This document shows positions 1-64,000 of a DNA stretch of 64,000 bases, one piece after another. Source of the DNA: Rhodopseudomonas sp. BAL398 (GTDB taxonomy: Bacteria > Pseudomonadota > Alphaproteobacteria > Rhizobiales > Xanthobacteraceae); the NCBI RefSeq assembly GCF_033001325.1, contig NZ_CP133111.1, positions 2,418,001 through 2,482,000 on the forward strand. The letters are read 5' to 3'. Below the pieces are notes generated by a model. The model made no database searches. It saw nothing but the letters and a program-made list of their open reading frames with translations, and was not told where the DNA came from. Position 1 is the stretch's first letter, and each line of letters opens with the position of its first letter. The position numbers and the translations under genes were made by a program.

Positions 1-216
1 AAGCCCGAAATACAGCGCGTGGCCGAGCGAGATCTGGCCGCAATAGCCGCCGAGAATGTTCCAGGCCTGCGACAGCGCCGCATAGAGCAGCGTCAGGATC
101 ATGATGTTCTGGACGTTGACGTCCTTGACCACCAGCGGCACCAGCGCCGCCAGCAAGGCCAGGCCACCGGCAACCAGCAGATCGCGACGACGGCGTTGGG
201 CGAATGAGTTTTGCAT
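1..216 (-). CDS. livM: Branched-chain-type ABC transporter permease LivM (partial, C-terminus cut by window edge)
   Basis: Inner-membrane permease of a Liv-type (HAAT family) importer; only the first 72 residues lie in the window. The translation begins MQNSFAQRRRRDLLVAGG, followed by a hydrophobic segment, and contains the sequence AWNILGGYCGQISLGHA, the characteristic LivM motif near the second membrane segment. The start codon overlaps the stop of the upstream livH by one base (TGATG), a sign of translational coupling. The ATPase subunits, if present, would lie to the left of position 1 and cannot be seen. Confidence 0.9.
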   Translation of the reverse strand, partial: MQNSFAQRRRRDLLVAGGLALLAALVPLVVKDVNVQNIMILTLLYAALSQAWNILGGYCGQISLGHALYFGL

Positions 217-1109
217 CAGATCGACCCGAACAGGCCACGCGGCCGGATGAACACCACCAGCAGATACACCGCGTAGATGCCGACCGATTTCAGCGACGGC
301 GGCAGGATCATCGCGGTGGTGGCCTCGACCAGGCCGACGATGATGCCGCCCGCGAACGCGCCGAACACGCTGCCGAAGCCGCCGAGCGCCACCGTCACAT
401 AGGCGATCAGCGCGAACGAGGCGCCGACATCGGGATAGATATAGAAGAACATCGCCATGATCGCGCCGGCGAGCCCGACCAGCGCGCCGCCGAGCCCCCA
501 GCCCAGCGCAAACACCTTGTTCTTGTCGATGCCGACCAGCGCCACCGCGCCGGCGTCCTCGCGGGTGGCTTCCAGCGCGCGGCCGAAATCGGTCTTCTTG
601 ATGAAGAAATACAGCGCGCCGAACGCGGCGATCGACACCAGCGCGCCGACCAGCTGCGGCACCGGCAGGTAGACGCCGCCGAGCGAGATGGTTTTGCCGC
701 CGAGCCAGGAATGGGTGATGCTGCGATAGTCCGGAGTGAAGAAGAACTGCGCCAGGCCGCGCATCAGGATGGCGAGGCCGAAGGTGGTGAAGATCTGCAC
801 CATTCCGATATTGGATTTCGCCCGCATCGCAAAGCGGATCACCACCAGATAGATCACCGCCCCGAACACGAACATCGCCGCCGCCACCAAAGGCGCCGCC
901 AGCAACGGATCGATCGCGAAGAACGCGAACAGGAAGAAGCTGACATACATCGCCAACATCAGAAATTCGCCATGGGCGAAGTTGGTGACGTCCATCAGGC
1001 CGAAGATCAGCGCCAGGCCGACCGCGATCAGGCCGTAGAGCAGCCCCATCAGCAGACCGCTGGCCAATGATTGGATGATTGTCGCGGTGGTCAAATCGAA
1101 TGCTCCCAA
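216..1109 (-). CDS. livH: Branched-chain-type ABC transporter permease LivH
   Basis: A 297-residue polytopic inner-membrane permease, the usual length for LivH. It opens with an amphipathic stretch and the family motif GLLYGLIAVGLALIFGLMDV followed by TNFAHGEFLML, and ends with repeated small-residue helices (ALGGFGSVFGAFAGGIIVG) and a short cytoplasmic tail RPRGLFGSI. It lies between a binding-protein gene (1255-2499) and livM on the same strand; a palindromic repeat separates it from the binding-protein gene. The substrate cannot be deduced: this family carries branched-chain amino acids, but in rhodopseudomonads also aromatic acids, amides and urea. Confidence 0.92.
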   Translation of the reverse strand: MGAFDLTTATIIQSLASGLLMGLLYGLIAVGLALIFGLMDVTNFAHGEFLMLAMYVSFFLFAFFAIDPLLAAPLVAAAMFVFGAVIYLVVIRFAMRAKSNIGMVQIFTTFGLAILMRGLAQFFFTPDYRSITHSWLGGKTISLGGVYLPVPQLVGALVSIAAFGALYFFIKKTDFGRALEATREDAGAVALVGIDKNKVFALGWGLGGALVGLAGAIMAMFFYIYPDVGASFALIAYVTVALGGFGSVFGAFAGGIIVGLVEATTAMILPPSLKSVGIYAVYLLVVFIRPRGLFGSI

Positions 1110-1131
1110 ACAGGAAAGAACGCGTCCTCGC

Positions 1132-1212
1132 CATTGCGAGGAGCGAAGCGACGAAGCAATCCAGAGTCACGCATGCGGGGCGCCTAGATTGCTTCGCTGC
1201 GTTCGCAATGAC
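1132..1212. repeat. Palindromic intergenic repeat, family A, copy 1
   Basis: A long inverted repeat whose outer arms read CATTGCGAGGAGCGAAGCGA on the left and a matching GCTTCGCTGCG...CGCAATGAC on the right, with a variable centre. The same arms recur at 6744-6849, 12960-13042 and 34922-35027. It could fold into a hairpin in RNA of either strand. Here it lies between the binding-protein gene and livH. Confidence 0.85.
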
Positions 1213-1254
1213 GCGGAAGCGTGCGCGTGTCGAAGGGACGCGCGCAGCCGACGC

Positions 1255-2499
1255 TTACGGCATCGGCCAGATCGCCTCGGCGACCGCGGCCTGCGGCGGC
1301 GCGATGGTGACGAACTTGCCGCCGGTATACTGCAGCAGCACCGGATCGGCGAAGTTATTCTGGCCCATCTCGTCGAACTTGACGCGCGACCACGGCATGA
1401 TGGTCTGTTCGCCCGGCATGTCGGTGGCGACCAGCGCCTGGCGGATCTTGTCGCCATCGGTCGATTTGGCGCGGTTGATGGCGTCGGCCATCACGATCAG
1501 GCCCATGAACTGCCGCGACGAGTAATCGTTGAAATCCTTGCCGGAGCGTTCCTTGTACATGGCGTTGATCTTGCCGACCATCGGCCGCTTGGCGGCCAGA
1601 TCGAGCGAGAACGAGCCGCGCGAGATCACGCCGGGGATCTTGTCGCCGACCGCGTCGTACAGCGCCTTTTCGGAGAAGCCGGCGTCCTGGGCGACGATGT
1701 TCTTGGCCTTGTAGCCGAGCTCGCCCATGGTCTTGATCAGCAAAATGCCGTCGGTGGTGTAGCTCGACGGCATCAGCACGTCGGCATCGACGGCCTTGAG
1801 CTGCTGCACTTCGGCGGTGAGCGACGGCGAATTGGCGCGGTACTTGATATCGGCGACCACCTTGTAGCCGCGGTCCTTGGCCAGCTTGAGCTGCGCGTTG
1901 GAGGAATCGGTGCCGAAGATGGTGTCCTCGTGGAACAAGGCCAGGGTCTCGATCTTCTTACCCTTCTTCTTTTCGGCGTCGAAGAAGTCGAACATCGCCT
2001 TGGAGAACATCTCGTCATGCGGCGCGGGGCGGAAGTAGAATTTCAGGCCGCGGCGATGCAGACTCGGCGAGGAATTGTCGGCGGACAGGAACGGGATCTG
2101 GTAGCGCTCGCAGATCTGGCTGACGGTGACGGCGACCGAGCTCTGATAGGTGCCGATGATGGCGCAGACCTTTTCCTGGGTGATCAGGCGCTCGGCCTCG
2201 GCGCGGCCCTTCTGCGGGTCGGCCTGATGGTCGGCGAACACCAGGCGGATCTTGGCGCCGCCCAATCCCGGCAGGCCCTCGTCTTTCGCCAGCGGCAGGT
2301 CGAAGTCATATTTATTGTTGATCAAATCGGCCGCGGTTTCGAACGCCTTCTGCGCGTCGACGCCGATCTGCGCCGACGCGCCTGACAGCGGATAGATCAC
2401 GCCGATCACCACTTCCTTGGTCTGCGCGCGGGCGGCGAGTGGTAACAGCGCGGCAATGGCTGCGCCTCCGAGAACGACGTTTCGGCGATTGATGGTCAT
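1255..2499 (-). CDS. ABC transporter substrate-binding protein, branched-chain amino acid type
   Basis: Periplasmic binding protein of the Liv/HAAT type, 414 residues. The N-terminus MTINRRNVVLGGAAIAALLP has a twin arginine followed by a hydrophobic stretch and an Ala-Arg-Ala cleavage site near residue 25, so export by the Tat pathway is plausible, although the residue after RR-N is valine rather than the usual F/L context. The mature protein starts with VVIGVIYPLSGASAQIG, the standard opening of Peripla_BP_6 proteins, and contains the typical IGTYQSSVAVTVSQ ligand-loop region. It precedes livH-livM on the same strand and follows the DUF1445 gene by 57 bases, suggesting one transcription unit. 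Ligand unknown. Confidence 0.9.
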   Translation of the reverse strand: MTINRRNVVLGGAAIAALLPLAARAQTKEVVIGVIYPLSGASAQIGVDAQKAFETAADLINNKYDFDLPLAKDEGLPGLGGAKIRLVFADHQADPQKGRAEAERLITQEKVCAIIGTYQSSVAVTVSQICERYQIPFLSADNSSPSLHRRGLKFYFRPAPHDEMFSKAMFDFFDAEKKKGKKIETLALFHEDTIFGTDSSNAQLKLAKDRGYKVVADIKYRANSPSLTAEVQQLKAVDADVLMPSSYTTDGILLIKTMGELGYKAKNIVAQDAGFSEKALYDAVGDKIPGVISRGSFSLDLAAKRPMVGKINAMYKERSGKDFNDYSSRQFMGLIVMADAINRAKSTDGDKIRQALVATDMPGEQTIMPWSRVKFDEMGQNNFADPVLLQYTGGKFVTIAPPQAAVAEAIWPMP

Positions 2500-2556
2500 G
2501 ATGCGATCCTTTGCTGCGGAAGTAGCGATGGGACAATTCGAGCGGAAGTGAAAGCC

Positions 2557-3375
2557 TCAAAGAACGGCAAGGTGCTTGTTCTTGAGGTCGGTGACAAGCA
2601 TCAATCCAGGCGCGTGGGTGATCGCGAACGGCACGCGCGCCGCGGCGATCACCGCTTGCGGCGTGACACCGCAAGCCCAGAACACGGGAATCTCATCGTC
2701 GGCAATCGTCACGGCGTCACCATAATCCGGCTTCGCCAGATCGCTGATGCCAATCGATTGCGGCAGACCGAGATGCACCGGCGCGCCATGCACCGAGGGA
2801 AATCGCGAAGTGATCTGCACCGCGCGAATCGCGTCCTTCGGCGTCAGCGGCCGCATCGACACCACCATCGGCCCGGCGAACGGACCGGCCGGCGCGCAGG
2901 CGATGTTGGTGCGGTACATCGGCACGCGCACCTTCTCTTCGATGTGGCGGATCGGCAGGTCGTCGGCCATCAGCGCTTCCTCGAAAGAGAATGAGCAGCC
3001 GAGCACGAAGGCGACCAGATCGTCGCGCCAATGCGCCATGATGTCGAGCGGCTCCTCGATCAATTCGCCGTCGCGCCATACCCGGTAACGCGGCACGTCG
3101 GTGCGGATGTCGAGATCGAGGCCGAGCGAGGGGATCTTCGGATCGCCGACATCGGACATGCCGATGATCGGGCACGGCTTCGGATTGAGCTGGCAGAAGC
3201 GATGAAACGCCGCCGCCTGTTGCTCCGGCAGGATGGTCAGATTGCCCTGTACGAAGCCTGGTGCCACGCCGGCGGTGGATTCGGCGAGGCCCGCGCGGTA
3301 AGCGAGCCGGGCCTGATGCGACGGCAATTGCGCTTTAGCGCTGTGGACCTGAGGTTCTGCCACAAAAACGGTCAT
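2557..3375 (-). CDS. DUF1445 / UPF0317 family putative hydro-lyase (YcsI-like)
   Basis: A 272-residue cytosolic protein matching the DUF1445 family (usual bacterial length about 260-270). Recognisable stretches are [21 protein letters not shown] near the N-terminus, [20 protein letters not shown], and the C-terminal [12 protein letters not shown]...[15 protein letters not shown] block. The family is related to the N-terminal part of the animal protein DGLUCY, which has D-glutamate cyclase activity, but that activity has been ascribed largely to a different domain, so I do not assign it. The gene is the first of a leftward unit with an ABC importer and diverges from a LysR regulator across 115 bases, so it is a likely LysR target. 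A role in metabolising the imported compound is inferred. Confidence 0.85.
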
Positions 3376-3454
3376 TAAATTTCCCTGCCTAGTATCTCGA
3401 CAGCAGTGGAGCTCAGGCCTATCATAATGTCTAATCTTCGTTTTTGATCATTAT

Positions 3455-3473
3455 CGATAAATGAAATTTATCG
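3455..3473. promoter_or_regulatory. Inverted repeat in the divergent LysR promoter region
   Basis: CGATAAAT-GAA-ATTTATCG: two perfect 8-base arms around a 3-base spacer, in an AT-rich patch between the leftward DUF1445-importer unit and the rightward LysR gene. Its position 18 bases before the LysR start suits an autoregulatory site; LysR-type regulators bind interrupted dyads of this kind. Function is inferred. Confidence 0.55.
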
Positions 3474-3490
3474 TTTAATGGAGACCCGAA

Positions 3491-4450
3491 ATGGTGGACT
3501 TCAAGGCGATCGAGACCTTCCTTTGGGTAGTGACGCTCGGCAGCTTCCGCGGCGCGGCGCAAAAACTCAACACCACCCAGCCGGCGATTTCGCAGCGGAT
3601 CGCGCAGCTGGAGTCCGAACTCGGCGTCAGGCTGCTGCAGCGCGACCATCGCGTGGCGTCGCCGACGCCGAGTGGCCGCCAGATGATGGTCTATGCGGAA
3701 AAGCTGATCGGGCTGCGCAGCGAGATGCTGGCGGTGGTCGGCGATCGCTCGGCGGTGCGCGGTGTGCTCCGGCTCGGCGTCGCCGAGACGATTGTGCACA
3801 CCTGGCTGCCGCAGCTGATCGAGAGCGTCAATCGCACCTATCCCAATCTGTCGCTGGAGATCGAGGTCGACATCACGCCGAATCTGCGGGCGCGGCTGCT
3901 GGCGCAGGAGATCGAGCTCGCCTTCCTGCTTGGACCGCTGACCGCCTCCTCGGTGCGCAACCGCGAGCTGTGCGACTATCCGATCGGATTTCTCGCCAGC
4001 CCCAAGCTCGGGCTGGGCCAGGACCGGCTGAGCGTCGAACAGCTCGCCAAACATCCGATCATCACCTTTCCGCGCAAGACCCAGCCCTATGAGATCGTGC
4101 GCTCGCTGTTCAACCGGCCGAACCTGCCGCCGATCCGGCTGCACGCCTCGGCGTCGCTGGGCACCGTGATCCACATGGCCATCGAGGGGCTCGGCATCGC
4201 GGTGATCCCGACCGCGATCGTCGAGGATCAATTGGCCGACAACCGGCTGCAATTGCTGTCGACGGATCTGCGGATCGCGCCGCTGATCTTCACGGCGAGT
4301 TGGCTGGCCTCGCCGGATACGGTCGCGGTGGAACGCATCGCCGAGCTCGCCGGCGAGATCGCCCGGGCCGGCGGTTTCGCCGACCACGCTTCGCCCGCAA
4401 CGCAGCCGCTGACCGACCCAGCGCGCGGCCAGCCGATCCCGATCAGTTGA
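3491..4450 (+). CDS. LysR family transcriptional regulator
   Basis: A 319-residue LysR-type regulator (usual length about 300). Residues 1-60 form the winged helix-turn-helix: FKAIETFLWVVTLGSFRGAA, then LNTTQPAISQRIAQLESELG. The remainder is the two-lobed effector-binding domain (substrate-binding fold) with GVLRLGVAETIVHTWLP and a C-terminal GLGIAVIPTAIVED segment. A GGAGA ribosome-binding site lies 6 bases before the ATG. It is divergent from the DUF1445/importer unit and 68 bases upstream of the amidohydrolase gene, so it probably controls one or both in response to a small acid or amino-acid derivative; the ligand is unknown. Confidence 0.92.
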   Translation: MVDFKAIETFLWVVTLGSFRGAAQKLNTTQPAISQRIAQLESELGVRLLQRDHRVASPTPSGRQMMVYAEKLIGLRSEMLAVVGDRSAVRGVLRLGVAETIVHTWLPQLIESVNRTYPNLSLEIEVDITPNLRARLLAQEIELAFLLGPLTASSVRNRELCDYPIGFLASPKLGLGQDRLSVEQLAKHPIITFPRKTQPYEIVRSLFNRPNLPPIRLHASASLGTVIHMAIEGLGIAVIPTAIVEDQLADNRLQLLSTDLRIAPLIFTASWLASPDTVAVERIAELAGEIARAGGFADHASPATQPLTDPARGQPIPIS

Positions 4451-4518
4451 CGCGACCGCAGCGGCCCATCATCGACCACAACCTCCCCCGCCCCCCGCAA
4501 CAGGAATTCGGACATCCC

Positions 4519-5769
4519 ATGAGTAAACTTGCTTCCAACCTTCAAATCGATTCCGCGCGGCTGTGGGGCAGCATTCACGACACCGCCAAATTCGGTGGCA
4601 CGCCGAAGGGCGGCGTGAAGCGGCTGACGCTGGGAGCCGAAGACAAGCAGGTCCGCGACTGGTTTCGCGCCGCCTGCGAAGCGGCAGGCTGCGAGGTCAC
4701 GGTCGACGCGCTGGGCAACATGTTCGCGCTGCGCAAGGGCCGCGACATGGCGAAGGCTCCGGTCGGGCTCGGCTCGCATCTCGACACCCAGCCGACCGGC
4801 GGCAAATATGATGGCATCCTCGGCACGCTGGCGGCGCTGGAAGTCGTGCGCACGCTGAACGACGCCGGCATCGAAACCGAGCTGCCGCTCTGCGTGACCA
4901 ATTGGACCAATGAAGAAGGCTCGCGCTACGCCCCGGCGATGATGGGCTCGGCGGCCTATGTGGGCGACTTCACCACCGACGATATTCTGGCGCGCAAGGA
5001 CGCGGCCGGCATCAGCGTCGCCGAGGCGCTCGACGGCATCGGCTATCGCGGCGACAGCCCGGTCGGCGCCCAGCCCTTCACCAGCTTCATCGAACTGCAC
5101 ATCGAGCAGGGCCCAATCCTCGAGGCCGAAAACAAGATCATCGGCGTGGTCGATTCCGGGCAAGGCGTGCTGTGGTATGACGGCAAGATCACCGGCTTCG
5201 AAAGCCATGCCGGCTCGACCCCGATGAAACTGCGCCGCGACGCGCTGGCGACGCTGTCGGAAATCGTGTTGGCGGTGGAGCGGATCGCGATCGAACTCGG
5301 CCCCAACGCGGTCGGCACCGTCGGCGAGGCGGTGATCGCCTCGCCCTCGCGCAACGTCATCCCCGGCGAAATCGCCTTCACCATCGACAGCCGCAGCGCC
5401 GATGCCGCGGTCCTGGACCAGCTCGACCAGCGCATCCGCGCCGCCGCCGCCGAGATCGCGGCCAAACGCAAGGTCGAGGTCGCGCTCGATCTGGTGTGGC
5501 GCAAGGCGCCGACCCATTTCGACCCCAAGCTGGTCGACGCGGTGGAGACCGCCGCCAACGAACTGGGCTACAGCAATCGCCGCATCACCTCGGGCGCGGG
5601 CCACGACGCCTGCAACTTGAACACCAAGATTCCGACGGCGATGATTTTCGTGCCGTGCAAGGACGGCATCAGCCACAACGAGCTGGAAGACGCCACGCAG
5701 CCCGATTGCAGCGCTGGCGCCAATGTGTTGCTGCACACCGTGCTGGCGCTGGCCGGCGTGGCAAAATAG
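4519..5769 (+). CDS. M20-family Zn-dependent hydrolase, N-carbamoyl-L-amino acid hydrolase / allantoate amidohydrolase type
   Basis: A 416-residue dinuclear metallohydrolase of the HyuC/AllC/beta-ureidopropionase group, which releases ammonia and CO2 from N-carbamoyl compounds. Metal ligands are visible in order: GSHLDTQPTGGKYDG (His/Asp), NEEGSRYAPAMMGS (Glu-Glu), and HIEQGPILE; the dimerisation-lid histidine region is GFESHAGSTPM and the C-terminal ligand motif is SGAGHDACNLN. The ATG at 4519 is preferred because an upstream in-frame extension would run through the end of the LysR gene. The hydroxyacid dehydrogenase follows after 9 bases, so the two are co-transcribed. The exact substrate (carbamoyl-amino acid, allantoate or ureidopropionate) cannot be chosen from sequence alone. 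Confidence 0.88.
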   Translation: MSKLASNLQIDSARLWGSIHDTAKFGGTPKGGVKRLTLGAEDKQVRDWFRAACEAAGCEVTVDALGNMFALRKGRDMAKAPVGLGSHLDTQPTGGKYDGILGTLAALEVVRTLNDAGIETELPLCVTNWTNEEGSRYAPAMMGSAAYVGDFTTDDILARKDAAGISVAEALDGIGYRGDSPVGAQPFTSFIELHIEQGPILEAENKIIGVVDSGQGVLWYDGKITGFESHAGSTPMKLRRDALATLSEIVLAVERIAIELGPNAVGTVGEAVIASPSRNVIPGEIAFTIDSRSADAAVLDQLDQRIRAAAAEIAAKRKVEVALDLVWRKAPTHFDPKLVDAVETAANELGYSNRRITSGAGHDACNLNTKIPTAMIFVPCKDGISHNELEDATQPDCSAGANVLLHTVLALAGVAK

Positions 5770-5778
5770 GACAACGCC

Positions 5779-6690
5779 ATGCATGCCGTCTTTGTCGATG
5801 CCAATGAAGCGCTCGCGGTGATCGTCGAGCAGCAGACCGCGCCCGGCGATACGCCGATCGTGATCCATCACGATCCGGATGTGACGCCGGAGCAATTGCC
5901 GGAGGTGCTGGCCGGCGCCGCCATAGCGATCATCGACCATACTTATCTGCCGACCGACATCGCGCGGCAATGCGCCGGGCTAAAACATGTGGTGTTCCTC
6001 GGCACCGGCGCGCGCAGCTACATGAATCCGGAGGAACTCGCCGAGCTCGGCATCGAGGTTCACCTGATCCGCGGCTATGGCGACACCGCCGTCGCCGAAG
6101 CCAGCATCGCGCTGATGTGGGCGGCGGCGCGCAACCTCGCGGTGATGGACCGCGAGATGCGCGCGGGCAACTGGATCCGCGAGGACGGCATGCAGCTCAC
6201 CGGCAAGACGCTGGGGCTGATCGGGTTCGGCGGCATCGGTGCCGAAGTGGCGCGGATCGCCCATGGCGGCGGCATGAAGGTGCTGGCCTGGAACCGGACG
6301 CCCCGACAATGCGACGGCGTCAGCTTCGTCGATCTCGACACCCTGCTGGCGCGCAGCGATGTGGTCTCGCTGCACCTGCTGCTCGATGACGACACCCGCG
6401 GCTTCCTGTCGGCCGCGCGGATCGCCGCGATGCGGCCCGGCGCGATCCTGATCAACACCGCGCGCGGCGCGCTGGTCGACGAGGCGGCGATGATCGCGGC
6501 GCTGCAATCCGGTCATCTGCGCCATGCCGGCCTCGACGTGTTCGACATCGAGCCGCTGCCGAAGGATCATCCGCTGATCACGCTGCCCAATGTGACGCTG
6601 TCGGCGCATTCGGCGTTCCGCACCCCGGAAGCCAGCGAGAACCTGATCGCCGCGGCAATGGCACATTGCCGACGGATCGCGGCGGCGTAA
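5779..6690 (+). CDS. D-isomer-specific 2-hydroxyacid dehydrogenase (NAD-binding)
   Basis: A 303-residue oxidoreductase interconverting a 2-keto acid and a D-2-hydroxy acid. The NAD-binding Rossmann motif is GKTLGLIGFGGIGAEVARIA (about residues 140-160). Catalytic residues of the family are visible: Arg in NTARGALVDEAAM, Glu in DVFDIEPLPKDHP, and His in TLSAHSAFRTPE. It follows the amidohydrolase by 9 bases. The pairing suggests catabolism of an amino-acid-like compound via a keto/hydroxy acid, but the substrate is not identified. Confidence 0.9.
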   Translation: MHAVFVDANEALAVIVEQQTAPGDTPIVIHHDPDVTPEQLPEVLAGAAIAIIDHTYLPTDIARQCAGLKHVVFLGTGARSYMNPEELAELGIEVHLIRGYGDTAVAEASIALMWAAARNLAVMDREMRAGNWIREDGMQLTGKTLGLIGFGGIGAEVARIAHGGGMKVLAWNRTPRQCDGVSFVDLDTLLARSDVVSLHLLLDDDTRGFLSAARIAAMRPGAILINTARGALVDEAAMIAALQSGHLRHAGLDVFDIEPLPKDHPLITLPNVTLSAHSAFRTPEASENLIAAAMAHCRRIAAA

Positions 6691-6743
6691 GCGGATCTTT
6701 GGCGCTGTGTCAGACAGCGCTATAAAACCAGGCTTATCAGTTC

Positions 6744-6849
6744 GTCATTGCGAGGAGCGAAGCGACGAAGCAATCCAGTCCGTGCGTGGCGCCACTGGAT
6801 TGCGTCGCTGTCGGCCGGCGCATCTGCGCCGGCCTCAGCTCGCAATGAC
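6744..6849. repeat. Palindromic intergenic repeat, family A, copy 2
   Basis: Begins GTCATTGCGAGGAGCGAAGC and ends CAGCTCGCAATGAC, with an inner arm GGATTGCGTCGCTG. It lies between the 3' ends of the convergent hydroxyacid dehydrogenase and tartrate-dehydrogenase-like genes, where it might also act as a bidirectional transcription block. Confidence 0.85.
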
Positions 6850-6873
6850 GCCTTAGACTAGGTTCCCCCCGCC

Positions 6874-7953
6874 CTATTCGATCATCTCCGCCACCGCCTT
6901 GCCGCAGGCGCCGGTGTCGGCCTGGCCGCCGAGGTCGCGGGTGCGCAGCGTGCGTTCGCCGAGCGTGCGTTCGATCGCGGTGACGATCGAAGCCGCGGCG
7001 GTTTTCTCGCCGAGATGCTCCAGCATCATCGCGCCGGACCAGATCATGCCGATCGGATTGGCGATGCCCTGCCCGGCAATGTCCGGCGCCGAGCCGTGCA
7101 CCGGCTCGAACACCGAGGGGAAATCGCCTTCCGGATTGATGTTGCCCGACGGCGCGATGCCGATGGTGCCGGTGCAGGCCGGGCCGAGATCGGACAAGAT
7201 ATCACCGAACAGGTTGGAGCCGACCACGACGTCGAACCAGTCCGGATGCAGCACGAAATTCGCGGTGAGAATGTCGATGTGGTACTTGTCCCACTTCACC
7301 TCCGGATAGGCCTTTGCCATCGCCTCGACCCGCTCGTCCCAATACGGCATGGTGATCGAAATGCCGTTGGACTTGGTCGCCGAGGTCAGATGCCGTTTCG
7401 GCCGCGACTGCGCCAGGTCGAAGGCGAACTTCAAGATCCGGTCGACGCCGGTGCGGGTCATCACGGTTTCCTGAACCACGAATTCGCGATCGGTGTCCGG
7501 GAACATGCGGCCACCGATCGACGAATACTCGCCCTCGGTATTCTCGCGCACCACCCAGAAATCGATATCACCGGGCTTGCGGCCGGCCAGCGGCGACGGC
7601 ACGCCCGGCATCAGCCGCACCGGGCGCAGATTGACGTATTGGTCGAATTCGCGGCGGAACTTGATCAGCGATCCCCATAGCGAAACGTGATCGGGAATTT
7701 TCTGCGGCCAGCCGACCGCGCCGAAAAAGATCGCGTCATGCGATCCAATCTGCGCTTTCCAATCGTCCGGCATCATCTGGCCGTGCTTCTCGTAGTAGTC
7801 ATAAGACGCGAAATCGAAATGATCGAACTGCACCTTGACCCGGTAGGCCTTGGCCGCGGCCTCGATCGCGCGCAGCCCTTCGGGCATCACTTCCTTGCCG
7901 ATGCCGTCGCCCGGGATCACCGCGATCCGGTATGTCTTCGTCGTGCTGCTCAC
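6874..7953 (-). CDS. Tartrate dehydrogenase/decarboxylase-type NAD-dependent dehydrogenase (isopropylmalate dehydrogenase superfamily)
   Basis: A 359-residue metal- and NAD-dependent oxidative decarboxylase acting on a malate-like acid; the length and motifs fit TtuC-type tartrate dehydrogenase. Visible are the opening YRIAVIPGDGIGKEVMPEG, VVRENTEGEYSSIGG (substrate-binding region), LFGDILSDLGPACTGTIGIA, and FEPVHGSAPDIAGQGIANP (metal/NAD region). I chose the GTG at 7953 because an AAGGGA site lies 7 bases upstream and the protein then starts MSSTTKTYRIAV as in relatives; a longer in-frame reading has no family similarity. It may act on D-malate or isopropylmalate-like acids instead of tartrate. 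Confidence 0.88.
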   Translation of the reverse strand: MSSTTKTYRIAVIPGDGIGKEVMPEGLRAIEAAAKAYRVKVQFDHFDFASYDYYEKHGQMMPDDWKAQIGSHDAIFFGAVGWPQKIPDHVSLWGSLIKFRREFDQYVNLRPVRLMPGVPSPLAGRKPGDIDFWVVRENTEGEYSSIGGRMFPDTDREFVVQETVMTRTGVDRILKFAFDLAQSRPKRHLTSATKSNGISITMPYWDERVEAMAKAYPEVKWDKYHIDILTANFVLHPDWFDVVVGSNLFGDILSDLGPACTGTIGIAPSGNINPEGDFPSVFEPVHGSAPDIAGQGIANPIGMIWSGAMMLEHLGEKTAAASIVTAIERTLGERTLRTRDLGGQADTGACGKAVAEMIE

Positions 7954-8186
7954 TATGGTCCCTTTCGATCCGATCGCTGCGTAAAAAATCAGCATCAGCA
8001 TGTGGACCAAAGCGCGGCGCCGATCAACGGCGCATGGCTCATCGCTGCACTGCACATTCGAATGCGCGTGAAGGTGACGTGGTTTTGCTTGCCCGCTGCG
8101 ACAAAGCGACGCTAGACTGCACGCAGGGCAACTTACGACCCACGGCCGTCAGGCCAAAATGAAAAAGTTGGGAGAGGATACCACGC

Positions 8187-9434
8187 ATGATAGCAGCATT
8201 CCCCCGTTCTTCATGGTCCTTGCGGGCTTTCGTGGCCGCGACCGCAATCGGATTTGGCGCCTCCTCGGCGCTGGCGGCTGACCCCATCAAGATTGGCGTG
8301 ATCGCCGAAGCGCAGGCGATCGCGGGCGCGTCGATCCCGCAGGCGGCGCAGATGGCGGCCGACGAGATCAACGCCAAGGGCGGCGTCGATGGCCGCAAGA
8401 TCGAAATCGTCACCTACGACAATCACTCCTCCTCGGCGGATTCGGTTCGCGCCTTCCAGCGCGCGGTCAACGAGGACAAGGTCCACGCGGTGATCGCCAG
8501 CTATATCAGCGAAGTGGTGCTGGCGCTGATGCCGTGGGCATCGCGGCTGAAAACCCCGTTCATCACCCCGGGCGCAGCCTCCAACGAGATCACCAAGGCG
8601 ATCCACAAGGACTACGAGAAGAACAAATACACCTTTCACGGCTATCTGACCTCCGGCGAACTCGCCACCTCGGTCTGCGACGCCGCCAAGGATCTGCTGG
8701 TCGACGGCAAGCACATGAAGTCCTCGGTGATCATGAGCGAGGATGCCGCCTGGACCAAGCCGCTCGATGTCGGCTACCAGGAATGCCTGCCCAAGATCGG
8801 CCTGAAGGTGCTCGACCACATCCGGTTCTCGCCGGACACCACCGACTTCACCCCGATCTTCAACAAGATCGAAGGCGCCAAGCCCGACGTGATCATCACC
8901 GGCATTTCGCATGTCGGCGTGCAGCCCACCGTGCAGTGGAAGAACCAGCAGGTTCCGATCCCGATGCTCGGGATCTCGTCACAGGCCACCAACTCGACCT
9001 TCGGCAAGGACACCAACGACGCCTCCGACGGCGTGCTGTATCAGGGCGTCTCCGGTCCGGGCGTCGCGGTGACGCCGAAGTCGGTGCCGTTCGCCGAGGG
9101 TTTCAAGACCAAATTCGGCAACTATCCGTCCTATGCCGGATACACCTCGTATGACGAGGTCTATTACATCGCCGACGCCGTCAAGCGCGCCGGCTCGACC
9201 GACGCCGACAAGCTGGTCGCGGCGCTGGAAAAGACCGATTGGGAGGGCACCATCGGCCGCATCCAGTTCTACGGCAAGGACGACGAGTTCACCCACGGCC
9301 TGAAATACGGCAAGGGATTGATCACCGGCCTGATGCTGCAATGGCAGGACGGCAAGCAGGTCAGCGTCTGGCCGCCGGAAGTCGCCAAGGCCAAGATCAA
9401 GTTCCCGGCCTTCATCAAGGTGACCTCGAACTAA
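8187..9434 (+). CDS. ABC transporter substrate-binding protein, branched-chain amino acid type
   Basis: A 415-residue periplasmic binding protein, first gene of the second Liv-type importer. The signal peptide runs about residues 1-31, ending in an Ala-rich SSALAA site before DPIKIGVIAEAQA. The Peripla_BP_6 pattern AAQMAADEINAKGGVDGRKI follows. GGGAGAGGA lies just ahead of the ATG. A palindromic repeat (9492-9608) separates it from the permease genes. Sequence similarity to the binding protein at 1255-2499 is low, so ligands probably differ; ligand unknown. Confidence 0.9.
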   Translation: MIAAFPRSSWSLRAFVAATAIGFGASSALAADPIKIGVIAEAQAIAGASIPQAAQMAADEINAKGGVDGRKIEIVTYDNHSSSADSVRAFQRAVNEDKVHAVIASYISEVVLALMPWASRLKTPFITPGAASNEITKAIHKDYEKNKYTFHGYLTSGELATSVCDAAKDLLVDGKHMKSSVIMSEDAAWTKPLDVGYQECLPKIGLKVLDHIRFSPDTTDFTPIFNKIEGAKPDVIITGISHVGVQPTVQWKNQQVPIPMLGISSQATNSTFGKDTNDASDGVLYQGVSGPGVAVTPKSVPFAEGFKTKFGNYPSYAGYTSYDEVYYIADAVKRAGSTDADKLVAALEKTDWEGTIGRIQFYGKDDEFTHGLKYGKGLITGLMLQWQDGKQVSVWPPEVAKAKIKFPAFIKVTSN

Positions 9435-9491
9435 CCGAGGTCATCGGCGCTCCCGGCGCTGCCCGGGAGCACCCTCCATCGCATCACCATC

Positions 9492-9608
9492 GTCATCCCG
9501 GGGCGCGAACGCGCAAGCGCAAGCGCCCTGGAATCGATAGCCCAATGGGCGCTTCGATTCCGGGCCTCCTTCCTACCGCCTCGCCGACGGGAGGGCATCC
9601 GGAATGAC
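9492..9608. repeat. Palindromic intergenic repeat, family B, copy 1
   Basis: Outer arms GTCATCCCGGGGCGCGAACG and CATCCGGAATGAC, with internal GGAATCGA...TCGATTCC arms. The family recurs at 21754-21867, 43730-43866 and 62121-62247. It separates the binding-protein gene from livH in this operon. Confidence 0.8.
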
Positions 9609-9654
9609 GACGGTGCGGCGATCCCAGTCGCGTTGGTGAGAAGAAAAATCGCAA

Positions 9655-10530
9655 ATGCTTGCCCTGCAGATCCTGATCGACGGCTTCGCCATCAGCGCGC
9701 TCTACGCACTCGGCGCCACCGGCTTCACCCTGATCTTCGGCGTGTCCGGCGTGCTCAACCTGTCGCATGGCGCCATCATGGTGCTGGCGGCGGTGGCGGC
9801 CTGGGCCGCATCCAGCGTGTTGGAAGTCAGCAAATACACCGGCGCCACCATCGGCGTCGCCACCGCGCTGATCGCCGCGCTGATCACCTATTTCGCCGTG
9901 GTGCAGCCGATCCAGCGCTCGCGGCGGATTCCCAATGAGGAGAAGGAGATCTTCGTGCTCACCGGCACGCTGCTATGGGGCATCATGATCCAGGAGCTGA
10001 TCGCTTATTTCTTCACCAACAATGCCAAGACGGTGCTGCCGATCGTCGAGGGCGTCGTCGAAATCCTCGGCGTCCGCACCCCGCGCAACGAGATCTTCAC
10101 CGCGCTGGTGTGCTGCCTGGTGATCGGCTTGCTCTGGCTGCTGGTCAACCGCACCAAGATGGGCAAGGCGGTGCTGGCAGCCTCGATGAATCCGCGCGGC
10201 GTCACCTTGCTCGGGCTGGAACTGACCAACATCTATGTGGTGGTCTGGGCGATCTACGGCATTCTCGCCGGCATCGCCGGCGTGCTGCTCGGAATGTTTC
10301 TCGGCGTCTCCTCCTACAGCGTCGGCCCGTTGACCGCGAGCGCGTTCTCGATCGTTGTGCTGGGCGGGCTCGGCAGCGTGTCGGGCTCGCTGATCGCCGC
10401 CTTCGTGGTCGGCTATCTCGAGACGTTGACCGCCTATCTGGTGTCGCCGGCCTATCGCACCATTCCGGCGCTGCTGCTGCTGGTGGCGGTGATGTATGTC
10501 CGGCCCCAGGGCCTGCTGGGGAGGCGCTGA
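9655..10530 (+). CDS. livH: Branched-chain-type ABC transporter permease LivH
   Basis: A 291-residue inner-membrane permease with the LivH signature ALYALGATGFTLIFGVSGVL and NLSHGAIMVL near the N-terminus and a C-terminal GGLGSVSGSLIAAFVVGYLE helix followed by the tail RPQGLLGRR. It is followed by livM after 2 bases. No strong ribosome-binding site precedes the ATG, in keeping with its position after a repeat inside the operon. Confidence 0.92.
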   Translation: MLALQILIDGFAISALYALGATGFTLIFGVSGVLNLSHGAIMVLAAVAAWAASSVLEVSKYTGATIGVATALIAALITYFAVVQPIQRSRRIPNEEKEIFVLTGTLLWGIMIQELIAYFFTNNAKTVLPIVEGVVEILGVRTPRNEIFTALVCCLVIGLLWLLVNRTKMGKAVLAASMNPRGVTLLGLELTNIYVVVWAIYGILAGIAGVLLGMFLGVSSYSVGPLTASAFSIVVLGGLGSVSGSLIAAFVVGYLETLTAYLVSPAYRTIPALLLLVAVMYVRPQGLLGRR

Positions 10531-10532
10531 GC

Positions 10533-11456
10533 ATGTCGATGTTTAAAACCCGGCTGTTCTGGATCGCGCTGGCGATCGTCGTGATCGCCTCGACGCTGCC
10601 GCTCTACGTCTCCGGATACATTCTCGGCCTGCTCACCGTGGCCTATTATTTCGGCGTGTTCGCGATGTCGTGGGACCTTTTGTTCGGCTTTGCCGGCGAG
10701 GTCAATTTCGGCCCGACCTTCCTGATTGGAACCGGCGCCTACGCCGCCGGCATCATCAACAACCGCTACGGCCTGTCGCCGTATTACTGCATTTTCATCG
10801 GCGCGATGGTGTCCGTGGTGGCGGGCTTCATTCTGGCGCTGCCGGCGCTGCGGGTGCGCGGCCCCTATTTCGGGCTGACCACGCTGGTCGCGGTGCTGAT
10901 GCTGCAGAATTTCATCGTGGTGTTCGCCGACCTCACCGGCGGCGAGATCGGCCTCACCATCCCGGACGTGATCACCATCAATGCCAGCGCCAATTACTGG
11001 ATCGCGCTGGGCTTCATGTCGATCAGCGCCGCGGTGCTGTACGGGCTGTCGCAATCGCCGATCGGCCTGGTGCTGCAGGCCTCCGGACAGGACCCGGTGC
11101 AGGCCGGCGCGCTCGGCTTCAACATCGTCAAGCACAAGCTGTTCGCCTTCATCGTCAGCGCGTTCTTCTCCGGCCTCGCCGGCGCGATGCTGGTGTTCTA
11201 TTTCGGCACCGCCTCGGTCGGCACCGTGGTCGACGTCGCGGTCGGCGTCCAGGTCATCGTCGCGGCGGTGCTCGGCGGGCGGCGCACCGTGCTGGGCGCA
11301 GCGCTCGGCGCGATCTTCCTGATCGTCGCCGGCGAATTCCTGCGGCCGACCGGCGAATTGGCCACCTTCATCGTCTCGGCGGTCGCGTTGCTCGTCGTGC
11401 TGTTCTTCCCCGGCGGTTTCCTCGGAGCGGCCATGTCGCGTGAGGCCCGCAGCTGA
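10533..11456 (+). CDS. livM: Branched-chain-type ABC transporter permease LivM
   Basis: A 307-residue inner-membrane permease. The family motif AMSWDLLFGFAGEVNFGPT and the motif LPALRVRGPYFGLTTLVAV are present. The ATG at 10533, 2 bases after the livH stop, was taken as start because the protein then begins MSMFKTRLFW just before the first membrane helix. Its stop overlaps the start of the fused ATPase gene (TGATG). Confidence 0.92.
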   Translation: MSMFKTRLFWIALAIVVIASTLPLYVSGYILGLLTVAYYFGVFAMSWDLLFGFAGEVNFGPTFLIGTGAYAAGIINNRYGLSPYYCIFIGAMVSVVAGFILALPALRVRGPYFGLTTLVAVLMLQNFIVVFADLTGGEIGLTIPDVITINASANYWIALGFMSISAAVLYGLSQSPIGLVLQASGQDPVQAGALGFNIVKHKLFAFIVSAFFSGLAGAMLVFYFGTASVGTVVDVAVGVQVIVAAVLGGRRTVLGAALGAIFLIVAGEFLRPTGELATFIVSAVALLVVLFFPGGFLGAAMSREARS

Positions 11457-12937
11457 TGGATGCCACCTCGAACCTCCCTCCCGTTCTGGAAGTCAACGGC
11501 CTGACTAAACGCTTCGGCGGCCTTACCGCGGTCAAGAATCTCAGCTTCGAGCTGCGCGCCGGCGAGATCTTCGGACTGATCGGCCCGAACGGCTCCGGCA
11601 AATCCACCGCGATGAAATCGATCATGGGCATCGAGCGCCCGACCTCGGGCGACGTCGTGTTCCAGGGCGAGAACGTCGCCGGCCTGCCGGCGCACAAGAT
11701 CGCCCGCAAGGGTTTCGGCATGGTGTTCCAGCATTCGCGGCCGCTGAACCGGCAGACCGTGCTGGAGAACATCATGGTGGCGCTGCTGCCAGACAGCCTG
11801 CTGATGCTGTTCGCCGACAAGGCGCTGACCGAACGCGCTGAATGGATCGCCGAGCGCGTCGGGCTCGCCGCGGTGATGCACCGCAAGCCGCCGACCCTGC
11901 CCTTCGCCGATCTGCGCCGCATGGAGCTCGCCAAGGCGATCGCCCGCGATCCCAAGGTGGTGCTGGTCGACGAGCCCTTCGCCGGGCTGACGCTGGCCGA
12001 GGTCGGGATCTTCTCCGAACTGATCAGCAGCTTTCGCGACGAAGGCAAGGCGGTTCTGCTGGTCGACCACAACGTCAAGAGCGTCGCGGCTTTGGTCGAT
12101 CGGGTGCTGGCGATGTATCTCGGCGAGGAGATCTGCACCGGGCGCGCCGACGAGGTGATGCGCAACGAAACGGTGCGCCGGGTCTATCTCGGCGGCGCGA
12201 TCGAAACTTCGGCGCGGCCGGAAACCAGCTTCGCCGACAAGGTGCCGCTGCTGCAGGTCGAGAATCTCAGCGTCTATTACGGCAAGGCCCAGGCGCTGGA
12301 CGATGTCTCGATCCATGTCCACCAGGGCGAATTCGTCTCCGTCGTCGGCCTGAACGGCGCCGGCAAGACTACGCTGTTCAACGCCATTTCGGGCTTCCTG
12401 CCCTATAGCGGCGAGATCCTGCGCGGCGGCGAAAGCCTACGCGGCATCAGCCCGGCGAAGATCGCCCGCCGCGGCCTGGTGCAATGTCCGGAATCGCGCG
12501 AGCTGTTCGGCGAGATGAGCGTGCGGGAAAATCTCGATCTCGGCGGCCACCATCTCAGCGACGCGGCCCGACCCAAGCAGATCGAATGGCTGTTCGAACT
12601 GTTTCCGATCCTGCGCGAACGCCAGGGCCAGATGGCGCAGACCCTGAGCGGCGGCGAGCAGCAGATGCTGGCGATCGGCCGCGCGCTGATGATGCAGCCC
12701 AAAATCCTGATCCTCGACGAGCCGACGCTCGGGCTCGCGCCCGTCATCCTCGAGCAATTGTCGAAGGCGCTGGAGAAGCTGCGGCAGACCTCCGACATCA
12801 CCGTGCTGCTCGGCGAGCAGAACGTCACCTTCGCGCTGCCCCATGCCGACCGGGTCTATGTGCTGGAGCACGCCCGCATCGTCTGGGAAGGCGATCCCGC
12901 GCGGTTTGCCGCCGAAGCCGGCGAAGGCTATTTGTAA
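11456..12937 (+). CDS. Fused LivG-LivF ATP-binding protein (two ABC domains in one chain)
   Basis: A 493-residue protein carrying both ATPases of the importer in a single chain, where they are usually two proteins of about 250 residues. Domain 1 (residues 10-250) resembles LivG: Walker A GPNGSGKST at 43-51 and Walker B VVLVDEP at 168-174. Its signature region reads PFADLRRMEL (149-158) in place of the usual LSYGQQRRLE, so the LSGGQ-type motif is degenerate. Domain 2 (residues 265-493) resembles LivF: Walker A GLNGAGKTT at 298-306, a canonical LSGGEQQ signature and Walker B ILILDEP. One nucleotide site of the transporter may therefore be impaired, an inference. It overlaps livM and closes the importer operon. 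Confidence 0.92.
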   Translation: MDATSNLPPVLEVNGLTKRFGGLTAVKNLSFELRAGEIFGLIGPNGSGKSTAMKSIMGIERPTSGDVVFQGENVAGLPAHKIARKGFGMVFQHSRPLNRQTVLENIMVALLPDSLLMLFADKALTERAEWIAERVGLAAVMHRKPPTLPFADLRRMELAKAIARDPKVVLVDEPFAGLTLAEVGIFSELISSFRDEGKAVLLVDHNVKSVAALVDRVLAMYLGEEICTGRADEVMRNETVRRVYLGGAIETSARPETSFADKVPLLQVENLSVYYGKAQALDDVSIHVHQGEFVSVVGLNGAGKTTLFNAISGFLPYSGEILRGGESLRGISPAKIARRGLVQCPESRELFGEMSVRENLDLGGHHLSDAARPKQIEWLFELFPILRERQGQMAQTLSGGEQQMLAIGRALMMQPKILILDEPTLGLAPVILEQLSKALEKLRQTSDITVLLGEQNVTFALPHADRVYVLEHARIVWEGDPARFAAEAGEGYL

Positions 12938-12959
12938 GGTCGGACACCCGCGCGGTCGC

Positions 12960-13042
12960 GTCATTGCGAGCGAAGCGAAGCAATCCAGGGCTCCGGGCTT
13001 GGCGTTCCTGGATTGCGTCGTCGCTGCGCTCCTCGCAATGAC
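12960..13042. repeat. Palindromic intergenic repeat, family A, copy 3
   Basis: Arms GTCATTGCGAGCGAAGCGAA and CTGCGCTCCTCGCAATGAC with inner arms around GCAATCCAGG and CCTGGATTGC. It lies between the fused ATPase gene and the SDR gene, so it could attenuate read-through into the latter. Confidence 0.85.
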
Positions 13043-13078
13043 GATCTCTCGCGCCTCGAACCACCCGAAAGGCATCCC

Positions 13079-13858
13079 ATGGATCTCCATCTGCGCGGCA
13101 AGCGCGTCCTGATCACCGGCGCCTCGAAGGGCATCGGCGCCGCCGCCGCCGAGGCCTTCGCCGAGGAAGGCTGTCAGCTCATGCTCGCCGCCCGCAATGT
13201 GACGCAGATGAACGCGCTGGCCGAGCGGCTGCGCGCCGCGCATCAGATCGGCATCACGGTTCATGGCGTCGACCTGCGCCAACCCGCCGAGCTCGCCAAG
13301 CTCGCGGCGGAGGCCACCGATATCGACATCCTGGTCAACAATGCCGGCGATATCCCCGGGGGCTCGATCGACAAGATCGACGAAGCGGCCTGGCGCCACG
13401 CCTGGGATCTCAAAGTGTTCGGCTTCATCAACCTGACCCGATTGGTCTATGCGCAGATGAAGGCCCGCGGCGGCGGCGTGATCATCAACGACATCGGCGC
13501 CGCCGGCGAAAAGTTCGACGCCAACTATATCTGCGGCTCGGCCGGCAATGCCGCCTTGATGGCGTTCACCCGTGCGCTCGGCAGCAAGAGTCTGGCCGAT
13601 AATATCCGCGTGGTCGGAATCAATCCCGGCCCGGTCGGCACCGAGCGTCATGTCACGCTGATGAAAACCCGCGCCAAGACACAGCTCGGCGACGAGACCC
13701 GTTTTCGCGAGCTGCAGCAGGGCCTGCCGCTGGGACGCCCCGCGCATGCCCGCGAGATCGGCGACCTGATGGCCTATCTGGCTTCGGACCGCTCCGGCTA
13801 TACGTCGGGCGTCGTGTTCACCGTGGACGGCGGCATCAGCGCCGGCTGGGCCAGTTAG
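13079..13858 (+). CDS. Short-chain dehydrogenase/reductase (SDR) family protein with atypical active site
   Basis: A 259-residue SDR fold protein. The cofactor-binding motif is intact (TGASKGIG, residues 13-20; NNAG, 87-90), but the active site is not: after Tyr150 the residue four positions on is Ser154 instead of the invariant lysine (YxxxK), and the usual catalytic serine region reads INDIGAAG (136-143) with glycine at the expected position. The C-terminal INPGPVGTER and YTSGVVFTVDGG motifs are normal. The ATG at 13079 gives the standard N-terminus MDLHLRGKRVLITG. It lies downstream of the importer and its product may act on, or sense, the imported compound. Whether it is an active enzyme is uncertain. 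Confidence 0.88.
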   Translation: MDLHLRGKRVLITGASKGIGAAAAEAFAEEGCQLMLAARNVTQMNALAERLRAAHQIGITVHGVDLRQPAELAKLAAEATDIDILVNNAGDIPGGSIDKIDEAAWRHAWDLKVFGFINLTRLVYAQMKARGGGVIINDIGAAGEKFDANYICGSAGNAALMAFTRALGSKSLADNIRVVGINPGPVGTERHVTLMKTRAKTQLGDETRFRELQQGLPLGRPAHAREIGDLMAYLASDRSGYTSGVVFTVDGGISAGWAS

Positions 13859-13948
13859 CAATATGCCCGACTGGGACGAAAGCCCGGGGGTAATGGCAGG
13901 TTGAGTCCATCCTCGCCGCGGCGCCGGCAATGCGGCTCCTGCTGATCC

Positions 13949-13977
13949 AAAAAAGAAGGCCCGCGTGAGCGAGCCTT
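13949..13977 (-). terminator. Rho-independent terminator of the phasin gene
   Basis: Read on the minus strand, AAGGCTCGC-TCAC-GCGGGCCTT forms a 9-base stem with one G-U pair and a 4-base loop, followed by C and six T. It lies 30 bases after the phasin stop codon. Confidence 0.75.
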
Positions 13978-14006
13978 TCGGAGGTGGATTGCCGTCGTGC
14001 TGACGT

Positions 14007-14537
14007 TCAGGCGGTCTTGCTGAAAGTCTTGGACAGATTGTCCTGCACGTTCTTGGCGCCGTCGGCGACCAACTTGCCGAAATATTCCGTGGTCGACTTG
14101 GCGCGGGAGATCAGCACTTCGCCCTGGGCGCGAACGAGATCCGCCTGGATCTGAACCGCCTCGCTGACGGACTTGGCCGAGGCCAGCTTGTCGATGCCCG
14201 AGAAGAAGGTCTCGGCGTCGTGGTAGATCGCCTGCTGGATATTTCGGCTGATCTTGGCGGCTTCGCTGACCGAACCGGCAACCGCGGACTCGATCGCGGC
14301 AGTAACCTTTTCCGACTCGGCGTGAATGTCGGCCGCCTTCTCCTTGGCGGTGCCGGCGGCGCGCTTGACGAAGTCGCGGGTAGCTTCCGGAACGTCCAGA
14401 TTCTGAATGGTCTTGAACGCGTCGGTCACGGGGGCGAACGCCTGCTTGACGTTGTCCATCGCGGCCTCGGTCTGGGTTTCGGCATGAATCTGAGCGTCGG
14501 TTTGGTAGTCTGCTTGGTTGTGCGTTTCGTCGTTCAT
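14007..14537 (-). CDS. Phasin family protein (polyhydroxyalkanoate granule-associated)
   Basis: A 176-residue amphipathic, largely helical protein that coats intracellular polyhydroxybutyrate granules. The core (about residues 30-165) matches the phasin_2 pattern: NVKQAFAPVTDAFKTIQNL, KEKAADIHAESEKVTAAIE, then the conserved block RNIQQAIYHDAETFFSGIDKL followed by ASAKSVSEAVQIQADLVRAQ. The N-terminal 25 residues are rich in Gln, Asp and His. I chose the ATG at 14537 because GGAGAG lies 7 bases upstream; an earlier in-frame start would add a Pro/Gly/Arg-rich segment foreign to the family. A terminator follows, and an AT-rich promoter region with a palindrome lies upstream. Confidence 0.9.
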   Translation of the reverse strand: MNDETHNQADYQTDAQIHAETQTEAAMDNVKQAFAPVTDAFKTIQNLDVPEATRDFVKRAAGTAKEKAADIHAESEKVTAAIESAVAGSVSEAAKISRNIQQAIYHDAETFFSGIDKLASAKSVSEAVQIQADLVRAQGEVLISRAKSTTEYFGKLVADGAKNVQDNLSKTFSKTA

Positions 14538-14636
14538 CTGTCTCTCCATCCTCCGGGTTGAGCCATGGTCTCCCCCCGTCCGCAATGGCCCGGGGTACTC
14601 CCAATATGGCATAGTTAATGGTGCGACGCAATATTT

Positions 14637-14651
14637 TGGTGCAGTGCACCA
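14637..14651. promoter_or_regulatory. TGC/GCA palindrome upstream of the phasin gene, candidate PhaR operator
   Basis: TGGTGCA-G-TGCACCA, a perfect 7-base dyad about 100 bases upstream of the phasin start in a strikingly AT-rich patch. PhaR, the repressor of phasin genes in alphaproteobacteria, binds TGC/GCA-rich dyads, so this is a plausible operator; identification as PhaR site is inference. Confidence 0.45.
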
Positions 14652-14777
14652 TAGAAATTTTGTACTGTTTTTGGGCAGATGAACGAAAATTATTCAATTT
14701 TCCCGATTTTCGGCAACCTAGCGATGGCAAATCGCGCCGACGCCAACGCTGAATTGCGCGCGAGACGTCCGATGCCA

Positions 14778-15263
14778 TCATTTGCGCGTCTGTTCGGGTG
14801 GACGCTTGCCGCGCTGCTTCTGTGCCACCGAGGCGGCCGATGCGGCTGGCGCATCTTCCCCGGTACGCGCTGCCGCAGGCGCCGTCGCAGATGCCGCAGG
14901 CGCCGCAACAGATGTCGCGGGCGCGGCTGATGTCGCAGGCGCGGTCGATGCGGTGGGCGCGGCGGGGGTGTGGGTCTGGCGCAGCAGCGTGGTGATCTCG
15001 CCAAGCTGGCTCTCGATCGACGTCAGCCGTTCGCCGAAATTGGCCATTTGGGCACGGCTCGGCATGTTCAAACTGGTGAGGTACTTTTCCATCAGATTTC
15101 CGAGTTGCTTTTGCGCGCCCGCCGAGACGCCGCCGACCTGATCCACCACCTTGCTGAATTCCGCCGCCCCCATCGCCTGATGGGCGAAGGCGTTGAATCC
15201 CTTTTCCATCTCGCCGAGCATCGTTTGCCATAGCGCGACTGGATCGTTGCCTGCGTTCGCCAT
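14778..15263 (-). CDS. Polyhydroxyalkanoate synthase-associated protein, PhaE/PhaM-like
   Basis: A 161-residue protein, probably bound to polyhydroxybutyrate synthase or granules. The N-terminal helical part contains DPVALWQTMLGEMEKGFNAF, and residues about 65-95 show LTSLNMPSRAQMANFGERLT with SIESQL, the Leu-Asn-hPro-Ser-Arg ... Gly-Glu-Arg-Leu pattern of PhaE/PhaM-type synthase partners. The C-terminal third is an Ala/Pro/Thr-rich tail ending in a lysine/arginine cluster, as in PhaM, whose basic tail binds DNA. An AGGAGG site lies 6 bases before the ATG at 15263. It lies upstream of the phasin gene on the same strand with its own 240-base gap. Confidence 0.7.
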   Translation of the reverse strand: MANAGNDPVALWQTMLGEMEKGFNAFAHQAMGAAEFSKVVDQVGGVSAGAQKQLGNLMEKYLTSLNMPSRAQMANFGERLTSIESQLGEITTLLRQTHTPAAPTASTAPATSAAPATSVAAPAASATAPAAARTGEDAPAASAASVAQKQRGKRPPEQTRK

Positions 15264-15449
15264 TGCCAACCTCCTGCGAATCCGGAGCGGCGACCGTTCG
15301 GTCCCGCCTGTATTCTGCGATGATCGCAAACATTGCGTCGGAGCGGCCAATATCGCTAAGCTGCCGCATTGCGACGCAACAAGTAACACTTCTGTAGCGC
15401 GAAAATCCGGAGCAGAGGCGTTCCGGATTGACCATCACCGAGGAATCCC

Positions 15450-16370
15450 GTGACGGACATCCCGCATCATCCGCCCGCGCTCGCCAAGGCCAATGGCATC
15501 GAACTGTGCTACGAGATGTTCGGCGCCGACGACGCCCCGCCGATCGTGCTGATCATGGGGCTCGGCGCCCAGATGATCATGTGGGACGATGAGTTCTGCC
15601 GCCAGCTCGCCGGCCGCGGCTTTCGGGTGATCCGCTTCGACAATCGCGACATCGGCCAGTCGACCAAATTCTCCGGCGGCCGACGCTTGACCGCGATGGA
15701 GCTGCTAAAACTGCGATTCCTGAGAATTCCGGTGGCGTCGGAATACAAACTCATCGACATGGCCAAGGACACCGTCGGCCTGCTCGACGCGCTTGGTATC
15801 AAGTCGGCGCATCTGGTCGGCGCCTCGATGGGCGGCATGATTGCCCAGGAGGTGACGTTGTCGTTTCCGCAGCGGGTGCGCACGCTGACCTCGATCATGT
15901 CGACCACCGGCGATCCGCGCCTGCCGCAGCCCACACGGGAAGCCGCCGCGATGCTGATGGCGCCGCCGCCGACCAACCGCGACGACTATATCCGGCGCTT
16001 TGCCCAGACCTGGAACGTGCTGCGCGTCGGCCATTTTCCGCAGGACGAGGCCAAGGATCGCGAACGCGCCGAACGCAGTTTCGCGCGCGGCCTCAATCCG
16101 GCCGGGGTCGGACGGCAATTGCGCGCGGTGCTGGCCTCGGGCAGCCGCAAAGAGCGGCTGCGCGCTGTGACGATTCCGACGCTGGTGATCCACGGCGCCG
16201 TCGATCCGCTGGTGCGGCCCGCCGCCGGCCGCGATACCGCCGCGTCAATCCCCGGCGCCAGGCTGCTGATGATCGACGGCATGGGCCACGCGATGCCGAT
16301 CCCGATGTGGCGCACCATCATCGACGCCATCGCCCAGCATGCGCATGGCGCGACGGCACAGACGCAATAG
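15450..16370 (+). CDS. Alpha/beta hydrolase
   Basis: A 306-residue alpha/beta-hydrolase fold enzyme. The oxyanion-hole region is VLIMGLGAQMIMWDDEF, the conserved RFDNRDIGQSTKF follows, and the nucleophile elbow is GASMGGMIAQ with Ser about residue 128. The acid is likely the Asp in VIHGAVDPLVRP and the histidine is in MGHAMPIPMW. It is most like the esterase/lipase group close to aclacinomycin methylesterase-like proteins; substrate unknown. It is preceded by GAGGAATCCC and has no obvious operon partner. Confidence 0.88.
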   Translation: MTDIPHHPPALAKANGIELCYEMFGADDAPPIVLIMGLGAQMIMWDDEFCRQLAGRGFRVIRFDNRDIGQSTKFSGGRRLTAMELLKLRFLRIPVASEYKLIDMAKDTVGLLDALGIKSAHLVGASMGGMIAQEVTLSFPQRVRTLTSIMSTTGDPRLPQPTREAAAMLMAPPPTNRDDYIRRFAQTWNVLRVGHFPQDEAKDRERAERSFARGLNPAGVGRQLRAVLASGSRKERLRAVTIPTLVIHGAVDPLVRPAAGRDTAASIPGARLLMIDGMGHAMPIPMWRTIIDAIAQHAHGATAQTQ

Positions 16371-16460
16371 CATCAGCATCATGGTCGCCATCGCAAGGTC
16401 AGCAATGCGCGCCATCGCTCGAACAGCGACGGTGGACGCGCCCCCACCGATGGCGTGACG

Positions 16461-17453
16461 TCACCCGAACCGTCGGCGGCGCCATTCGATCAGCTTGGCG
16501 CTGACCTCCTCGGGCTTTTCCTGCTGGGTCCAGTGGCCGCTGTCGCGCACCAGGTATTTCTCCAGATCGGGAACGAGCTTCTCCATGCCGTCGGCGGCGG
16601 ATGGCGGCAGCACCGCGTCGTTCTCCGCCATGATCATCAGCGCCGGCACCCGTACGATGTGATCGAGCCCGGCCGCGCGTTCCCAATTGCGGGTCATGTT
16701 GCGATACCAGTTGATGCCGCCGGTGAAGCCGGTGCGGGTGAAGGTGTCGACGAACACCTGCATTTCCGCGGGCGACAGGATCGGCGTGCGGGCGTCGCGG
16801 CTCGCATCATAGGCGGCGACCATCTGGGGAAACGCCAGATTGGTCTTCGAGCCCGCGCCGAGCCCGGCCGCCGGCGGCTCGGCCGTCGCGGCATCCTTGC
16901 GCGGCAGCGGCTTCTTCATGAAGGCCTCGAAGGTCTTCGCGACCCGGCTGCCGAAGATCCGGTCCGGCTCCTGCGAGGCGTTGAACTGCACGATGTACAT
17001 CTGGTCGCCGAAGCGTTTGCGGAAGATCGCGATCGGATCGGCCGGGGCGCGCGCGGTGTGCGGGGTGTTGATCCCGACCACGCCGGCGACGCGCGCGGGA
17101 TGCCGCAGCGGCATCTGCCACACCACGAAGCCGCCCCAGTCATGGCCGACGAAAATCGCCTTGTCGATCTTGAGATGATCGAGCAGCGCCACCAGGTCGC
17201 CGGTCAGATGGTCGAGGTCGTAGTCGTCGACCGCCTCGGGCCGGTCGGTGGCCCCATAGCCGCGCTGGTCCGGCGCGATCACCCGGATCCCGGCCTCGCC
17301 GAGCGCCTTGATCTGATGCCGCCAGGAGAAGGCGAGTTCGGGCCAGCCATGGCACAGCACCATCGGCGGCGCGTCACTTGTCGGGCCGGACTCGTAGTAG
17401 CCCATGCGGATGCCGTTGACCTCGGCGAATTGCAGCGGCGGCATGTCAATCAT
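16461..17453 (-). CDS. Epoxide hydrolase-like alpha/beta hydrolase
   Basis: A 330-residue enzyme of the soluble epoxide hydrolase / haloalkane dehalogenase group. It shows the oxyanion motif HGWPELAFSWRHQ, RGYGATDRP, and the elbow VGHDWGGFVVW in which the nucleophile is Asp, not Ser, as in epoxide hydrolases. The catalytic histidine is in RDSGHWTQQEKPEEV near the C-terminus. A cap domain with WYRNMTRNWE supplies a tyrosine. The ATG at 17453 has GGGAG 7 bases upstream. It probably hydrolyses an epoxide or related ester in detoxification or fatty-acid metabolism; substrate unknown. Confidence 0.88.
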   Translation of the reverse strand: MIDMPPLQFAEVNGIRMGYYESGPTSDAPPMVLCHGWPELAFSWRHQIKALGEAGIRVIAPDQRGYGATDRPEAVDDYDLDHLTGDLVALLDHLKIDKAIFVGHDWGGFVVWQMPLRHPARVAGVVGINTPHTARAPADPIAIFRKRFGDQMYIVQFNASQEPDRIFGSRVAKTFEAFMKKPLPRKDAATAEPPAAGLGAGSKTNLAFPQMVAAYDASRDARTPILSPAEMQVFVDTFTRTGFTGGINWYRNMTRNWERAAGLDHIVRVPALMIMAENDAVLPPSAADGMEKLVPDLEKYLVRDSGHWTQQEKPEEVSAKLIEWRRRRFG

Positions 17454-17504
17454 GTTGGCTCCCTTCGATCGGCGCCTTGGCGGCGCTCTGGATTTCAATA
17501 GTCA

Positions 17505-18299
17505 TCAGCCGGCGCGGGCCGGTGCATAGGCCATCGCAAACGGCCCCCGTCGATCGAACGGCCGGAACTGGCCTTCAGGCTGCGCCAGCCGATCGGCCAC
17601 CGACCACAGCACCGCGGCATTGACGCCGAGGCCGACATGGCTGGCGAGATAGACCTCGATATTCTCCGCGGTCGCCGACGGCCGCAGCAGGCAGGTGCGC
17701 CAATTGACGACGCCGTCGGTCCTGGAAAAGATCGACGTGGTTGGCACCGGCAGATCGCCGGCCAGCGCCCGCAGATCATCGCGCTTGGCGTCCTTGAGCC
17801 GCTCGCCGGAGAGGATCTCATAGATCTTGCTGGCATTGGTGGCGGCTGCGTCGCCGGCGAACGGGCTGCCCATGGTGATCACCGAACGCACCATCTCGGG
17901 GCTATGCAGCGCCAGGTCGCGGGCGTAGATGCCGCCGAGGCTCCAGCCGATCAGGCTGACCTTGCGGCCGCCGGCATGGTGGATCTCGGCCAGCCGCGCG
18001 CGCAATTGCGCCCGCATCCGGTAGACGCCGCCGGTGTTGCGCCCGAGTTTCCAGGCATGGGCCTCGTAGCCGAGATGGGTCAAGAAGCGCCGCAACAGCA
18101 GGGTCGACAGGTCACTGGCCAAAAAGCCCGGCAGCACCAGCACCGGATGGCCGTCGCCCTTCGGCGCCTGCATCAACAGCGGCGCCGCCAGCACGCTGGC
18201 ATTGAGTTCGAGCAGGCTGCGCGCTTCAGCCAGCAACAGGCCAAGACGGGGCGGCCGCAGCCGACCCGCACCGGAGCGGTGGTTGCGATCAGCCGACAT
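17505..18299 (-). CDS. Alpha/beta hydrolase (lipase/PGAP1-like esterase)
   Basis: A 264-residue alpha/beta-hydrolase. Visible are VLVLPGFLASDLSTLLLRRF (oxyanion region) and the nucleophile elbow IGWSLGGIYARDLA, with MGSPFAGDAAAT immediately after, a pattern of PGAP1/lipase-class hydrolases. The conserved Asp is probably in SRTDGVVNWRTC and the His in ASHVGLGVNAAV. The ATG at 18299 is preferred; a longer reading would run into the DUF6489 gene, whose stop lies 20 bases upstream. Both are likely co-transcribed. Substrate unknown. Confidence 0.85.
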   Translation of the reverse strand: MSADRNHRSGAGRLRPPRLGLLLAEARSLLELNASVLAAPLLMQAPKGDGHPVLVLPGFLASDLSTLLLRRFLTHLGYEAHAWKLGRNTGGVYRMRAQLRARLAEIHHAGGRKVSLIGWSLGGIYARDLALHSPEMVRSVITMGSPFAGDAAATNASKIYEILSGERLKDAKRDDLRALAGDLPVPTTSIFSRTDGVVNWRTCLLRPSATAENIEVYLASHVGLGVNAAVLWSVADRLAQPEGQFRPFDRRGPFAMAYAPARAG

Positions 18300-18319
18300 C
18301 GGAGCGCGCGACCGCCAAA

Positions 18320-18580
18320 CTACTTCTTGTCCTTGCTGGTACCGAGGCTGGATCCCAGTCCCGTCATGGTGACGAACATCTCCTGAAACCGCTCGGCGAG
18401 CTTGGGATCGAAGGTGAACCAACTTTGCATCAGCGCTTCCGGCGAGACCTTCTCGATATTGGCCATCATCTGCTGCTGCAGCTTGTCCATCACCGCGGTC
18501 TGCATCGGCTGCACATCCGGGAGCCCGAAGAACTGCCGCGCTTCCTGGGGGGTGCAATCGATCTCGACGTTGACTTTCAT
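18320..18580 (-). CDS. DUF6489 family small protein
   Basis: An 86-residue protein starting MKVNVEIDCTPQEARQFFGL, with a helical middle (MDKLQQQMMANIEKVSPEAL) and a lysine-rich end. This matches the DUF6489 family, short conserved alphaproteobacterial proteins of unknown function; several neighbours in this family lie near PHA or membrane-lipid genes. It was read from the ATG at 18580, with GGAGCG upstream. It lies ahead of the lipase-like gene. Confidence 0.75.
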   Translation of the reverse strand: MKVNVEIDCTPQEARQFFGLPDVQPMQTAVMDKLQQQMMANIEKVSPEALMQSWFTFDPKLAERFQEMFVTMTGLGSSLGTSKDKK

Positions 18581-18689
18581 ATCCGCTCCTGAATCACGTT
18601 TCACGGACGCCCAACGGCGCATTCCGAACACAACCGCCAGTATCGCCGCCCGCCGCCGCGATGCAAGCAATCTGACGCATCGCCGCCGC

Positions 18690-19943
18690 TCAGCCGAACC
18701 GCTCCACCGCATAGGGCCGCAGGTCGGTGAACGGCTGTTCGCCGGTGATCGCCTCGGCCAGCAGCCGGCCGGTGGCCGGCCCCAGCGTCAACCCGTGATG
18801 CTGGTGGCCGAAATCGAACCACAGCCCGGGATGGCGCGGCGCCTTGCCGAGCACCGGCAACATGTCCGGCAGGCAGGGCCGCGCGCCCATCCAGGGCTTG
18901 GCGTCGAGCGCCTCGCCCAGCGGAAAAAGCGCGCGCGCCAGCGGCAGCGCGCGTTCGATCTGCACCGGCGATGGTGCGGCGTCGCGCCGGGCGAATTCCG
19001 CGCCGGTGGTGAGACGGATGCCGCGATTCATTGGCGCCAGCAGAAATCCGCGATCGGCATCGAGCACCGGATGGTGGAGCACGGCATTGCCGCGCGGCGC
19101 CAGATGCAAATGATAGCCGCGCTTGATGCCGAGCGGGATGTTGTAGCCCAGCGGCCTGAACACCAGATCCGACCACGGTCCCAACGCCACCACGACGTCG
19201 CGCGCCACGATTGCGCCGCCCGGCACCGCGATGCGCCAGCCCGCGCCATCCTGTTGCAAGCCGCGCGCATCGCCGACCATGAACCTTCCGCCCTTGCGGG
19301 CAAATAACGCCGCATAGGCTTTGACCAGCGCGCCCGGATCGGGAACGAAGCCGGGCGTCGGCCAATACAGCGCGCCGACGAATTCGCCGGACAGATTCGG
19401 TTCGCGCGCGGCGATCGCCGTCTGGTCGAGAATCTCGGCCGCGATGCCGAAGCGTTTGGCGAAGCCGAGTTCGGAGATGTTCTGGTCCAGGCTGGACTCG
19501 TCGCGGAACAGTTTGATCCAGCCGGTCCGGCGCAGCAATTCCGGCACCGCGGCCTCGGCGATCAATGCCTCATGTTCGAGCAGGCTGCGCTGAATTAAAG
19601 GCAGCGCTGCCATCGCACTACGCATCGCGCCCGCGGGCGACGACGCCAGAAAGTACCGCACCAGCCACGGCAGAAACTCCGGCAGGCCGGACAATTGATA
19701 GTGCAATTCGGTCGAACGGTTCAACGCGTAATGAAAGATGTGCCTGATATCGCGGGGGAACATATAGGGCACCACCGAGGCGCATTCGATCAGCCCGGCA
19801 TTGCCGAAGCTGGTCTCCTCGCCGGCGCATTCATGACGATCGACCAGCACCACGTCGCGGCCGCGCTGCTGCAGATGCAGCGCGGCGCTGACGCCGACGA
19901 TGCCGGCGCCGAGCACAATCACATCGGTCCTGATCTGGTTCAT
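18690..19943 (-). CDS. FAD-dependent oxidoreductase, D-amino acid dehydrogenase (DadA-like)
   Basis: A 417-residue flavoprotein of the DAO family that would deaminate D-amino acids (or a related amine) to keto acids, passing electrons to the respiratory chain. The FAD-binding motif VIVLGAGIVGVSAALHLQQR is at residues 9-28; ETSFGNAGLIECASVVPY and the C-terminal KPWMGARPCLPDMLPVLG and GHQHHGLTLGPATGRLLAE blocks are typical of DadA proteins. It diverges from the peptide-importer operon across 156 bases, so both may serve use of peptides or D-amino acids from cell-wall turnover. The exact amine substrate is uncertain. Confidence 0.85.
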   Translation of the reverse strand: MNQIRTDVIVLGAGIVGVSAALHLQQRGRDVVLVDRHECAGEETSFGNAGLIECASVVPYMFPRDIRHIFHYALNRSTELHYQLSGLPEFLPWLVRYFLASSPAGAMRSAMAALPLIQRSLLEHEALIAEAAVPELLRRTGWIKLFRDESSLDQNISELGFAKRFGIAAEILDQTAIAAREPNLSGEFVGALYWPTPGFVPDPGALVKAYAALFARKGGRFMVGDARGLQQDGAGWRIAVPGGAIVARDVVVALGPWSDLVFRPLGYNIPLGIKRGYHLHLAPRGNAVLHHPVLDADRGFLLAPMNRGIRLTTGAEFARRDAAPSPVQIERALPLARALFPLGEALDAKPWMGARPCLPDMLPVLGKAPRHPGLWFDFGHQHHGLTLGPATGRLLAEAITGEQPFTDLRPYAVERFG

Positions 19944-20099
19944 CGCCCATAGCTAATGGCGCAGCCTTCAACAAGCAAACCGCCTTTAGCTCAATGGCCC
20001 AATGCAGCCTGCGCAAATTTCCTTGCGTGACCGTCAAACTGCGTCAACAATACCGACAGGTTACGAGCTCGACATTTGTCCAACGGAGAGTGAGACCCG

Positions 20100-21698
20100 A
20101 TGATGATCCGCGCGCCTTTCCTTGCTGCCGCCGCCGCCTGCCTCATCGGCCTCTGCACCATCCCGGCTTCGGCGCAGACCCTGCGCTATGCCAACCAGGG
20201 CAACCTGACCTCGCTCGATCCCTATACGCTGAAGGAAACCACCACGATCGCGCATCACGCCCACCTCTATGAGGGGCTGGTCACCCGCGACAAGGATCTG
20301 AAGACGGTGCCGGCGCTGGCGGAAAGCTGGGAGACGCTCGATCCCACGCATTGGCGCTTCCATCTGCGCAAGAACGTCAAGTTCCACAATGGTGATCCCT
20401 TCACCGCCGACGACGTGATCTTTTCCGCCGAGCGGGTCCGCAGCAAGGGTTCGAATTTCCTGTCCAATGTTCCGGCCGGCGCGAAATTCGTCAAGGTCGA
20501 CGACCACACCGTCGATGTGATGCTCGACAAGCCCAATCCCATTCTGATCTCGCAATGGGATAGCTGGTACATCATGGACAAGAAGTGGTGCGAGGAACAC
20601 GACGCCGTGGCGCCCACGCCGGCGGCGGCGACCTCGCCGAGCTACGCCTCGCTGCACGAGAACGGCACCGGACCATTCATCGTCGAAAGCCATCAGCCCG
20701 GCGTCAAGACGGTCTACAAGGCGTTTCCCGGCTGGTGGCGCAAGCCCGAGCACAATCTGAAAGAGATCATCTTCACCCCGATCAGTTCCGACTCGACGCG
20801 CGTCGCGGCGCTGCTGTCGGGTGAGGTCGACGTCGTCGAGCCGGTGCCGATCCAGGATATCCAGCGCGTCAACGCCAGCGGCTCGGCCACGGTGATGACC
20901 GGACCGGAATTGCGCACCATCTTCCTCGGCATGGATCAGAGCCGCGACGAATTGCTGTATTCCAACGTCAAGGGCAAGAACCCGTTCAAGGACATCCGCG
21001 TCCGCGAGGCCTTCTACAAGGCAATCGACGTCGACTTGATCAAGAACCGCGTGATGCGCGGGCTGTCGACGCCGTCGGCGCTGATGATCGCCCCGCAACT
21101 ATTCGCGCTGTCGAAGGACTTCACCCGCCCCAAGGCCGACCCGACTGCCGCCAAGAAGCTGCTCACCGAGGCCGGCTATCCGGACGGATTTGAACTGACG
21201 ATGGATTGCCCGAACGACCGCTACGTCAACGACGCGGCGATCTGCCAGGCGGTGGTCGGCATGCTGGCGCGGATCGGCGTCAAGGTCGATCTGTTGGCGC
21301 AGCCCAAGGCGCTGTATTTCGGCAAGGTGCTCAAGCCCGGCGGCTACAAGACCTCGTTCTATCTGCTGGGCTGGACCCCGTCGTCGCTGGACTCCCACAA
21401 CGTGCTGCACGACATCATGGGCTGCCGCGACGACGCCAATGATCCGACCCGCGGCGAGGCCAATCTGGGCGGCTACTGCAACAAGGAACTCGACGCGCTG
21501 ACCGACAAGATCCTGGTCGAGTCCGACACCGCCAAGCGCGATCAGATGATCAAGCAGGCCTTCGAGATCGGCATCAAGGACTACAGCTATATCCCGTTGC
21601 ACCAGCAGGCGCTGGCCTGGGGCGTGTCCAAGAAGGTGAAGCTGACCCAGCGTCCCGACAATCAGGTGCTGCTGTATTGGGCCACCAAGCAGGAATGA
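20100..21698 (+). CDS. Peptide/nickel-type ABC transporter substrate-binding protein (SBP family 5)
   Basis: A 532-residue periplasmic binding protein of the DppA/OppA class. A signal peptide ends near residue 25 (PASAQ) before TLRYANQGNLTSLDPYTLKE, the usual N-terminus of family 5. LAESWETLDPTHWRFHLRKN and VKFHNGDPFTADDVIFSAER are the diagnostic family 5 block. A GAGAGTGAGA stretch precedes the ATG. It is the first gene of a complete importer (to 25926), separated from the permeases by a family B repeat. Substrate (dipeptides, oligopeptides or other cationic solutes) unknown. Confidence 0.92.
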   Translation: MMIRAPFLAAAAACLIGLCTIPASAQTLRYANQGNLTSLDPYTLKETTTIAHHAHLYEGLVTRDKDLKTVPALAESWETLDPTHWRFHLRKNVKFHNGDPFTADDVIFSAERVRSKGSNFLSNVPAGAKFVKVDDHTVDVMLDKPNPILISQWDSWYIMDKKWCEEHDAVAPTPAAATSPSYASLHENGTGPFIVESHQPGVKTVYKAFPGWWRKPEHNLKEIIFTPISSDSTRVAALLSGEVDVVEPVPIQDIQRVNASGSATVMTGPELRTIFLGMDQSRDELLYSNVKGKNPFKDIRVREAFYKAIDVDLIKNRVMRGLSTPSALMIAPQLFALSKDFTRPKADPTAAKKLLTEAGYPDGFELTMDCPNDRYVNDAAICQAVVGMLARIGVKVDLLAQPKALYFGKVLKPGGYKTSFYLLGWTPSSLDSHNVLHDIMGCRDDANDPTRGEANLGGYCNKELDALTDKILVESDTAKRDQMIKQAFEIGIKDYSYIPLHQQALAWGVSKKVKLTQRPDNQVLLYWATKQE

Positions 21699-21753
21699 GG
21701 GAACGGTCAATGCGGGACATGCCGTGGTCGGCACAGTCCCCGAGAGTTTGAGC

Positions 21754-21867
21754 GTCATTCCGGGGCGCGAGCCCGTGGGTGAGCGAACGCGGAATCTCGC
21801 CGCAAGGCCAAGCGTGGAGCAAGATTCCGGGTTCGCGCGAGCTGGCGCTTGCGCGCCCCGGAATGAC
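21754..21867. repeat. Palindromic intergenic repeat, family B, copy 2
   Basis: Arms GTCATTCCGGGGCGCGAGCC and GCGCGCCCCGGAATGAC, with inner arms GCGGAATCTCGC and AAGATTCCGGGTTCGCGC. It forms a long potential hairpin between the binding-protein and first permease genes. Confidence 0.9.
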
Positions 21868-21926
21868 GGACCGATATGTCAGGCGCTACGATAGCCGGTG
21901 CCTTCGCCAACCACTGAAAGGATCTC

Positions 21927-22907
21927 ATGCTGGCTTTCATTCTGCGCCGGGCGCTGCAGGCCGTAGGCGTGATGATCGCGGTCGGCATCATCTCCTTTGC
22001 GATGTTCCGCTTCGCCGGCGATCCGGTCAACCAGATCGTCTCGCTGGATACCTCGGCGGCCGAGCGCGCCGAGATCCGCAAATCGCTCGGCCTCGACGAT
22101 CCGGTGGTGGTGCAGTTCGCGCGCTATTTCACCAATGCGGCACAGTTCAAATTCGGCGTCTCCTATCAATTCCGCCAGCCGGTGGCGCAATTGCTCAAAG
22201 AGCGGATGCCGGCGACGCTGGAATTGGCAACTGTCGCCACCGTGCTGGCGATGGCGTTCGGAATCATGATCGGGGTCTATACGGCACTGCGCCGCGATTC
22301 CTGGCTGGCAAGCGTGTTGCAGGCGATCTCGCTGATCGGGATTTCGCTGCCGACCTTCCTGATCGGGATCTTGCTGATCTATCTGTTCGCGGTGGTGCTG
22401 GGCTGGCTGCCCTCCTTCGGTCGCGGCGAGGTGGTGCGGATCGGCTGGTGGAGCACCGGGCTGCTCACCGTTTCCGGGCTGAAGGCGCTGATCATGCCGG
22501 CGATCACGCTGGGCCTGTTCCAGATGACGTTGATCATGCGGCTGGTGCGCGCCGAAATGCTCGAAGTGCTGCGCACCGACTATATCCGCTTCGCCCGCGC
22601 CCGCGGCCTCACCACCCGCGCCATCCATTTCGGCCACGCGCTGAAAAACACGCTTGTTCCAGTGATCACCGTCGCCGGCCTGCAATTTGGCTCGGTGATT
22701 GCATTCGCCATCATCACCGAGACGGTGTTTCAATGGCCGGGAATGGGATTGCTATTCGTGCAGGCGGTGCAGAATGTCGACATCCCGATCATGGCGGCCT
22801 ACCTTCTGGTGGTGTCGCTGATCTTCGTCACCATCAACCTGCTGGTGGATATTCTCTACACCCTGGTCGATCCGCGGCTGCGCAGCAGCATGGGACGAGC
22901 CGCATGA
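21927..22907 (+). CDS. Peptide-type ABC transporter permease, DppB-like
   Basis: A 326-residue inner-membrane permease (BPD_transp_1). The N-terminus MLAFILRRALQAVGVMIAVG is typical of DppB/OppB; the large extracytoplasmic loop contains SLGLDDPVVVQFARYF. The EAA loop is DYIRFARARGLTTRAIHFGHAL followed by the helix VITVAGLQFGSVIAFAIITE and FQWPGMGLLF. It is followed by the DppC-like gene after 13 bases. Confidence 0.93.
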   Translation: MLAFILRRALQAVGVMIAVGIISFAMFRFAGDPVNQIVSLDTSAAERAEIRKSLGLDDPVVVQFARYFTNAAQFKFGVSYQFRQPVAQLLKERMPATLELATVATVLAMAFGIMIGVYTALRRDSWLASVLQAISLIGISLPTFLIGILLIYLFAVVLGWLPSFGRGEVVRIGWWSTGLLTVSGLKALIMPAITLGLFQMTLIMRLVRAEMLEVLRTDYIRFARARGLTTRAIHFGHALKNTLVPVITVAGLQFGSVIAFAIITETVFQWPGMGLLFVQAVQNVDIPIMAAYLLVVSLIFVTINLLVDILYTLVDPRLRSSMGRAA

Positions 22908-22920
22908 GGGCGGGGCCGCG

Positions 22921-23892
22921 ATGACCGAAACCTTGGTGCCGGAATCCGCCGAACAGGCGCTGCTGGAGCCCACGCCGCGCGGCGGCCTGATCGCCCGGAT
23001 CGGCGACAGCGACGTGCTGCACGCCTTCCTGCGCTCGAAGCTGGCGATGGCTGCAGCCCTCGTCACCCTCATCTTCTTCCTCGCCGCGATCTTCGCGCCG
23101 CTGCTGGCAGTGCAGGATCCGTTCGATCCGGCGCAGCTCGAACTGCTGAATTCGCGGATCGCGCCGCTGTGGAGCGCCGCCGGCCAGAGCCCGTTCCTGC
23201 TCGGCACCGACGAACAGGGCCGCGACGTGCTGTCGGCGATCCTCTACGGGCTGCGGGTCTCGCTGCTGGTCGGCATTCTCGGCGTCGGCCTCGCCGCCTC
23301 GATCGGCATCGTGCTCGGGCTGATCGCCGGCTATGTCGGCGGCTGGATCGACAGCCTGATCATGCGTATCGCCGATGTGCAGCTGACCTTCCCGGCGATC
23401 CTGATTGCACTGTTGATCGACGGCGTGGTGAAGTCGGCGCTCGGCAACAAGCTCGACGAGCGCACCATGCTGGCGGTGCTGGTATTCGCGATCGGGCTGA
23501 GCTTCTGGGTGCAATATGCCCGCACCGTGCGCAGCTCGGTGATGGTCGAGAAGACCAAGGACTATGTCGCCGCAGCCCAACTGATCGGGCTGCCGGCCAC
23601 CAAGATCATGTGGCGCCACGTGCTGCCCAACGCGATGGGTCCGGTGCTGGTGATCGCCACCATCAACCTCGCGCTCGCCATCATCACCGAGGCGACGCTG
23701 TCCTTTCTCGGCTCCGGCATGCCCGACACCATGCCGTCGCTCGGCACCTTGATCCGGATCGGCAACAATTATCTGTTCTCCGGCGAATGGTGGGTGGTGG
23801 CGTTTCCGGGCTTCGCGCTGGCGGCGCTGATCCTGTCGATCAATCTGCTCGGCGACTGGCTGCGCGATGCGCTCAATCCGAGGCTGCTATGA
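22921..23892 (+). CDS. Peptide-type ABC transporter permease, DppC-like
   Basis: A 323-residue inner-membrane permease. A cytoplasmic N-terminal segment precedes the first helix; FLLGTDEQGRDVLSAILYGL is the DppC/OppC motif, and the EAA loop reads DYVAAAQLIGLPATKIMWRH. The C-terminus SINLLGDWLRDALNPRL is also typical. Partner of the DppB-like protein. Confidence 0.93.
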   Translation: MTETLVPESAEQALLEPTPRGGLIARIGDSDVLHAFLRSKLAMAAALVTLIFFLAAIFAPLLAVQDPFDPAQLELLNSRIAPLWSAAGQSPFLLGTDEQGRDVLSAILYGLRVSLLVGILGVGLAASIGIVLGLIAGYVGGWIDSLIMRIADVQLTFPAILIALLIDGVVKSALGNKLDERTMLAVLVFAIGLSFWVQYARTVRSSVMVEKTKDYVAAAQLIGLPATKIMWRHVLPNAMGPVLVIATINLALAIITEATLSFLGSGMPDTMPSLGTLIRIGNNYLFSGEWWVVAFPGFALAALILSINLLGDWLRDALNPRLL

Positions 23893-23917
23893 CGCGCTTT
23901 CTGCGAGGCCCGACGCC

Positions 23918-24904
23918 ATGACCGAACCCGTGCTCTCGGTGCGCAATCTGCGGGTCGAATTCCCCACCCGCCGCGGCGTGCTGCGCGCCATCGACGGCGT
24001 GTCGTTCGACATCGCCCGCGGCGAGGTGCTGGGCGTGGTCGGCGAATCCGGCGCCGGCAAATCCGTCACTGGCCTTGCGGTGATCGGGCTCATCGATTCG
24101 CCCGGCCGCATCAGCGGCGGCGAGATCTGGCTGTCGGGGCTGCGGATCGACAATCTGCCGCCGGAAGAATTGCGCAAGATCCGCGGCAAGCGCATCGGCA
24201 TGATCTTCCAGGACCCGCTGACCAGCCTCAACCCGCTGTACCGGATCGGCGATCAATTGGTCGAGACCATCCGCACCCATCTCGACCTGTCGCCGGCGGC
24301 GGCGCGCCAGCGCGCCATTGATCTGCTGGCCGAGGTCGGGATTCCCGGCCCGGAGAAACGCATCGACGCCTATCCGCACGAATTCTCCGGCGGAATGCGG
24401 CAGCGCGTGGTGATCGCGCTGGCGATCTGCGCCGAACCGGAGCTGATCATCGCCGACGAGCCGACCACCGCGCTCGACGTCTCGGTGCAGGCGCAGATCA
24501 TCACGCTGATCAAGCGGCTCGGCCGCGACCACGGCACCGCGGTGATGCTGGTGACCCACGATATGGGCGTGATCGCCGAAACCTCCGACCGCGTCGCGGT
24601 GATGTATTCCGGCCGCGTCGCCGAGATCGGCCCGGTGCGCGACGTGGTGCAGCAGCCGCTGCACCCTTACGCCAAGGGCCTGATGGGCGCGATCCCGACC
24701 TTGGCCGGCGAGGCGACTCGGCTGGTGCAGATTCCGGGCTCGATGCCGCGGCTGTCGGCGATCCCGCCGGGCTGCGCCTTCCATCCGCGCTGCGACTTCG
24801 CCTTCGAGCGCTGCCGCGTCGATCGTCCGGAGCCACTCCCGCAAGGCAGCCAGCAGGTCGCCTGCCATCTGTATGACGGCGCATCGAAGGAGCACGCCGC
24901 GTGA
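23918..24904 (+). CDS. Peptide-type ABC transporter ATP-binding protein, DppD-like
   Basis: A 328-residue ATPase. Walker A GESGAGKSV is near residue 46, the signature is FSGGMRQRV, and Walker B is LIIADEPTTALD. The C-terminal oligopeptide-transporter extension contains GCAFHPRCDFAFERCRVDRP, whose cysteines may bind an FeS cluster as in DppD/OppD relatives. The ATG at 23918, 25 bases after the DppC stop, gives the usual MTEPVLSVRNLRVEF; the stop overlaps the next gene (GTGA). Confidence 0.93.
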   Translation: MTEPVLSVRNLRVEFPTRRGVLRAIDGVSFDIARGEVLGVVGESGAGKSVTGLAVIGLIDSPGRISGGEIWLSGLRIDNLPPEELRKIRGKRIGMIFQDPLTSLNPLYRIGDQLVETIRTHLDLSPAAARQRAIDLLAEVGIPGPEKRIDAYPHEFSGGMRQRVVIALAICAEPELIIADEPTTALDVSVQAQIITLIKRLGRDHGTAVMLVTHDMGVIAETSDRVAVMYSGRVAEIGPVRDVVQQPLHPYAKGLMGAIPTLAGEATRLVQIPGSMPRLSAIPPGCAFHPRCDFAFERCRVDRPEPLPQGSQQVACHLYDGASKEHAA

Positions 24905-25926
24905 GCCCGGCCCTGATCGAGGTTACGGCTCTGCATCGCGTGTTCGACGTTTCCAAGCCATGGCTGAACCGCGTCATCGAAGGCGGCGACAAGGAGTTTC
25001 TCAAGGCCGTCAACGGCATCTCCTTCACCATCGCGCGCGGCGAGACCTTCGCGCTGGTCGGCGAATCCGGCTCCGGCAAGACCACGGTGGCGCGGATGGT
25101 GGTCGGGCTGCTGCCGCCCTCCTCCGGCGCCGTCACCATCGACGGCGTCTCGATGAGCGATCCGGCGCAGGCGCAGGCGCGCCGACAATTGCGCCGGCGG
25201 ATCCAGATGATCTTCCAGGATCCCTATGCCAGCCTCAATCCACGAATGCGGGTCGACGCCATCGTGGCCGAGCCGATCCGCGCCTTCGATCTGATCCAGG
25301 GCAATGCGGCGATCCGCGCCCGGGTCGGCGAATTGCTCAGTCTGGTCGGTTTGCACCCCGATGATGGCCGAAAATTTCCGCATCAATTCTCCGGCGGCCA
25401 ACGGCAACGCATCGCCATCGCCCGTGCGCTGGCCTCGGAGGCGGAGTTCATCGTCTGCGACGAGCCGACCTCGGCGCTCGACGTGTCGGTGCAGGCCCAG
25501 ATCCTCAATCTGATGCGCGACCTGCAGGACAAATTGGGCCTGACCTATCTGTTCATCAGCCACAATCTGGCGGTGGTGCGCCACATGGCGAGCCGGGTCG
25601 GCGTGATGTATCTCGGCCGCATCGTCGAAATCGCCGACGGCCGCGATCTGTTCGCCAATCCGCGGATGCCCTATACGCGAATGCTGCTCGGCGCGGTGCC
25701 GGATCTGGCGATGAGCGGCCGGGCGCGGATTCCGGTGCAGGGCGAAATCCCCAACCCGATCGATCCGCCGAGCGGCTGCGCCTTCCATCCGCGCTGCCCC
25801 GAAGCCTTCGACCGCTGCCGCGTCGAGCGCCCCGAACTGATCGGCGGCGTGGCCTGCCACGCGGTGAATGGCGCGGCGGCGGATGCAGGCGAGCCCATGA
25901 TGCAGGACACGCCGTCGCGGCAGTAG
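24901..25926 (+). CDS. Peptide-type ABC transporter ATP-binding protein, DppF-like
   Basis: A 341-residue ATPase, last gene of the importer. It starts with GTG overlapping the DppD stop by four bases (GTGA). Walker A GESGSGKTT, signature FSGGQRQRI and Walker B FIVCDEPTSALD are intact; the C-terminal tail holds GCAFHPRCPEAFDRCRVERP, the paired-cysteine motif also seen in DppD. An insertion near residues 20-40 (KPWLNRVIEGGDKEFLKAVN) is typical of DppF-type proteins. Confidence 0.92.
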   Translation: MSPALIEVTALHRVFDVSKPWLNRVIEGGDKEFLKAVNGISFTIARGETFALVGESGSGKTTVARMVVGLLPPSSGAVTIDGVSMSDPAQAQARRQLRRRIQMIFQDPYASLNPRMRVDAIVAEPIRAFDLIQGNAAIRARVGELLSLVGLHPDDGRKFPHQFSGGQRQRIAIARALASEAEFIVCDEPTSALDVSVQAQILNLMRDLQDKLGLTYLFISHNLAVVRHMASRVGVMYLGRIVEIADGRDLFANPRMPYTRMLLGAVPDLAMSGRARIPVQGEIPNPIDPPSGCAFHPRCPEAFDRCRVERPELIGGVACHAVNGAAADAGEPMMQDTPSRQ

Positions 25927-25950
25927 TCGCAATCGCCCTGCCTATCAGTT

Positions 25951-26096
25951 CTGCGTGCCCCGGACGCAGTCGCAACGCGCCGCGCAGCGGCGTGGTGCGC
26001 TGCAGAGCCGGGGCCCCGGTTCAAACGACGCCCGAAAGCGGGGTCCCGGTTCTGCGAAGCGGCATGAAGAATGCCGCATCGCGCCCGGGACACGGA
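25951..26096. repeat. Palindromic/low-complexity intergenic repeat, family C
   Basis: Contains GTGCCCCGGACGCAGTCGCA and the inverted CGCCCGGGACACG, with internal GAGCCGGGGCCCCGGTT and GGGGTCCCGGTTC. It resembles the 'cggacgcagtgcagcgc' class of intergenic repeats in Bradyrhizobiaceae, recalled rather than checked. It fills the 274-base gap between the peptide importer and the RND pump together with the terminator at 26140-26171. Confidence 0.6.
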
Positions 26097-26139
26097 TACA
26101 TTTTTCAAACGGGATGGATCGCGGCCGGCTGATTGATAT

Positions 26140-26171
26140 GAAAATGGCGGGCCGATATCTCGGTCCGCCAT
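26140..26171 (-). terminator. Rho-independent terminator of the RND pump operon
   Basis: On the minus strand ATGGCGGACCGA-GATA-TCGGCCCGCCAT gives a 12-base stem with one G-U pair, followed by TTT. It is 30 bases beyond the stop of the RND transporter gene. Confidence 0.75.
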
Positions 26172-26200
26172 CACATCGTCAAGCCGTTATGAAGCCAGGC

Positions 26201-29200
26201 TCAGGTCGGCTTCAGCGACGGCGAAGCGTGTTCTTCCAGGTCGAAATCGCCGATCTCCCTGGCGCGCTCGGAATCGGCCTGGGCGCGATGGTCGGTGGCG
26301 ATCGCCACATAGACCGCCGGCAGCACGAACAGCGTGAACAGCGTGCCGATCGACATGCCCGACACCACCACGAGGCCGATCGAGAACCGGCTGGCGGCGC
26401 CGGCGCCGGAGGCGGTGAGCAGCGGCAGCAGGCCGGTCACCATCGCGGCGGTGGTCATCAGGATCGGCCGCAACCGGACCCGCGCCGACATCTCGATCGC
26501 CGAGCGCTTGTCCAGCCCCTCATTGAGCTGCAGCTCCTTGGCGAACTCCACCATCAGGATGCCGTGCTTGCTGATCAGGCCGATCAGCGTCAACAGCCCG
26601 ACCTGGGTGTAGATGTTGATGGTGGCGACGCCGAAGAACAGCGGGATCAACGCGCCCGAGATCGCCATCGGCACGCTGATCAGGATCACCAACGGATCGC
26701 GAAGGCTTTCGAACTGAGCCGCGAGCACCAGGAAGATGATGATCAACGCGAAGCCCATAGTGATGGCGAGCTGGTTGCCTTCCTGGACGTACTGCCGGGC
26801 GTCGGCCAGATAATCATGACCGAAGCCGGACGGCAGGTTCTTGGCCTGCGCCTCCAGGAAGTCGACCGCCTGGCCGACCGTGACGCCGGGCATCGGCACC
26901 GCCTGGAAGGTCGCCGAATTCAGCTGGTTGAAGTGGGTCAGCGCGTTGGGATCGGTCGCGGTCTCGATCGACACCAGCGTCGACAGCGGCACCTGCTGGC
27001 CGGTCGCGCTCGGCACATAGTATTTGCCCAGCGCCTCCGGCGACAGCCGCAGGTCACGCGGCACCTGCGGGATCACCTGATAGGAGCGGCCCTCGAGGTT
27101 GAAGCGGTTGGTGTAGTTGCCGCCGAGAAGATTCGACAGCGTGCCGCCGATCTGCGCCATGGTGATGCCGAGATCATTGGCCTTGGAGCGATCGATCTTG
27201 ACCCGCACCACCGGCTGGTTGAAGTCGAGATCGCTGTCGGAGACGATGAACAGCCCGCTCTTGCGCGCCGCGTCCTTCAACTTGATCATCTGTTCATAGA
27301 CGGCGCGGAAGCTGCTGGTCGAGTTGATCACCATCTGCACCGGCAAACCGCCGGGACCGCCGGGCAGCGGCGGCAGGTTGAAGGCGAAGGCGCTGACGCC
27401 CTCGATCTTGCTGAGCTTGGCCTGCACCAGCGGCTTCAATTGGATCGACGAGCGCTCGCGCTCGTCCCACGGCTTGAGCAGCATGCCGGCGATGCCGTTG
27501 CTGGGGCCGTTGGTGCCGTCGATCGCGAAGCGCAGGTCGGTTTCCGGGAAGCTGGCGAAGACCTTGTCCATCTTCGAGCTGTAGAACTGGGTATAGTCGA
27601 TATTGGCGTATTTCGGCCCCTTCAGCACCGCGAACACGATGCCCTGATCCTCTTCGGGCGCCAGTTCCTTCGACGTGTGCGTATACAGGAATCCGACCAG
27701 GCCGAGGATCACCACCGCGAACAACGCGGTGACCGGGCGATAGTCGAGCGAGCGGTCGAGTCGGCGGCCATACCAGCGGGTCAGGGCGCCGAACACGCCG
27801 TCGACCTTCTTGCCGAACCAGCCCTGGTCGTGCGGTTTCAAAAGCACCGAACACATCATCGGCGACAGCGTCAGCGCGATCACCCCGGAGACGATCACCG
27901 AGCCAGCCAGCGTGAAGGCGAATTCGCGGAACAACGACCCGGTGAGGCCGCCGAGGAATCCGATCGGCGCGTACACCGCCGCCAGCGTGATCGTCATCGA
28001 GATCACCGGCGTCACGATCTCGCGCGCGCCCTGCAGCGACGCCTGGACCGGACTCTTGCCCTCCTCCAGATGTCGATGGATGTTCTCCACCACCACGATG
28101 GCGTCGTCGACCACCAGACCGATCGCCAGCACCATCGCCAGCAGCGTCAGCAGATTGATACTGAATCCCATCACCAGCATCAGGCTGCAGACGCCGATCA
28201 GCGACAGCGGAATCGTCACCACCGGGATGATGACCGAGCGGAACGAGGCCAGGAACAGAAAGATCACCACGATCACGATGCCGACCGCTTCGATCAGCGT
28301 CTTTTCCACCTCGTCGATCGACGAGCGGATGAATTTGGTGGAATCGTAGGCGACTTTCATTTTCATCGACGGCGGCAGATTGCGCTCGATGTCGGGAAAC
28401 AGCGCGCGCACGCCGCTCACGATGTTGAGCGGATTGCCCTGCGGCGTCGCTTGCACGCCGATGAAGATCGCGCGCTCGCCGCTGAACGCGACGCTGGAAT
28501 CGGTGCTCTGCGCCCCCAGTTCGACGGTGGCGACGTCCTCCATCCGCACGAAGCCGCCGTCCTTGGCCTTGATGGTCATGCGCTTGAACTGTTCGACGTT
28601 CTGCAGGTCGGTGTTCGCCGTCACGTTGGAGACGATGAAATAGCCCTTGGTCTGTCCGGCGGCGGCCTGGAAATTGTTGGCCCGGATCGCGGCGGCGACA
28701 TCGTCGGGCGACACCCCGCGACCGGCCATCCGCGCCGGATCGAGCCAGATCCGCATCGCGAAGGTCTGCCCGCCGAGAATGTCGGCCGAAGCGACGCCGT
28801 CCACGGTGGACAGCACCGGCTGCACCACGCGCGTCAGATAGTCGGAGATCGCCGAGCCGGACAGTTCGGTGCTGGAGAAGCCGATATACATCACCGCGGT
28901 GGTCTGCCCGGTCGACTTCAGGATGACCGGATCGTTGGCTTCTTTCGGGATCAGATATTTGACCGAATTGACCTTCGACAGCACCTCGGTCAGCGCCTGG
29001 TTGGGGTCGACATTGAGCTTGATGAACACCGAGATCAGGCTCTGCCCCTGGGTCGAGGCCGAGGTCATGTAGTCGACGCCTTCGGCGGCGGCGACCGCCT
29101 GTTCGATCGGCGTGGTGATGAAGCCCTGCATCAGGTTCGGCGACGCGCCCGGATAGGTCGTGGTGATGGTGACCACGGTGTTCGAGAGCTTCGGATATTG

Positions 29201-29305
29201 CCGGATCGGCAAAGAGGTCGCGGCCTTGAAGCCGATCAGCAGGATCAGCAGGCTGACCACCAGCGCCAGCACCGGCCGCTTGATGAAGATATCGGTGATG
29301 GCCAT
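26201..29305 (-). CDS. RND efflux transporter, inner-membrane pump subunit (HAE1 family)
   Basis: A 1034-residue proton-driven pump of the hydrophobe/amphiphile RND family, exporting drugs or toxic organics through the periplasm with the adaptor encoded upstream. The start MAITDIFIKRPVLALVVSLL and LPIRQYPKLSNTVVTITTTY are family hallmarks. The proton-relay motif in transmembrane helix 4 is AIGLVVDDAIVVVENIHRHL with the paired aspartates. The second half repeats the topology (porter domain with PGVTVGQAVDFLEAQ, then helices ending FVLPAVYVAIATDHRAQAD). No outer-membrane channel gene is nearby, so it presumably uses a channel encoded elsewhere. A terminator follows. Confidence 0.95.
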   Translation of the reverse strand: MAITDIFIKRPVLALVVSLLILLIGFKAATSLPIRQYPKLSNTVVTITTTYPGASPNLMQGFITTPIEQAVAAAEGVDYMTSASTQGQSLISVFIKLNVDPNQALTEVLSKVNSVKYLIPKEANDPVILKSTGQTTAVMYIGFSSTELSGSAISDYLTRVVQPVLSTVDGVASADILGGQTFAMRIWLDPARMAGRGVSPDDVAAAIRANNFQAAAGQTKGYFIVSNVTANTDLQNVEQFKRMTIKAKDGGFVRMEDVATVELGAQSTDSSVAFSGERAIFIGVQATPQGNPLNIVSGVRALFPDIERNLPPSMKMKVAYDSTKFIRSSIDEVEKTLIEAVGIVIVVIFLFLASFRSVIIPVVTIPLSLIGVCSLMLVMGFSINLLTLLAMVLAIGLVVDDAIVVVENIHRHLEEGKSPVQASLQGAREIVTPVISMTITLAAVYAPIGFLGGLTGSLFREFAFTLAGSVIVSGVIALTLSPMMCSVLLKPHDQGWFGKKVDGVFGALTRWYGRRLDRSLDYRPVTALFAVVILGLVGFLYTHTSKELAPEEDQGIVFAVLKGPKYANIDYTQFYSSKMDKVFASFPETDLRFAIDGTNGPSNGIAGMLLKPWDERERSSIQLKPLVQAKLSKIEGVSAFAFNLPPLPGGPGGLPVQMVINSTSSFRAVYEQMIKLKDAARKSGLFIVSDSDLDFNQPVVRVKIDRSKANDLGITMAQIGGTLSNLLGGNYTNRFNLEGRSYQVIPQVPRDLRLSPEALGKYYVPSATGQQVPLSTLVSIETATDPNALTHFNQLNSATFQAVPMPGVTVGQAVDFLEAQAKNLPSGFGHDYLADARQYVQEGNQLAITMGFALIIIFLVLAAQFESLRDPLVILISVPMAISGALIPLFFGVATINIYTQVGLLTLIGLISKHGILMVEFAKELQLNEGLDKRSAIEMSARVRLRPILMTTAAMVTGLLPLLTASGAGAASRFSIGLVVVSGMSIGTLFTLFVLPAVYVAIATDHRAQADSERAREIGDFDLEEHASPSLKPT

Positions 29306-29465
29306 TGCGGGCGCTCCGTAACGGCATCGTCACGTGCGACCATGATCGGCGCGCGCAAGGATGCGATAAAGTCTTCGATCATCGGATGGCGACGTATCGC
29401 GCTCCGATTCACTCTCAACGCGACAGTCGTCCGGAGCGGCGCGCGGCGCCGCTCCGGAGCGTGGC

Positions 29466-30659
29466 TCAGTTCAGCGGCGGGTTCGCCGGTATCGGCGGCG
29501 GCGGATCGGTCGAAATCTCGACCGCCGCGCCGGATTGCAGCTTGAGCTGACCGACCGCGACGACGCGGTCGCCCGCCTTCAATCCAGAGGTGATCACCAC
29601 CCGGCCATGCGCCCGGTCGCCGGTCCGCACGAAGGTGCGCACGGCGGTCAGATTGGTCTTGCCGTCGTCGGCCTTGTTTTCGGTGATCAGATAGACCGAG
29701 TCGCCATACAGCGTGTATTCGACCGCGGTTTCCGGCACGGTGATCACCGCTGGCTTGTCGGGCAACACCACCGTCGTGGTGGCGAACATGCCGGGCTTGA
29801 GGATCTGATCGGGATTGTCGATCGTCGCCTGCACCCGGATGTTGCGGGTCTCGGTGCTGATCTGCGGCTCGATGGCGGTGAGCTTGCCTTCGAACACCTT
29901 GCCCGGATAGGCGTCGACCGCGACGCGGACGATCTGGCCGACTTTCAGGGTGCCGCTGTCCTTTTCGGTCACGGTGAAATTCGCATAGACGCGCGACAGA
30001 TCGGTCAGCGACACGATCTGGGTGCCGGCCGTCAGATATTGGCCGACTTCGGCGTGACGAACGCCGAGCACGCCGTCGAACGGCGCGCGCACCAGCTTCT
30101 GCGAAATCACCGCCTGGGTCTTGGCGATCCCCGCCTTGGCCTGGTCATAGGCCGCCTGCGCGTTGTCGACGGTGGCCTGCGGCCCGAACTGCCGCGCGGC
30201 CAGCTGCTTGGCGCGGTCCAGCGCCAGCTCGGCCGCCTTGGCCTGGGCGGTGAAATTGGCAAGATCACCCTGATCGGGACCATCGAACAGCTGCACCAGC
30301 GGCGTGCCGGCCGTCACCTTGCTGCCTGCGGTGAACATGATGTCGGTGACGCGGCCATTGACGTCGGAAGTGACGTTGACCTGGTGCACGGCCGCCAGAT
30401 CGCCGACCGCGGTCAGCAGATTGGGGATCACCTCGGATTTCGCCGTCGCCACCGTCACGCTGACCGGCGGCGGCTTGTTGTCGGCGAAGAACTTCGCGAT
30501 CATGTGGCTGCGAAAGGCGTTGAAGCCGACCAGACCAACCACCAGCAAGGCCAGCAACAGCCCGACGATGATGAACCAGCGGACCATCCGCACCGGACGC
30601 GGGCGTGGCTCCGGGGCGGTGGCGCGCGCCGTCGCCGGAGATTCTGTCGCAATCGTCAT
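29466..30659 (-). CDS. RND efflux periplasmic adaptor subunit (membrane fusion protein)
   Basis: A 397-residue adaptor linking the RND pump to an outer-membrane channel. One N-terminal membrane anchor (about residues 27-50, FIIVGLLLALLVVGLVGFNA) is followed by the lipoyl half-motif DVNGRVTDIMFTAGSKVTAG, a coiled-coil hairpin (KAAELALDRAKQLAARQ), the second lipoyl half APFDGVLGVRHAEVGQYLTA, and beta-barrel and proximal domains. I favour the ATG at 30659 over a GTG at 30668 that would overlap the TetR gene; AGAGAAAG precedes it. It is co-transcribed with the TetR gene and the pump. Confidence 0.92.
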   Translation of the reverse strand: MTIATESPATARATAPEPRPRPVRMVRWFIIVGLLLALLVVGLVGFNAFRSHMIAKFFADNKPPPVSVTVATAKSEVIPNLLTAVGDLAAVHQVNVTSDVNGRVTDIMFTAGSKVTAGTPLVQLFDGPDQGDLANFTAQAKAAELALDRAKQLAARQFGPQATVDNAQAAYDQAKAGIAKTQAVISQKLVRAPFDGVLGVRHAEVGQYLTAGTQIVSLTDLSRVYANFTVTEKDSGTLKVGQIVRVAVDAYPGKVFEGKLTAIEPQISTETRNIRVQATIDNPDQILKPGMFATTTVVLPDKPAVITVPETAVEYTLYGDSVYLITENKADDGKTNLTAVRTFVRTGDRAHGRVVITSGLKAGDRVVAVGQLKLQSGAAVEISTDPPPPIPANPPLN

Positions 30660-30660
30660 A

Positions 30661-31362
30661 TCATACACTTTCTCTGGCTACCGCTCGCATCTGATCCGGC
30701 GACAACTCGCGATCCAGATGCTCGGCAATTGCGGCTTCGTTCAGTCCAATTCCACGCAGAATAAATTCACAGGTCTGTCGTTCGAGATCGGCGGCGTTGC
30801 CATAGGTCAGACAGGGCACAGCCGGCAATCGCGACAGCGCGGCCATGAAGACAGTGTGGTGCGCAAACCAGAACAGGTTCAGGGATTCGCGGCCGACCCG
30901 TGACGCATCTCCGGCCGCGACCGCGCGATCCAGTGATGCTGTAAACACAGGTCCAATCAAACTCCCTATTTTTTCGTAAAGAAACCGGGCGAATTCTCCG
31001 TCATCGATCTGGCTGGTCATCATCAGCCGCAACCGTTGGGCCTCCTCCTGCTCCGGAGCCTCGGAGGCCTGCCGAAAATGGCCCACCATGCCGCGCACCA
31101 GCACCACCAGGGTCTCGGTCGAGGGCTCCAGCGCCAGCAGGCCTTTAAGACCCGGGTCCGCATCGCACTCGTCGGCCAGAATTTCCGCGTAGAGCGCCGA
31201 TTTGGTGGGGAAATGCTTGAACAGCAGCCCCTCCGAAATCGACGCGGCCGCCGCCACGCTCTTGGTCGTGGTGCCAGCGAAGCCGTGGCGGGCAAAACAC
31301 CGCTTCGCCGCGTTCAGGATCAATTCCCGACGCAAATCGCTGGTCATCCGCATTGAGCTCAT
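30661..31362 (-). CDS. TetR family transcriptional regulator of the RND efflux operon
   Basis: A 233-residue repressor-type regulator. The N-terminal helix-turn-helix spans RRELILNAAKRCFARHGFAG and then SVAAAASISEGLLFKHFPTK; the C-terminal two thirds is the helical ligand-binding/dimerisation domain. It is the first gene of the operon: its stop lies within 2 bases of the adaptor start. A 16-base palindrome overlaps the predicted -10 element just upstream. Because that -10 lies only 7 bases before the ATG at 31362, the transcript may be leaderless or translation may begin at one of the next in-frame ATGs (31353, 31347). Confidence 0.9.
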   Translation of the reverse strand: MSSMRMTSDLRRELILNAAKRCFARHGFAGTTTKSVAAAASISEGLLFKHFPTKSALYAEILADECDADPGLKGLLALEPSTETLVVLVRGMVGHFRQASEAPEQEEAQRLRLMMTSQIDDGEFARFLYEKIGSLIGPVFTASLDRAVAAGDASRVGRESLNLFWFAHHTVFMAALSRLPAVPCLTYGNAADLERQTCEFILRGIGLNEAAIAEHLDRELSPDQMRAVARESV

Positions 31363-31366
31363 TGTC

Positions 31367-31397
31367 GTGAGTAAGCACTCACCTTGGTCAAAGTCAA
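31367..31397 (-). promoter_or_regulatory. Predicted promoter with embedded TetR operator (RND operon)
   Basis: On the minus strand: -35 TTGACT (31397-31392), a 17-base spacer, -10 TTACTC (31374-31369). A dyad GTGAGT-GCTT-ACTCAC (31382-31367) covers the -10, and closely resembles TGAGT...ACTCA operators of AcrR-like TetR repressors. Binding would block RNA polymerase directly, so autorepression of the whole efflux operon is the likely mode. Confidence 0.65.
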
Positions 31398-31567
31398 TCG
31401 CGATTGCTGCAGCGCACTAAAATGTGAAATGCGCCGGATTGGGCATCATCGCCGCGAAGCTGCCGAGCGGCGGCCTGGCCGGAACATCCGGGCAGCGCGG
31501 CGACACTCCGACGGCGCGGTCGACGATGCCGGTCGGATTGACCTATATTCTGCAAAAAGCAGAAGAG

Positions 31568-32848
31568 ATGGAAATGCCCCCAGGTGACTCGGTTTCGAAC
31601 TTGGCGTCGACCTTGGCTTCGAACGCGGCCCCGGTTTCGGCTGAAGATCTGGCGGCGACGTTCGATCTCGCCCGGCTGACGCCGGACTTTTACGCCGACC
31701 CCTACCCGACCTATCACGCCCTGCGCCGGCACGCGCCGGTCAAGCGGCTCGGCACCGGCGGTTACTTCCTGACCCGCTATGACGATCTGGTCACCGCCTA
31801 CAAGGCCACCGCTTCGTTCTCGTCCGACAAGAAGCGCGAATTCGCGCCGAAATACGGCGACTCGCTGCTGTTCGAGCATCACACCACCAGCCTCGTGTTC
31901 AACGATCCGCCGGCCCACAGCCGGGTCCGCCGGTTGATCACCGGCGCGCTGTCGCCGCGCGCGATCGCCGAGATGGAGCCCGATCTGGTGGCCCTGGTGG
32001 AGCGGCTGCTCGACCGCCTGGCGGCCAAGGGCCGGGTCGACCTGATCGAGGATTTCGCCGCGGCAATTCCGATCGAAGTGATCGGCAATCTGCTCGGCAT
32101 CCCAAAGGACGAGCGCGCACCGCTGCGCGACTGGTCGCTGTCGATCCTCGGCGCGCTGGAGCCGGTGATCAGCGCCGAGGTGTTTACGCGCGGCAATGAC
32201 TCGGTTCGCGATTTCCTCGCCTATCTGGAGTCCCTGGTGGCGCGGCGACGGGCCAAGCCCGGCAATCCCGACCGCGACGTGCTGACCAGGCTGATCCAGG
32301 GCGAGAGCGGCGGCGAACAGCTGAGCGCCAAAGAACTGCTGCACAATTGCATCTTCCTTCTCAATGCCGGGCACGAGACCACCACCAATCTGATCGGCAA
32401 CGGGCTGGTGGCGCTGGCCGCCCACCCCGAGCAAAAGCAGCGGCTGATCGACAATCCGGCGCTGATCAAGACCGCGGTCGAGGAGATCCTGCGCTATGAG
32501 AGCTCGAACCAGCTCGGCAACCGCATTGCCACGACCGAGGTCGAAATCGGCGGCGTCACGATGCCGGCCAATACGTCAGTGACGCTGTGCATCGGCGCCG
32601 CCAACCGCGACCCGGCGCAATTTCCAGATCCCGACCGCTTCGATATCGCCCGCGCGCCGAACCGGCATCTGGCGTTCGGCACCGGGGCGCATCAATGCGC
32701 CGGCATGGCGCTGGCGCGGCTCGAAGGCGCCATCGCCATCAGCCGCTTTCTCGCGCGGTTTCCGAACTACCAGCTCGACGGCGCGCCGCTGCGCGGCGGC
32801 CGGGTCCGATTCCGCGGCTATCTCAGCGTGCCGTGCGTGGTGACATAG
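31568..32848 (+). CDS. Cytochrome P450
   Basis: A 426-residue soluble bacterial P450 mono-oxygenase. Diagnostic motifs are all present: oxygen-activation AGHETTTNL in the I helix, EEILRYESS (ExxR), and the haem-ligand loop FGTGAHQCAGMALARLE with the axial cysteine. It has an N-terminal extension of about 25 residues compared with typical class I P450s; I start at the ATG at 31568, though 31574 is also possible and no strong ribosome-binding site is seen. No ferredoxin gene adjoins it; the PuR-like reductase at 37447-38670 is the nearest possible electron donor. It diverges from the TetR-RND operon, so a link with detoxification is possible. Substrate unknown. Confidence 0.92.
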   Translation: MEMPPGDSVSNLASTLASNAAPVSAEDLAATFDLARLTPDFYADPYPTYHALRRHAPVKRLGTGGYFLTRYDDLVTAYKATASFSSDKKREFAPKYGDSLLFEHHTTSLVFNDPPAHSRVRRLITGALSPRAIAEMEPDLVALVERLLDRLAAKGRVDLIEDFAAAIPIEVIGNLLGIPKDERAPLRDWSLSILGALEPVISAEVFTRGNDSVRDFLAYLESLVARRRAKPGNPDRDVLTRLIQGESGGEQLSAKELLHNCIFLLNAGHETTTNLIGNGLVALAAHPEQKQRLIDNPALIKTAVEEILRYESSNQLGNRIATTEVEIGGVTMPANTSVTLCIGAANRDPAQFPDPDRFDIARAPNRHLAFGTGAHQCAGMALARLEGAIAISRFLARFPNYQLDGAPLRGGRVRFRGYLSVPCVVT

Positions 32849-32881
32849 TCAGTCCACGACGGATAATGCCTCAGTTTGAAA

Positions 32882-33613
32882 CTAGGGCCGATGGCGGCAG
32901 GACAAGCAATTGCACTGCTCCCCCGCCGGAGGCTTGTGAACAAGGCCATGCATGACGCCTCCGACCGCATCGAATCTGTGCGAGAAGAGGTCAAAAAACG
33001 TGGCATCGCCGTATTCATAGTAGCGCCGCACCGCATGCGCGATCAGGTCGGCATACTGGATCAACCGAGTGGCTTTGGAATTCACAAACATCGGCACATC
33101 CGCCATGTTGTAAATTTGGCCCCATCGATGGCCCAAGGTTTTAAAGTTGCGGGCCAAACCCTGGAGAGACGTTTCATAAGAGGACTCGTCCAGAATAATA
33201 AGCCCACGCTGAGTATTTGATGCCTTGTGGAGCCGTCCTAAAAACCGGTCGAACCGGTTTATGATATGCTCAAAGGCGAATTCCATAGGGTCGTCGGGAG
33301 AAACAGCCGCTTTATGGATGGCAGCCCCGAACAGCGTCACTTGATTGGATGTTCCGACGATCCGAAGTACTTCCTTGTAGGCGCGCACGCGGTCATCATA
33401 GCCGACCCCTCGCCAGTGCTTCTTGCCGGTAAGCATGTCGGTGCCGCGAAATTCGAGATTAGGCGAAGCTGGCCAAATGCGAGCCGCGATCTCGTCCATC
33501 CGCTGACCGAACCAGTGGGGTTGTCGTTCAAAAACGGAAATCCCCGCCAAAACTATGTGGCGGTCAGCTGCGTTCCCGACGGAACCGGAATCATCCAAAT
33601 ATAAAAGATGCAT
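32882..33613 (-). CDS. DUF3800 domain-containing protein
   Basis: A 243-residue protein of the DUF3800 family, whose members show an RNase H-like acidic pattern and often occur in mobile or defence-related islands; their function is not established. Visible family features: LLYLDDSGSVG at residues 3-13 (the two Asp are invariant), a central IILDESSYE, and the C-terminal SKATRLIQYADLIAHAVRRY with a further Asp. The start MHLLYLDDSG at 33613 is standard for the family. Codon use and base composition are visibly less GC-rich than in the flanking genes, suggesting acquisition by transfer. It is convergent with the P450 gene and has no clear operon partner. Confidence 0.82.
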   Translation of the reverse strand: MHLLYLDDSGSVGNAADRHIVLAGISVFERQPHWFGQRMDEIAARIWPASPNLEFRGTDMLTGKKHWRGVGYDDRVRAYKEVLRIVGTSNQVTLFGAAIHKAAVSPDDPMEFAFEHIINRFDRFLGRLHKASNTQRGLIILDESSYETSLQGLARNFKTLGHRWGQIYNMADVPMFVNSKATRLIQYADLIAHAVRRYYEYGDATFFDLFSHRFDAVGGVMHGLVHKPPAGEQCNCLSCRHRP

Positions 33614-33885
33614 GATACAAAAGGCGGCCGAGTGGGATAACTCAATCCCATCGGTCCACAATGCAGACCTCTCGACCACTTGGTCAAAATAAAGTATCGG
33701 CTCGACCTTAACAAGAGGCCAGTTATTGGAATTCCGGGTCGGTGCCTCCTACTCGGTGGCTTGCCGGGGGCCGCCCTTCAGGATCGACATTCGCAGCGCG
33801 CCCGGAAAGGCCAAGCAGCGGTGGATGTCTTGCTCCCGTTCCGCACCTTGGCGCTTCGGTATCGAAATCAGACCAATACACCGTA
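33614..33885. other. Non-coding gap upstream of DUF3800 gene
   Basis: A stretch of mixed composition, AT-richer near 33614-33730, containing no reading frame that I recognise and no repeat. It holds the promoter region of the DUF3800 gene and the 3' side of the VOC gene. It may be a remnant of the insertion that brought DUF3800. Confidence 0.4.
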
Positions 33886-34731
33886 TCACCCCACCGGTGG
33901 CGCCGGCTGCACCAGCAGAGTCGGGATTCCGCATGTCGAGCTGCGCACCGTGACCACCCGGGTCCCGGGCTTGCGGCCGGCGCGCGGCTCCGACACCAGG
34001 ATGCCGGCGGCGAGAAGCCGCGCCCTGGTGGCGTCGAGATCGTCGCAGCGCCAACTCAGGCCCCACAATTTATCATGGTCGGCGTCAGAGCCGGCCACCG
34101 GACGCCGCACGACCTCGACGATCAGATCGCCGCAACGGAAGAACATCAGCTGGCCCCAATCCTGATGCGAGCGGTCGAGCAGCAAATCGAGCCCGAGCCG
34201 CGCGCCGTACAATGCGGCGGCGCGCTCGGGGTCGGCGGTCGAGACCACAATGTGATCGAGCCCGGTGATCGGCGCCACGCCGCTGATCGGCGAATCCGGC
34301 CGCTCCGATGCGAGCTCGAGAAAGAACAGCCGGACGCCGCGCGTCACGACGGTTGCCGCACGCGTCCGCTTCCAGGACAGTGTGGCGCCGGACGCGGTGT
34401 CGCGGCTCTCGACCTCGGCGATGGCATCGGGCTTCAGCGCCACACGCTCCAGCCGACGATGCATTGTCGCGATGTCGCCGACGCGAAAGCACAGGCTGGC
34501 CAAACCCTCGCCCTGTAATTTGATGACCTGTCGAATCCGTTCGGCGATCGCACCGTCGCCGGACGGCGCCATCAGTTCCAGCGTCATATTGCTCAGCGTG
34601 AACAGCACGGTCTGCGAACCATCGGCGCTGCTGCGCCAGGCCGGCGCGCGCCCCAACAGCAATTCATAGGCGGCGGTTGCCGCCGCGAGATCGGCGACCA
34701 GAACGACGACGTGATCAATCGCGGTGATCAT
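33886..34731 (-). CDS. VOC family (glyoxalase/dioxygenase fold) two-domain protein
   Basis: A 281-residue protein with two vicinal-oxygen-chelate modules: an N-terminal one starting AIDHVVVLVADLAAATAAYE and a second one starting GLDHIVVSTADPERAAALYG. Metal-ligand residues of each module would be His in DHVVV/DHIVV and a Glu in MTLELMAP and DLIVEVVRRP. The family includes glyoxalases, extradiol dioxygenases and resistance proteins; the function is unknown. The ATG at 34731 has GGGAGCAG upstream. The gene stands alone, and GC content returns to the genome norm here. Confidence 0.82.
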   Translation of the reverse strand: MITAIDHVVVLVADLAAATAAYELLLGRAPAWRSSADGSQTVLFTLSNMTLELMAPSGDGAIAERIRQVIKLQGEGLASLCFRVGDIATMHRRLERVALKPDAIAEVESRDTASGATLSWKRTRAATVVTRGVRLFFLELASERPDSPISGVAPITGLDHIVVSTADPERAAALYGARLGLDLLLDRSHQDWGQLMFFRCGDLIVEVVRRPVAGSDADHDKLWGLSWRCDDLDATRARLLAAGILVSEPRAGRKPGTRVVTVRSSTCGIPTLLVQPAPPVG

Positions 34732-34921
34732 TGGCTGCTCCCTCGGACATTGTTCTTGGACGGACGCTTTGTCAGTCAACGCCAGCTAGACAGCGCAATC
34801 GTGTGTATTTGCAAGACTGGACTTCCAAGACTCGATTTGCAGACCCGATCGCTCCGCCGCAGGCGCTCTCCTAATGACGAATTCTAAGCCGTCGCTGGTT
34901 TACTTTTTCTGCACCGAAGTC

Positions 34922-35027
34922 GTCATTGCGAGCCGAGGTCGGCGCGACGCGTCGACCGACAGCGAAGCAATCCAGGGAAGCCGCGCACAGACTGGATTGC
35001 TTCGTCGCAACAGCTCCTCGCAATGAC
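34922..35027. repeat. Palindromic intergenic repeat, family A, copy 4
   Basis: Arms GTCATTGCGAGCCGAGG and CAGCTCCTCGCAATGAC with inner arms AGCGAAGCAATCCAG and CTGGATTGCTTCGTC. It lies in the gap between the VOC gene and glutamate dehydrogenase gene. Confidence 0.85.
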
Positions 35028-35075
35028 TTCTTGGCGTCACCGAACCTCGTTGAACTACCTGGTCCGTCCTCAAGC

Positions 35076-36335
35076 CTACGGAAACAGCCCCCTGGTGTTC
35101 TTGGCCGAGCGCACCTTCTCCACCCCGATCGCCATCGCGGCGGTGCGGTGCGGGATATTGTCGGCCTTGGCGCGGGCGATCATGTGTTCGAAGGCACGAT
35201 CCAGGATCTGGTATTCGCGCCGCATCACCTCGGCCTCTTCCCAGAACAGCTGCTGCAGATCCTGCACCCATTCGAAATAGCTGACGATGACGCCGCCGGA
35301 ATTGCACAGGATGTCGGGGATCAGGAACACCTCGTCGCGGCGCTGCTCCAGCACCAGATCGGCGTCCGGCGTGGTCGGGCCGTTGGCGCCCTCGGCCAGC
35401 ACCCGGCATTGCAGCTTCGCGGCAGTGGCGGCGTCGATCACCCGCTCCATCGCCGCCGGCACCAGCACGTCGCAGGCCAGCGTCAGGATCTGCGCCGGAT
35501 CGAATTGCAACTGGGTCGAATAGCCGGCGATGCTGCCATATTCGGCGCAGTGCCGCATCAAGGCCGGAATATCGAGACCTTGGGCGTCGAACAGCGCGCC
35601 GGTGTGGTCGCTGACCGCGATCACCTTGAGCCCGAAACTGTGCAATTGCAGCGCCGCGTAGGAGCCGACATTGCCGAAGCCCTGGATCACCGCGGTCGCG
35701 TTGTTGAGGTCGATCGACAATTCGTCCATCACCCGCTTGGCCAGATGGGCGACGCCGCGCCCGGTGGCCTCGCGCCGGCCCAGCGTGCCGCCCGACGCCA
35801 CCGGCTTGCCGGTGACGATCTCGGTGACGGTGCGGCCCTGATACATCGAATAGGTGTCCATGAACCACGCCATCACCTGTTCGTTGGTGCCCATGTCGGG
35901 CGCCATGACGTCGGTGTGCGGGCCGACGAAGGGAATCATCTCCTGCATGTAGCGGCGCGACAGCGTTTCCAACTCGCGCTTCGAGATCGTCGACAGGTCG
36001 ACCCTGATGCCACCCTTGGCGCCGCCATAGGGCAGCCCGACCAGCGCGCATTTCCAGCTCATCCAGATCGCCAGGGCGGCGACCTCGCCGATATCGACGC
36101 TGGGGGCGAAGCGGGTGCCGCCCTTGGTGGGGCCGAGGGTGAGATGATGCTGGACCCGATAGCCCTCGAACACCGCCACCGAGCCGTCGTCACGGTGGAT
36201 CGGGCACGACACCGTGATTGCCCGTTTGGGCAGCAGCAACCGGTCGCGCTCGTCCATCGGGATCGCCAGATGGTTGGCGATCACCGTGAACTGATTCGCC
36301 GCCATATCGAACACGTCGCCAGAATAGATGGACAT
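35076..36335 (-). CDS. gdhA: Glu/Leu/Phe/Val dehydrogenase (NAD(P)-dependent glutamate dehydrogenase)
   Basis: A 419-residue enzyme interconverting glutamate with 2-oxoglutarate and ammonia. The dehydrogenase active-site block is GPTKGGTRFAPSVDIGEVAA and WKCALVGLPYGGAKGG, with the catalytic lysine; the Rossmann domain contains VIQGFGNVGSYAALQLHSFG. The N-terminus is MSIYSGDVFDMAANQFTVIA from the ATG at 36335, with GGGGAGGA upstream. The symbol gdhA is by role; the family includes leucine and phenylalanine dehydrogenases, but size and motifs favour glutamate. Likely links imported amino-acid nitrogen to central metabolism. Confidence 0.88.
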   Translation of the reverse strand: MSIYSGDVFDMAANQFTVIANHLAIPMDERDRLLLPKRAITVSCPIHRDDGSVAVFEGYRVQHHLTLGPTKGGTRFAPSVDIGEVAALAIWMSWKCALVGLPYGGAKGGIRVDLSTISKRELETLSRRYMQEMIPFVGPHTDVMAPDMGTNEQVMAWFMDTYSMYQGRTVTEIVTGKPVASGGTLGRREATGRGVAHLAKRVMDELSIDLNNATAVIQGFGNVGSYAALQLHSFGLKVIAVSDHTGALFDAQGLDIPALMRHCAEYGSIAGYSTQLQFDPAQILTLACDVLVPAAMERVIDAATAAKLQCRVLAEGANGPTTPDADLVLEQRRDEVFLIPDILCNSGGVIVSYFEWVQDLQQLFWEEAEVMRREYQILDRAFEHMIARAKADNIPHRTAAMAIGVEKVRSAKNTRGLFP

Positions 36336-36514
36336 TGCGCGTCCTCCCCTGCGGTGTTGTGGGAGCCTCGAAACCGCGGTCAAACGCCGCGGCCACCAGC
36401 CCACCCCATGGCTACCCCAACATCCGCCCGGTTGCGAATAATTTCGGCGAATGCAGCGCGATAAGCGATGTTAAGCTATAAGGGCCGGGTCGGACTCGTT
36501 TCAGTGGATCATTC

Positions 36515-37408
36515 ATGCACGCCCTCTTCATCGGACAGACCTATATCGACGTCACCTTCATCACCGACCACATGCCAACCGGCGACGAGAAGCACGTCGC
36601 GTCCGACTACGCTGTGTCGTTCGGCGGCAACGCCGTCACCGCGGCGTTCTGCTGCGCCAAGCTCGGGATCGTGCCCGACCTGATCGCCACCGTCGCCAAT
36701 GACTGGCTGGGGCGGATGTTTCAGGACATGGGCGCGAAATACGGAATCGAGATCCATCCGCGCAAGGTCAATTCCTCGTCGCTGTCCTTCATCATGCCGA
36801 AGGACGGCAAGCGCGCGATCGTGCGCTGCCGCGACGACGAACATATCCATCCGTTTCCGGTGCTCAACCTCGGCAAATGCCGAGCCCTGCATGTCGACGG
36901 CCATCAGCCCGATGCCGCCATTCACTACGCCAAATTGTGCCGCGACGCCGGCATCCTGACCTCGCTGGATGGCGGCGGCCTGCGCACCAACACCCATGAG
37001 CTGCTGGAATTCATCGACATCGCCATCGTCGCCGAACGTCTATGCGAGCAGATGGACATGACCACGGACAGAATGCTGGACTATCTCAAGAGCCGCGGCT
37101 GCCGGGTCGGCGGCGTGACCCAGGGCGAGCGCGGGTTGTTGTGGTACGACGAAACCGGCAACGTCCGGACCCTGCCGGCCTTGTCGATCCCGCGCGAGCG
37201 CGTGCTCGACACCAACGGCGCCGGCGACGTGTTCCACGGCGCCTATGTGTTTTCCTATCTCAACAGTCCGGAAAAAAGCTGGGCCGAGCATTTCGAATTC
37301 GCCCGCGCCGCCTCGACCTACAAGATCCAGCGGCTCGGCAACGAGGCCGGGCTGCCGACGCTGACCGATATCGAGGCGGTGAAGCGCGAATTCGCGGCGG
37401 CGGTTTAG
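36515..37408 (+). CDS. PfkB family carbohydrate/ribokinase-like kinase
   Basis: A 297-residue sugar kinase of the PfkB/ribokinase fold. The N-terminus has FIGQTYIDVTFITDHMPTGD and the glycine-rich SFGGNAVTAAFCCAKLG; the C-terminal PfkB signature is VLDTNGAGDVFHGAYVF with the catalytic Asp in the GAGD motif. An acceptor-binding HVDGHQPDAAIHYA is present. It lies divergently from glutamate dehydrogenase and convergently with the PuR-like reductase; no pathway partner is evident, so its sugar substrate is unknown. Confidence 0.88.
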   Translation: MHALFIGQTYIDVTFITDHMPTGDEKHVASDYAVSFGGNAVTAAFCCAKLGIVPDLIATVANDWLGRMFQDMGAKYGIEIHPRKVNSSSLSFIMPKDGKRAIVRCRDDEHIHPFPVLNLGKCRALHVDGHQPDAAIHYAKLCRDAGILTSLDGGGLRTNTHELLEFIDIAIVAERLCEQMDMTTDRMLDYLKSRGCRVGGVTQGERGLLWYDETGNVRTLPALSIPRERVLDTNGAGDVFHGAYVFSYLNSPEKSWAEHFEFARAASTYKIQRLGNEAGLPTLTDIEAVKREFAAAV

Positions 37409-37446
37409 CTAAGCCCGGCCATGCCGGCCGTGGACGATGGCGAGCG

Positions 37447-38670
37447 TTACGCCGCCATCGCCTTTTTCAGATCGAAGGCCAGATCCGACGCCTGCTCCGG
37501 GGCAATCGAACGCCCGGTCGGGAGCATCTTGCGGCCGAACACGTGGTCGGCGGCGCGGTTGACGGATTCGATCCCGATCAACTTGCCGGCCTTGTAGCAG
37601 AACGCCGAGAACGAACGTTCGGCGACGCTGCCGCGCACCACCACTTGATCGAAACCGGCGGTGAGCCCGGCGATCTGCAGCTTGTCGTCGCCCTGGTCGC
37701 TCCAGAACCACGGATAGCCGTCATAGTTTTTGGCCTCGCCGGTCAGCCGCGCGGCGACGCAGCGCGCCTGGTCGGTGGCGTTCTGCACCGATTCCAGCCG
37801 CATCGCTTCGCCGAACCGCTCGCTGGCGAACAGCGCGCAATCGCCGATCGCCGAAATCGCCGGATCGGCGGTCAGCAGGTGCTCGTCGACGATGACGCCG
37901 GACGCCACCGGCAGATCCGCCGCGGCCGCCAATTCGACATTGGGAATGACGCCGACGCCGACCACGATCAGATCCGCGGGCAACACCCGGCCGTCGCTGA
38001 GGCTGAGGCCGGTGACGCGGCCGTTCTCGGCTTCGATCTCGGTGGCGCGCACGCCGTAATGGATCCGGATTCCCGCCGCGGTGTGGCGATCGTGAAAATA
38101 GCTGGAGATTTCCGGAGTCACCGCGCGCGACATCACCCGCGGCGCCAGCTCGACGACGTCGACCTCGAGGCCATTGGCGCGCGCCGTGGCGGCGAATTCC
38201 AGGCCGATGAATCCGGCGCCGACCACCACCACGTGCTTGCGCTGCGCCATCCGCTGTCGCACCAGCTCGCTCTCGTCCAGCGTGCGCAGATACAACACGT
38301 CGTCGAGCGTCGCATTCGGCACGTCGAGCAGGCGGTTGCGCGCGCCGGTCGCCAGCACCAGATGGCCGTAATCGAGCGACGCGCCGGACTGCAGCAAAAC
38401 CTTATGCGCCTTGCGGTCGATCGCGGCGGCGCGGTCGGAAATCAACTCGATATTCTGATCGGTGAAGAAGCTCTCCGGCCGGAACATCAGCGAATTAGCC
38501 GCGCCCTCGCCCTTCAGATAGGCCTTGGACAATGGCGGCCTTTGATAAGGCAGATGCTTTTCGTCGTTGATCAGGCAGATGCGCCCGGCGAACTTGGCCT
38601 GGCGCAACGATACGGCGACTTGAAAGCCGGCATGTCCGGCCCCCACGATCAGAACCGTTTCGGTCATCAT
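37447..38670 (-). CDS. Ferredoxin reductase, palustrisredoxin reductase (PuR)-like
   Basis: A 407-residue FAD- and NADH-dependent reductase of class I P450 systems, passing electrons to a [2Fe-2S] ferredoxin. The FAD motif VLIVGAGHAGFQVAVSLRQA and then INDEKHLPYQRPPLSKAYLK, the NAD motif VVVVGAGFIGLEFAATARAN, and GDCALFASERFGEAMRLESV with WSDQGDDKLQIAGL are all visible. These blocks match, from memory, PuR of R. palustris, the partner of ferredoxin Pux and CYP199A2, very closely. The start is uncertain: ATGs at 38679, 38670 and 38667 are close together. No ferredoxin gene adjoins it. Confidence 0.9.
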   Translation of the reverse strand: MMTETVLIVGAGHAGFQVAVSLRQAKFAGRICLINDEKHLPYQRPPLSKAYLKGEGAANSLMFRPESFFTDQNIELISDRAAAIDRKAHKVLLQSGASLDYGHLVLATGARNRLLDVPNATLDDVLYLRTLDESELVRQRMAQRKHVVVVGAGFIGLEFAATARANGLEVDVVELAPRVMSRAVTPEISSYFHDRHTAAGIRIHYGVRATEIEAENGRVTGLSLSDGRVLPADLIVVGVGVIPNVELAAAADLPVASGVIVDEHLLTADPAISAIGDCALFASERFGEAMRLESVQNATDQARCVAARLTGEAKNYDGYPWFWSDQGDDKLQIAGLTAGFDQVVVRGSVAERSFSAFCYKAGKLIGIESVNRAADHVFGRKMLPTGRSIAPEQASDLAFDLKKAMAA

Positions 38671-38804
38671 CACACTCATGTTGTTGGCATGTCGGGACAC
38701 GCGCGGGTGGCGCGCAGGAAGCGGCCTGCCCTAGCATAAAGCCGACGGGATTTGTCAGCTTTTCGCCGGTTAGACTAAAGTGATGCCGCCGGGCGCGCCA
38801 CCCC

Positions 38805-40301
38805 TCAGCGCGCCGGTGGCGAGCGATCGAGCACGGCGCCTGTGGCGCCTTCCAGCGTATCGAGTTCGACGCGGTCGACGACCAGCGGCCCGCGCTGGCG
38901 GGTGACCACGCCGACCTTGTCGATCCGCGCGAAATGCGGCGCCACCTCCGGCTGCGTGGCGGCATTGTCGACGCCGACCAGCAGCAGCTTGCCGGCGAGT
39001 CGCGCCGGATCGGGCTCCGGCGTGTTGGTCCAGCGATAGCGCTCGTTGCGCTGCGCCACGCAGGTCCCCTTCGGCAGATAGAAGGCAAGCCAGGAGGTGG
39101 TGCCGTAATCGTCGGCGACCACGCAGGACGCGCCGACGCGCTGGCGCACCGCCTCGATCTCGCCGACCATGCGGGGAACGCCGACGCCGATCGCCCGCAC
39201 GCTGGCGTCGCGCTTGTAGCCGGTCAGCAGCCCGGTATTGACCTGCAGGATGATCAGCACGAACAGCGCCGCGCTGCCCGGCACCGCCCAGCGCCGGCAG
39301 AAATCGACCAGGCGCTGTTGCTGCGGCGGCCATTGCACCATCGTCGCCGCCACCGCAGCGGCGACCGCGAAGGCCGGATAGATCGGGCTCAACCAATTGC
39401 CCTCGACCCGGCTATGGGTCGCATGCCAGACGAAATAGCCGAAGATGGTCCACACCGTCGCATTGATCAGGCCGCGCGCCGCCGCCGTTCCGGTGTCGCG
39501 GCGGAGCAAGGCATAGAGCCCCATCGTGCCGAGGATGAACACCAGCGGCGTCGCCAGCATGAATTGCGTCGGAAACAGTTCGGCGATGAAGCCGGGATGG
39601 AAGCCGTCGACCCGGGCCCGGCCGAATTGCTTGGTGAAGGACATCCATTGGTGATCCGCGTTCCACAGGATCACCGGGGCGAACATCCCAAGCGCGATCA
39701 GCCCGCCGAGATAGGGCCAGGGCGAGCGCAGCCAGCACCGCAGATCCGGCACCGCGACCAGCCAGATCAGGATCGCCGGCCCGAAGAACAGCGCGGTGTA
39801 TTTCGACAGCAGTGCCGCGCCCACCGCGGTGCCGACGCCGAGCCACCACAGCCCGCGGCCGGTCGCCACCACCTGCGCCAAGGCGTACAGAACGAAGCTC
39901 GACGCCACCAGCAGCGGCGCGTCCGGCGTGACGATGGCGGTGCCGGCGGCGGCCATCATGGTGGCGTTGAGCAGGATGGCGGCGCTGGCTGCCACGCGGC
40001 GGTCGCCGAACAACAATTCGGCCGCGCGCCAGGTCGCCCAGCTCATCGGCAGCGCCAGCAGCACCGACACCAGCCGGACGCCGAACGCGGTGTCGCCGGC
40101 GATCATGGTGCCGAGACGGATCACCCAGGCGACCATCGGCGGATGATCGTAATAGCTGGCGGCGAGGTGCTTCGACCAGGTCCAGTAATAGGCCTCGTCG
40201 AAGCTCAGCGGCGTCAGCGCCGCGGCGGCAAGCCGCAATGCCACCAACATGGCGACGATCAAGATCGTGGCGCGAACCAGCCGCCGCTGCGTGATGTCCA
40301 T
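38805..40301 (-). CDS. Glycosyltransferase family 39-like integral membrane protein (ArnT-type)
   Basis: A 498-residue polytopic inner-membrane glycosyltransferase of the GT-C fold that transfers a sugar from a lipid-phosphate donor. The first luminal loop holds the acidic motif TPLSFDEAYYWTWSKHLA, followed by YYDHPPMVAWVIRLG, the usual GT39/ArnT pattern. Nine or more hydrophobic helices follow, and a soluble C-terminal domain of about 120 residues with DYGTTSWLAFYLPKGTCVA. It starts 5 bases after the stop of the DPM-synthase-like gene and is likely co-transcribed with it, so the latter probably makes its donor. Confidence 0.85.
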   Translation of the reverse strand: MDITQRRLVRATILIVAMLVALRLAAAALTPLSFDEAYYWTWSKHLAASYYDHPPMVAWVIRLGTMIAGDTAFGVRLVSVLLALPMSWATWRAAELLFGDRRVAASAAILLNATMMAAAGTAIVTPDAPLLVASSFVLYALAQVVATGRGLWWLGVGTAVGAALLSKYTALFFGPAILIWLVAVPDLRCWLRSPWPYLGGLIALGMFAPVILWNADHQWMSFTKQFGRARVDGFHPGFIAELFPTQFMLATPLVFILGTMGLYALLRRDTGTAAARGLINATVWTIFGYFVWHATHSRVEGNWLSPIYPAFAVAAAVAATMVQWPPQQQRLVDFCRRWAVPGSAALFVLIILQVNTGLLTGYKRDASVRAIGVGVPRMVGEIEAVRQRVGASCVVADDYGTTSWLAFYLPKGTCVAQRNERYRWTNTPEPDPARLAGKLLLVGVDNAATQPEVAPHFARIDKVGVVTRQRGPLVVDRVELDTLEGATGAVLDRSPPAR

Positions 40302-40306
40302 CGCGG

Positions 40307-41440
40307 TTATCGCTTGCGCCAGACGAACAGGCCGGACATCGCGTAGTTCCAGACCACGCCCATCAGCGCTCCCGCCGCGCCCGCCAGCCACCAGATCGGC
40401 TCCTGATTATAGACCGAGAAGGCGACGCCGACATTGGCCAGCAGCCCGACGCTGCACACTAAATAAAACAGCAACAGCCCGCGCAGAATGCCGAGCCCGC
40501 GCAGCCGCAGGTCGCGATAGGTCAGGAAATTGTTGAGCACGAAATTGCTGGTCATGGCCAGGATCGCGCCGCAAGCCTGCGCCTGCGGAAACGGCAGTCC
40601 GACCAGCCGCAGCGCGGCGAACAGACCGAGGAAATGCACCACCACGCCGATCGATCCGACGCCGGCGAACAGCAAAAAGCGCAGCGATACGATGTCATTG
40701 GTGTATTTCGCCAGCAGCAGGCCGAGAAAATCCAGCACCACCATGGAATCGAGCTTGCTCTCGCCGTGCAGCCGCGTGCCGAAGGTGAAGGGAACCTCGA
40801 CGATCCGCAGATTGCCGCGCGCGGTCGCCACGACGTCGAGCAGGATCTTGAAGCCCTGGGTGGACAGCTGCGGCGCCAATTGCTCGAACCGGTCGCGGCG
40901 GATCATGAAGAACCCGCTCATCGGATCGGCGATCTCGACCCGCAGCACCCGCCTGGCCAATGCGGTCGCCAGCGCGCTGACGTCGGCGCGCCGTTTGTTG
41001 AAGCTGTCGGCGCTGCCGCCGGCGACGTAACGGCTGCCGACCACCAATTCGGCGGCGCCGCTTTGCAACAGTCCCAGCATCTTGCCGAGCTGGGACTCGT
41101 CATGCTGCAGATCGGCGTCCATCACCGCCACATAGGGCGCGCTGGAGGCGAGAATCCCCTCGATGCAGGCGCCGGACAGGCCGCGCCGTCCAATCCGCCG
41201 CAAGCAGCGCGCGCGGCCATCGCGCTGGCCAAGGTCGCGCACCAGATCGGCGGTGCCGTCGGGCGAATTGTCATCGACGAAAATCACCTCCCAGGCCACC
41301 CCGGCCAGCGCCGCGTCCAGCTTGTGGAACAGCGCCAGCACATTGTCGCGCTCGTTGAAGGTGGGGACGATGATCGACAGCTGCAGCGGAGCGCTTGTCT
41401 GCGATTGCGGTCCGGTGCCCAGTCTGATGGCTTGGTTCAT
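40307..41440 (-). CDS. Glycosyltransferase family 2 (dolichol-P-mannose synthase-like) fused to GtrA-type membrane domain
   Basis: A 377-residue two-domain protein. Residues about 20-240 form a GT2 domain: LSIIVPTFNERDNVLALFHK, VIFVDDNSPDGTADLVR, the DXD metal motif MDADLQHDESQLG, and VVGSRYVAGG; this resembles polyprenyl-phosphate mannose/glucose synthases. Residues about 255-377 form four transmembrane helices of the GtrA type (FLLFAGVGSIGVVVHFLGL through NYAMSGLFVWRKR). The fusion suggests synthesis and membrane translocation of a polyprenyl-phosphate sugar in one protein, which the adjacent GT39 protein would use to glycosylate a cell-envelope lipid or protein. Confidence 0.9.
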   Translation of the reverse strand: MNQAIRLGTGPQSQTSAPLQLSIIVPTFNERDNVLALFHKLDAALAGVAWEVIFVDDNSPDGTADLVRDLGQRDGRARCLRRIGRRGLSGACIEGILASSAPYVAVMDADLQHDESQLGKMLGLLQSGAAELVVGSRYVAGGSADSFNKRRADVSALATALARRVLRVEIADPMSGFFMIRRDRFEQLAPQLSTQGFKILLDVVATARGNLRIVEVPFTFGTRLHGESKLDSMVVLDFLGLLLAKYTNDIVSLRFLLFAGVGSIGVVVHFLGLFAALRLVGLPFPQAQACGAILAMTSNFVLNNFLTYRDLRLRGLGILRGLLLFYLVCSVGLLANVGVAFSVYNQEPIWWLAGAAGALMGVVWNYAMSGLFVWRKR

Positions 41441-41696
41441 GGCGCCAGCCTATATCGGTGGCATCGGGCGCTGCCAAGGTGAGCGCGGGCCTAAACCAGT
41501 CACGAACTCTGGAATATTTGAAAAACGGGTGGAAATGCACCCCAGAAATGCCAACGACCACGAACAACAGGAGCGCGTACATCCGGCGCAGCCAAGCTAT
41601 TCAGTGGTCGTTCCAGCGCCGGTGCTATGAAGCATCAACGTCGCCGTTGAGTGATAGATAGGGATGATGGCATCATCGCGCAAGGGGAAGCCTCAA

Positions 41697-42500
41697 ATGA
41701 AAAACAAATCCGGCATGATCCGCGTCGGCATCGGCGGCTGGACCTTCGCACCGTGGCGCGGGGTGTTCTATCCTGACAAGTTGCCGCAACGGCAGGAGCT
41801 GGAATATGCCGCCTCCAAGCTGACTTCGATCGAGATCAACGGCACGTTTTACGGTTCGCAAAAGCCGGAAAGCTTCCGCAAATGGAAAAGCGAGGTGCCG
41901 GACGGCTTCGTATTCGCGTTGAAAGGGCCGCGCTTTGCAACCAACCGCCGGGTGCTGGCGGAGGCCGGGGACAGCATCGCCCGGTTCTACGATTCCGGCG
42001 TGCTCGAGCTCGGCGACCGGCTCGGCCCGGTGCTGTGGCAATTCGCGCCGACCAAGAAATTTGACGAGGCCGATTTCGGCGCCTTTCTTGAACTGCTGCC
42101 CCGCAAGCTCGATGGCCGCCCGCTGCGCCATGTCGTCGAGGTCCGCCATGACAGTTTCTGTATCCCGGCCTTCGTGACATTGCTGCGCCGTTTCAAGACC
42201 CCGGTGGTGTTCTCCGAACACGCCAGCTACCCGGCGATCGCCGATATCACCGGCGACTTCGTCTATGCCCGGCTGCAGAAGGGCAAGGACACGGTCAAGA
42301 CCGGCTATCCGCCGAAGGCGCTCGACGCCTGGGTCGAGCGGCTGCGGGACTGGGCTGGCGGCGGCGAGCCCACGGATCTGCCGAGGATCACCGCCACCAA
42401 GCCGAAACAGCAAAAGCGCGACGTGTTCGCCTACGTCATCCATGAAGGCAAGGTGCGCGCGCCGGCCGCGGCGATGGAATTGATCAAGCGGCTGACATAG
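41697..42500 (+). CDS. DUF72 domain-containing protein
   Basis: A 267-residue protein of the DUF72 family (YecE-like, TIM-barrel-like fold of unknown function). Family motifs: IRVGIGGWTFAPWRGVFYPD near the start, TSIEINGTFYGSQKPESFRK, FVFALKGPRFATNRRVL and VEVRHDSFC. The ATG at 41697 is preferred because AAGGGGAAG lies 7 bases upstream; an ATG at 41664 would add 11 residues. It stands alone, upstream of the small gene at 42595. Confidence 0.88.
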   Translation: MKNKSGMIRVGIGGWTFAPWRGVFYPDKLPQRQELEYAASKLTSIEINGTFYGSQKPESFRKWKSEVPDGFVFALKGPRFATNRRVLAEAGDSIARFYDSGVLELGDRLGPVLWQFAPTKKFDEADFGAFLELLPRKLDGRPLRHVVEVRHDSFCIPAFVTLLRRFKTPVVFSEHASYPAIADITGDFVYARLQKGKDTVKTGYPPKALDAWVERLRDWAGGGEPTDLPRITATKPKQQKRDVFAYVIHEGKVRAPAAAMELIKRLT

Positions 42501-42594
42501 GCGCGCGATCAGCGGTCTCGCGCCCTTGCGCCGGATCAATTCGGCTCCGTCGGAGCGGCTGCTAATGTGGCGTTCGGCAACAAGGGAACAGACG

Positions 42595-42852
42595 ATGGAC
42601 AAAATCGATTTCATGAACGGCCAGATCAAGGGATTGATGAACTTCGCGGCCGCCTTGATCAGGTCGCATCCCTCGCCAGAGACCCTGCGGCATCATTTCG
42701 AAAAAGTGGCGCGCGCCGACCCCGCCTCGCCCGAAGGCCTGTCGCTGTCCGAGGCCTATGTCGATGGGCTCGCCGATACCGATCGCCAGCTCGCCGTCGC
42801 GCTCGAACAGGCCATCGCGCGGGCGCGCCGCCATCCGGCCAATCCCGATTAG
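42595..42852 (+). CDS. Small hypothetical protein, helical
   Basis: An 85-residue protein starting MDKIDFMNGQIKGLMNFAAA, largely alpha-helical and charged, with no signal peptide. AAGGGAACAG lies 6 bases before the ATG, a convincing translation start. I do not recognise a named family. It follows DUF72 on the same strand after 94 bases, and may be independent. Confidence 0.6.
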   Translation: MDKIDFMNGQIKGLMNFAAALIRSHPSPETLRHHFEKVARADPASPEGLSLSEAYVDGLADTDRQLAVALEQAIARARRHPANPD

Positions 42853-42946
42853 TTCGAACCTGGCGTGACGCTGGACAGGCACCGACCCAGCGGCTTTAAT
42901 ACGACGCTGATCGAGACAAACACCTCGAGCGTAAGGGTTTGTTGCG

Positions 42947-43702
42947 GTGCGTTGCGTTGGGCTGGCGCGGGTGGCGTGCATGGCCGCGGCCATCATGGCC
43001 CACGGCGAAGATGCGCTCGCCCAGACAGCACCGACCGCGCCACCGCCTGTCGACCATCTCAGCGGCGGCGCGCGGCCCGAACGTTTGCTGCTGTTCGGCG
43101 GGTTCGATCTGTGGCGCAACAGCCTGGCCGGCTATGGCGGGCTGCAATGGTCGGCGAGCGATCTCGACAGCGACGGCTTCATTGTGCGGATGTTCGCCTC
43201 CGACGGCATCGAGCACTACCGCACCCCGACCGTCGATTACGCCACCAATATTGTCCGCGCTTCGCTGTTGCCGGGCTGGCGGTTCAAGCGCGGCGCATTC
43301 GAGCTCAAGCTGTTCGCCGGACTCGATCTGGAACATCATCATCTGACACCGGACGTCATCGACGCCCCGCTACGCGGCACGACGATCGGCGCGCGCCTCG
43401 CCGCCGAGATCTGGGCGCAGCCGATCCCGGAGCTGATGCTGGCGTCATCATTTTACGTCACCACGATCGGCCACGGCTATGGCGCGCGTGTCGCCGCCGG
43501 CTGGCGGCTCTATGACAGATTCTGGGTCGGCCCGGAGCTTTGTGGCGCGGCCGATGAGCTCAGCCGGCAAACCAAAATCGGCGTGCATCTCACCGGACTG
43601 CGGATCGGCCAATCGGAATGGTCTGCCGCCGCCGGCTATGTCGACGACAGCTATCATCGCAGCGGCCCCTATCTGCGCATCGGCGTACTGACGCGGCAAT
43701 AA
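42947..43702 (+). CDS. BcsS-like outer-membrane beta-barrel protein (cellulose biosynthesis protein BcsS family)
   Basis: A 251-residue exported protein. A signal peptide spans about residues 1-26 (cleavage after DALAQ), and the rest has alternating hydrophobic/aromatic strands typical of a small beta-barrel: LLLFGGFDLWRNSLAGYGGL, GFIVRMFASDGIEHY, RASLLPGWRFKRGAFELKLF. These match the rhizobial BcsS family named for cellulose synthesis, whose biochemical role is not known; no bcs genes are near. Start is GTG at 42947 with AAGGG 9 bases upstream; an ATG at 42980 is possible. Confidence 0.72.
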   Translation: MRCVGLARVACMAAAIMAHGEDALAQTAPTAPPPVDHLSGGARPERLLLFGGFDLWRNSLAGYGGLQWSASDLDSDGFIVRMFASDGIEHYRTPTVDYATNIVRASLLPGWRFKRGAFELKLFAGLDLEHHHLTPDVIDAPLRGTTIGARLAAEIWAQPIPELMLASSFYVTTIGHGYGARVAAGWRLYDRFWVGPELCGAADELSRQTKIGVHLTGLRIGQSEWSAAAGYVDDSYHRSGPYLRIGVLTRQ

Positions 43703-43729
43703 ATGCGACCGGAGAAGCACGCCGTGTTC

Positions 43730-43866
43730 GTCATTCCGGGGCGCGAGCAGCTTTGCTGCGAGCGAACCCGGAATCTCGCTCAGCATTCAGCGCTCATTTC
43801 GCTGCGCTCTGCCCTGCCGCAAGATTCCGGGTTCGGTCGCCCTGCGGGCTCGCACCCCGGAATGAC
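43730..43866. repeat. Palindromic intergenic repeat, family B, copy 3
   Basis: Arms GTCATTCCGGGGCGCGAGC and CTCGCACCCCGGAATGAC, inner arms CGAACCCGGAATCTCGC and AAGATTCCGGGTTCGG. It lies between the 3' ends of the convergent BcsS-like gene and ABC exporter operon. Confidence 0.9.
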
Positions 43867-43905
43867 CGCAAGCCTGATCAGGTGGGCACATCATCTCAGC
43901 AGGCG

Positions 43906-45078
43906 CTAATCCAGCGTGCGCCGGAATCGCGTCACCGCGATGGTCATCGCCACCAGCATCAGGGCGGCCAGCGCCAGCGTGTCGTAGCGCAGGTTTTCCA
44001 GGGTCGAGCCCTTCAGCATGATGGCGCGCACGATCCGCAGGTAATGCGTCAGCGGCAGGCATTCGCCGACATATTGCGCCCACTGCGGCATCCCGGCGAA
44101 CGGGAACATGAAGCCGGACAGCAGCATGCTCGGCAGAAAGAACATCATCGACGCCTGCATCGCCTGCAGCTGATTCTGCACCAGCGTCGAGAAGGTGTAG
44201 CCGATCGCCAGATTTGTGGTGATGAACAGCGTCGACAGCAGCGCCAGCATCAAAAGGCTGCCGAGGAGCGGCACCCCGAACAGCAACACGCCGATGCCGA
44301 GGATCAGCGTGGCCTGGATGAAGCCGACCATCACATAGGGCAGGATCTTGCCGAGCATCACTTCGACCGGGGTGATCGGCATCGACAACAGATTCTCCAT
44401 GGTGCCGCGCTCGATCTCGCGGGTCACCGACAGCGCGGTGAAGATCAGCATGGTCATGGTCAGGATGGTGCCGACCAGGCCGGGGACGATATTGAGCCGC
44501 GACGATCCGGCCGGATTGTAGCGGGCATGGGCGCGGATCTCGAACGGCGGCTGCGCCGGCTCGCCGGCGACACGGTCGTGCAGCAGCGCGGTCTGCACGA
44601 TCTGGCCCAGCGCCGAAAGGGCCGAGCCCGCGGCGACCGGATCGGTGGCGTCGGCTGCGACCAGCAGCGCCGGCCTGTCACCCCGGCGCACCGCGCGCTC
44701 GAAGCCTTGCGGAATCTCGACGCCGAACAGCACCTTGCCGGACAGTAACAGCGCGTCGAATTCGGCGGCGCTGTGCACCTCCTGGGTGAATTTGAAGTAA
44801 GCGGTATTCTCCAGCGCCTTCAGGATCGAGCGGCCGAGGTCGCTGTCCTCCTGCAGCAGCACCGCGGTCGGCAGATGCCGCGGCGTGGTGTTGATGGCGT
44901 AGCCGAACAGTAGCAATTGCATCACCGGGATCACGATGATCATCGCGAAGGTGAGCCGATCGCGCCGCAGCTGGATCAGTTCCTTGACCAGCATCGCATA
45001 GGTGCGGCGCAGGAAGCCGAACCGCATCTTCGGTGGCGGCGGCTGACGCCCGCTGGCCGTGGAATCTGCGGCGCTCAT
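43906..45078 (-). CDS. ABC-2 type exporter permease (YhhJ/YbhR-like)
   Basis: A 390-residue inner-membrane permease of the ABC-2 type. One N-terminal helix (RLTFAMIIVIPVMQLLLFGY) is followed by a large periplasmic domain with NTTPRHLPTAVLLQEDSDLG, then five C-terminal helices including MTMLIFTALSVTREIERGTM, a family hallmark. It is the last gene of a four-gene operon, overlapping the ATPase gene by 4 bases. The system resembles YbhGFSR/YhhJ multidrug exporters, with one permease gene, so a homodimer is expected. Confidence 0.9.
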   Translation of the reverse strand: MSAADSTASGRQPPPPKMRFGFLRRTYAMLVKELIQLRRDRLTFAMIIVIPVMQLLLFGYAINTTPRHLPTAVLLQEDSDLGRSILKALENTAYFKFTQEVHSAAEFDALLLSGKVLFGVEIPQGFERAVRRGDRPALLVAADATDPVAAGSALSALGQIVQTALLHDRVAGEPAQPPFEIRAHARYNPAGSSRLNIVPGLVGTILTMTMLIFTALSVTREIERGTMENLLSMPITPVEVMLGKILPYVMVGFIQATLILGIGVLLFGVPLLGSLLMLALLSTLFITTNLAIGYTFSTLVQNQLQAMQASMMFFLPSMLLSGFMFPFAGMPQWAQYVGECLPLTHYLRIVRAIMLKGSTLENLRYDTLALAALMLVAMTIAVTRFRRTLD

Positions 45079-46007
45079 TGGAAATTATCCGTCGAGCGGC
45101 TCATCAGATCGATGAACACGTCCTCGAGCGACGGCGCGCCGGGCTGCCAGTGCTGCCCCTGATGATCGCGATAGCTTGCCGCCACCGCCTCCAGCGCGGC
45201 GTGGTCGCGGCCGGAGACGTGGAGGCTGGAGCCGAACGGCGCCACCATGTCGACGCCCGGCCTGCCGGTCAGGTCGCTCGCCAGCGTATTGAGCTGATCG
45301 CCGCTCACCACGTAAGTCGTCAGCGCGGATTTGGCGATCACCTCGTCGACGGTGCCGTGGATCAGCAGATGGCCATAGGCGATATACGCAATTTCATGGC
45401 AGCGCTCGGCCTCGTCCATATAGTGGGTCGAGACCAGCACGGTGAGGCCTTCGGCGGCCAGCCCGTGAATCTCGTTCCAGAAATCCCGCCGTGCCTTCGG
45501 GTCGACGCCGGCGGTCGGCTCGTCTAGCAGCAGCAATTGCGGGTTCGGCAGGGTGCAGGCGCCAAGCGCCAGCCGCTGCTTCCAGCCGCCGGAGAGTTCG
45601 CCGGCAAGCTGCTCCTCGCGGCCGGACAGGCCGAGCCGCTTGATCATCTCGCGCGCGGCATTGCGCGCGTCGGGCACGCCATAGAGCCTGGCGACGAATT
45701 CCAGATTTTCGCGCACCGACAGGTCCTGATACAGGCTGAAGCGCTGCGTCATATAGCCGACCAGCCGCTTGATTTTGTCGGCGTCGCGGGTGATGTCGTA
45801 GCCCAGGCAGGTGCCCTGCCCGCTATCCGGCGTCAGCAATCCGCACAGCATCCGGATCGTGGTGGTCTTGCCGGAGCCATTGGGGCCGAGGAAGCCGTAA
45901 ATGGCGCCGCGCTTCACCTGCATCGACAGATCGTGCACCACCTCGCGGCCGTTGAAGGATTTCGACAGGCCGGAGACGTCGATGGCGATGTCGGCGGCTT
46001 CGCTCAT
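45075..46007 (-). CDS. ABC transporter ATP-binding protein (multidrug/antibiotic export type)
   Basis: A 310-residue ATPase. Walker A is GPNGSGKTT, the signature region reads LAGELSGGWKQRLALG, and Walker B is LLLLDEPTAGVD. The C-terminal extension of about 80 residues resembles the regulatory domain of multidrug ATPases such as YbhF. The ATG at 46007 overlaps the stop of the adaptor gene by 4 bases; the stop overlaps the permease start likewise. Confidence 0.92.
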   Translation of the reverse strand: MSEAADIAIDVSGLSKSFNGREVVHDLSMQVKRGAIYGFLGPNGSGKTTTIRMLCGLLTPDSGQGTCLGYDITRDADKIKRLVGYMTQRFSLYQDLSVRENLEFVARLYGVPDARNAAREMIKRLGLSGREEQLAGELSGGWKQRLALGACTLPNPQLLLLDEPTAGVDPKARRDFWNEIHGLAAEGLTVLVSTHYMDEAERCHEIAYIAYGHLLIHGTVDEVIAKSALTTYVVSGDQLNTLASDLTGRPGVDMVAPFGSSLHVSGRDHAALEAVAASYRDHQGQHWQPGAPSLEDVFIDLMSRSTDNFQ

Positions 46008-46789
46008 CGCTTCGCCATCGGGGTGCTGGCGGCACCGAGCCGCACCGTGACCGGCTGGCCGACGCGCAGGCTGGCGGGTTTGCTGGGGCGGGCCTGGATC
46101 AGATACACCAGCTTGCTGCGCTCCTCGAGACTGTAGATCACCGGCGGGGTGTATTCGGCCGTGGTCGCGATGAAATAGATCGTCGCGGTGAGATCGGCGG
46201 CGCAATTGTCACAACTGACGCGAACCTCGTCGCCGACTTTGAGCTTCGGCAGGTCCGGCTCGGCGACGAAGAACCTCACCTTCATGTTGCCGGGCGGCAG
46301 GATCGACAGCACCGGCTTTTGCGCCGGCACCATCTCGCCGACGCGGAAATAGATCTGCTGGATGTTGCCGCCGACCGGCGCGAAGGCGTTGCGCCGCCGC
46401 AGCCGGGTCTGCGAGGTTTCCACGCGCGCCTCGGCGACGCGCAGCGCCGACACCGCGGAGTCGAGGCTGGCCTGGGTTCCGGAGCCGGTCCTGCGCAGCG
46501 CCTCGGCGCGCTCATAAGTCTGCCGGGCATTGGCCAGCGTCGCCTGGTTCTGGTTAAGGTCGGCCTGCTGCAAATCATCATCGACCGCATAGAGCGGCTC
46601 GCCAGGCTTGACCTCGTCGCCCTCGCGGACGTCGAGCCGGGTGACGCGGCCGGCCTCGTCGGGACTGACGAAAATCATGTCGGCCTCGACCCAGCCCTGA
46701 TAGGCGCCGTCATCCGGCTTGCCGCAGCCGGCCAGCAGCGCCAGCGTCGCAACGCCGATGACGGCGTGGAGGATGGGTTGCAGCGTCAT
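46004..46789 (-). CDS. HlyD-family periplasmic adaptor lipoprotein (efflux)
   Basis: A 261-residue adaptor with a lipoprotein signal: ATLALLAGC, in which Cys22 would be lipidated. The lipoyl motif RVTRLDVREGDEVKPGEPLY is followed by a short coiled coil (LNQNQATLANARQTYERAEA) and AFAPVGGNIQQIYFRVGEMV. It is shorter than RND adaptors and resembles YbhG/EmrA-like adaptors that work with ABC exporters. Start at 46789 overlaps the TetR stop by 4 bases. Confidence 0.88.
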   Translation of the reverse strand: MTLQPILHAVIGVATLALLAGCGKPDDGAYQGWVEADMIFVSPDEAGRVTRLDVREGDEVKPGEPLYAVDDDLQQADLNQNQATLANARQTYERAEALRRTGSGTQASLDSAVSALRVAEARVETSQTRLRRRNAFAPVGGNIQQIYFRVGEMVPAQKPVLSILPPGNMKVRFFVAEPDLPKLKVGDEVRVSCDNCAADLTATIYFIATTAEYTPPVIYSLEERSKLVYLIQARPSKPASLRVGQPVTVRLGAASTPMAKR

Positions 46790-47493
46790 GGCGTACTCCG
46801 TTCGCCGAACAGCAGCGCGATATGAACCCGCAGCATCGCCAGCGCGTCGAGCGGCGCGTGGCGGGCGAACAGGCCCTGCCAGACCACCGCCAGCAGCGCC
46901 GGCGCGACCACGAGCTGGGGAAACTCCGCCAGCGCCTGATGGCGGATTTCGCCGCGCGCCACGCCGCATTCGATCAGCTTGCGCATTCCGGCGAGGCCGC
47001 GCTCGACCACCTCGCGATAGTGGAATTCGGCAAGGGACGGGAAACGCGGCCCCTCCGCCATGATCAGGCGCAAAAGGTCGCCGCGATCGGTCTGCACCAC
47101 CTCGCGCACGAAGGATTCGGCGAAGTGCTCCAGCGTGGCGCGCACCGTCGCGCCGGGCGGCGGCAGCAGGGTGAGCCGGTTGACCACCGGCACCAAGGCG
47201 GTGCGGATCAATTCCTGGAACAGGGCTTCCTTGTCGGTGAAGTGCAGATAGATCGTCCCCTTGGCGACACCGGCGCGCTTGGCCACGTCCTCGAGCCGGG
47301 TCGCCGCATAGCCCCGCGCGGTGAATTCCGCGAGCCCCGCGTCGATGATCGCGGCGCGGCGCTCGGCCGCGCGCGTGGCGCGTGATGACGGCGACGCGGC
47401 GGCCGCCTCGCGTCCGGGCTGGGGGTTGACTCCGGCCCGGCCGATGGCCGACCGGGTCGGCGATCTGCCTCGCTTGTTCGCTGGAATTTTCAT
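46786..47493 (-). CDS. TetR family transcriptional regulator of the ABC exporter operon
   Basis: A 235-residue regulator with an extra Arg/Ala/Ser-rich N-terminal tail of about 40 residues before the helix-turn-helix (AAIIDAGLAEFTARGYAATR, LEDVAKRAGVAKGTIYLHF). The rest is the helical effector domain. It is the first gene of the TetR-adaptor-ATPase-permease operon; all junctions overlap by 4 bases. A 24-base perfect palindrome begins 8 bases upstream of the ATG, so it very probably represses its own operon. The leader appears to be absent or a few bases long. Confidence 0.9.
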   Translation of the reverse strand: MKIPANKRGRSPTRSAIGRAGVNPQPGREAAAASPSSRATRAAERRAAIIDAGLAEFTARGYAATRLEDVAKRAGVAKGTIYLHFTDKEALFQELIRTALVPVVNRLTLLPPPGATVRATLEHFAESFVREVVQTDRGDLLRLIMAEGPRFPSLAEFHYREVVERGLAGMRKLIECGVARGEIRHQALAEFPQLVVAPALLAVVWQGLFARHAPLDALAMLRVHIALLFGERSTP

Positions 47494-47499
47494 TTTTTC

Positions 47500-47528
47500 G
47501 TTATGACTGACCGGTCAGTCATAATCAA
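47500..47528 (-). promoter_or_regulatory. Predicted promoter with a 24-base perfect TetR operator
   Basis: The perfect palindrome TTATGACTGACC-GGTCAGTCATAA spans 47501-47524. On the minus strand TTGATT (47528-47523) and CATAAC (47505-47500), 17 bases apart, form a promoter with the operator filling the spacer. The core TGACTGACCGGTCAGTCA is typical of TetR-family operators. Confidence 0.75.
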
Positions 47529-47544
47529 GCCGGAATCTCGTCCG

Positions 47545-48705
47545 TCAGGTGGTCACCTGATTTCGCCCACCCTGCTTGGCGCGGTAGAGCAATTGATCGG
47601 CGCGTTCCAGCGCCTCGGCGAGGCTTTCGTCGGGCGCCGCAACCGAGGCGCCGATGCTGATGGTGACGATGCCGCGCTCGCCGAGCCCGGGATGCGGGAT
47701 CTTCAAATCGCTGACCACGCGGCATAGACGCTCGGCGGCGTGGCGCAGCTCGGCTTCGTCCATGCCGGGCAGGATGACGGCGAATTCCTCGCCGCCATAG
47801 CGCACGACGATGTCGCAGGACGGCCGCACATTGTCGCGGATTGTGGCGACAATCTGCTGCAGACAGCGGTCGCCCGCGGCATGGCCGCTGTGATCGTTGA
47901 ACAGCTTGAAGTGATCGACATCGACCATCAGCACGCCCTGACCGAGCGACGGCACGACCGAGTTGGCGCCATGCGCGATCAATTCGTCGAGGTAGCGCCG
48001 ATTGAACGCGCCGGTCAGCGAATCCGTGGTGGACAGCCGACCCAGGGATTCACTGGCTTCGCGGAGCTGTTTCTTCAACTGCGCGTCATTGCTGCGGATC
48101 AGCTCCAGTTCGGCAATCTGCTCGTCCTTCCGTTTCCTGACCCGCAGCGCCATCGCGCCCATCACAATGCCGAAACCGACAAGGTCAAGGTTCGCCCATT
48201 TCGGCGGCCATTGCAGCCCGGTGGCGACGATCAGCGCATAGGCACCGGTCGCCGCGACGGTCATGATCTGGGTATGGCGCCACGGCAGCCCCGATAACAG
48301 CGCCGACGTGAAGATGAAGAACTGCGCGGCCATCATGTAGCGGCCGGCGAACGGCTCCGGCGAGACCTCGCCGATCGCCGCAACCGAGGCGATGCAGACC
48401 ACCACCGCGACGGCATTGACGGTCGCTTGCAGCGACGTGTTTGCCGACCAGCAATTGAGAGCAAGCCCAAGCAGGACGATCGGGAACACCAGCATCAGAC
48501 GCAATGCGACCGCGATCGCCAGATGCTCGTCAAGGACGCCGACATCGATGCCGATCGCGGCGAAATTCAGCACCAGGATCGCTACCAGCGCCCGCCGCTG
48601 CTGCGTTCTGGTCTGCGCCGCCGCAGCGATAGATCGCGGGTCTCCGGTGCGGCGCCGGTCGCGATCCGCGGGCTGCGTGGCGATATGGTCAAGCGGTTGC
48701 TGCAA
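47545..48705 (-). CDS. Membrane-bound diguanylate cyclase (GGDEF domain)
   Basis: A 386-residue protein making the second messenger cyclic di-GMP. Residues about 40-190 hold five or six hydrophobic helices (an MASE-like membrane sensor), then a linker coiled coil (KRKDEQIAELELIRSNDAQL) leads into a GGDEF domain at about 225-386. The active site is RYGGEEFAVILPG (GGEEF variant, intact), with the Mg2+ Asp in MVDVDHFKLFNDHSGH. No RxxD inhibitory site was confirmed. The first ~35 residues are hydrophilic. Upstream neighbours are unrelated; the TetR operon follows on the same strand. Confidence 0.92.
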   Translation of the reverse strand: MQQPLDHIATQPADRDRRRTGDPRSIAAAAQTRTQQRRALVAILVLNFAAIGIDVGVLDEHLAIAVALRLMLVFPIVLLGLALNCWSANTSLQATVNAVAVVVCIASVAAIGEVSPEPFAGRYMMAAQFFIFTSALLSGLPWRHTQIMTVAATGAYALIVATGLQWPPKWANLDLVGFGIVMGAMALRVRKRKDEQIAELELIRSNDAQLKKQLREASESLGRLSTTDSLTGAFNRRYLDELIAHGANSVVPSLGQGVLMVDVDHFKLFNDHSGHAAGDRCLQQIVATIRDNVRPSCDIVVRYGGEEFAVILPGMDEAELRHAAERLCRVVSDLKIPHPGLGERGIVTISIGASVAAPDESLAEALERADQLLYRAKQGGRNQVTT

Positions 48706-49059
48706 TGTCTCATCCGGATTGAATGTTCAGATGAGAGGCATCAAGTTGAATTTACCTTTATGCATCGACCTGCGGCGGCTTCCTGCCTTGCGATGCCTAA
48801 CAGTGCGATAACAGGCGCGGCACAGGCCGTTGGCTCCGAGAACAAATGGGCCGCGGCGTCAGCGCAGACTTGGCCCGCTGACGATCCGCACCGGCGCGCG
48901 GAGGGAATGTCGCCCAGAATCGGCGCTGATTGATGGGGTCATGCGCAACCGGACACGCACGCAGTGCGCGCGCCTCACCGATCAGACCACCGGGACGCGA
49001 TGCCGCGAGGAAGACCAACCGCAGACCAAGGCGTCGCCGGGATCGAAGACGTAGCGAGA
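48706..49059. other. Intergenic stretch with no recognised feature
   Basis: Contains the promoter side of the diguanylate cyclase gene and the 3' side of the DUF4189 gene. I see no gene, repeat or hairpin of note. Confidence 0.4.
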
Positions 49060-49452
49060 TCAGCCCTTGGCGTCGCAGGCCCAGGCGCGGATCACGCATT
49101 CCTTGCCGCCGAATTCGTAGCACTTCTTGGTCGCGGCATTGAGCGAACTGGAGATCTTCGGCCTCACCGCATAGCCATGGGCGCCGCAGGGATTGGTCAT
49201 GTCGATGGCCAAGGCCGCGCAGGCGCGCTTCATGGTGAGCATCGCGCAATCGCCCCTGCACTGCTTTTGCGCCTCGGAGATCGCGGCGGCCTCGACCTGG
49301 TAGTCGAACGCCTGGCCATAGGCGCCGCATTTGCCGATCGCGAAGGCGCCAGCGGCATGCAACGGCGTCGCTATCAATGTGGTGATCGACAAGGCCATGA
49401 TCGTGGCAACGACAAACGCCGCGCAACGGCGCGAAGCCAGCAAAATCGTCAA
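49060..49452 (-). CDS. DUF4189 domain-containing secreted Cys-rich protein
   Basis: A 130-residue exported protein. A signal peptide covers about residues 1-34 (ending ATPLHAA); the mature domain is DUF4189: two tandem, similar units with CGAYGQAFDYQVEAAAISEA...CRGDCAML...CAALAIDMTNPCG and AATKKCYEFGGKECVIRAWA. The seven cysteines of the mature part probably form disulfides, and some may cross-link the two halves. Function of the family is unknown. It is divergent from the bradavidin-like gene. Confidence 0.8.
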   Translation of the reverse strand: MTILLASRRCAAFVVATIMALSITTLIATPLHAAGAFAIGKCGAYGQAFDYQVEAAAISEAQKQCRGDCAMLTMKRACAALAIDMTNPCGAHGYAVRPKISSSLNAATKKCYEFGGKECVIRAWACDAKG

Positions 49453-49555
49453 AATCCCCTCCCCCCGAGGCTATCCCTGCCCCAGCCTAACCGACAGGGA
49501 GTTTCAACTTGGTGAATGTTCCCTGATCGTCGGTATCCGCCTACGCATCCTATGG

Positions 49556-49584
49556 TTGTATTTTTGGCGCGACTAATTTATAAG
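49556..49584 (+). promoter_or_regulatory. Predicted sigma-70-type promoter of the bradavidin-like gene
   Basis: TTGTAT (49556-49561), a 17-base spacer, then TATAAG (49579-49584), 34 bases before the start codon in an AT-rich patch of an otherwise GC-rich region. Confidence 0.5.
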
Positions 49585-49617
49585 TAGTTTCCATCCAACC
49601 GTCGAATGGAGTTGGCA

Positions 49618-50118
49618 ATGCGACCGATCATCAGGACATTTTTGGGAATTCTGGCGTCGGCATGTATCTGGCTGACGCTCTCCGTCGCGGCTCAGGCGCA
49701 GGCGATCTGGACCTGGACCAATCAATATGGCTCGACTCTCGCCGTCACCAGCTTCAACCAGAACACCGGCGCCATCGCCGGCACCTACACCAACAACGCA
49801 GCCAACAGCTGCGACTCAGGCACGGCCCAGCCGATGACAGGCTGGCTCGCATTGGGCAGCACCGGCACGGCGATCAGCTTTTCGGTCAATTTTGCCGGTT
49901 GCAGCTCGACCACGGTCTGGACCGGCCAATTGAAGAACGACGCCGGATTCCAGGGGCTGTGGCTGCTGTCGCTGGCCGAGCCGGTGGCCTGGAACGGGAT
50001 CAGCGCCGGGGCCGACACCTTCACCTATGGCAGCGGCGACAAAACCAAGCTGATGGCGAAGGACGCCGCGCCGACCGCGCCCAGCGAGAAGCTGTCGAAC
50101 ACCACAGACCGCAAGTAG
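49618..50118 (+). CDS. Avidin-family biotin-binding protein, bradavidin-like
   Basis: A 166-residue secreted protein of the avidin/streptavidin family, high-affinity biotin binders. A signal peptide (residues 1-27, AAQA cleavage) precedes QAIWTWTNQYGSTLAVTSF, the first strands, then TGAIAGTYTNNAANSCDSG; WTGQLKNDAGFQGLWLLSLA carries biotin-contacting Trp101/Trp115, and Trp76 and Trp125 are also conserved. Cys65 and Cys95 can form an intra-monomer disulfide, as in bradavidin. From memory the sequence follows bradavidin of Bradyrhizobium diazoefficiens almost throughout. The C-terminal tail PSEKLSNTTDRK carries the SEKLSNT segment that in bradavidin folds into the biotin pocket as an intrinsic ligand. 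GGAG 6 bases before 49618 favours this start over 49606. Role in nature is unproven. Confidence 0.9.
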   Translation: MRPIIRTFLGILASACIWLTLSVAAQAQAIWTWTNQYGSTLAVTSFNQNTGAIAGTYTNNAANSCDSGTAQPMTGWLALGSTGTAISFSVNFAGCSSTTVWTGQLKNDAGFQGLWLLSLAEPVAWNGISAGADTFTYGSGDKTKLMAKDAAPTAPSEKLSNTTDRK

Positions 50119-50159
50119 TTCGACCGTCGCGACAGCGCGACGCCAACGCGCCGACAGGC

Positions 50160-51761
50160 TCAGCCGCGCTGAGCCTGTTCCAGCGCCTGCGGGGTGTCGA
50201 TGTCGAGAAAGGCGCCGCGTCCCTCGACCGGCACCTCGGCGACCGCCTCGCTGTGCTTGGCGATCAGATGCCGCGCGCCGATGTCGCCGTCGAGCGTCAT
50301 CAGTTCGGCGAAGAACCGCCGCGACCACAACACCGGATTGCCGCGGCGGCCGTCGCTGACCGGCACCGCGATCAGGCTGCCGCGATCCGGCGCGAAGGCC
50401 GCGATCAGCCGGTCGAGCAGTTCGCTATCGATCAGCGGCATGTCGCCCAGGCACACCACCGCGCCATCGGCGCTCGCCGGCACCGCGGCGATCCCGGCCT
50501 TCACCGAGCTCGCCAGGCCCTCGGCAAAATCCGGATTGTGCACGACCCGCACTTTCAACCCGTGCAGCGCCGCTTCGACTTTGTCGGCTTGATGCCCGGT
50601 GACGACGATGACGCTGGAGGCCTTCGACGCCAGCACCCGCTCGGCGACGATCCGCACCAGTGCCTTGCCGTTGAGTTCAGCCAGCAGCTTGTTCGGCCCG
50701 CCCATCCGGGTCGAGCGACCGGCGGCCAGAATGATCGCCGCGACGTCGCGGTTGCCGTCCGCGACCGGCAGGCGCGGCTGCGGCCGCGTGACGATTTCCA
50801 TCAACAACCCACCGACCCCCAAGCCGGTGATATCCTGGCGCGTCACCTCGAGGCCGGCGAGCAGCCGCATCAACACCCAGTCGAAGCCGTTTTCCACCGG
50901 CGAGCGGGCGCAGCCCGGCGCGCCCAGCACCGGCACGCCGGACGCGCTGCCGATCAGCAGCAAATTTCCGGGATCGACCGGCATGCCGAAATGCGCGATG
51001 GCGCCGCCGATGCCCTCGATCGCCGCCGGAATCACGTCGCGGCGGTCGGCGATCGCCGAGGCGCCGAACACGATGACGAGCTCGGCGCCGAGCCCGATCA
51101 ACTCCTCGATCGCCGCCGCCAGCGCGGCCTGGTCATGCGCCACGCGGCGCTCGGCGATGATCGCCGCACCCGCCGGCGCCAGCCGCTCCGCGGTCACTCG
51201 CAGCGTCTTCTCGATCACCTTCGGCGCCAGCCCGGGCAGTTGCGTCGACACCACGCCGACGCGGCTGATCACGAATGGCGCGATGCGCAGCGCGCCGCCG
51301 GCGGCCGCCGCGACGGCAGCGTCACGCAGCGTGCCGGCAACGCCGAACGGAATGATCTTTACGGTGGCGATCATCTCGCCCGCGACCACCGGCTTGAACG
51401 CCGGCAGCGTCGCAAAGGTAATGGATTCGTCGACGCCATTGATGCGGTCGACAATCGCGCGCTCGATCACCAGCACGCCGGCCTGCGCGGCGAACAGATT
51501 GGCGCGGCCAGTGAAAGCGCGCTCGACATCGACGCCGTCGCCCGCGACCGCGCCGGCGACGTCCGCCGCCGCAACGTCCTCGGAGACATCGCCGGTTTCG
51601 AGCTGCACCACCACAATCTGGTCGACGCCGGCGGCCGCCAGCGCGTCGACTTCGGCGGGCCCAATCGTGGTGCCCTTCTTCAGCAGCAGCGATCCCTGCC
51701 GCAGCGTATGCACGGTGACGCCGCCGATCGCATCCGCCGGAGCCACCGGGCCGAACTTCAC
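50160..51761 (-). CDS. Molybdopterin-binding / nucleotidyltransferase fusion protein (MobA/MocA-like)
   Basis: A 533-residue two-domain protein for molybdenum cofactor maturation. The N-terminal ~330 residues resemble a molybdopterin-binding MoeA/CinA-type module (LVIVFGASAIADRRDVIPAA, GMPVDPGNLLLIGSASGVPV). From residue about 340 a nucleotidyltransferase module follows with LAAGRSTRMGGPNKLLAELN (346-365), the MobA/MocA motif, and GDMPLIDSELLDRLI. Probably adds CMP to the cofactor for a molybdenum hydroxylase. It overlaps the XdhC-like gene by 4 bases and ends the cluster. Confidence 0.87.
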   Translation of the reverse strand: MKFGPVAPADAIGGVTVHTLRQGSLLLKKGTTIGPAEVDALAAAGVDQIVVVQLETGDVSEDVAAADVAGAVAGDGVDVERAFTGRANLFAAQAGVLVIERAIVDRINGVDESITFATLPAFKPVVAGEMIATVKIIPFGVAGTLRDAAVAAAAGGALRIAPFVISRVGVVSTQLPGLAPKVIEKTLRVTAERLAPAGAAIIAERRVAHDQAALAAAIEELIGLGAELVIVFGASAIADRRDVIPAAIEGIGGAIAHFGMPVDPGNLLLIGSASGVPVLGAPGCARSPVENGFDWVLMRLLAGLEVTRQDITGLGVGGLLMEIVTRPQPRLPVADGNRDVAAIILAAGRSTRMGGPNKLLAELNGKALVRIVAERVLASKASSVIVVTGHQADKVEAALHGLKVRVVHNPDFAEGLASSVKAGIAAVPASADGAVVCLGDMPLIDSELLDRLIAAFAPDRGSLIAVPVSDGRRGNPVLWSRRFFAELMTLDGDIGARHLIAKHSEAVAEVPVEGRGAFLDIDTPQALEQAQRG

Positions 51762-52450
51762 GCCGCGCTCGCTTTCGGCAGCCGCAGCGTCGCGGTGATC
51801 TCCGCCATGATCGACACCGCGATCTCGGACGGCGACACCGCGCCGATCGCGAGCCCGATCGGCGCGTGGATCCTGGCGATATCGACGTCGCTGGCGCCCT
51901 GCGCCTTCAGACGCTCGCCGCGCTTGGCGTGGGTCTTCCGCGAGCCCAGCGCACCGATATAGAAACAGTCGCGCGCGAAGGCGTGCAGCAGCGCCGGATC
52001 GTCGATTTTCGGATCATGGGTCAGCGCCACGAAGGCGGTGTAGGGATCGATGGCGAGCGGCGGCAGCGCGACGTCGGGCCATTCGGCGATCAGCGGCACG
52101 TCGGGAAAGCGCTCCGGACTGGCAAAGGCGGTGCGCGGATCGACCACGGTGACGTCGTAATCCAGCGATCGCGCCAAGGGGGCCAGCGCCTGGCTGATAT
52201 GCACCGCGCCGACGATGACCAGCCGCGCGGTTGGCGCGTGGACGTTGAGAAACAGCTTGTTGCCGTCAACCTCGATGCTGGCGCTCTTGCCCATCCGCAA
52301 TTGCTTGCTCAATTCGGCGGACAGCGGATCGGCGGCGATCTCGGAAGCCTTGACCAGCCGCTGCTCGCCGGTGGCGGTGTCGGTGACGACGATCGCCGGG
52401 CGGCGCGCGGCGCGCTCGGCATTGAGCTCGGTGAGCGTTGCGAGGTTCAC
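51758..52450 (-). CDS. XdhC family protein, C-terminal module (Mo-cofactor insertion chaperone)
   Basis: A 230-residue protein corresponding to the Rossmann-like half of XdhC/CoxF, which binds the sulfurated Mo cofactor and inserts it into the enzyme. LVIVGAVHISQALAPLARSL and YDVTVVDPRTAFASPERFPD, then YIGALGSRKTHAKRGERL and HAPIGLAIGAVSPSEIAVSI are the family blocks. GTG at 52450 is taken as start: it overlaps the stop of the preceding gene (GTGA), and the next codons give NLATLTELNAE. The usual XdhC is one chain; here its N-terminal module is a separate gene. Confidence 0.85.
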   Translation of the reverse strand: MNLATLTELNAERAARRPAIVVTDTATGEQRLVKASEIAADPLSAELSKQLRMGKSASIEVDGNKLFLNVHAPTARLVIVGAVHISQALAPLARSLDYDVTVVDPRTAFASPERFPDVPLIAEWPDVALPPLAIDPYTAFVALTHDPKIDDPALLHAFARDCFYIGALGSRKTHAKRGERLKAQGASDVDIARIHAPIGLAIGAVSPSEIAVSIMAEITATLRLPKASAA

Positions 52451-52773
52451 GCGCCCACCTTCTCGACGAACACCCGGATGGTGCCGCCGCAAGACAGCCC
52501 GACCTGCCACGCCGCCTCGTCGGCGACGCCGAATTCCAGCAGCTTCGGCTGGCCGCTGGCGATCACGTCGAGCGCTTCGGTGACGACCGCGCCCTCGACG
52601 CAGCCGCCAGAGACCGAACCAAGGAAGGTGCCGTCATCATTGATGACCAGGCTGGAGCCGGCCGGGCGCGGCGCCGAGCCCCAGGTCTCGACCACGGTGG
52701 CGAGAGCAACGCCATGGCCGGCCTTATGCCAGTCCTCGGCCGCCTGCAGAATGTCCTGATCGCGATTGAGCAT
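52447..52773 (-). CDS. XdhC/CoxI family protein, N-terminal module
   Basis: A 108-residue protein matching the short N-terminal XdhC_CoxI domain: QAAEDWHKAGHGVALATVVE, TWGSAPRPAGSSLVINDDG, VSGGCVEGAVVTEAL and GLSCGGTIRVFVE with two conserved Cys. Together with the adjacent overlapping gene it makes the two halves of XdhC. Confidence 0.85.
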   Translation of the reverse strand: MLNRDQDILQAAEDWHKAGHGVALATVVETWGSAPRPAGSSLVINDDGTFLGSVSGGCVEGAVVTEALDVIASGQPKLLEFGVADEAAWQVGLSCGGTIRVFVEKVGA

Positions 52774-52809
52774 CGGAGCCTCTTTCCAAAATTCACGCGT
52801 TGAAAAAAT

Positions 52810-54012
52810 TCACGCGGCGGGTCGGATCGCGCTGAAATGATGCGGCGGCGGCACCGACGACAGCGCCGCGATCAGCGCCGCCATCGATGTCAAATTATGT
52901 ACCGGGCGGAATTCGTCAACGTGCGGCAGCATCATTTTGATGCCCTGGGCGCGGGCCTCGAAGCCGCCGAACCGCAACAGCGGATTGAGCCAGATCAGCC
53001 GGCGGCAGGAGCGATGCAGCCGGTCCATCTCGAAGGCCAGCTTGCCGTCGGCCTCGCGCTCCAGCCCGTCGGAGATCAAGAGCACGATGGCGCCCTGGCC
53101 GAGCACGCGGCGCGCCCATTGCTTGTTGAAGGCGTGCAGCGACGCCGAAATCCTTGTGCCTCCGGCCCAATCCTCGACCGCCGAGGTGCAGCTCGCCAGC
53201 GCCTCGTCGGGATCGCGCGCCCGCAACGCGCGGGTGACATTGGTGAGCCTGGTGCCGAACAGGAACACCGAGACGCGCTTCCTGGCGTCGGTGATGGCGT
53301 GCAGGAAATGCAGGAACAGCCTGGTGTATTCGCTCATCGAGCCGGAGATATCGAGCAGCGCCACGATCGGCGCCGGCTTGTCGATCAGGCCGAGCCGGCG
53401 GATATCGACGATGTCGCCGCCGGTGCGCAGACTGCCGCGCAGCGTGCGGCGCAGATCGAGCTTCAGGCCGCGCGGATCGGGCTGAAACCGCCGCGTGCGC
53501 AATTCCGCCTGCGGCAATCGCATGTTGGCGATGGCGCGGGTGACCTGCGCGATCTCCGCGGCGCTCATCTGCGCAAAGTCCTTCTTCTGCAGGATCTCCT
53601 TGTCGGACACCGACAGCCGCAATTCCTGCTCCTGCGCCGCCGGCACGTCCTGCACCGCGGGTTGCGACAGCGCCTCCTGGACCCGGCGCGACGCCGGCTT
53701 CGGCTTCTTCTTGGCGTGGTCGGGCAGCGGGATCGAATCCAGCATGTGCTTCCAGTCCTCCGCGGCGCGGAAGAACAGGTCGAAGGCCTGGGCGAAGATC
53801 AATGCATGTTCATGGCGTTTGACGAACACCGCCTGCAGCGTGGCGAACAGATCGGCGCGGTTGCCGATCTCGATCAGCTGGATCGCATTGAGCGCATCGA
53901 TCACCGCCCCCGGCCCGACCGGCAGCCCCGCCGCCCGCAACGCCCGGGCAAAGCCGATCACATTGTCGGCCATCTGCCCGGTCGGCGGATTGAGGTGATC
54001 GATGTCGGTCAT
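52810..54012 (-). CDS. coxE: VWA domain protein CoxE-like (molybdenum hydroxylase maturation)
   Basis: A 400-residue protein with a C-terminal von Willebrand A domain. The MIDAS motif is VALLDISGSMSEYTRLFLHF (DxSxS), with LLISDGLERE later. In the CO dehydrogenase system of Oligotropha/Afipia, CoxE acts with the AAA+ ATPase CoxD in maturing the Cu/Mo active site. The gene lies next to a CoxD-like gene. Confidence 0.87.
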   Translation of the reverse strand: MTDIDHLNPPTGQMADNVIGFARALRAAGLPVGPGAVIDALNAIQLIEIGNRADLFATLQAVFVKRHEHALIFAQAFDLFFRAAEDWKHMLDSIPLPDHAKKKPKPASRRVQEALSQPAVQDVPAAQEQELRLSVSDKEILQKKDFAQMSAAEIAQVTRAIANMRLPQAELRTRRFQPDPRGLKLDLRRTLRGSLRTGGDIVDIRRLGLIDKPAPIVALLDISGSMSEYTRLFLHFLHAITDARKRVSVFLFGTRLTNVTRALRARDPDEALASCTSAVEDWAGGTRISASLHAFNKQWARRVLGQGAIVLLISDGLEREADGKLAFEMDRLHRSCRRLIWLNPLLRFGGFEARAQGIKMMLPHVDEFRPVHNLTSMAALIAALSSVPPPHHFSAIRPAA

Positions 54013-54061
54013 GGGGCGGACTGCTCGTGTTAGAATCGATCACATCACCAGCGACGGACTG

Positions 54062-54165
54062 CTCCCTCCCCCGCTTGCGGGGGAGGGCTGGGGTGGGGGA
54101 AGCCGGGAGGAAGGCGCCCGTTTCGCCCCCTCCCCAACCCTCCCCCGCAAGCGGGAGAGGGGGCG
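54062..54165. repeat. Inverted repeat with CTCCCTCCCCCGCTTGCGGG arms, family D
   Basis: Left arm CTCCCTCCCCCGCTTGCGGG and right arm CCCTCCCCGCAAGCGGGAGA with a GGGTGGGGG/CCCCAACC centre. A typical intergenic hairpin of these genomes, lying between coxE and coxD. Confidence 0.75.
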
Positions 54166-54215
54166 CGCTTCCGGTGCCGCGAAGCAGCGGCAAAATTCCG
54201 ACCGAAGCTGCCCAA

Positions 54216-55118
54216 CTAATCGCTGGTGGCTTCCTTCAGCACCTTGTCCAGCGCCGGGCCCTGCATCTTGGCGATGTCGTCCTGGTATTTCAACAGCGCG
54301 CCGAGCGTGTCGCCGACCACCTGGGCGGTCAGCGCGCGGGCGTCGAGTTCGGTCAATGCGGTGGCCCAGTCGAGCGTTTCGGCGACGCCGGGCGATTTGT
54401 AGAAATCCTGTTCGCGCAACGCCTGCACGAAGGCCACCACCTGTTGCGACAGTTTCGCCGAGATCCCCGGCACGCGGGATTTGACGATCGCCAATTCGCG
54501 CGCGGCGTCGGGATAATCGACCCAGTGATACAGGCAACGGCGCTTCAGCGCGTCGTGGATCTCGCGGGTGCGGTTCGAGGTCACGATCACGATCGGCGGG
54601 CTTGGCGCCTTGATGGTGCCGAATTCCGGGATCGTCACCTGGAAGTCGGAGAGGATTTCCAAAAGATAGGCCTCGAAGGCCTCGTCGGCGCGGTCGAGCT
54701 CGTCGATCAGCAGCACCGGGGCGCCGCCCGTATCCGGCTCCAGCGCCTGCAGCAGCGGCCGCTTGATCAGATAGCGCTCGGCGAAGATGTCGCTGGACAG
54801 CTGCTCGCGATCGGTGTCGCCGGCGGCCTCGGCGAGCCTGATCGCGATCATCTGCGCGGCGCTATTCCATTCATAGACCGCGGAGGCGACGTCGAGGCCC
54901 TCATAGCATTGCAGCCGGATCAGCTTGCGGCCGAGCGAAGCCGACAGCACCTTGGCGATCTCGGTCTTGCCGACCCCGGCCTCGCCTTCGAGAAACAGCG
55001 GCCGGCCCATCCGCAGCGCCAGGAACAGCACGGTCGCGAGCGAACGTTCGGCGAGATAGCCGCGGCTGGTCAACATTTCCAGCGTGGCTTCGACCGAAGC
55101 GGGCGCCGAATGGGTCAT
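54216..55118 (-). CDS. coxD: MoxR-type AAA+ ATPase CoxD-like
   Basis: A 300-residue AAA+ ATPase of the MoxR class. Walker A FLEGEAGVGKTEIAKVLSAS and Walker B VLLIDELDRADEAFEAYLL are intact, followed by sensor residues in VTSNRTREIHDALKRRC. CoxD unfolds/remodels the CO-dehydrogenase large subunit to insert copper and sulfur; the companion CoxE lies just downstream. Confidence 0.9.
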   Translation of the reverse strand: MTHSAPASVEATLEMLTSRGYLAERSLATVLFLALRMGRPLFLEGEAGVGKTEIAKVLSASLGRKLIRLQCYEGLDVASAVYEWNSAAQMIAIRLAEAAGDTDREQLSSDIFAERYLIKRPLLQALEPDTGGAPVLLIDELDRADEAFEAYLLEILSDFQVTIPEFGTIKAPSPPIVIVTSNRTREIHDALKRRCLYHWVDYPDAARELAIVKSRVPGISAKLSQQVVAFVQALREQDFYKSPGVAETLDWATALTELDARALTAQVVGDTLGALLKYQDDIAKMQGPALDKVLKEATSD

Positions 55119-55137
55119 GGCAGGACCGATCGCAAGG

Positions 55138-55944
55138 TCAGGCCTTGCCGTTGGCGGCGTCGACCGCGCGTTTCGCCAGCACCGAAATCAGATGCGCGCG
55201 ATATTCGGCGCTGCCGTGCAGATCGCTGTTGAGGTCGTCATGCGAGACATGGATTCCGTCGAGCGACTTGGCATTGAAGCGCGCCTTGAGCGCCTCCTCG
55301 AAGGCGGTGACCCGGAACACGCCTTCGGCGCCGGCGCCGGTGACGGTGACGCGCACATCCGACGGCCGCCTGGCGACGAACACCCCGACCAGCGCGTAAC
55401 GCGAGGCCTGGTTGCGGAATTTGATATAGGCGGCCTTTTTCGGGATCGGGAACTGAACCTTGACGATGATCTCGTCGGGCTCGAGCGCGGTGGTGAACAG
55501 GCCCTGGAAAAACTCTTCCGGCTTCAGCTTGCGCTTGTTGGTGACGATGGTGGCGCCGAGCGCCAGCACCGCGGCGGGATAATCGGCGGTCGGATCGTTA
55601 TTGGCGAGCGAGCCGCCGATGGTGCCCTTGTGGCGCACCGCGGGGTCGCCGATCAGCGACGCCAGTTCGGCCAGCGCCGGGATCGCCTCGCCGACGATTG
55701 CCGAGGTCGCGACTTCGGCGTGCTTGGCGGTGGCGCCGATCACCAGCGAGCGGCCCTTGATCTCGATGCCGCCGAGCCCGTCGATATGCGACAGGTCGAC
55801 CAGATGCGGCGGCGCCGCCAGCCGCTGCTTCATCACCGGCAGCAGCGTATGGCCGCCGGCGATCAGCTTGGCGTCTTCATTCTTGACCAGCAGGTTGGCG
55901 GCCTGCCGCACGGTCGCCGGACGATGATATTTGAAGTCGTACAT
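55138..55944 (-). CDS. coxM: FAD-binding medium subunit of a molybdenum hydroxylase (CoxM-like)
   Basis: A 268-residue FAD-binding subunit of the xanthine dehydrogenase/CO dehydrogenase family. The FAD motif is LIAGGHTLLPVMKQRLAAPP and the second FAD motif is GTIGGSLANNDPTADYPAAV. The C-terminal CO_deh_flav_C domain has RNQASRYALVGVFVARRPSD. AAGGACCC lies upstream of the ATG at 55944. It lies 47 bases after the FeS subunit gene and 19 bases before coxD. Confidence 0.9.
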   Translation of the reverse strand: MYDFKYHRPATVRQAANLLVKNEDAKLIAGGHTLLPVMKQRLAAPPHLVDLSHIDGLGGIEIKGRSLVIGATAKHAEVATSAIVGEAIPALAELASLIGDPAVRHKGTIGGSLANNDPTADYPAAVLALGATIVTNKRKLKPEEFFQGLFTTALEPDEIIVKVQFPIPKKAAYIKFRNQASRYALVGVFVARRPSDVRVTVTGAGAEGVFRVTAFEEALKARFNAKSLDGIHVSHDDLNSDLHGSAEYRAHLISVLAKRAVDAANGKA

Positions 55945-55991
55945 GCAGGGTCCTTGGAAAGTCCGCGGGGATTCGCTTGGGCCAGGCGTGG

Positions 55992-56477
55992 CTATGCGGG
56001 ATCGGAATTCGCCATCGCCTTTGCGCCGGCCGCGATCGACAGCACGATGTTCTGGTAGCCGGTGCAGCGGCACAGATTGCCCTCGAGCTCCTCACGGATG
56101 GTGTGGTCGGACAGCTCGTGGCCCTTGCGATGCACCAGGTCGACCGCCGTCATGATCATGCCGGGAGTGCAGAAGCCACATTGCAGCCCGTGATGTTCGC
56201 GAAACGCCTCCTGCATCGGATGCAGCGGCGCGCCATCGGCGGCCAGCCCCTCGATGGTGGTGACCTCATGGCCGTCGGCCATCACCGCCAGCGTGGTGCA
56301 GGATTTCACTGCCTTGCCGTCGAGATGCACGACGCAGGCGCCGCATTGCGAGGTGTCGCAACCGACATGGGTGCCGGTCAGCCGCAGATTCTCGCGCAGG
56401 AATTGGACCAGCAGTGTACGGGGATCGACATTCGCGGTCACCGGAGCGCCATTCACGATCAGGGAAATCTTGGCCAT
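55992..56477 (-). CDS. coxS: [2Fe-2S]-binding small subunit of a molybdenum hydroxylase (CoxS-like)
   Basis: A 161-residue two-cluster protein. The plant-type [2Fe-2S] cysteines are in [19 protein letters not shown] and [14 protein letters not shown]; the second, molybdenum-proximal cluster is in [16 protein letters not shown] and [14 protein letters not shown]. Passes electrons from the Mo site to the FAD subunit. No large molybdenum subunit gene lies next to it, which is unusual. Confidence 0.92.
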
Positions 56478-56621
56478 CGGCCCTCTCTTTATTCGTGCCG
56501 CCGCGTTGCACAGCGGAACGTCATTTTAAATCATTCCAAAATGCATATTATGGGTCATACCGGCAATGAGCAACCTCGCACGCCGCAACCCGGACGGGCG
56601 ATCCGGCCGGCGCCAGCGCGA

Positions 56622-57095
56622 TCAAGCAGTCTTGATCGCCTCGGCGTCGGGCTGCACGGCCTTGGAAAAATTGGCGAAGAATTCATCGGCGAGCTTCTTG
56701 GCCGATCCGTTGATCAGCCGCTGCCCGAGCTGCGCCAGCTTGCCGCCGATATGGGCCTCGACGTCATAGGACAACAGCGTGCCGCCATCCTTGTCGGTCA
56801 GGCCGACCACCGCGCCGCCCTTGGCGAAGCCGGCGACGCCGCCCTCGCCTTCCCCGGTGATCTTGTAGCCATTGGGCGGATCGAGATCGGTGAGCGTCAC
56901 GCGACCCTTGAAGCGCGCCGACACCGGCCCGACCTTCAATTTGGCGACCGCGCGAAAGCCTTCGGTGTCTTCGGTCTTTTCCAGCTCCTCGCAGCCGGGG
57001 ATGCAGGCCTTGAGAATTTCGGGATCGTTGAGCGCGGTCCAAACCGCCTCGCGCGGCGCGGTCAGCTGGACTTCGCCGCTCATCGTCATGGCCAT
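56622..57095 (-). CDS. coxG: CoxG-like SRPBCC family protein
   Basis: A 157-residue protein of the CoxG/SRPBCC fold, a membrane-anchoring partner of CO dehydrogenase-type enzymes. It shows SGEVQLTAPREAVWTALNDP, then PEILKACIPGCEELEKTED and GPVSARFKGRVTLTDLDPPN. The C-terminal helix LINGSAKKLADEFFANFSKA is a family feature. ATG at 57095 has GGGGAGGA 6 bases upstream. It lies upstream of coxS on the same strand, across 144 bases. Confidence 0.88.
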   Translation of the reverse strand: MAMTMSGEVQLTAPREAVWTALNDPEILKACIPGCEELEKTEDTEGFRAVAKLKVGPVSARFKGRVTLTDLDPPNGYKITGEGEGGVAGFAKGGAVVGLTDKDGGTLLSYDVEAHIGGKLAQLGQRLINGSAKKLADEFFANFSKAVQPDAEAIKTA

Positions 57096-57251
57096 GGAAT
57101 TCCTCCCCGGTGTGGTGCCGCCTTGACCTGCGACCCGTTGGCGACAGTTAAGCACGCCGGCGGAAAAAGCAAAAGCATCGCTGCAATGCACAGGCCGCAC
57201 GGTCCGACACCCACCGCGACCACGGGATCCACGCGGCGCATCGCTCAATCG

Positions 57252-57839
57252 TCAGGAGCTATGCCGGGCCGACGGATAGTCCGCGGACTGCGTTGCCGGC
57301 GGCTCTGCCGGCCAGGTCGCGGCGGCCTGCGGCTCGCCGGCCGATTCGGAATGGAACGGCGGCTCGACCAGCAGCAGGATCGCGGTGCCGAGCAGCAGCA
57401 TCAATTCGGCGGCGTGCAGCCGAACCGCCGCGAGCTCGCCGACCTGCGATGCCATCAGCATGCTGGCGAAGCTGATGACGCTGCCGATGGTCAGCGCGAA
57501 AGCCAACGCCTCGTCGCAGCCGCCGGTCTTGCGGATCGACGCCCTTGTGGTCAGCACCACGAACACCGCGAAGAACGCCGCCACCGTGAGCTTGCCCAGC
57601 GCCAGCAGCCACGCCATCCGGATCGTGCCGGCCGCGGACAGATGCAGATAATCGCTGATGAACAGCGCCACCGCGATATTCGGCCGGTCGTAGAGGCCAT
57701 GGAACGGCGAGATAATGATCTTGACGGCCACGATCACCCAGGTCGGGATGAAATAGGCCGCCAGCAGCGCGCCGTTGAATGTGCTGATTCGCCAGTCCGT
57801 CTTCATCAGGAAGTCTCGCACGCGCCGCGGCAACTCCAT
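57252..57839 (-). CDS. Hypothetical four-helix membrane protein
   Basis: A 195-residue inner-membrane protein with about four predicted helices (FNGALLAAYFIPTWVIVAVK, LLALGKLTVAAFFAVFVVLT, FALTIGSVISFASMLMASQV, AAELMLLLGTAILLLVEPPF) and a Pro/Ala/Ser-rich hydrophilic C-terminus. I do not recognise the family. It sits upstream of the cox cluster on the same strand, but there is a 156-base gap, and no evidence ties it to CO dehydrogenase. Confidence 0.65.
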   Translation of the reverse strand: MELPRRVRDFLMKTDWRISTFNGALLAAYFIPTWVIVAVKIIISPFHGLYDRPNIAVALFISDYLHLSAAGTIRMAWLLALGKLTVAAFFAVFVVLTTRASIRKTGGCDEALAFALTIGSVISFASMLMASQVGELAAVRLHAAELMLLLGTAILLLVEPPFHSESAGEPQAAATWPAEPPATQSADYPSARHSS

Positions 57840-58290
57840 CGCGGCGCCGGCGGACCAAGCGAGCTAAACCCGCTCAACCATGAGCGGCAATCTAAACACT
57901 TTATTAACCTTAACGGCTCGAAACCATTGGAACTCGCCGATGTCGGCACAGGAATTGCTTACAATTTCCTCCATGGGACATCCTTCGCGCGGCGAATCTG
58001 CACTGAGTTACGACCTCGGCCACATCACCGTGCGCGGGCGTGGATCCACCCCGTTACCGCACGACGACGATCAGGCCTGGACCATTGCGATGTTGTCCAC
58101 AGCGCAGCGCGCAACACAGAGGAAAGTAGCAGCGGTGCGCAGTTGCCGCTCTGGGTTCACACTGTTAGAGAACGATGAGTGGCGCGACGTTCCGACTGCC
58201 GGGGCCTGCGCCGCGCGGCACGCATTGCGCAACAGCGGCGGCCGCCTTGCATAAGAAAACGACCTCCCCGAACCTCTGACGTGGCAGCGC
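57840..58290. other. Intergenic region upstream of the Liv operon
   Basis: A 451-base gap between divergent genes. It includes an AT-rich patch near 57880-57970 (promoter region of either gene) and is otherwise GC-rich. I see no convincing gene, terminator or palindrome. Confidence 0.4.
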
Positions 58291-59208
58291 ATGGACTATT
58301 TCGCCCAGCAACTCATCAACGGCCTCGTGCTCGGCTCGATCTACGGGCTGATCGCGATCGGTTACACGATGGTCTATGGCATCGTCGGCATGATCAATTT
58401 CGCTCATGGCGACATCTTCATGATCGGCGGCTTCATCGCGCTGATCAGCTTTCTGATCCTGGTTTCGCTCGGCCTCACCTTCGTGCCGGTAATCCTGCTG
58501 ATCGTGCTCTTGGTGTCGATGGCGATCACCGCGCTGTATGGCTGGACCGTCGAGCGAATCGCCTATCGGCCGCTGCGGCATTCGTTCCGGCTGGCGCCGA
58601 TGCTGTCGGCGATCGGGATGTCGTTCGTGCTGATGAATTATTCGCAGATCGCGCAGGGCGCCCGGGTCAAGCCGGTGCCGCCGATCATCACCGGCGGCTA
58701 TACGCTGCACGAAAGCGTCGACGGCTTCGTGGTGCGGCTGTCCAACGTGCAGATCGTCGTCGTCATCACCACCATCGTGCTGTTGGCCGTGTTCACCTGG
58801 CTGGTGGCTCGGACCCGGCTCGGCCGCGACATGCGCGCCTGCGAGCAGGACCAGACCATGGCGGCACTGCTCGGCGTCGATGTCGACCGCACCATCTCGA
58901 TGACCTTCGTGATCGGCGCGGCGCTCGCCGCGGTCGCCGGCATGATGTATCTGCTGTATTATGGCCTGGTCGACTTCTTCATGGGTTTCGTCGCCGGCAT
59001 CAAGGCGTTCACCGCCGCGGTGCTGGGCGGCATCGGCTCGCTGCCCGGCGCGATGCTGGGCGGGCTGTTGATCGGCCTGATCGAGACCATGTGGTCGGCC
59101 TATTTCTCGGTCGAGTACAAGGACGTCGCGGCGTTTTCGATCCTGATCATCGTGCTGATCTTCATGCCGACCGGCCTGCTCGGCCGGCCCGAAGTCGAAA
59201 AAGTCTGA
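58291..59208 (+). CDS. livH: Branched-chain amino acid ABC transporter permease LivH
   Basis: A 305-residue inner-membrane permease. The LivH motifs are clear: LINGLVLGSIYGLIAIGYTM, VYGIVGMINFAHGDIFMIG, and a C-terminal GGIGSLPGAMLGGLLIGLIE with tail GLLGRPEVEKV. It is the first gene of an operon with all four membrane/ATPase genes followed by the binding protein, the order closest to a classical Liv system. Confidence 0.94.
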   Translation: MDYFAQQLINGLVLGSIYGLIAIGYTMVYGIVGMINFAHGDIFMIGGFIALISFLILVSLGLTFVPVILLIVLLVSMAITALYGWTVERIAYRPLRHSFRLAPMLSAIGMSFVLMNYSQIAQGARVKPVPPIITGGYTLHESVDGFVVRLSNVQIVVVITTIVLLAVFTWLVARTRLGRDMRACEQDQTMAALLGVDVDRTISMTFVIGAALAAVAGMMYLLYYGLVDFFMGFVAGIKAFTAAVLGGIGSLPGAMLGGLLIGLIETMWSAYFSVEYKDVAAFSILIIVLIFMPTGLLGRPEVEKV

Positions 59209-59214
59209 TCGCGC

Positions 59215-60549
59215 ATGGCACCGCTCGCTCCTGCCGCCGCCACCGCCGTCGCCGCCAAGCGCGGTCTCGGCGCCGCGTTCATTTTCCAAAAAGCCCTGAT
59301 CAGCGCCCTGGTGGCGCTGGTTTTGTTTTCGCTGATGATCGGCGTTCGCACCGAGGCCGGCCCCGAAGGCCAGCTGATCTACTGGACCCGGTTCGGCGAT
59401 CTCGCCGCGATGGTCGGCACCGTGTTCGTGGGCAGCATCGTGATCGAATTGCTGCGGCACTGGTGGGGCCCGGTCGAAACCATTCGGGTGGTGCCGGCGC
59501 GGGTGACCAGCGGCTTGGCGCTGGCGCGGCGCGCGATCGCCCCGGTGCTGCTGATCGGCACCTTCCTGGTGCCGGTGATCTTCTACGACCAGCGCTACAT
59601 CCTCGATCTCGGCATCCTGGTACTGACCTATGTGATGCTGGGCTGGGGCTTGAACGTCGTGGTCGGCCTCGCCGGCCTGCTCGACCTCGGCTATGTGGCG
59701 TTCTACGCCGTCGGCGCCTATTCCTACGCGCTGCTGGCGACCAATTTCGACCTGTCGTTCTGGGTCTGCCTGCCGCTGGCCGGGATCCTGGCGGCGTTCT
59801 GGGGCGTGATGCTGGGCTTTCCGGTGCTGCGGCTGCGCGGCGATTATCTCGCCATCGTCACTTTGGCGTTCGGCGAGATCATCCGCCTGGTCATCATCAA
59901 TTGGCAGGATCTCACCGGCGGCCCCAATGGCGTCAGCGGGATTCCGCGGCCGACGCTGTTCGGGATTCCGCTCGACAATTCCGATGATGGGCTCGCCGCC
60001 CTGCTCGGCATCGCCTATTCGCCGACCCATCGCATCGTGTTCCTGTTCTATCTGATCCTGGCGCTGGCGCTGCTGACCAATTGGGCGACGATCCGGCTGC
60101 GGCGGCTGCCGATCGGCCGCGCCTGGGAAGCGCTGCGCGAGGACGAGGTGGCCTGCCGCGCGCTCGGCATCAACACCACCACGACCAAGCTCTCCGCTTT
60201 CGCCACCGGCGCGATGTTCGGCGGCTTCGCCGGCGCCTTCTTCGCCACCCGGCAGGGCTTCATCTCGCCGGAATCCTTCACCTTCCAGGAATCGGCGCTG
60301 GTGTTGGCGATCGTGGTGCTGGGCGGCATGGGCTCGCAGCTCGGCGTCGCCCTGGCGGCGCTGGCGATGATCGGCGGCTTCGAACTGTTCCGCGGCCTCG
60401 AGCAATACCGCATGCTGGTGTTCGGCCTGGCGATGGTGCTGCTGATGATCTGGCGGCCGCGCGGCCTGATCGGCCATCGTGCTCCGACCGTGTTCCTCGA
60501 ACATAATCAGGCGATCTCATCCGACGTGGTCAAGGAAGGTCGCGGATGA
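59215..60549 (+). CDS. livM: Branched-chain amino acid ABC transporter permease LivM
   Basis: A 444-residue permease with an N-terminal extension of about 110 residues (two extra helices) before the conserved core, as in enterobacterial LivM. Core motifs: LGWGLNVVVGLAGLLDLGYV, AFYAVGAYSYALL and RLRGDYLAIVTLAFGEIIRL. The gene ends overlapping livG (ATGA, 4 bases). Confidence 0.94.
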   Translation: MAPLAPAAATAVAAKRGLGAAFIFQKALISALVALVLFSLMIGVRTEAGPEGQLIYWTRFGDLAAMVGTVFVGSIVIELLRHWWGPVETIRVVPARVTSGLALARRAIAPVLLIGTFLVPVIFYDQRYILDLGILVLTYVMLGWGLNVVVGLAGLLDLGYVAFYAVGAYSYALLATNFDLSFWVCLPLAGILAAFWGVMLGFPVLRLRGDYLAIVTLAFGEIIRLVIINWQDLTGGPNGVSGIPRPTLFGIPLDNSDDGLAALLGIAYSPTHRIVFLFYLILALALLTNWATIRLRRLPIGRAWEALREDEVACRALGINTTTTKLSAFATGAMFGGFAGAFFATRQGFISPESFTFQESALVLAIVVLGGMGSQLGVALAALAMIGGFELFRGLEQYRMLVFGLAMVLLMIWRPRGLIGHRAPTVFLEHNQAISSDVVKEGRG

Positions 60550-61382
60550 GCAGCGATCACATTCTCAAGGTTGAAAACCTGTCGATGCGGTTCGGCGGCA
60601 TCGTCGCCGTCAACGACGCGTCGTTCGCCGCGCAGCGCGGCAAGATCACCGCGCTGATTGGCCCCAACGGCGCCGGCAAGACCACGGTGTTCAACTGCAT
60701 CACCGGCTTCTACAAGCCGACCTCCGGAACGATCCGGCTGACCCATGACGACGGCAAAACCTATCAGTTGCAGCGGCTCAACGATTTTAGGATCTCGAAG
60801 ATCGCCAAGGTCGCGCGCACCTTCCAGAACATCAGGCTGTTCCCCGGCATGACCGCGCTGGAAAACCTGATGGTGGCGCAGCACAACGTGCTGATGCGCG
60901 CCTCGGGGCTGACCTTTCTCGGCCTGTTCGGCGTGCCGTCCTGGCGCAAGGCCGAAGCCGACGCGATCGAAAAGGCGCGGTTCTGGCTCAAGCAGATCGG
61001 CCTGCTCGATCGCGCCGACGACGCCGCCGGCAACCTGCCCTATGGCGATCAGCGCCGGCTCGAGATCGCCCGCGCAATGTGTACCGATCCGGCCCTGCTC
61101 TGCCTCGACGAGCCGGCCGCCGGCCTCAACGCCCGCGAAAGTGCGAGCTTGAGCGAATTGCTGCTGTCGATCCGCGCCGATCGCGGCACCTCGATCCTGC
61201 TGATCGAACACGACATGAGCGTGGTGATGGAGATTTCCGACCATATCGTCGTGCTTGATTACGGCGTCAAGATCGCCGACGCGGCGCCGCAGGCGATCCG
61301 CGACGATCCGAAGGTGATCGCCGCCTATCTGGGCGTCGACGACGACGAAGTCGACGCCGTCGAGAAGGAGCTTGGGCTATGA
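60546..61382 (+). CDS. livG: Branched-chain amino acid ABC transporter ATP-binding protein LivG
   Basis: A 278-residue ATPase. Walker A GPNGAGKTT (about residues 39-47), the LivG-type signature LPYGDQRRLEIARAM, and Walker B LLCLDEPAAGLN are intact. It has the insert MTALENLMVAQHNVLMRASG typical of LivG. Overlaps livM and livF by 4 bases each. This gives the intact form against which the degenerate half of 11456-12937 can be compared. Confidence 0.95.
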   Translation: MSSDHILKVENLSMRFGGIVAVNDASFAAQRGKITALIGPNGAGKTTVFNCITGFYKPTSGTIRLTHDDGKTYQLQRLNDFRISKIAKVARTFQNIRLFPGMTALENLMVAQHNVLMRASGLTFLGLFGVPSWRKAEADAIEKARFWLKQIGLLDRADDAAGNLPYGDQRRLEIARAMCTDPALLCLDEPAAGLNARESASLSELLLSIRADRGTSILLIEHDMSVVMEISDHIVVLDYGVKIADAAPQAIRDDPKVIAAYLGVDDDEVDAVEKELGL

Positions 61383-62113
61383 GCGCCCCCCTGCTCGCCA
61401 TCAAGGGCCTGTACGCGTCCTACGGCAAGATCGAAGCGCTGAAGGGTGTCGATCTCGACATCAAGCCCGGCGAGATCGTCGCTTTGATCGGCGCCAACGG
61501 CGCCGGCAAATCGACGCTGATGATGACCATCTTCGGCAAGCCACGCGCCCGTGCCGGCCGCATCGAATATGACGGCACCGACATTACCGAGGTGCCGACG
61601 CACCAGATCGCGCGGTTGCGGATCGCGCAATCGCCCGAAGGCCGCCGGATCTTCCCGCGCATGAGCGTGGCGGAAAATCTGCAGATGGGGGCCGACGCCA
61701 CCGAAAGCTCCGAGGCCGAGCACGCCGCCAGTCTCGAGCGGGTGTTGACCCTGTTCCCGCGCCTCAAGGAACGTTTCGATCAGCGCGGCGGCACGCTATC
61801 GGGCGGCGAGCAACAGATGCTGGCGATCGGCCGCGCGCTGATGAGCCGGCCGCGGCTGCTGCTGCTCGACGAACCCTCGCTCGGCCTCGCGCCGCTGATC
61901 GCGCGGCAGATCTTCGAGGCGATTCGCATTCTCAACAAGCAGGACGGCCTCACCGTGCTGATCGTCGAGCAGAATGCCAATCACGCGCTGCGGCTGGCGC
62001 ATCGCGGCTACGTCATGGTCAATGGCCTGATCACTCTGAGCGGCAGCGGTAGTGAGTTACTGAAACGACCGGAAATCCGCGCCGCCTATCTTGAAGGCGG
62101 CCGCAGCGTCTGA
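61379..62113 (+). CDS. livF: Branched-chain amino acid ABC transporter ATP-binding protein LivF
   Basis: A 244-residue ATPase. Walker A GANGAGKST, signature LSGGEQQMLAIGRAL and Walker B LLLLDEPSLGLAP are intact; the N-terminus reads LLAIKGLYASYGKIEALKGV. It overlaps livG and is followed by a family B repeat and the binding-protein gene. Confidence 0.95.
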   Translation: MSAPLLAIKGLYASYGKIEALKGVDLDIKPGEIVALIGANGAGKSTLMMTIFGKPRARAGRIEYDGTDITEVPTHQIARLRIAQSPEGRRIFPRMSVAENLQMGADATESSEAEHAASLERVLTLFPRLKERFDQRGGTLSGGEQQMLAIGRALMSRPRLLLLDEPSLGLAPLIARQIFEAIRILNKQDGLTVLIVEQNANHALRLAHRGYVMVNGLITLSGSGSELLKRPEIRAAYLEGGRSV

Positions 62114-62120
62114 GCCGATC

Positions 62121-62247
62121 GTCATCATTCCGGGGCCGCGCCGTGAGAGCGGCGAGCCAACCCGGATTCTTGCCCGCGCTGCAGCGCCTCACTTACTGCG
62201 AGATACCGGGTTCGCTCGGCCTGCGGCTGCGCGCCCCGGAAGCACGA
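62121..62247. repeat. Palindromic intergenic repeat, family B, copy 4 (diverged)
   Basis: Begins GTCATCATTCCGGGGCCGCG and ends GCGCGCCCCGGAAGCACGAC with inner arms around CCCGGATTC and ACCGGGTTC. The right arm has a small insertion. It lies between livF and the binding-protein gene. Confidence 0.7.
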
Positions 62248-62450
62248 CCGCAGTGGCGGACCCGCCGATGGCACGCCCCATCGCCGGTAATCTCGCGCCC
62301 CGCCCGGCAAGATGCTGCAATCGGATCACAAGTTGCGTAAAAAATGGCGATGACTTGGGCGGAAAATCAGCCGACAATAGTATCGAGCTTCGCGGCCGGA
62401 GCGCTCCGGCGCGAACTGACGTCAGACAAATTCATCGCAAGGAATGTTTC

Positions 62451-63557
62451 ATGAAACCACTCAAGCTCCTCGGACTGGCAATTGGTGCCTCGCTGGCGCT
62501 CTCGGCGCCGACGTTCGCGCAAGACATCAACGTCGCCGTCGCCGGTCCGATGACCGGCAGCGAATCCGCGTTCGGACGGCAGATGCAGAACGGCGCCGAC
62601 CAGGCGGTGGCCGATATCAACGCCGCCGGCGGCGTGCTCGGCAAGAAGCTGGCGCTGCAGACCGGCGACGATGCCTGCGATCCGAAGCAGGCGCGCTCGG
62701 TCGCCGAAAAGATCGCCAGCAGCAACGTGCCGTTCGTCGCCGGCCATTTCTGTTCGTCGTCCTCGATCCCGGCCTCGGAAGCCTATGCGGACGGCAACGT
62801 GCTGCAGATCACCCCGGCCTCGACCAACCCGCTGTTCACCGAGCGCAAGCTGTGGAACGTGCTGCGGGTCTGCGGCCGCGACGATCAGCAGGGCCTGGTT
62901 GCGGCCGACTACATCGTCAAGAACTTCAAGGGCAAGAATGTCGCGATCCTCAACGACAAGACCACCTACGGCAAGGGTCTGGCCGATGAGACCAAGAAGG
63001 CGCTGAACAAGGCGGGCTTCAAGGAGGCAATGTTCGAGTCCTACAACAAGGGTGACAAGGACTTCAATTCAATCGTGTCGCGACTCAAGCGCGACAATAT
63101 CGACCTGGTATTCGTCGGTGGCTATCACCAGGAAGCAGGCCTGATCCTGCGCCAGATGCGCGAACAGGGCCTCAAGACCGTGCTGATGGCCGGCGACGCC
63201 ATGAACGACAAGGAGTTCGCCTCGATCACCGGCCCGCTCGCCGAGGGCACGCTGTTCACCTTCGGTCCCGACCCGCGCCTGAAGCCGACCGCCAAGGCGA
63301 TCGTCGAGAAGTTCAAGGCCAAGAACATCGATCCGGAAGGCTACACGCTCTACACCTACGCCGCGTTCCAGGTCTGGTCGCAGGCCGCCGCCAAGGCCAA
63401 GACCACCGATCCGAAGAAGGTGATGAAGGAGATCAAGGCCGGCACCTGGGATACCGTGCTCGGCAAGCTGTCGTTCGACGCCAAGGGCGACATCAAGGTG
63501 ATCGACTACGTCGTCTACAAATGGGACGCCAAGGGCAACTACGCCCAGATCAACTAG
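62451..63557 (+). CDS. livK: Branched-chain amino acid ABC transporter substrate-binding protein LivK-like
   Basis: A 368-residue periplasmic binding protein. The signal peptide is about residues 1-23 (ALSAPTFAQ), followed by DINVAVAGPMTGSESAFGRQ, then DINAAGGVLGKKLALQTGDD and SNVPFVAGHFCSSSSIPASE, with the Ser/Thr ligand-binding loop close to the classical LivJ/LivK proteins. It is separated from livF by 337 bases containing a repeat and probably its own promoter, and followed by a strong terminator. Of the three Liv binding proteins here it is the one most like true branched-chain amino acid binders. Confidence 0.92.
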   Translation: MKPLKLLGLAIGASLALSAPTFAQDINVAVAGPMTGSESAFGRQMQNGADQAVADINAAGGVLGKKLALQTGDDACDPKQARSVAEKIASSNVPFVAGHFCSSSSIPASEAYADGNVLQITPASTNPLFTERKLWNVLRVCGRDDQQGLVAADYIVKNFKGKNVAILNDKTTYGKGLADETKKALNKAGFKEAMFESYNKGDKDFNSIVSRLKRDNIDLVFVGGYHQEAGLILRQMREQGLKTVLMAGDAMNDKEFASITGPLAEGTLFTFGPDPRLKPTAKAIVEKFKAKNIDPEGYTLYTYAAFQVWSQAAAKAKTTDPKKVMKEIKAGTWDTVLGKLSFDAKGDIKVIDYVVYKWDAKGNYAQIN

Positions 63558-63621
63558 GGCCAAATCAGACAACGCCATTTGAGGCCGCTGGCTGAGACTA
63601 AGGCATCCATCATGAGTGACA

Positions 63622-63650
63622 GACGCCCCGGTTCGCCGGGGCGTCTTTTT
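63622..63650 (+). terminator. Rho-independent terminator of the Liv operon
   Basis: GACGCCCCGG-TTCG-CCGGGGCGTC: a perfect 10-base GC-rich stem with a TTCG tetraloop, followed by TTTTT, 64 bases after the livK stop. Confidence 0.92.
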
Positions 63651-63697
63651 GCTGGGACGTGGGACGACAGGCACGCGCCCGACGATACAGACCTGCT

Positions 63698-63797
63698 GTC
63701 ATCGCCCGCGAAAGCGGGCGACCCAGTACGCCGAAGCGTGGGGAATGATCACGGGCGCTCTGCAATACTGGGTCCTCCGCTTTCGCCGAGGATGACG
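63698..63797. repeat. Palindromic intergenic repeat, family E
   Basis: Arms TGTCATCGCCCGCGAAAGC and GCTTTCGCCGAGGATGACG, with inner GGGCGACCCAGTA and TACTGGGTCCTCC. This is another class of hairpin-forming intergenic repeat common in these genomes; only one copy in this window. Confidence 0.75.
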
Positions 63798-63873
63798 TCA
63801 GAGGCTGGTGGAGCGTTGCGGTCAAACAGCTGAGCGAGGTGGACCGTGGTCCCCCGCCTAAGCGCAGACCGCG

Positions 63874-64000
63874 CTATCCAAAATTCGCCAGCGACGGAAA
63901 CGTCTCCAGCAGCCAGATCGAGACATTGCTCACCGCGCCGGTCAAAAATCCGATGCCGGTCAGGATCATCAGGGCGCCCATCACCCGCTCGACATTGGCC
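63874..64000 (-). CDS. Cytochrome c biogenesis protein CcdA-like (C-terminal end only)
   Basis: The last 42 codons of a leftward gene, cut by the right window edge. They encode a membrane helix (VMGALMILTGIGFLTGAVSN) and the ending IWLLETFPSLANFG before a TAG at 63876-63874. The Trp-Leu-Leu-Glu-Thr-Phe-Pro pattern at the very end and the helix before it resemble the terminus of CcdA, the membrane thiol-reductant transporter of cytochrome c maturation. Confidence 0.65.
   Translation of the reverse strand, partial: ANVERVMGALMILTGIGFLTGAVSNVSIWLLETFPSLANFG

Follow-up and report, generated by a model that had tools for sequence, protein, structure and literature searches.

A bradavidin I orthologue of Rhodopseudomonas sp. 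BAL398 with a strongly conserved C-terminal Brad-tag

The avidin gene and its domain layout

The window analysed here is a stretch of 64,000 nucleotides from Rhodopseudomonas sp. BAL398 (NZ_CP133111.1, positions 2,418,001 to 2,482,000), and it encodes an avidin of 166 residues that is the only avidin copy found in this genome (Table 1). The open reading frame runs from an ATG at 49618 to a stop codon at 50116–50118, with GGAG a few bases 5' of the ATG; this start is in register with the starts of its relatives, and a longer form beginning at the ATG at 49606 is less likely. The product matches the Pfam Avidin family (PF01382) at 77.5 bits against a curated cut-off of 24, and its best match among solved structures is bradavidin (2y32, E 6.4e-61), followed by core-bradavidin (4bbo). 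With the position of the gene at the bradavidin I locus, these matches bear out the bradavidin-type avidin proposed in a preliminary description of this DNA. The N-terminus aligns with the 25-residue signal peptide of bradavidin (PMC5398887) and forms a hydrophobic helix at residues 5–17 in the structure model; by this predicted signal peptide the protein is exported. The C-terminus reads APSEKLSNTTDRK.

A putative promoter, TTGTAT and TATAAG with a spacer of 17 nucleotides, precedes the gene and is similar to elements in the aligned upstream regions of orthologues at the same locus; a consensus promoter scan upstream of the avidin scored no element, this one included. Looser versions are also present 5' of avidin copies at other loci, and the element may travel together with the avidin gene. 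The BioR operator TTATNNATAA is absent upstream of the avidin, where the best candidate carries two mismatches. A perfect BioR-like palindrome, TTATCGATAA, lies at 3451–3460 of the window, distant from the avidin.

Table 1. Features of the avidin locus, in window coordinates.
Feature	Position	Strand	Evidence and remarks
DUF4189 protein, syntenic marker	49060..49452	-	PF13827; conserved position
Putative promoter TTGTAT, 17-nt spacer, TATAAG	49556..49584	+	Aligned upstream regions; inferred
Avidin (bradavidin I orthologue) CDS, 166 aa	49618..50118	+	PF01382 77.5 bits; 2y32 E 6.4e-61; bradavidin I locus
Signal peptide, residues 1-27, predicted cut AAQA/QAIWTW	49618..49698	+	Cut site inferred
Eight-stranded avidin barrel, residues 28-142, with every named pocket residue	49699..50043	+	Conservation table; model vs 4bbo
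Cys65 (= bradavidin Cys39), half of the L3,4-loop disulfide	49810..49812	+	Conservation table
Cys95 (= bradavidin Cys69), second half of the L3,4-loop disulfide	49900..49902	+	Conservation table
Variable linker, residues 143-156, 14 residues as in bradavidin	50044..50085	+	pN/pS 0.81
Brad-tag equivalent SEKLSNTT, residues 156-163; EKLSNT 157-162 nearly invariant	50083..50106	+	pN/pS 0.026, pS 0.595
Thr163 (= bradavidin Lys137), sole unusual tail residue	50104..50106	+	36 Lys, 2 Arg, 1 Thr among 39
MoeA/MocA-like protein, first gene of a CO-dehydrogenase-type maturation cluster, syntenic marker	50160..51761	-	PF12804

A conserved locus and a single tailed clade

The gene order at the locus is DUF4189, avidin, MoeA/MocA, XdhC, CoxE, CoxD, CoxM and CoxG. 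The same arrangement is found in bradavidin's own genome, where the bradavidin I locus was recognised by a protein matching 2y32 over the aligned stretch, in the other clade A copies examined and in Rhodopseudomonas palustris XCP. The window avidin gene and that of bradavidin I thus share their chromosomal site, which makes them positional orthologues. Bradavidin Tyr90, at the centre of the tetramer, is replaced by Leu116, and rhodavidin and bradavidin A2 likewise have Leu at this position; the protein thus lies outside the Tyr90 subgroup (clade A) and is an orthologue by locus nonetheless.

A tree rebuilt on the barrel alone, with the tail columns excluded, places the tailed proteins in one clade with support of 100/99, and the nearest tailless relatives, from two other genera, fall outside it. 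A bias introduced by the tail columns is ruled out by the support retained on the barrel. A single gain of the tail is therefore the simplest reading of these sequences. The window avidin falls outside both main Bradyrhizobium groups on this tree, and the avidin copies of clade B are at genomic places other than the bradavidin I locus. One avidin match, of clade B, was found in the plasmid collection, in Bradyrhizobium quebecense (NZ_CP088024.1); there the gene adjoins IS66 genes (11044–12474 of the excerpt) on a conjugative plasmid that also carries a type IV secretion cluster.

In 24 relatives without an avidin the MoeA/MocA gene is present, mostly with DUF4189 close behind, and no avidin remnant was found beside it, leaving a clean empty site. 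The avidin is patchy among relatives and frequently degraded, and several copies elsewhere are broken. The conserved locus, the empty sites and the broken copies together indicate that the gene is probably old at this site yet dispensable.

Biotin pocket, disulfide and fold

The window avidin is approximately 76% identical to mature bradavidin I. In the alignment W5, W75, W89, W99, C39 and C69 of bradavidin are all retained, confirming the earlier statement that the tryptophans and cysteines of bacterial avidins are kept. For the residues that line the bradavidin pocket and embrace the tail we used the list in PMC3344845, and every named residue is identical in the conservation table; N9, Y11, S13, Y31, N33–D40, F66, S71, T73, W75, W89, L91, W99, D107 and the C39/C69 pair are retained (bradavidin numbering), and the loss of biotin contacts that had been raised as a possibility is not seen. 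The majority of these residues are equally retained in three tailless relatives, which indicates that the pocket is intact, while binding of the tail is not proven by the pocket itself. High-affinity binding of biotin is a further hallmark of the avidin family.

Cys65 and Cys95, the equivalents of the Cys39–Cys69 pair, are both present and a disulfide is predicted between them. The barrel of a single-chain model superimposes on 4bbo with a TM of 0.90 of the target at 80% identity. Residues 149–166 have pLDDT values below 50 in this model and the tail is disordered; the pocket that receives it would be on another subunit.

The tail is under strong purifying selection

Conservation of the tail was assessed over 39 distinct intact tailed proteins, the window protein among them, all from Nitrobacteraceae. 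The motif EKL(S/T)(N/G)T follows a variable linker at one and the same position in all 39; Glu131, Lys132, Leu133 and Thr136 are identical throughout, and Ser134 and Asn135 each deviate once, in R. palustris XCP. The linker of 14–17 residues that precedes the motif is the most variable portion of these sequences. The ratio pN/pS is 0.026 for EKLSNT, compared with 0.186 for the barrel, 0.589 for the signal peptide and 0.806 for the linker. Synonymous divergence is alike in the tail (0.595) and the barrel (0.558), so the constraint acts on the protein, and a DNA-level constraint is ruled out as the source of the conservation. A thinned set of nine sequences below 85% identity gave mean pairwise differences of 0.07 for the tail, 0.20 for the barrel and 0.68 for the linker; such pairwise averages comprise non-independent events; they document a strong contrast and do not amount to a test statistic. 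Compared with stretches of six residues from the barrel, the tail is constrained as strongly as the best-conserved fifth.

The window tail, SEKLSNTT, is identical to the Brad-tag, SEKLSNTK, at seven of eight residues and is, on this alignment, homologous to it; the bradavidin-like SEKLSNT core noted in the preliminary description is a real element whose amino-acid sequence is maintained by strong purifying selection. The Brad-tag tails of rhodavidin and several Bradyrhizobium avidins have been reported before (PMC5398887). The strength of the selection was beyond the reach of structural papers with a handful of sequences, and it is new here, as are the single tailed clade, the conservation of the locus and the auxotrophy predicted below.

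A search of 397 genomes from the order and 385 from the class found no bradavidin-type tail outside Nitrobacteraceae; three weak matches outside the family, when read out, have C-termini without such a tail. Within the family, bradavidin-like avidins of another genus (three loci) end in HAH directly after the barrel. In Bradyrhizobium altum (5923–6462 of the excerpt) and at a second locus a linker frameshift removes the tail, either as a natural loss or as an assembly error; the barrel of the B. altum protein is left intact. Tailed orthologues, tailless relatives and a frame-shifted tail provide a natural contrast set for asking why a bacterium plugs its own avidin.

Biotin metabolism of the host

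The genome that contains the window encodes the biotin synthase BioB (404.6 bits; bioB at 8402–9352 of the excerpt, contig C1 about 2018401). Its neighbour on the opposite strand is an NMT1-type ABC transporter, which could import a biotin precursor. No bioD was detected in this genome by a search that exceeded the cut-off in six of ten genomes. Likewise no true bioA exceeded the cut-off here, and the best candidates are better explained as members of other aminotransferase families. The presence of bioB without detectable bioD or true bioA predicts a host that requires biotin, and it might finish biotin from dethiobiotin.

This gene content fits the capture of scarce biotin by the avidin, and the predicted inability to make biotin de novo fits the sole available genetic result, that a rhizobial avidin conserves biotin. 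The sister species is also without detectable bioD and has no avidin; auxotrophy does not, then, require an avidin, and the link between the two is suggestive only.

Proposed role of the Brad-tag

In bradavidin the tail of one subunit occupies the pocket of a neighbouring subunit (PMC3344845, PMC5398887). The Brad-tag peptide has an affinity of approximately 25 µM for bradavidin, and the tail slows the association of ligand without an important effect on the dissociation of biotin (PMC3344845); bulky biotin conjugates also bind more weakly in its presence, an effect cited in the source as unpublished (PMC3344845, PMC5398887). The homology of the tail, the length of the linker and the conserved contacts make the same mechanism likely in the window avidin. 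The exported protein adopts the barrel fold and, by homology, would form a tetramer in which the SEKLSNT tail of each subunit would sit in the biotin pocket of its neighbour. There it would act as an intrinsic ligand of weak, micromolar affinity, and its Glu-Lys-Leu would occupy the biotin site. Free biotin would push the tail out of the pocket, and the tail would mainly delay the arrival of ligand and disfavour bulky biotinylated ligands, with biotin release nearly unchanged, as measured for bradavidin. The physiological use would most likely be the capture and retention of free biotin by a host that has biotin synthase and apparently lacks the preceding enzymes. We hold this account as a whole, of an exported bradavidin I orthologue with a self-plugging tail that captures and retains free biotin, with considerable confidence.

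The tail might instead be conserved for another purpose, for instance as a site that a protease or a second exported protein recognises, with occupancy of the pocket secondary. Selection on the tail that matches the best-kept fifth of the barrel contrasts with a weak affinity of 25 µM and a small effect on biotin release (PMC3344845), and this is what speaks for such a purpose; against this, the three residues that insert deepest are invariant in 39 of 39 proteins, as pocket binding predicts, and the loci of clade A and clade B have no neighbouring gene in common in the stretches compared, by which a tail-linked partner gene is ruled out. We consider another purpose improbable. A different question is raised by the end of the tail, TDRK, which the preliminary description had singled out as different and as a possible cause of altered self-occupancy. 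Proteins of the bradavidin I group terminate in EKLSNT[K/R]K, and those of clade B, the bradavidin A2 type, which make up about half of the relatives, in EKLSNTK[N/D/T/L/S/K]RK. Endings in DRK or NRK are thus common, and TTDRK departs from the common clade pattern at bradavidin position 137 alone, where the 39 proteins have 36 Lys, 2 Arg and a single Thr, that of the window protein. Were insertion weakened by K137T and the DRK end, self-occupancy would be lower and biotin association faster, as in core-bradavidin. The threonine is unique among the 39 and occupies the final position of the tag by the definition of PMC3344845; however, it follows the pocket-filling residues Glu131-Lys132-Leu133, which insert deepest and are identical here, as are S134, N135, T136 and all contact residues, the linker is as long as that of bradavidin, members of the clade commonly end in xRK, and the tail of R. 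palustris XCP (EKLTGT) varies more. With the same residues filling the biotin site as in bradavidin, no large shift in self-occupancy is expected. Weakened insertion is therefore unlikely in our estimate, a modest change in self-occupancy is possible, and the only unusual feature of the end is Thr at position 137. The window avidin is an unexceptional member of its clade, a bradavidin I orthologue whose Brad-tag looks functional.

The role of these avidins, previously described as unknown, is now partly addressed by a rhizavidin mutant of Rhizobium etli, whose growth fell off more quickly on subculture without biotin and was restored by complementation (PMC8914248); this evidence, from one strain, points to biotin conservation. 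The avidin could alternatively serve competition or defence, withholding biotin from other organisms instead of conserving it. The signal peptide, the defence functions proposed for avidins of other organisms and a survey that found an enrichment of defence terms in the vicinity of avidin genes (PMC8033661) would all suit such a role, whereas the R. etli mutant, the sole genetic test of a rhizobial avidin found in the literature, points to conservation, and the neighbours at this locus are regulatory, transport and CO-dehydrogenase-type genes with no defence or toxin gene among them. We judge a defensive role to be rather unlikely, and retain capture and retention of free biotin as the preferred function. 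A more tentative extension is that the Brad-tag is a selected gate, gained once in Nitrobacteraceae, that would tune which forms of biotin are admitted and would act here in a salvage pathway with bioB and without bioD or bioA; Lys137Thr may tune it further.

Comparison with known avidins

Bradavidin I of the soybean root-nodule bacterium Bradyrhizobium diazoefficiens (2Y32, 4BBO) resembles the window avidin in its pocket, disulfide, tail core, linker length and chromosomal neighbours, and differs in the end of its tail (TKK rather than TTDRK), in Tyr90 in place of leucine and in the sequence of its linker. Rhodavidin of R. palustris and the homologue of strain XCP share the type of tail and Leu at position 90 (PMC5398887); the XCP protein is encoded at the same locus as in the window and differs by its tail, GSEKLTGTKKK, and a longer linker. 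The bradavidin A2 type (Bradyrhizobium sp. Ai1a-2, clade B) has the same EKLSNT core, an xRK end and Leu90, but is found at other genomic places, mostly has Gly before EKL and has a longer linker. Streptavidin, streptavidin C1 and hoefavidin also place a C-terminal extension in the biotin site (PMC7924230, PMC3344845, PMC5398887), with tail sequences that differ from the Brad-tag; in streptavidin and streptavidin C1, unlike bradavidin, the tail binds its own subunit.
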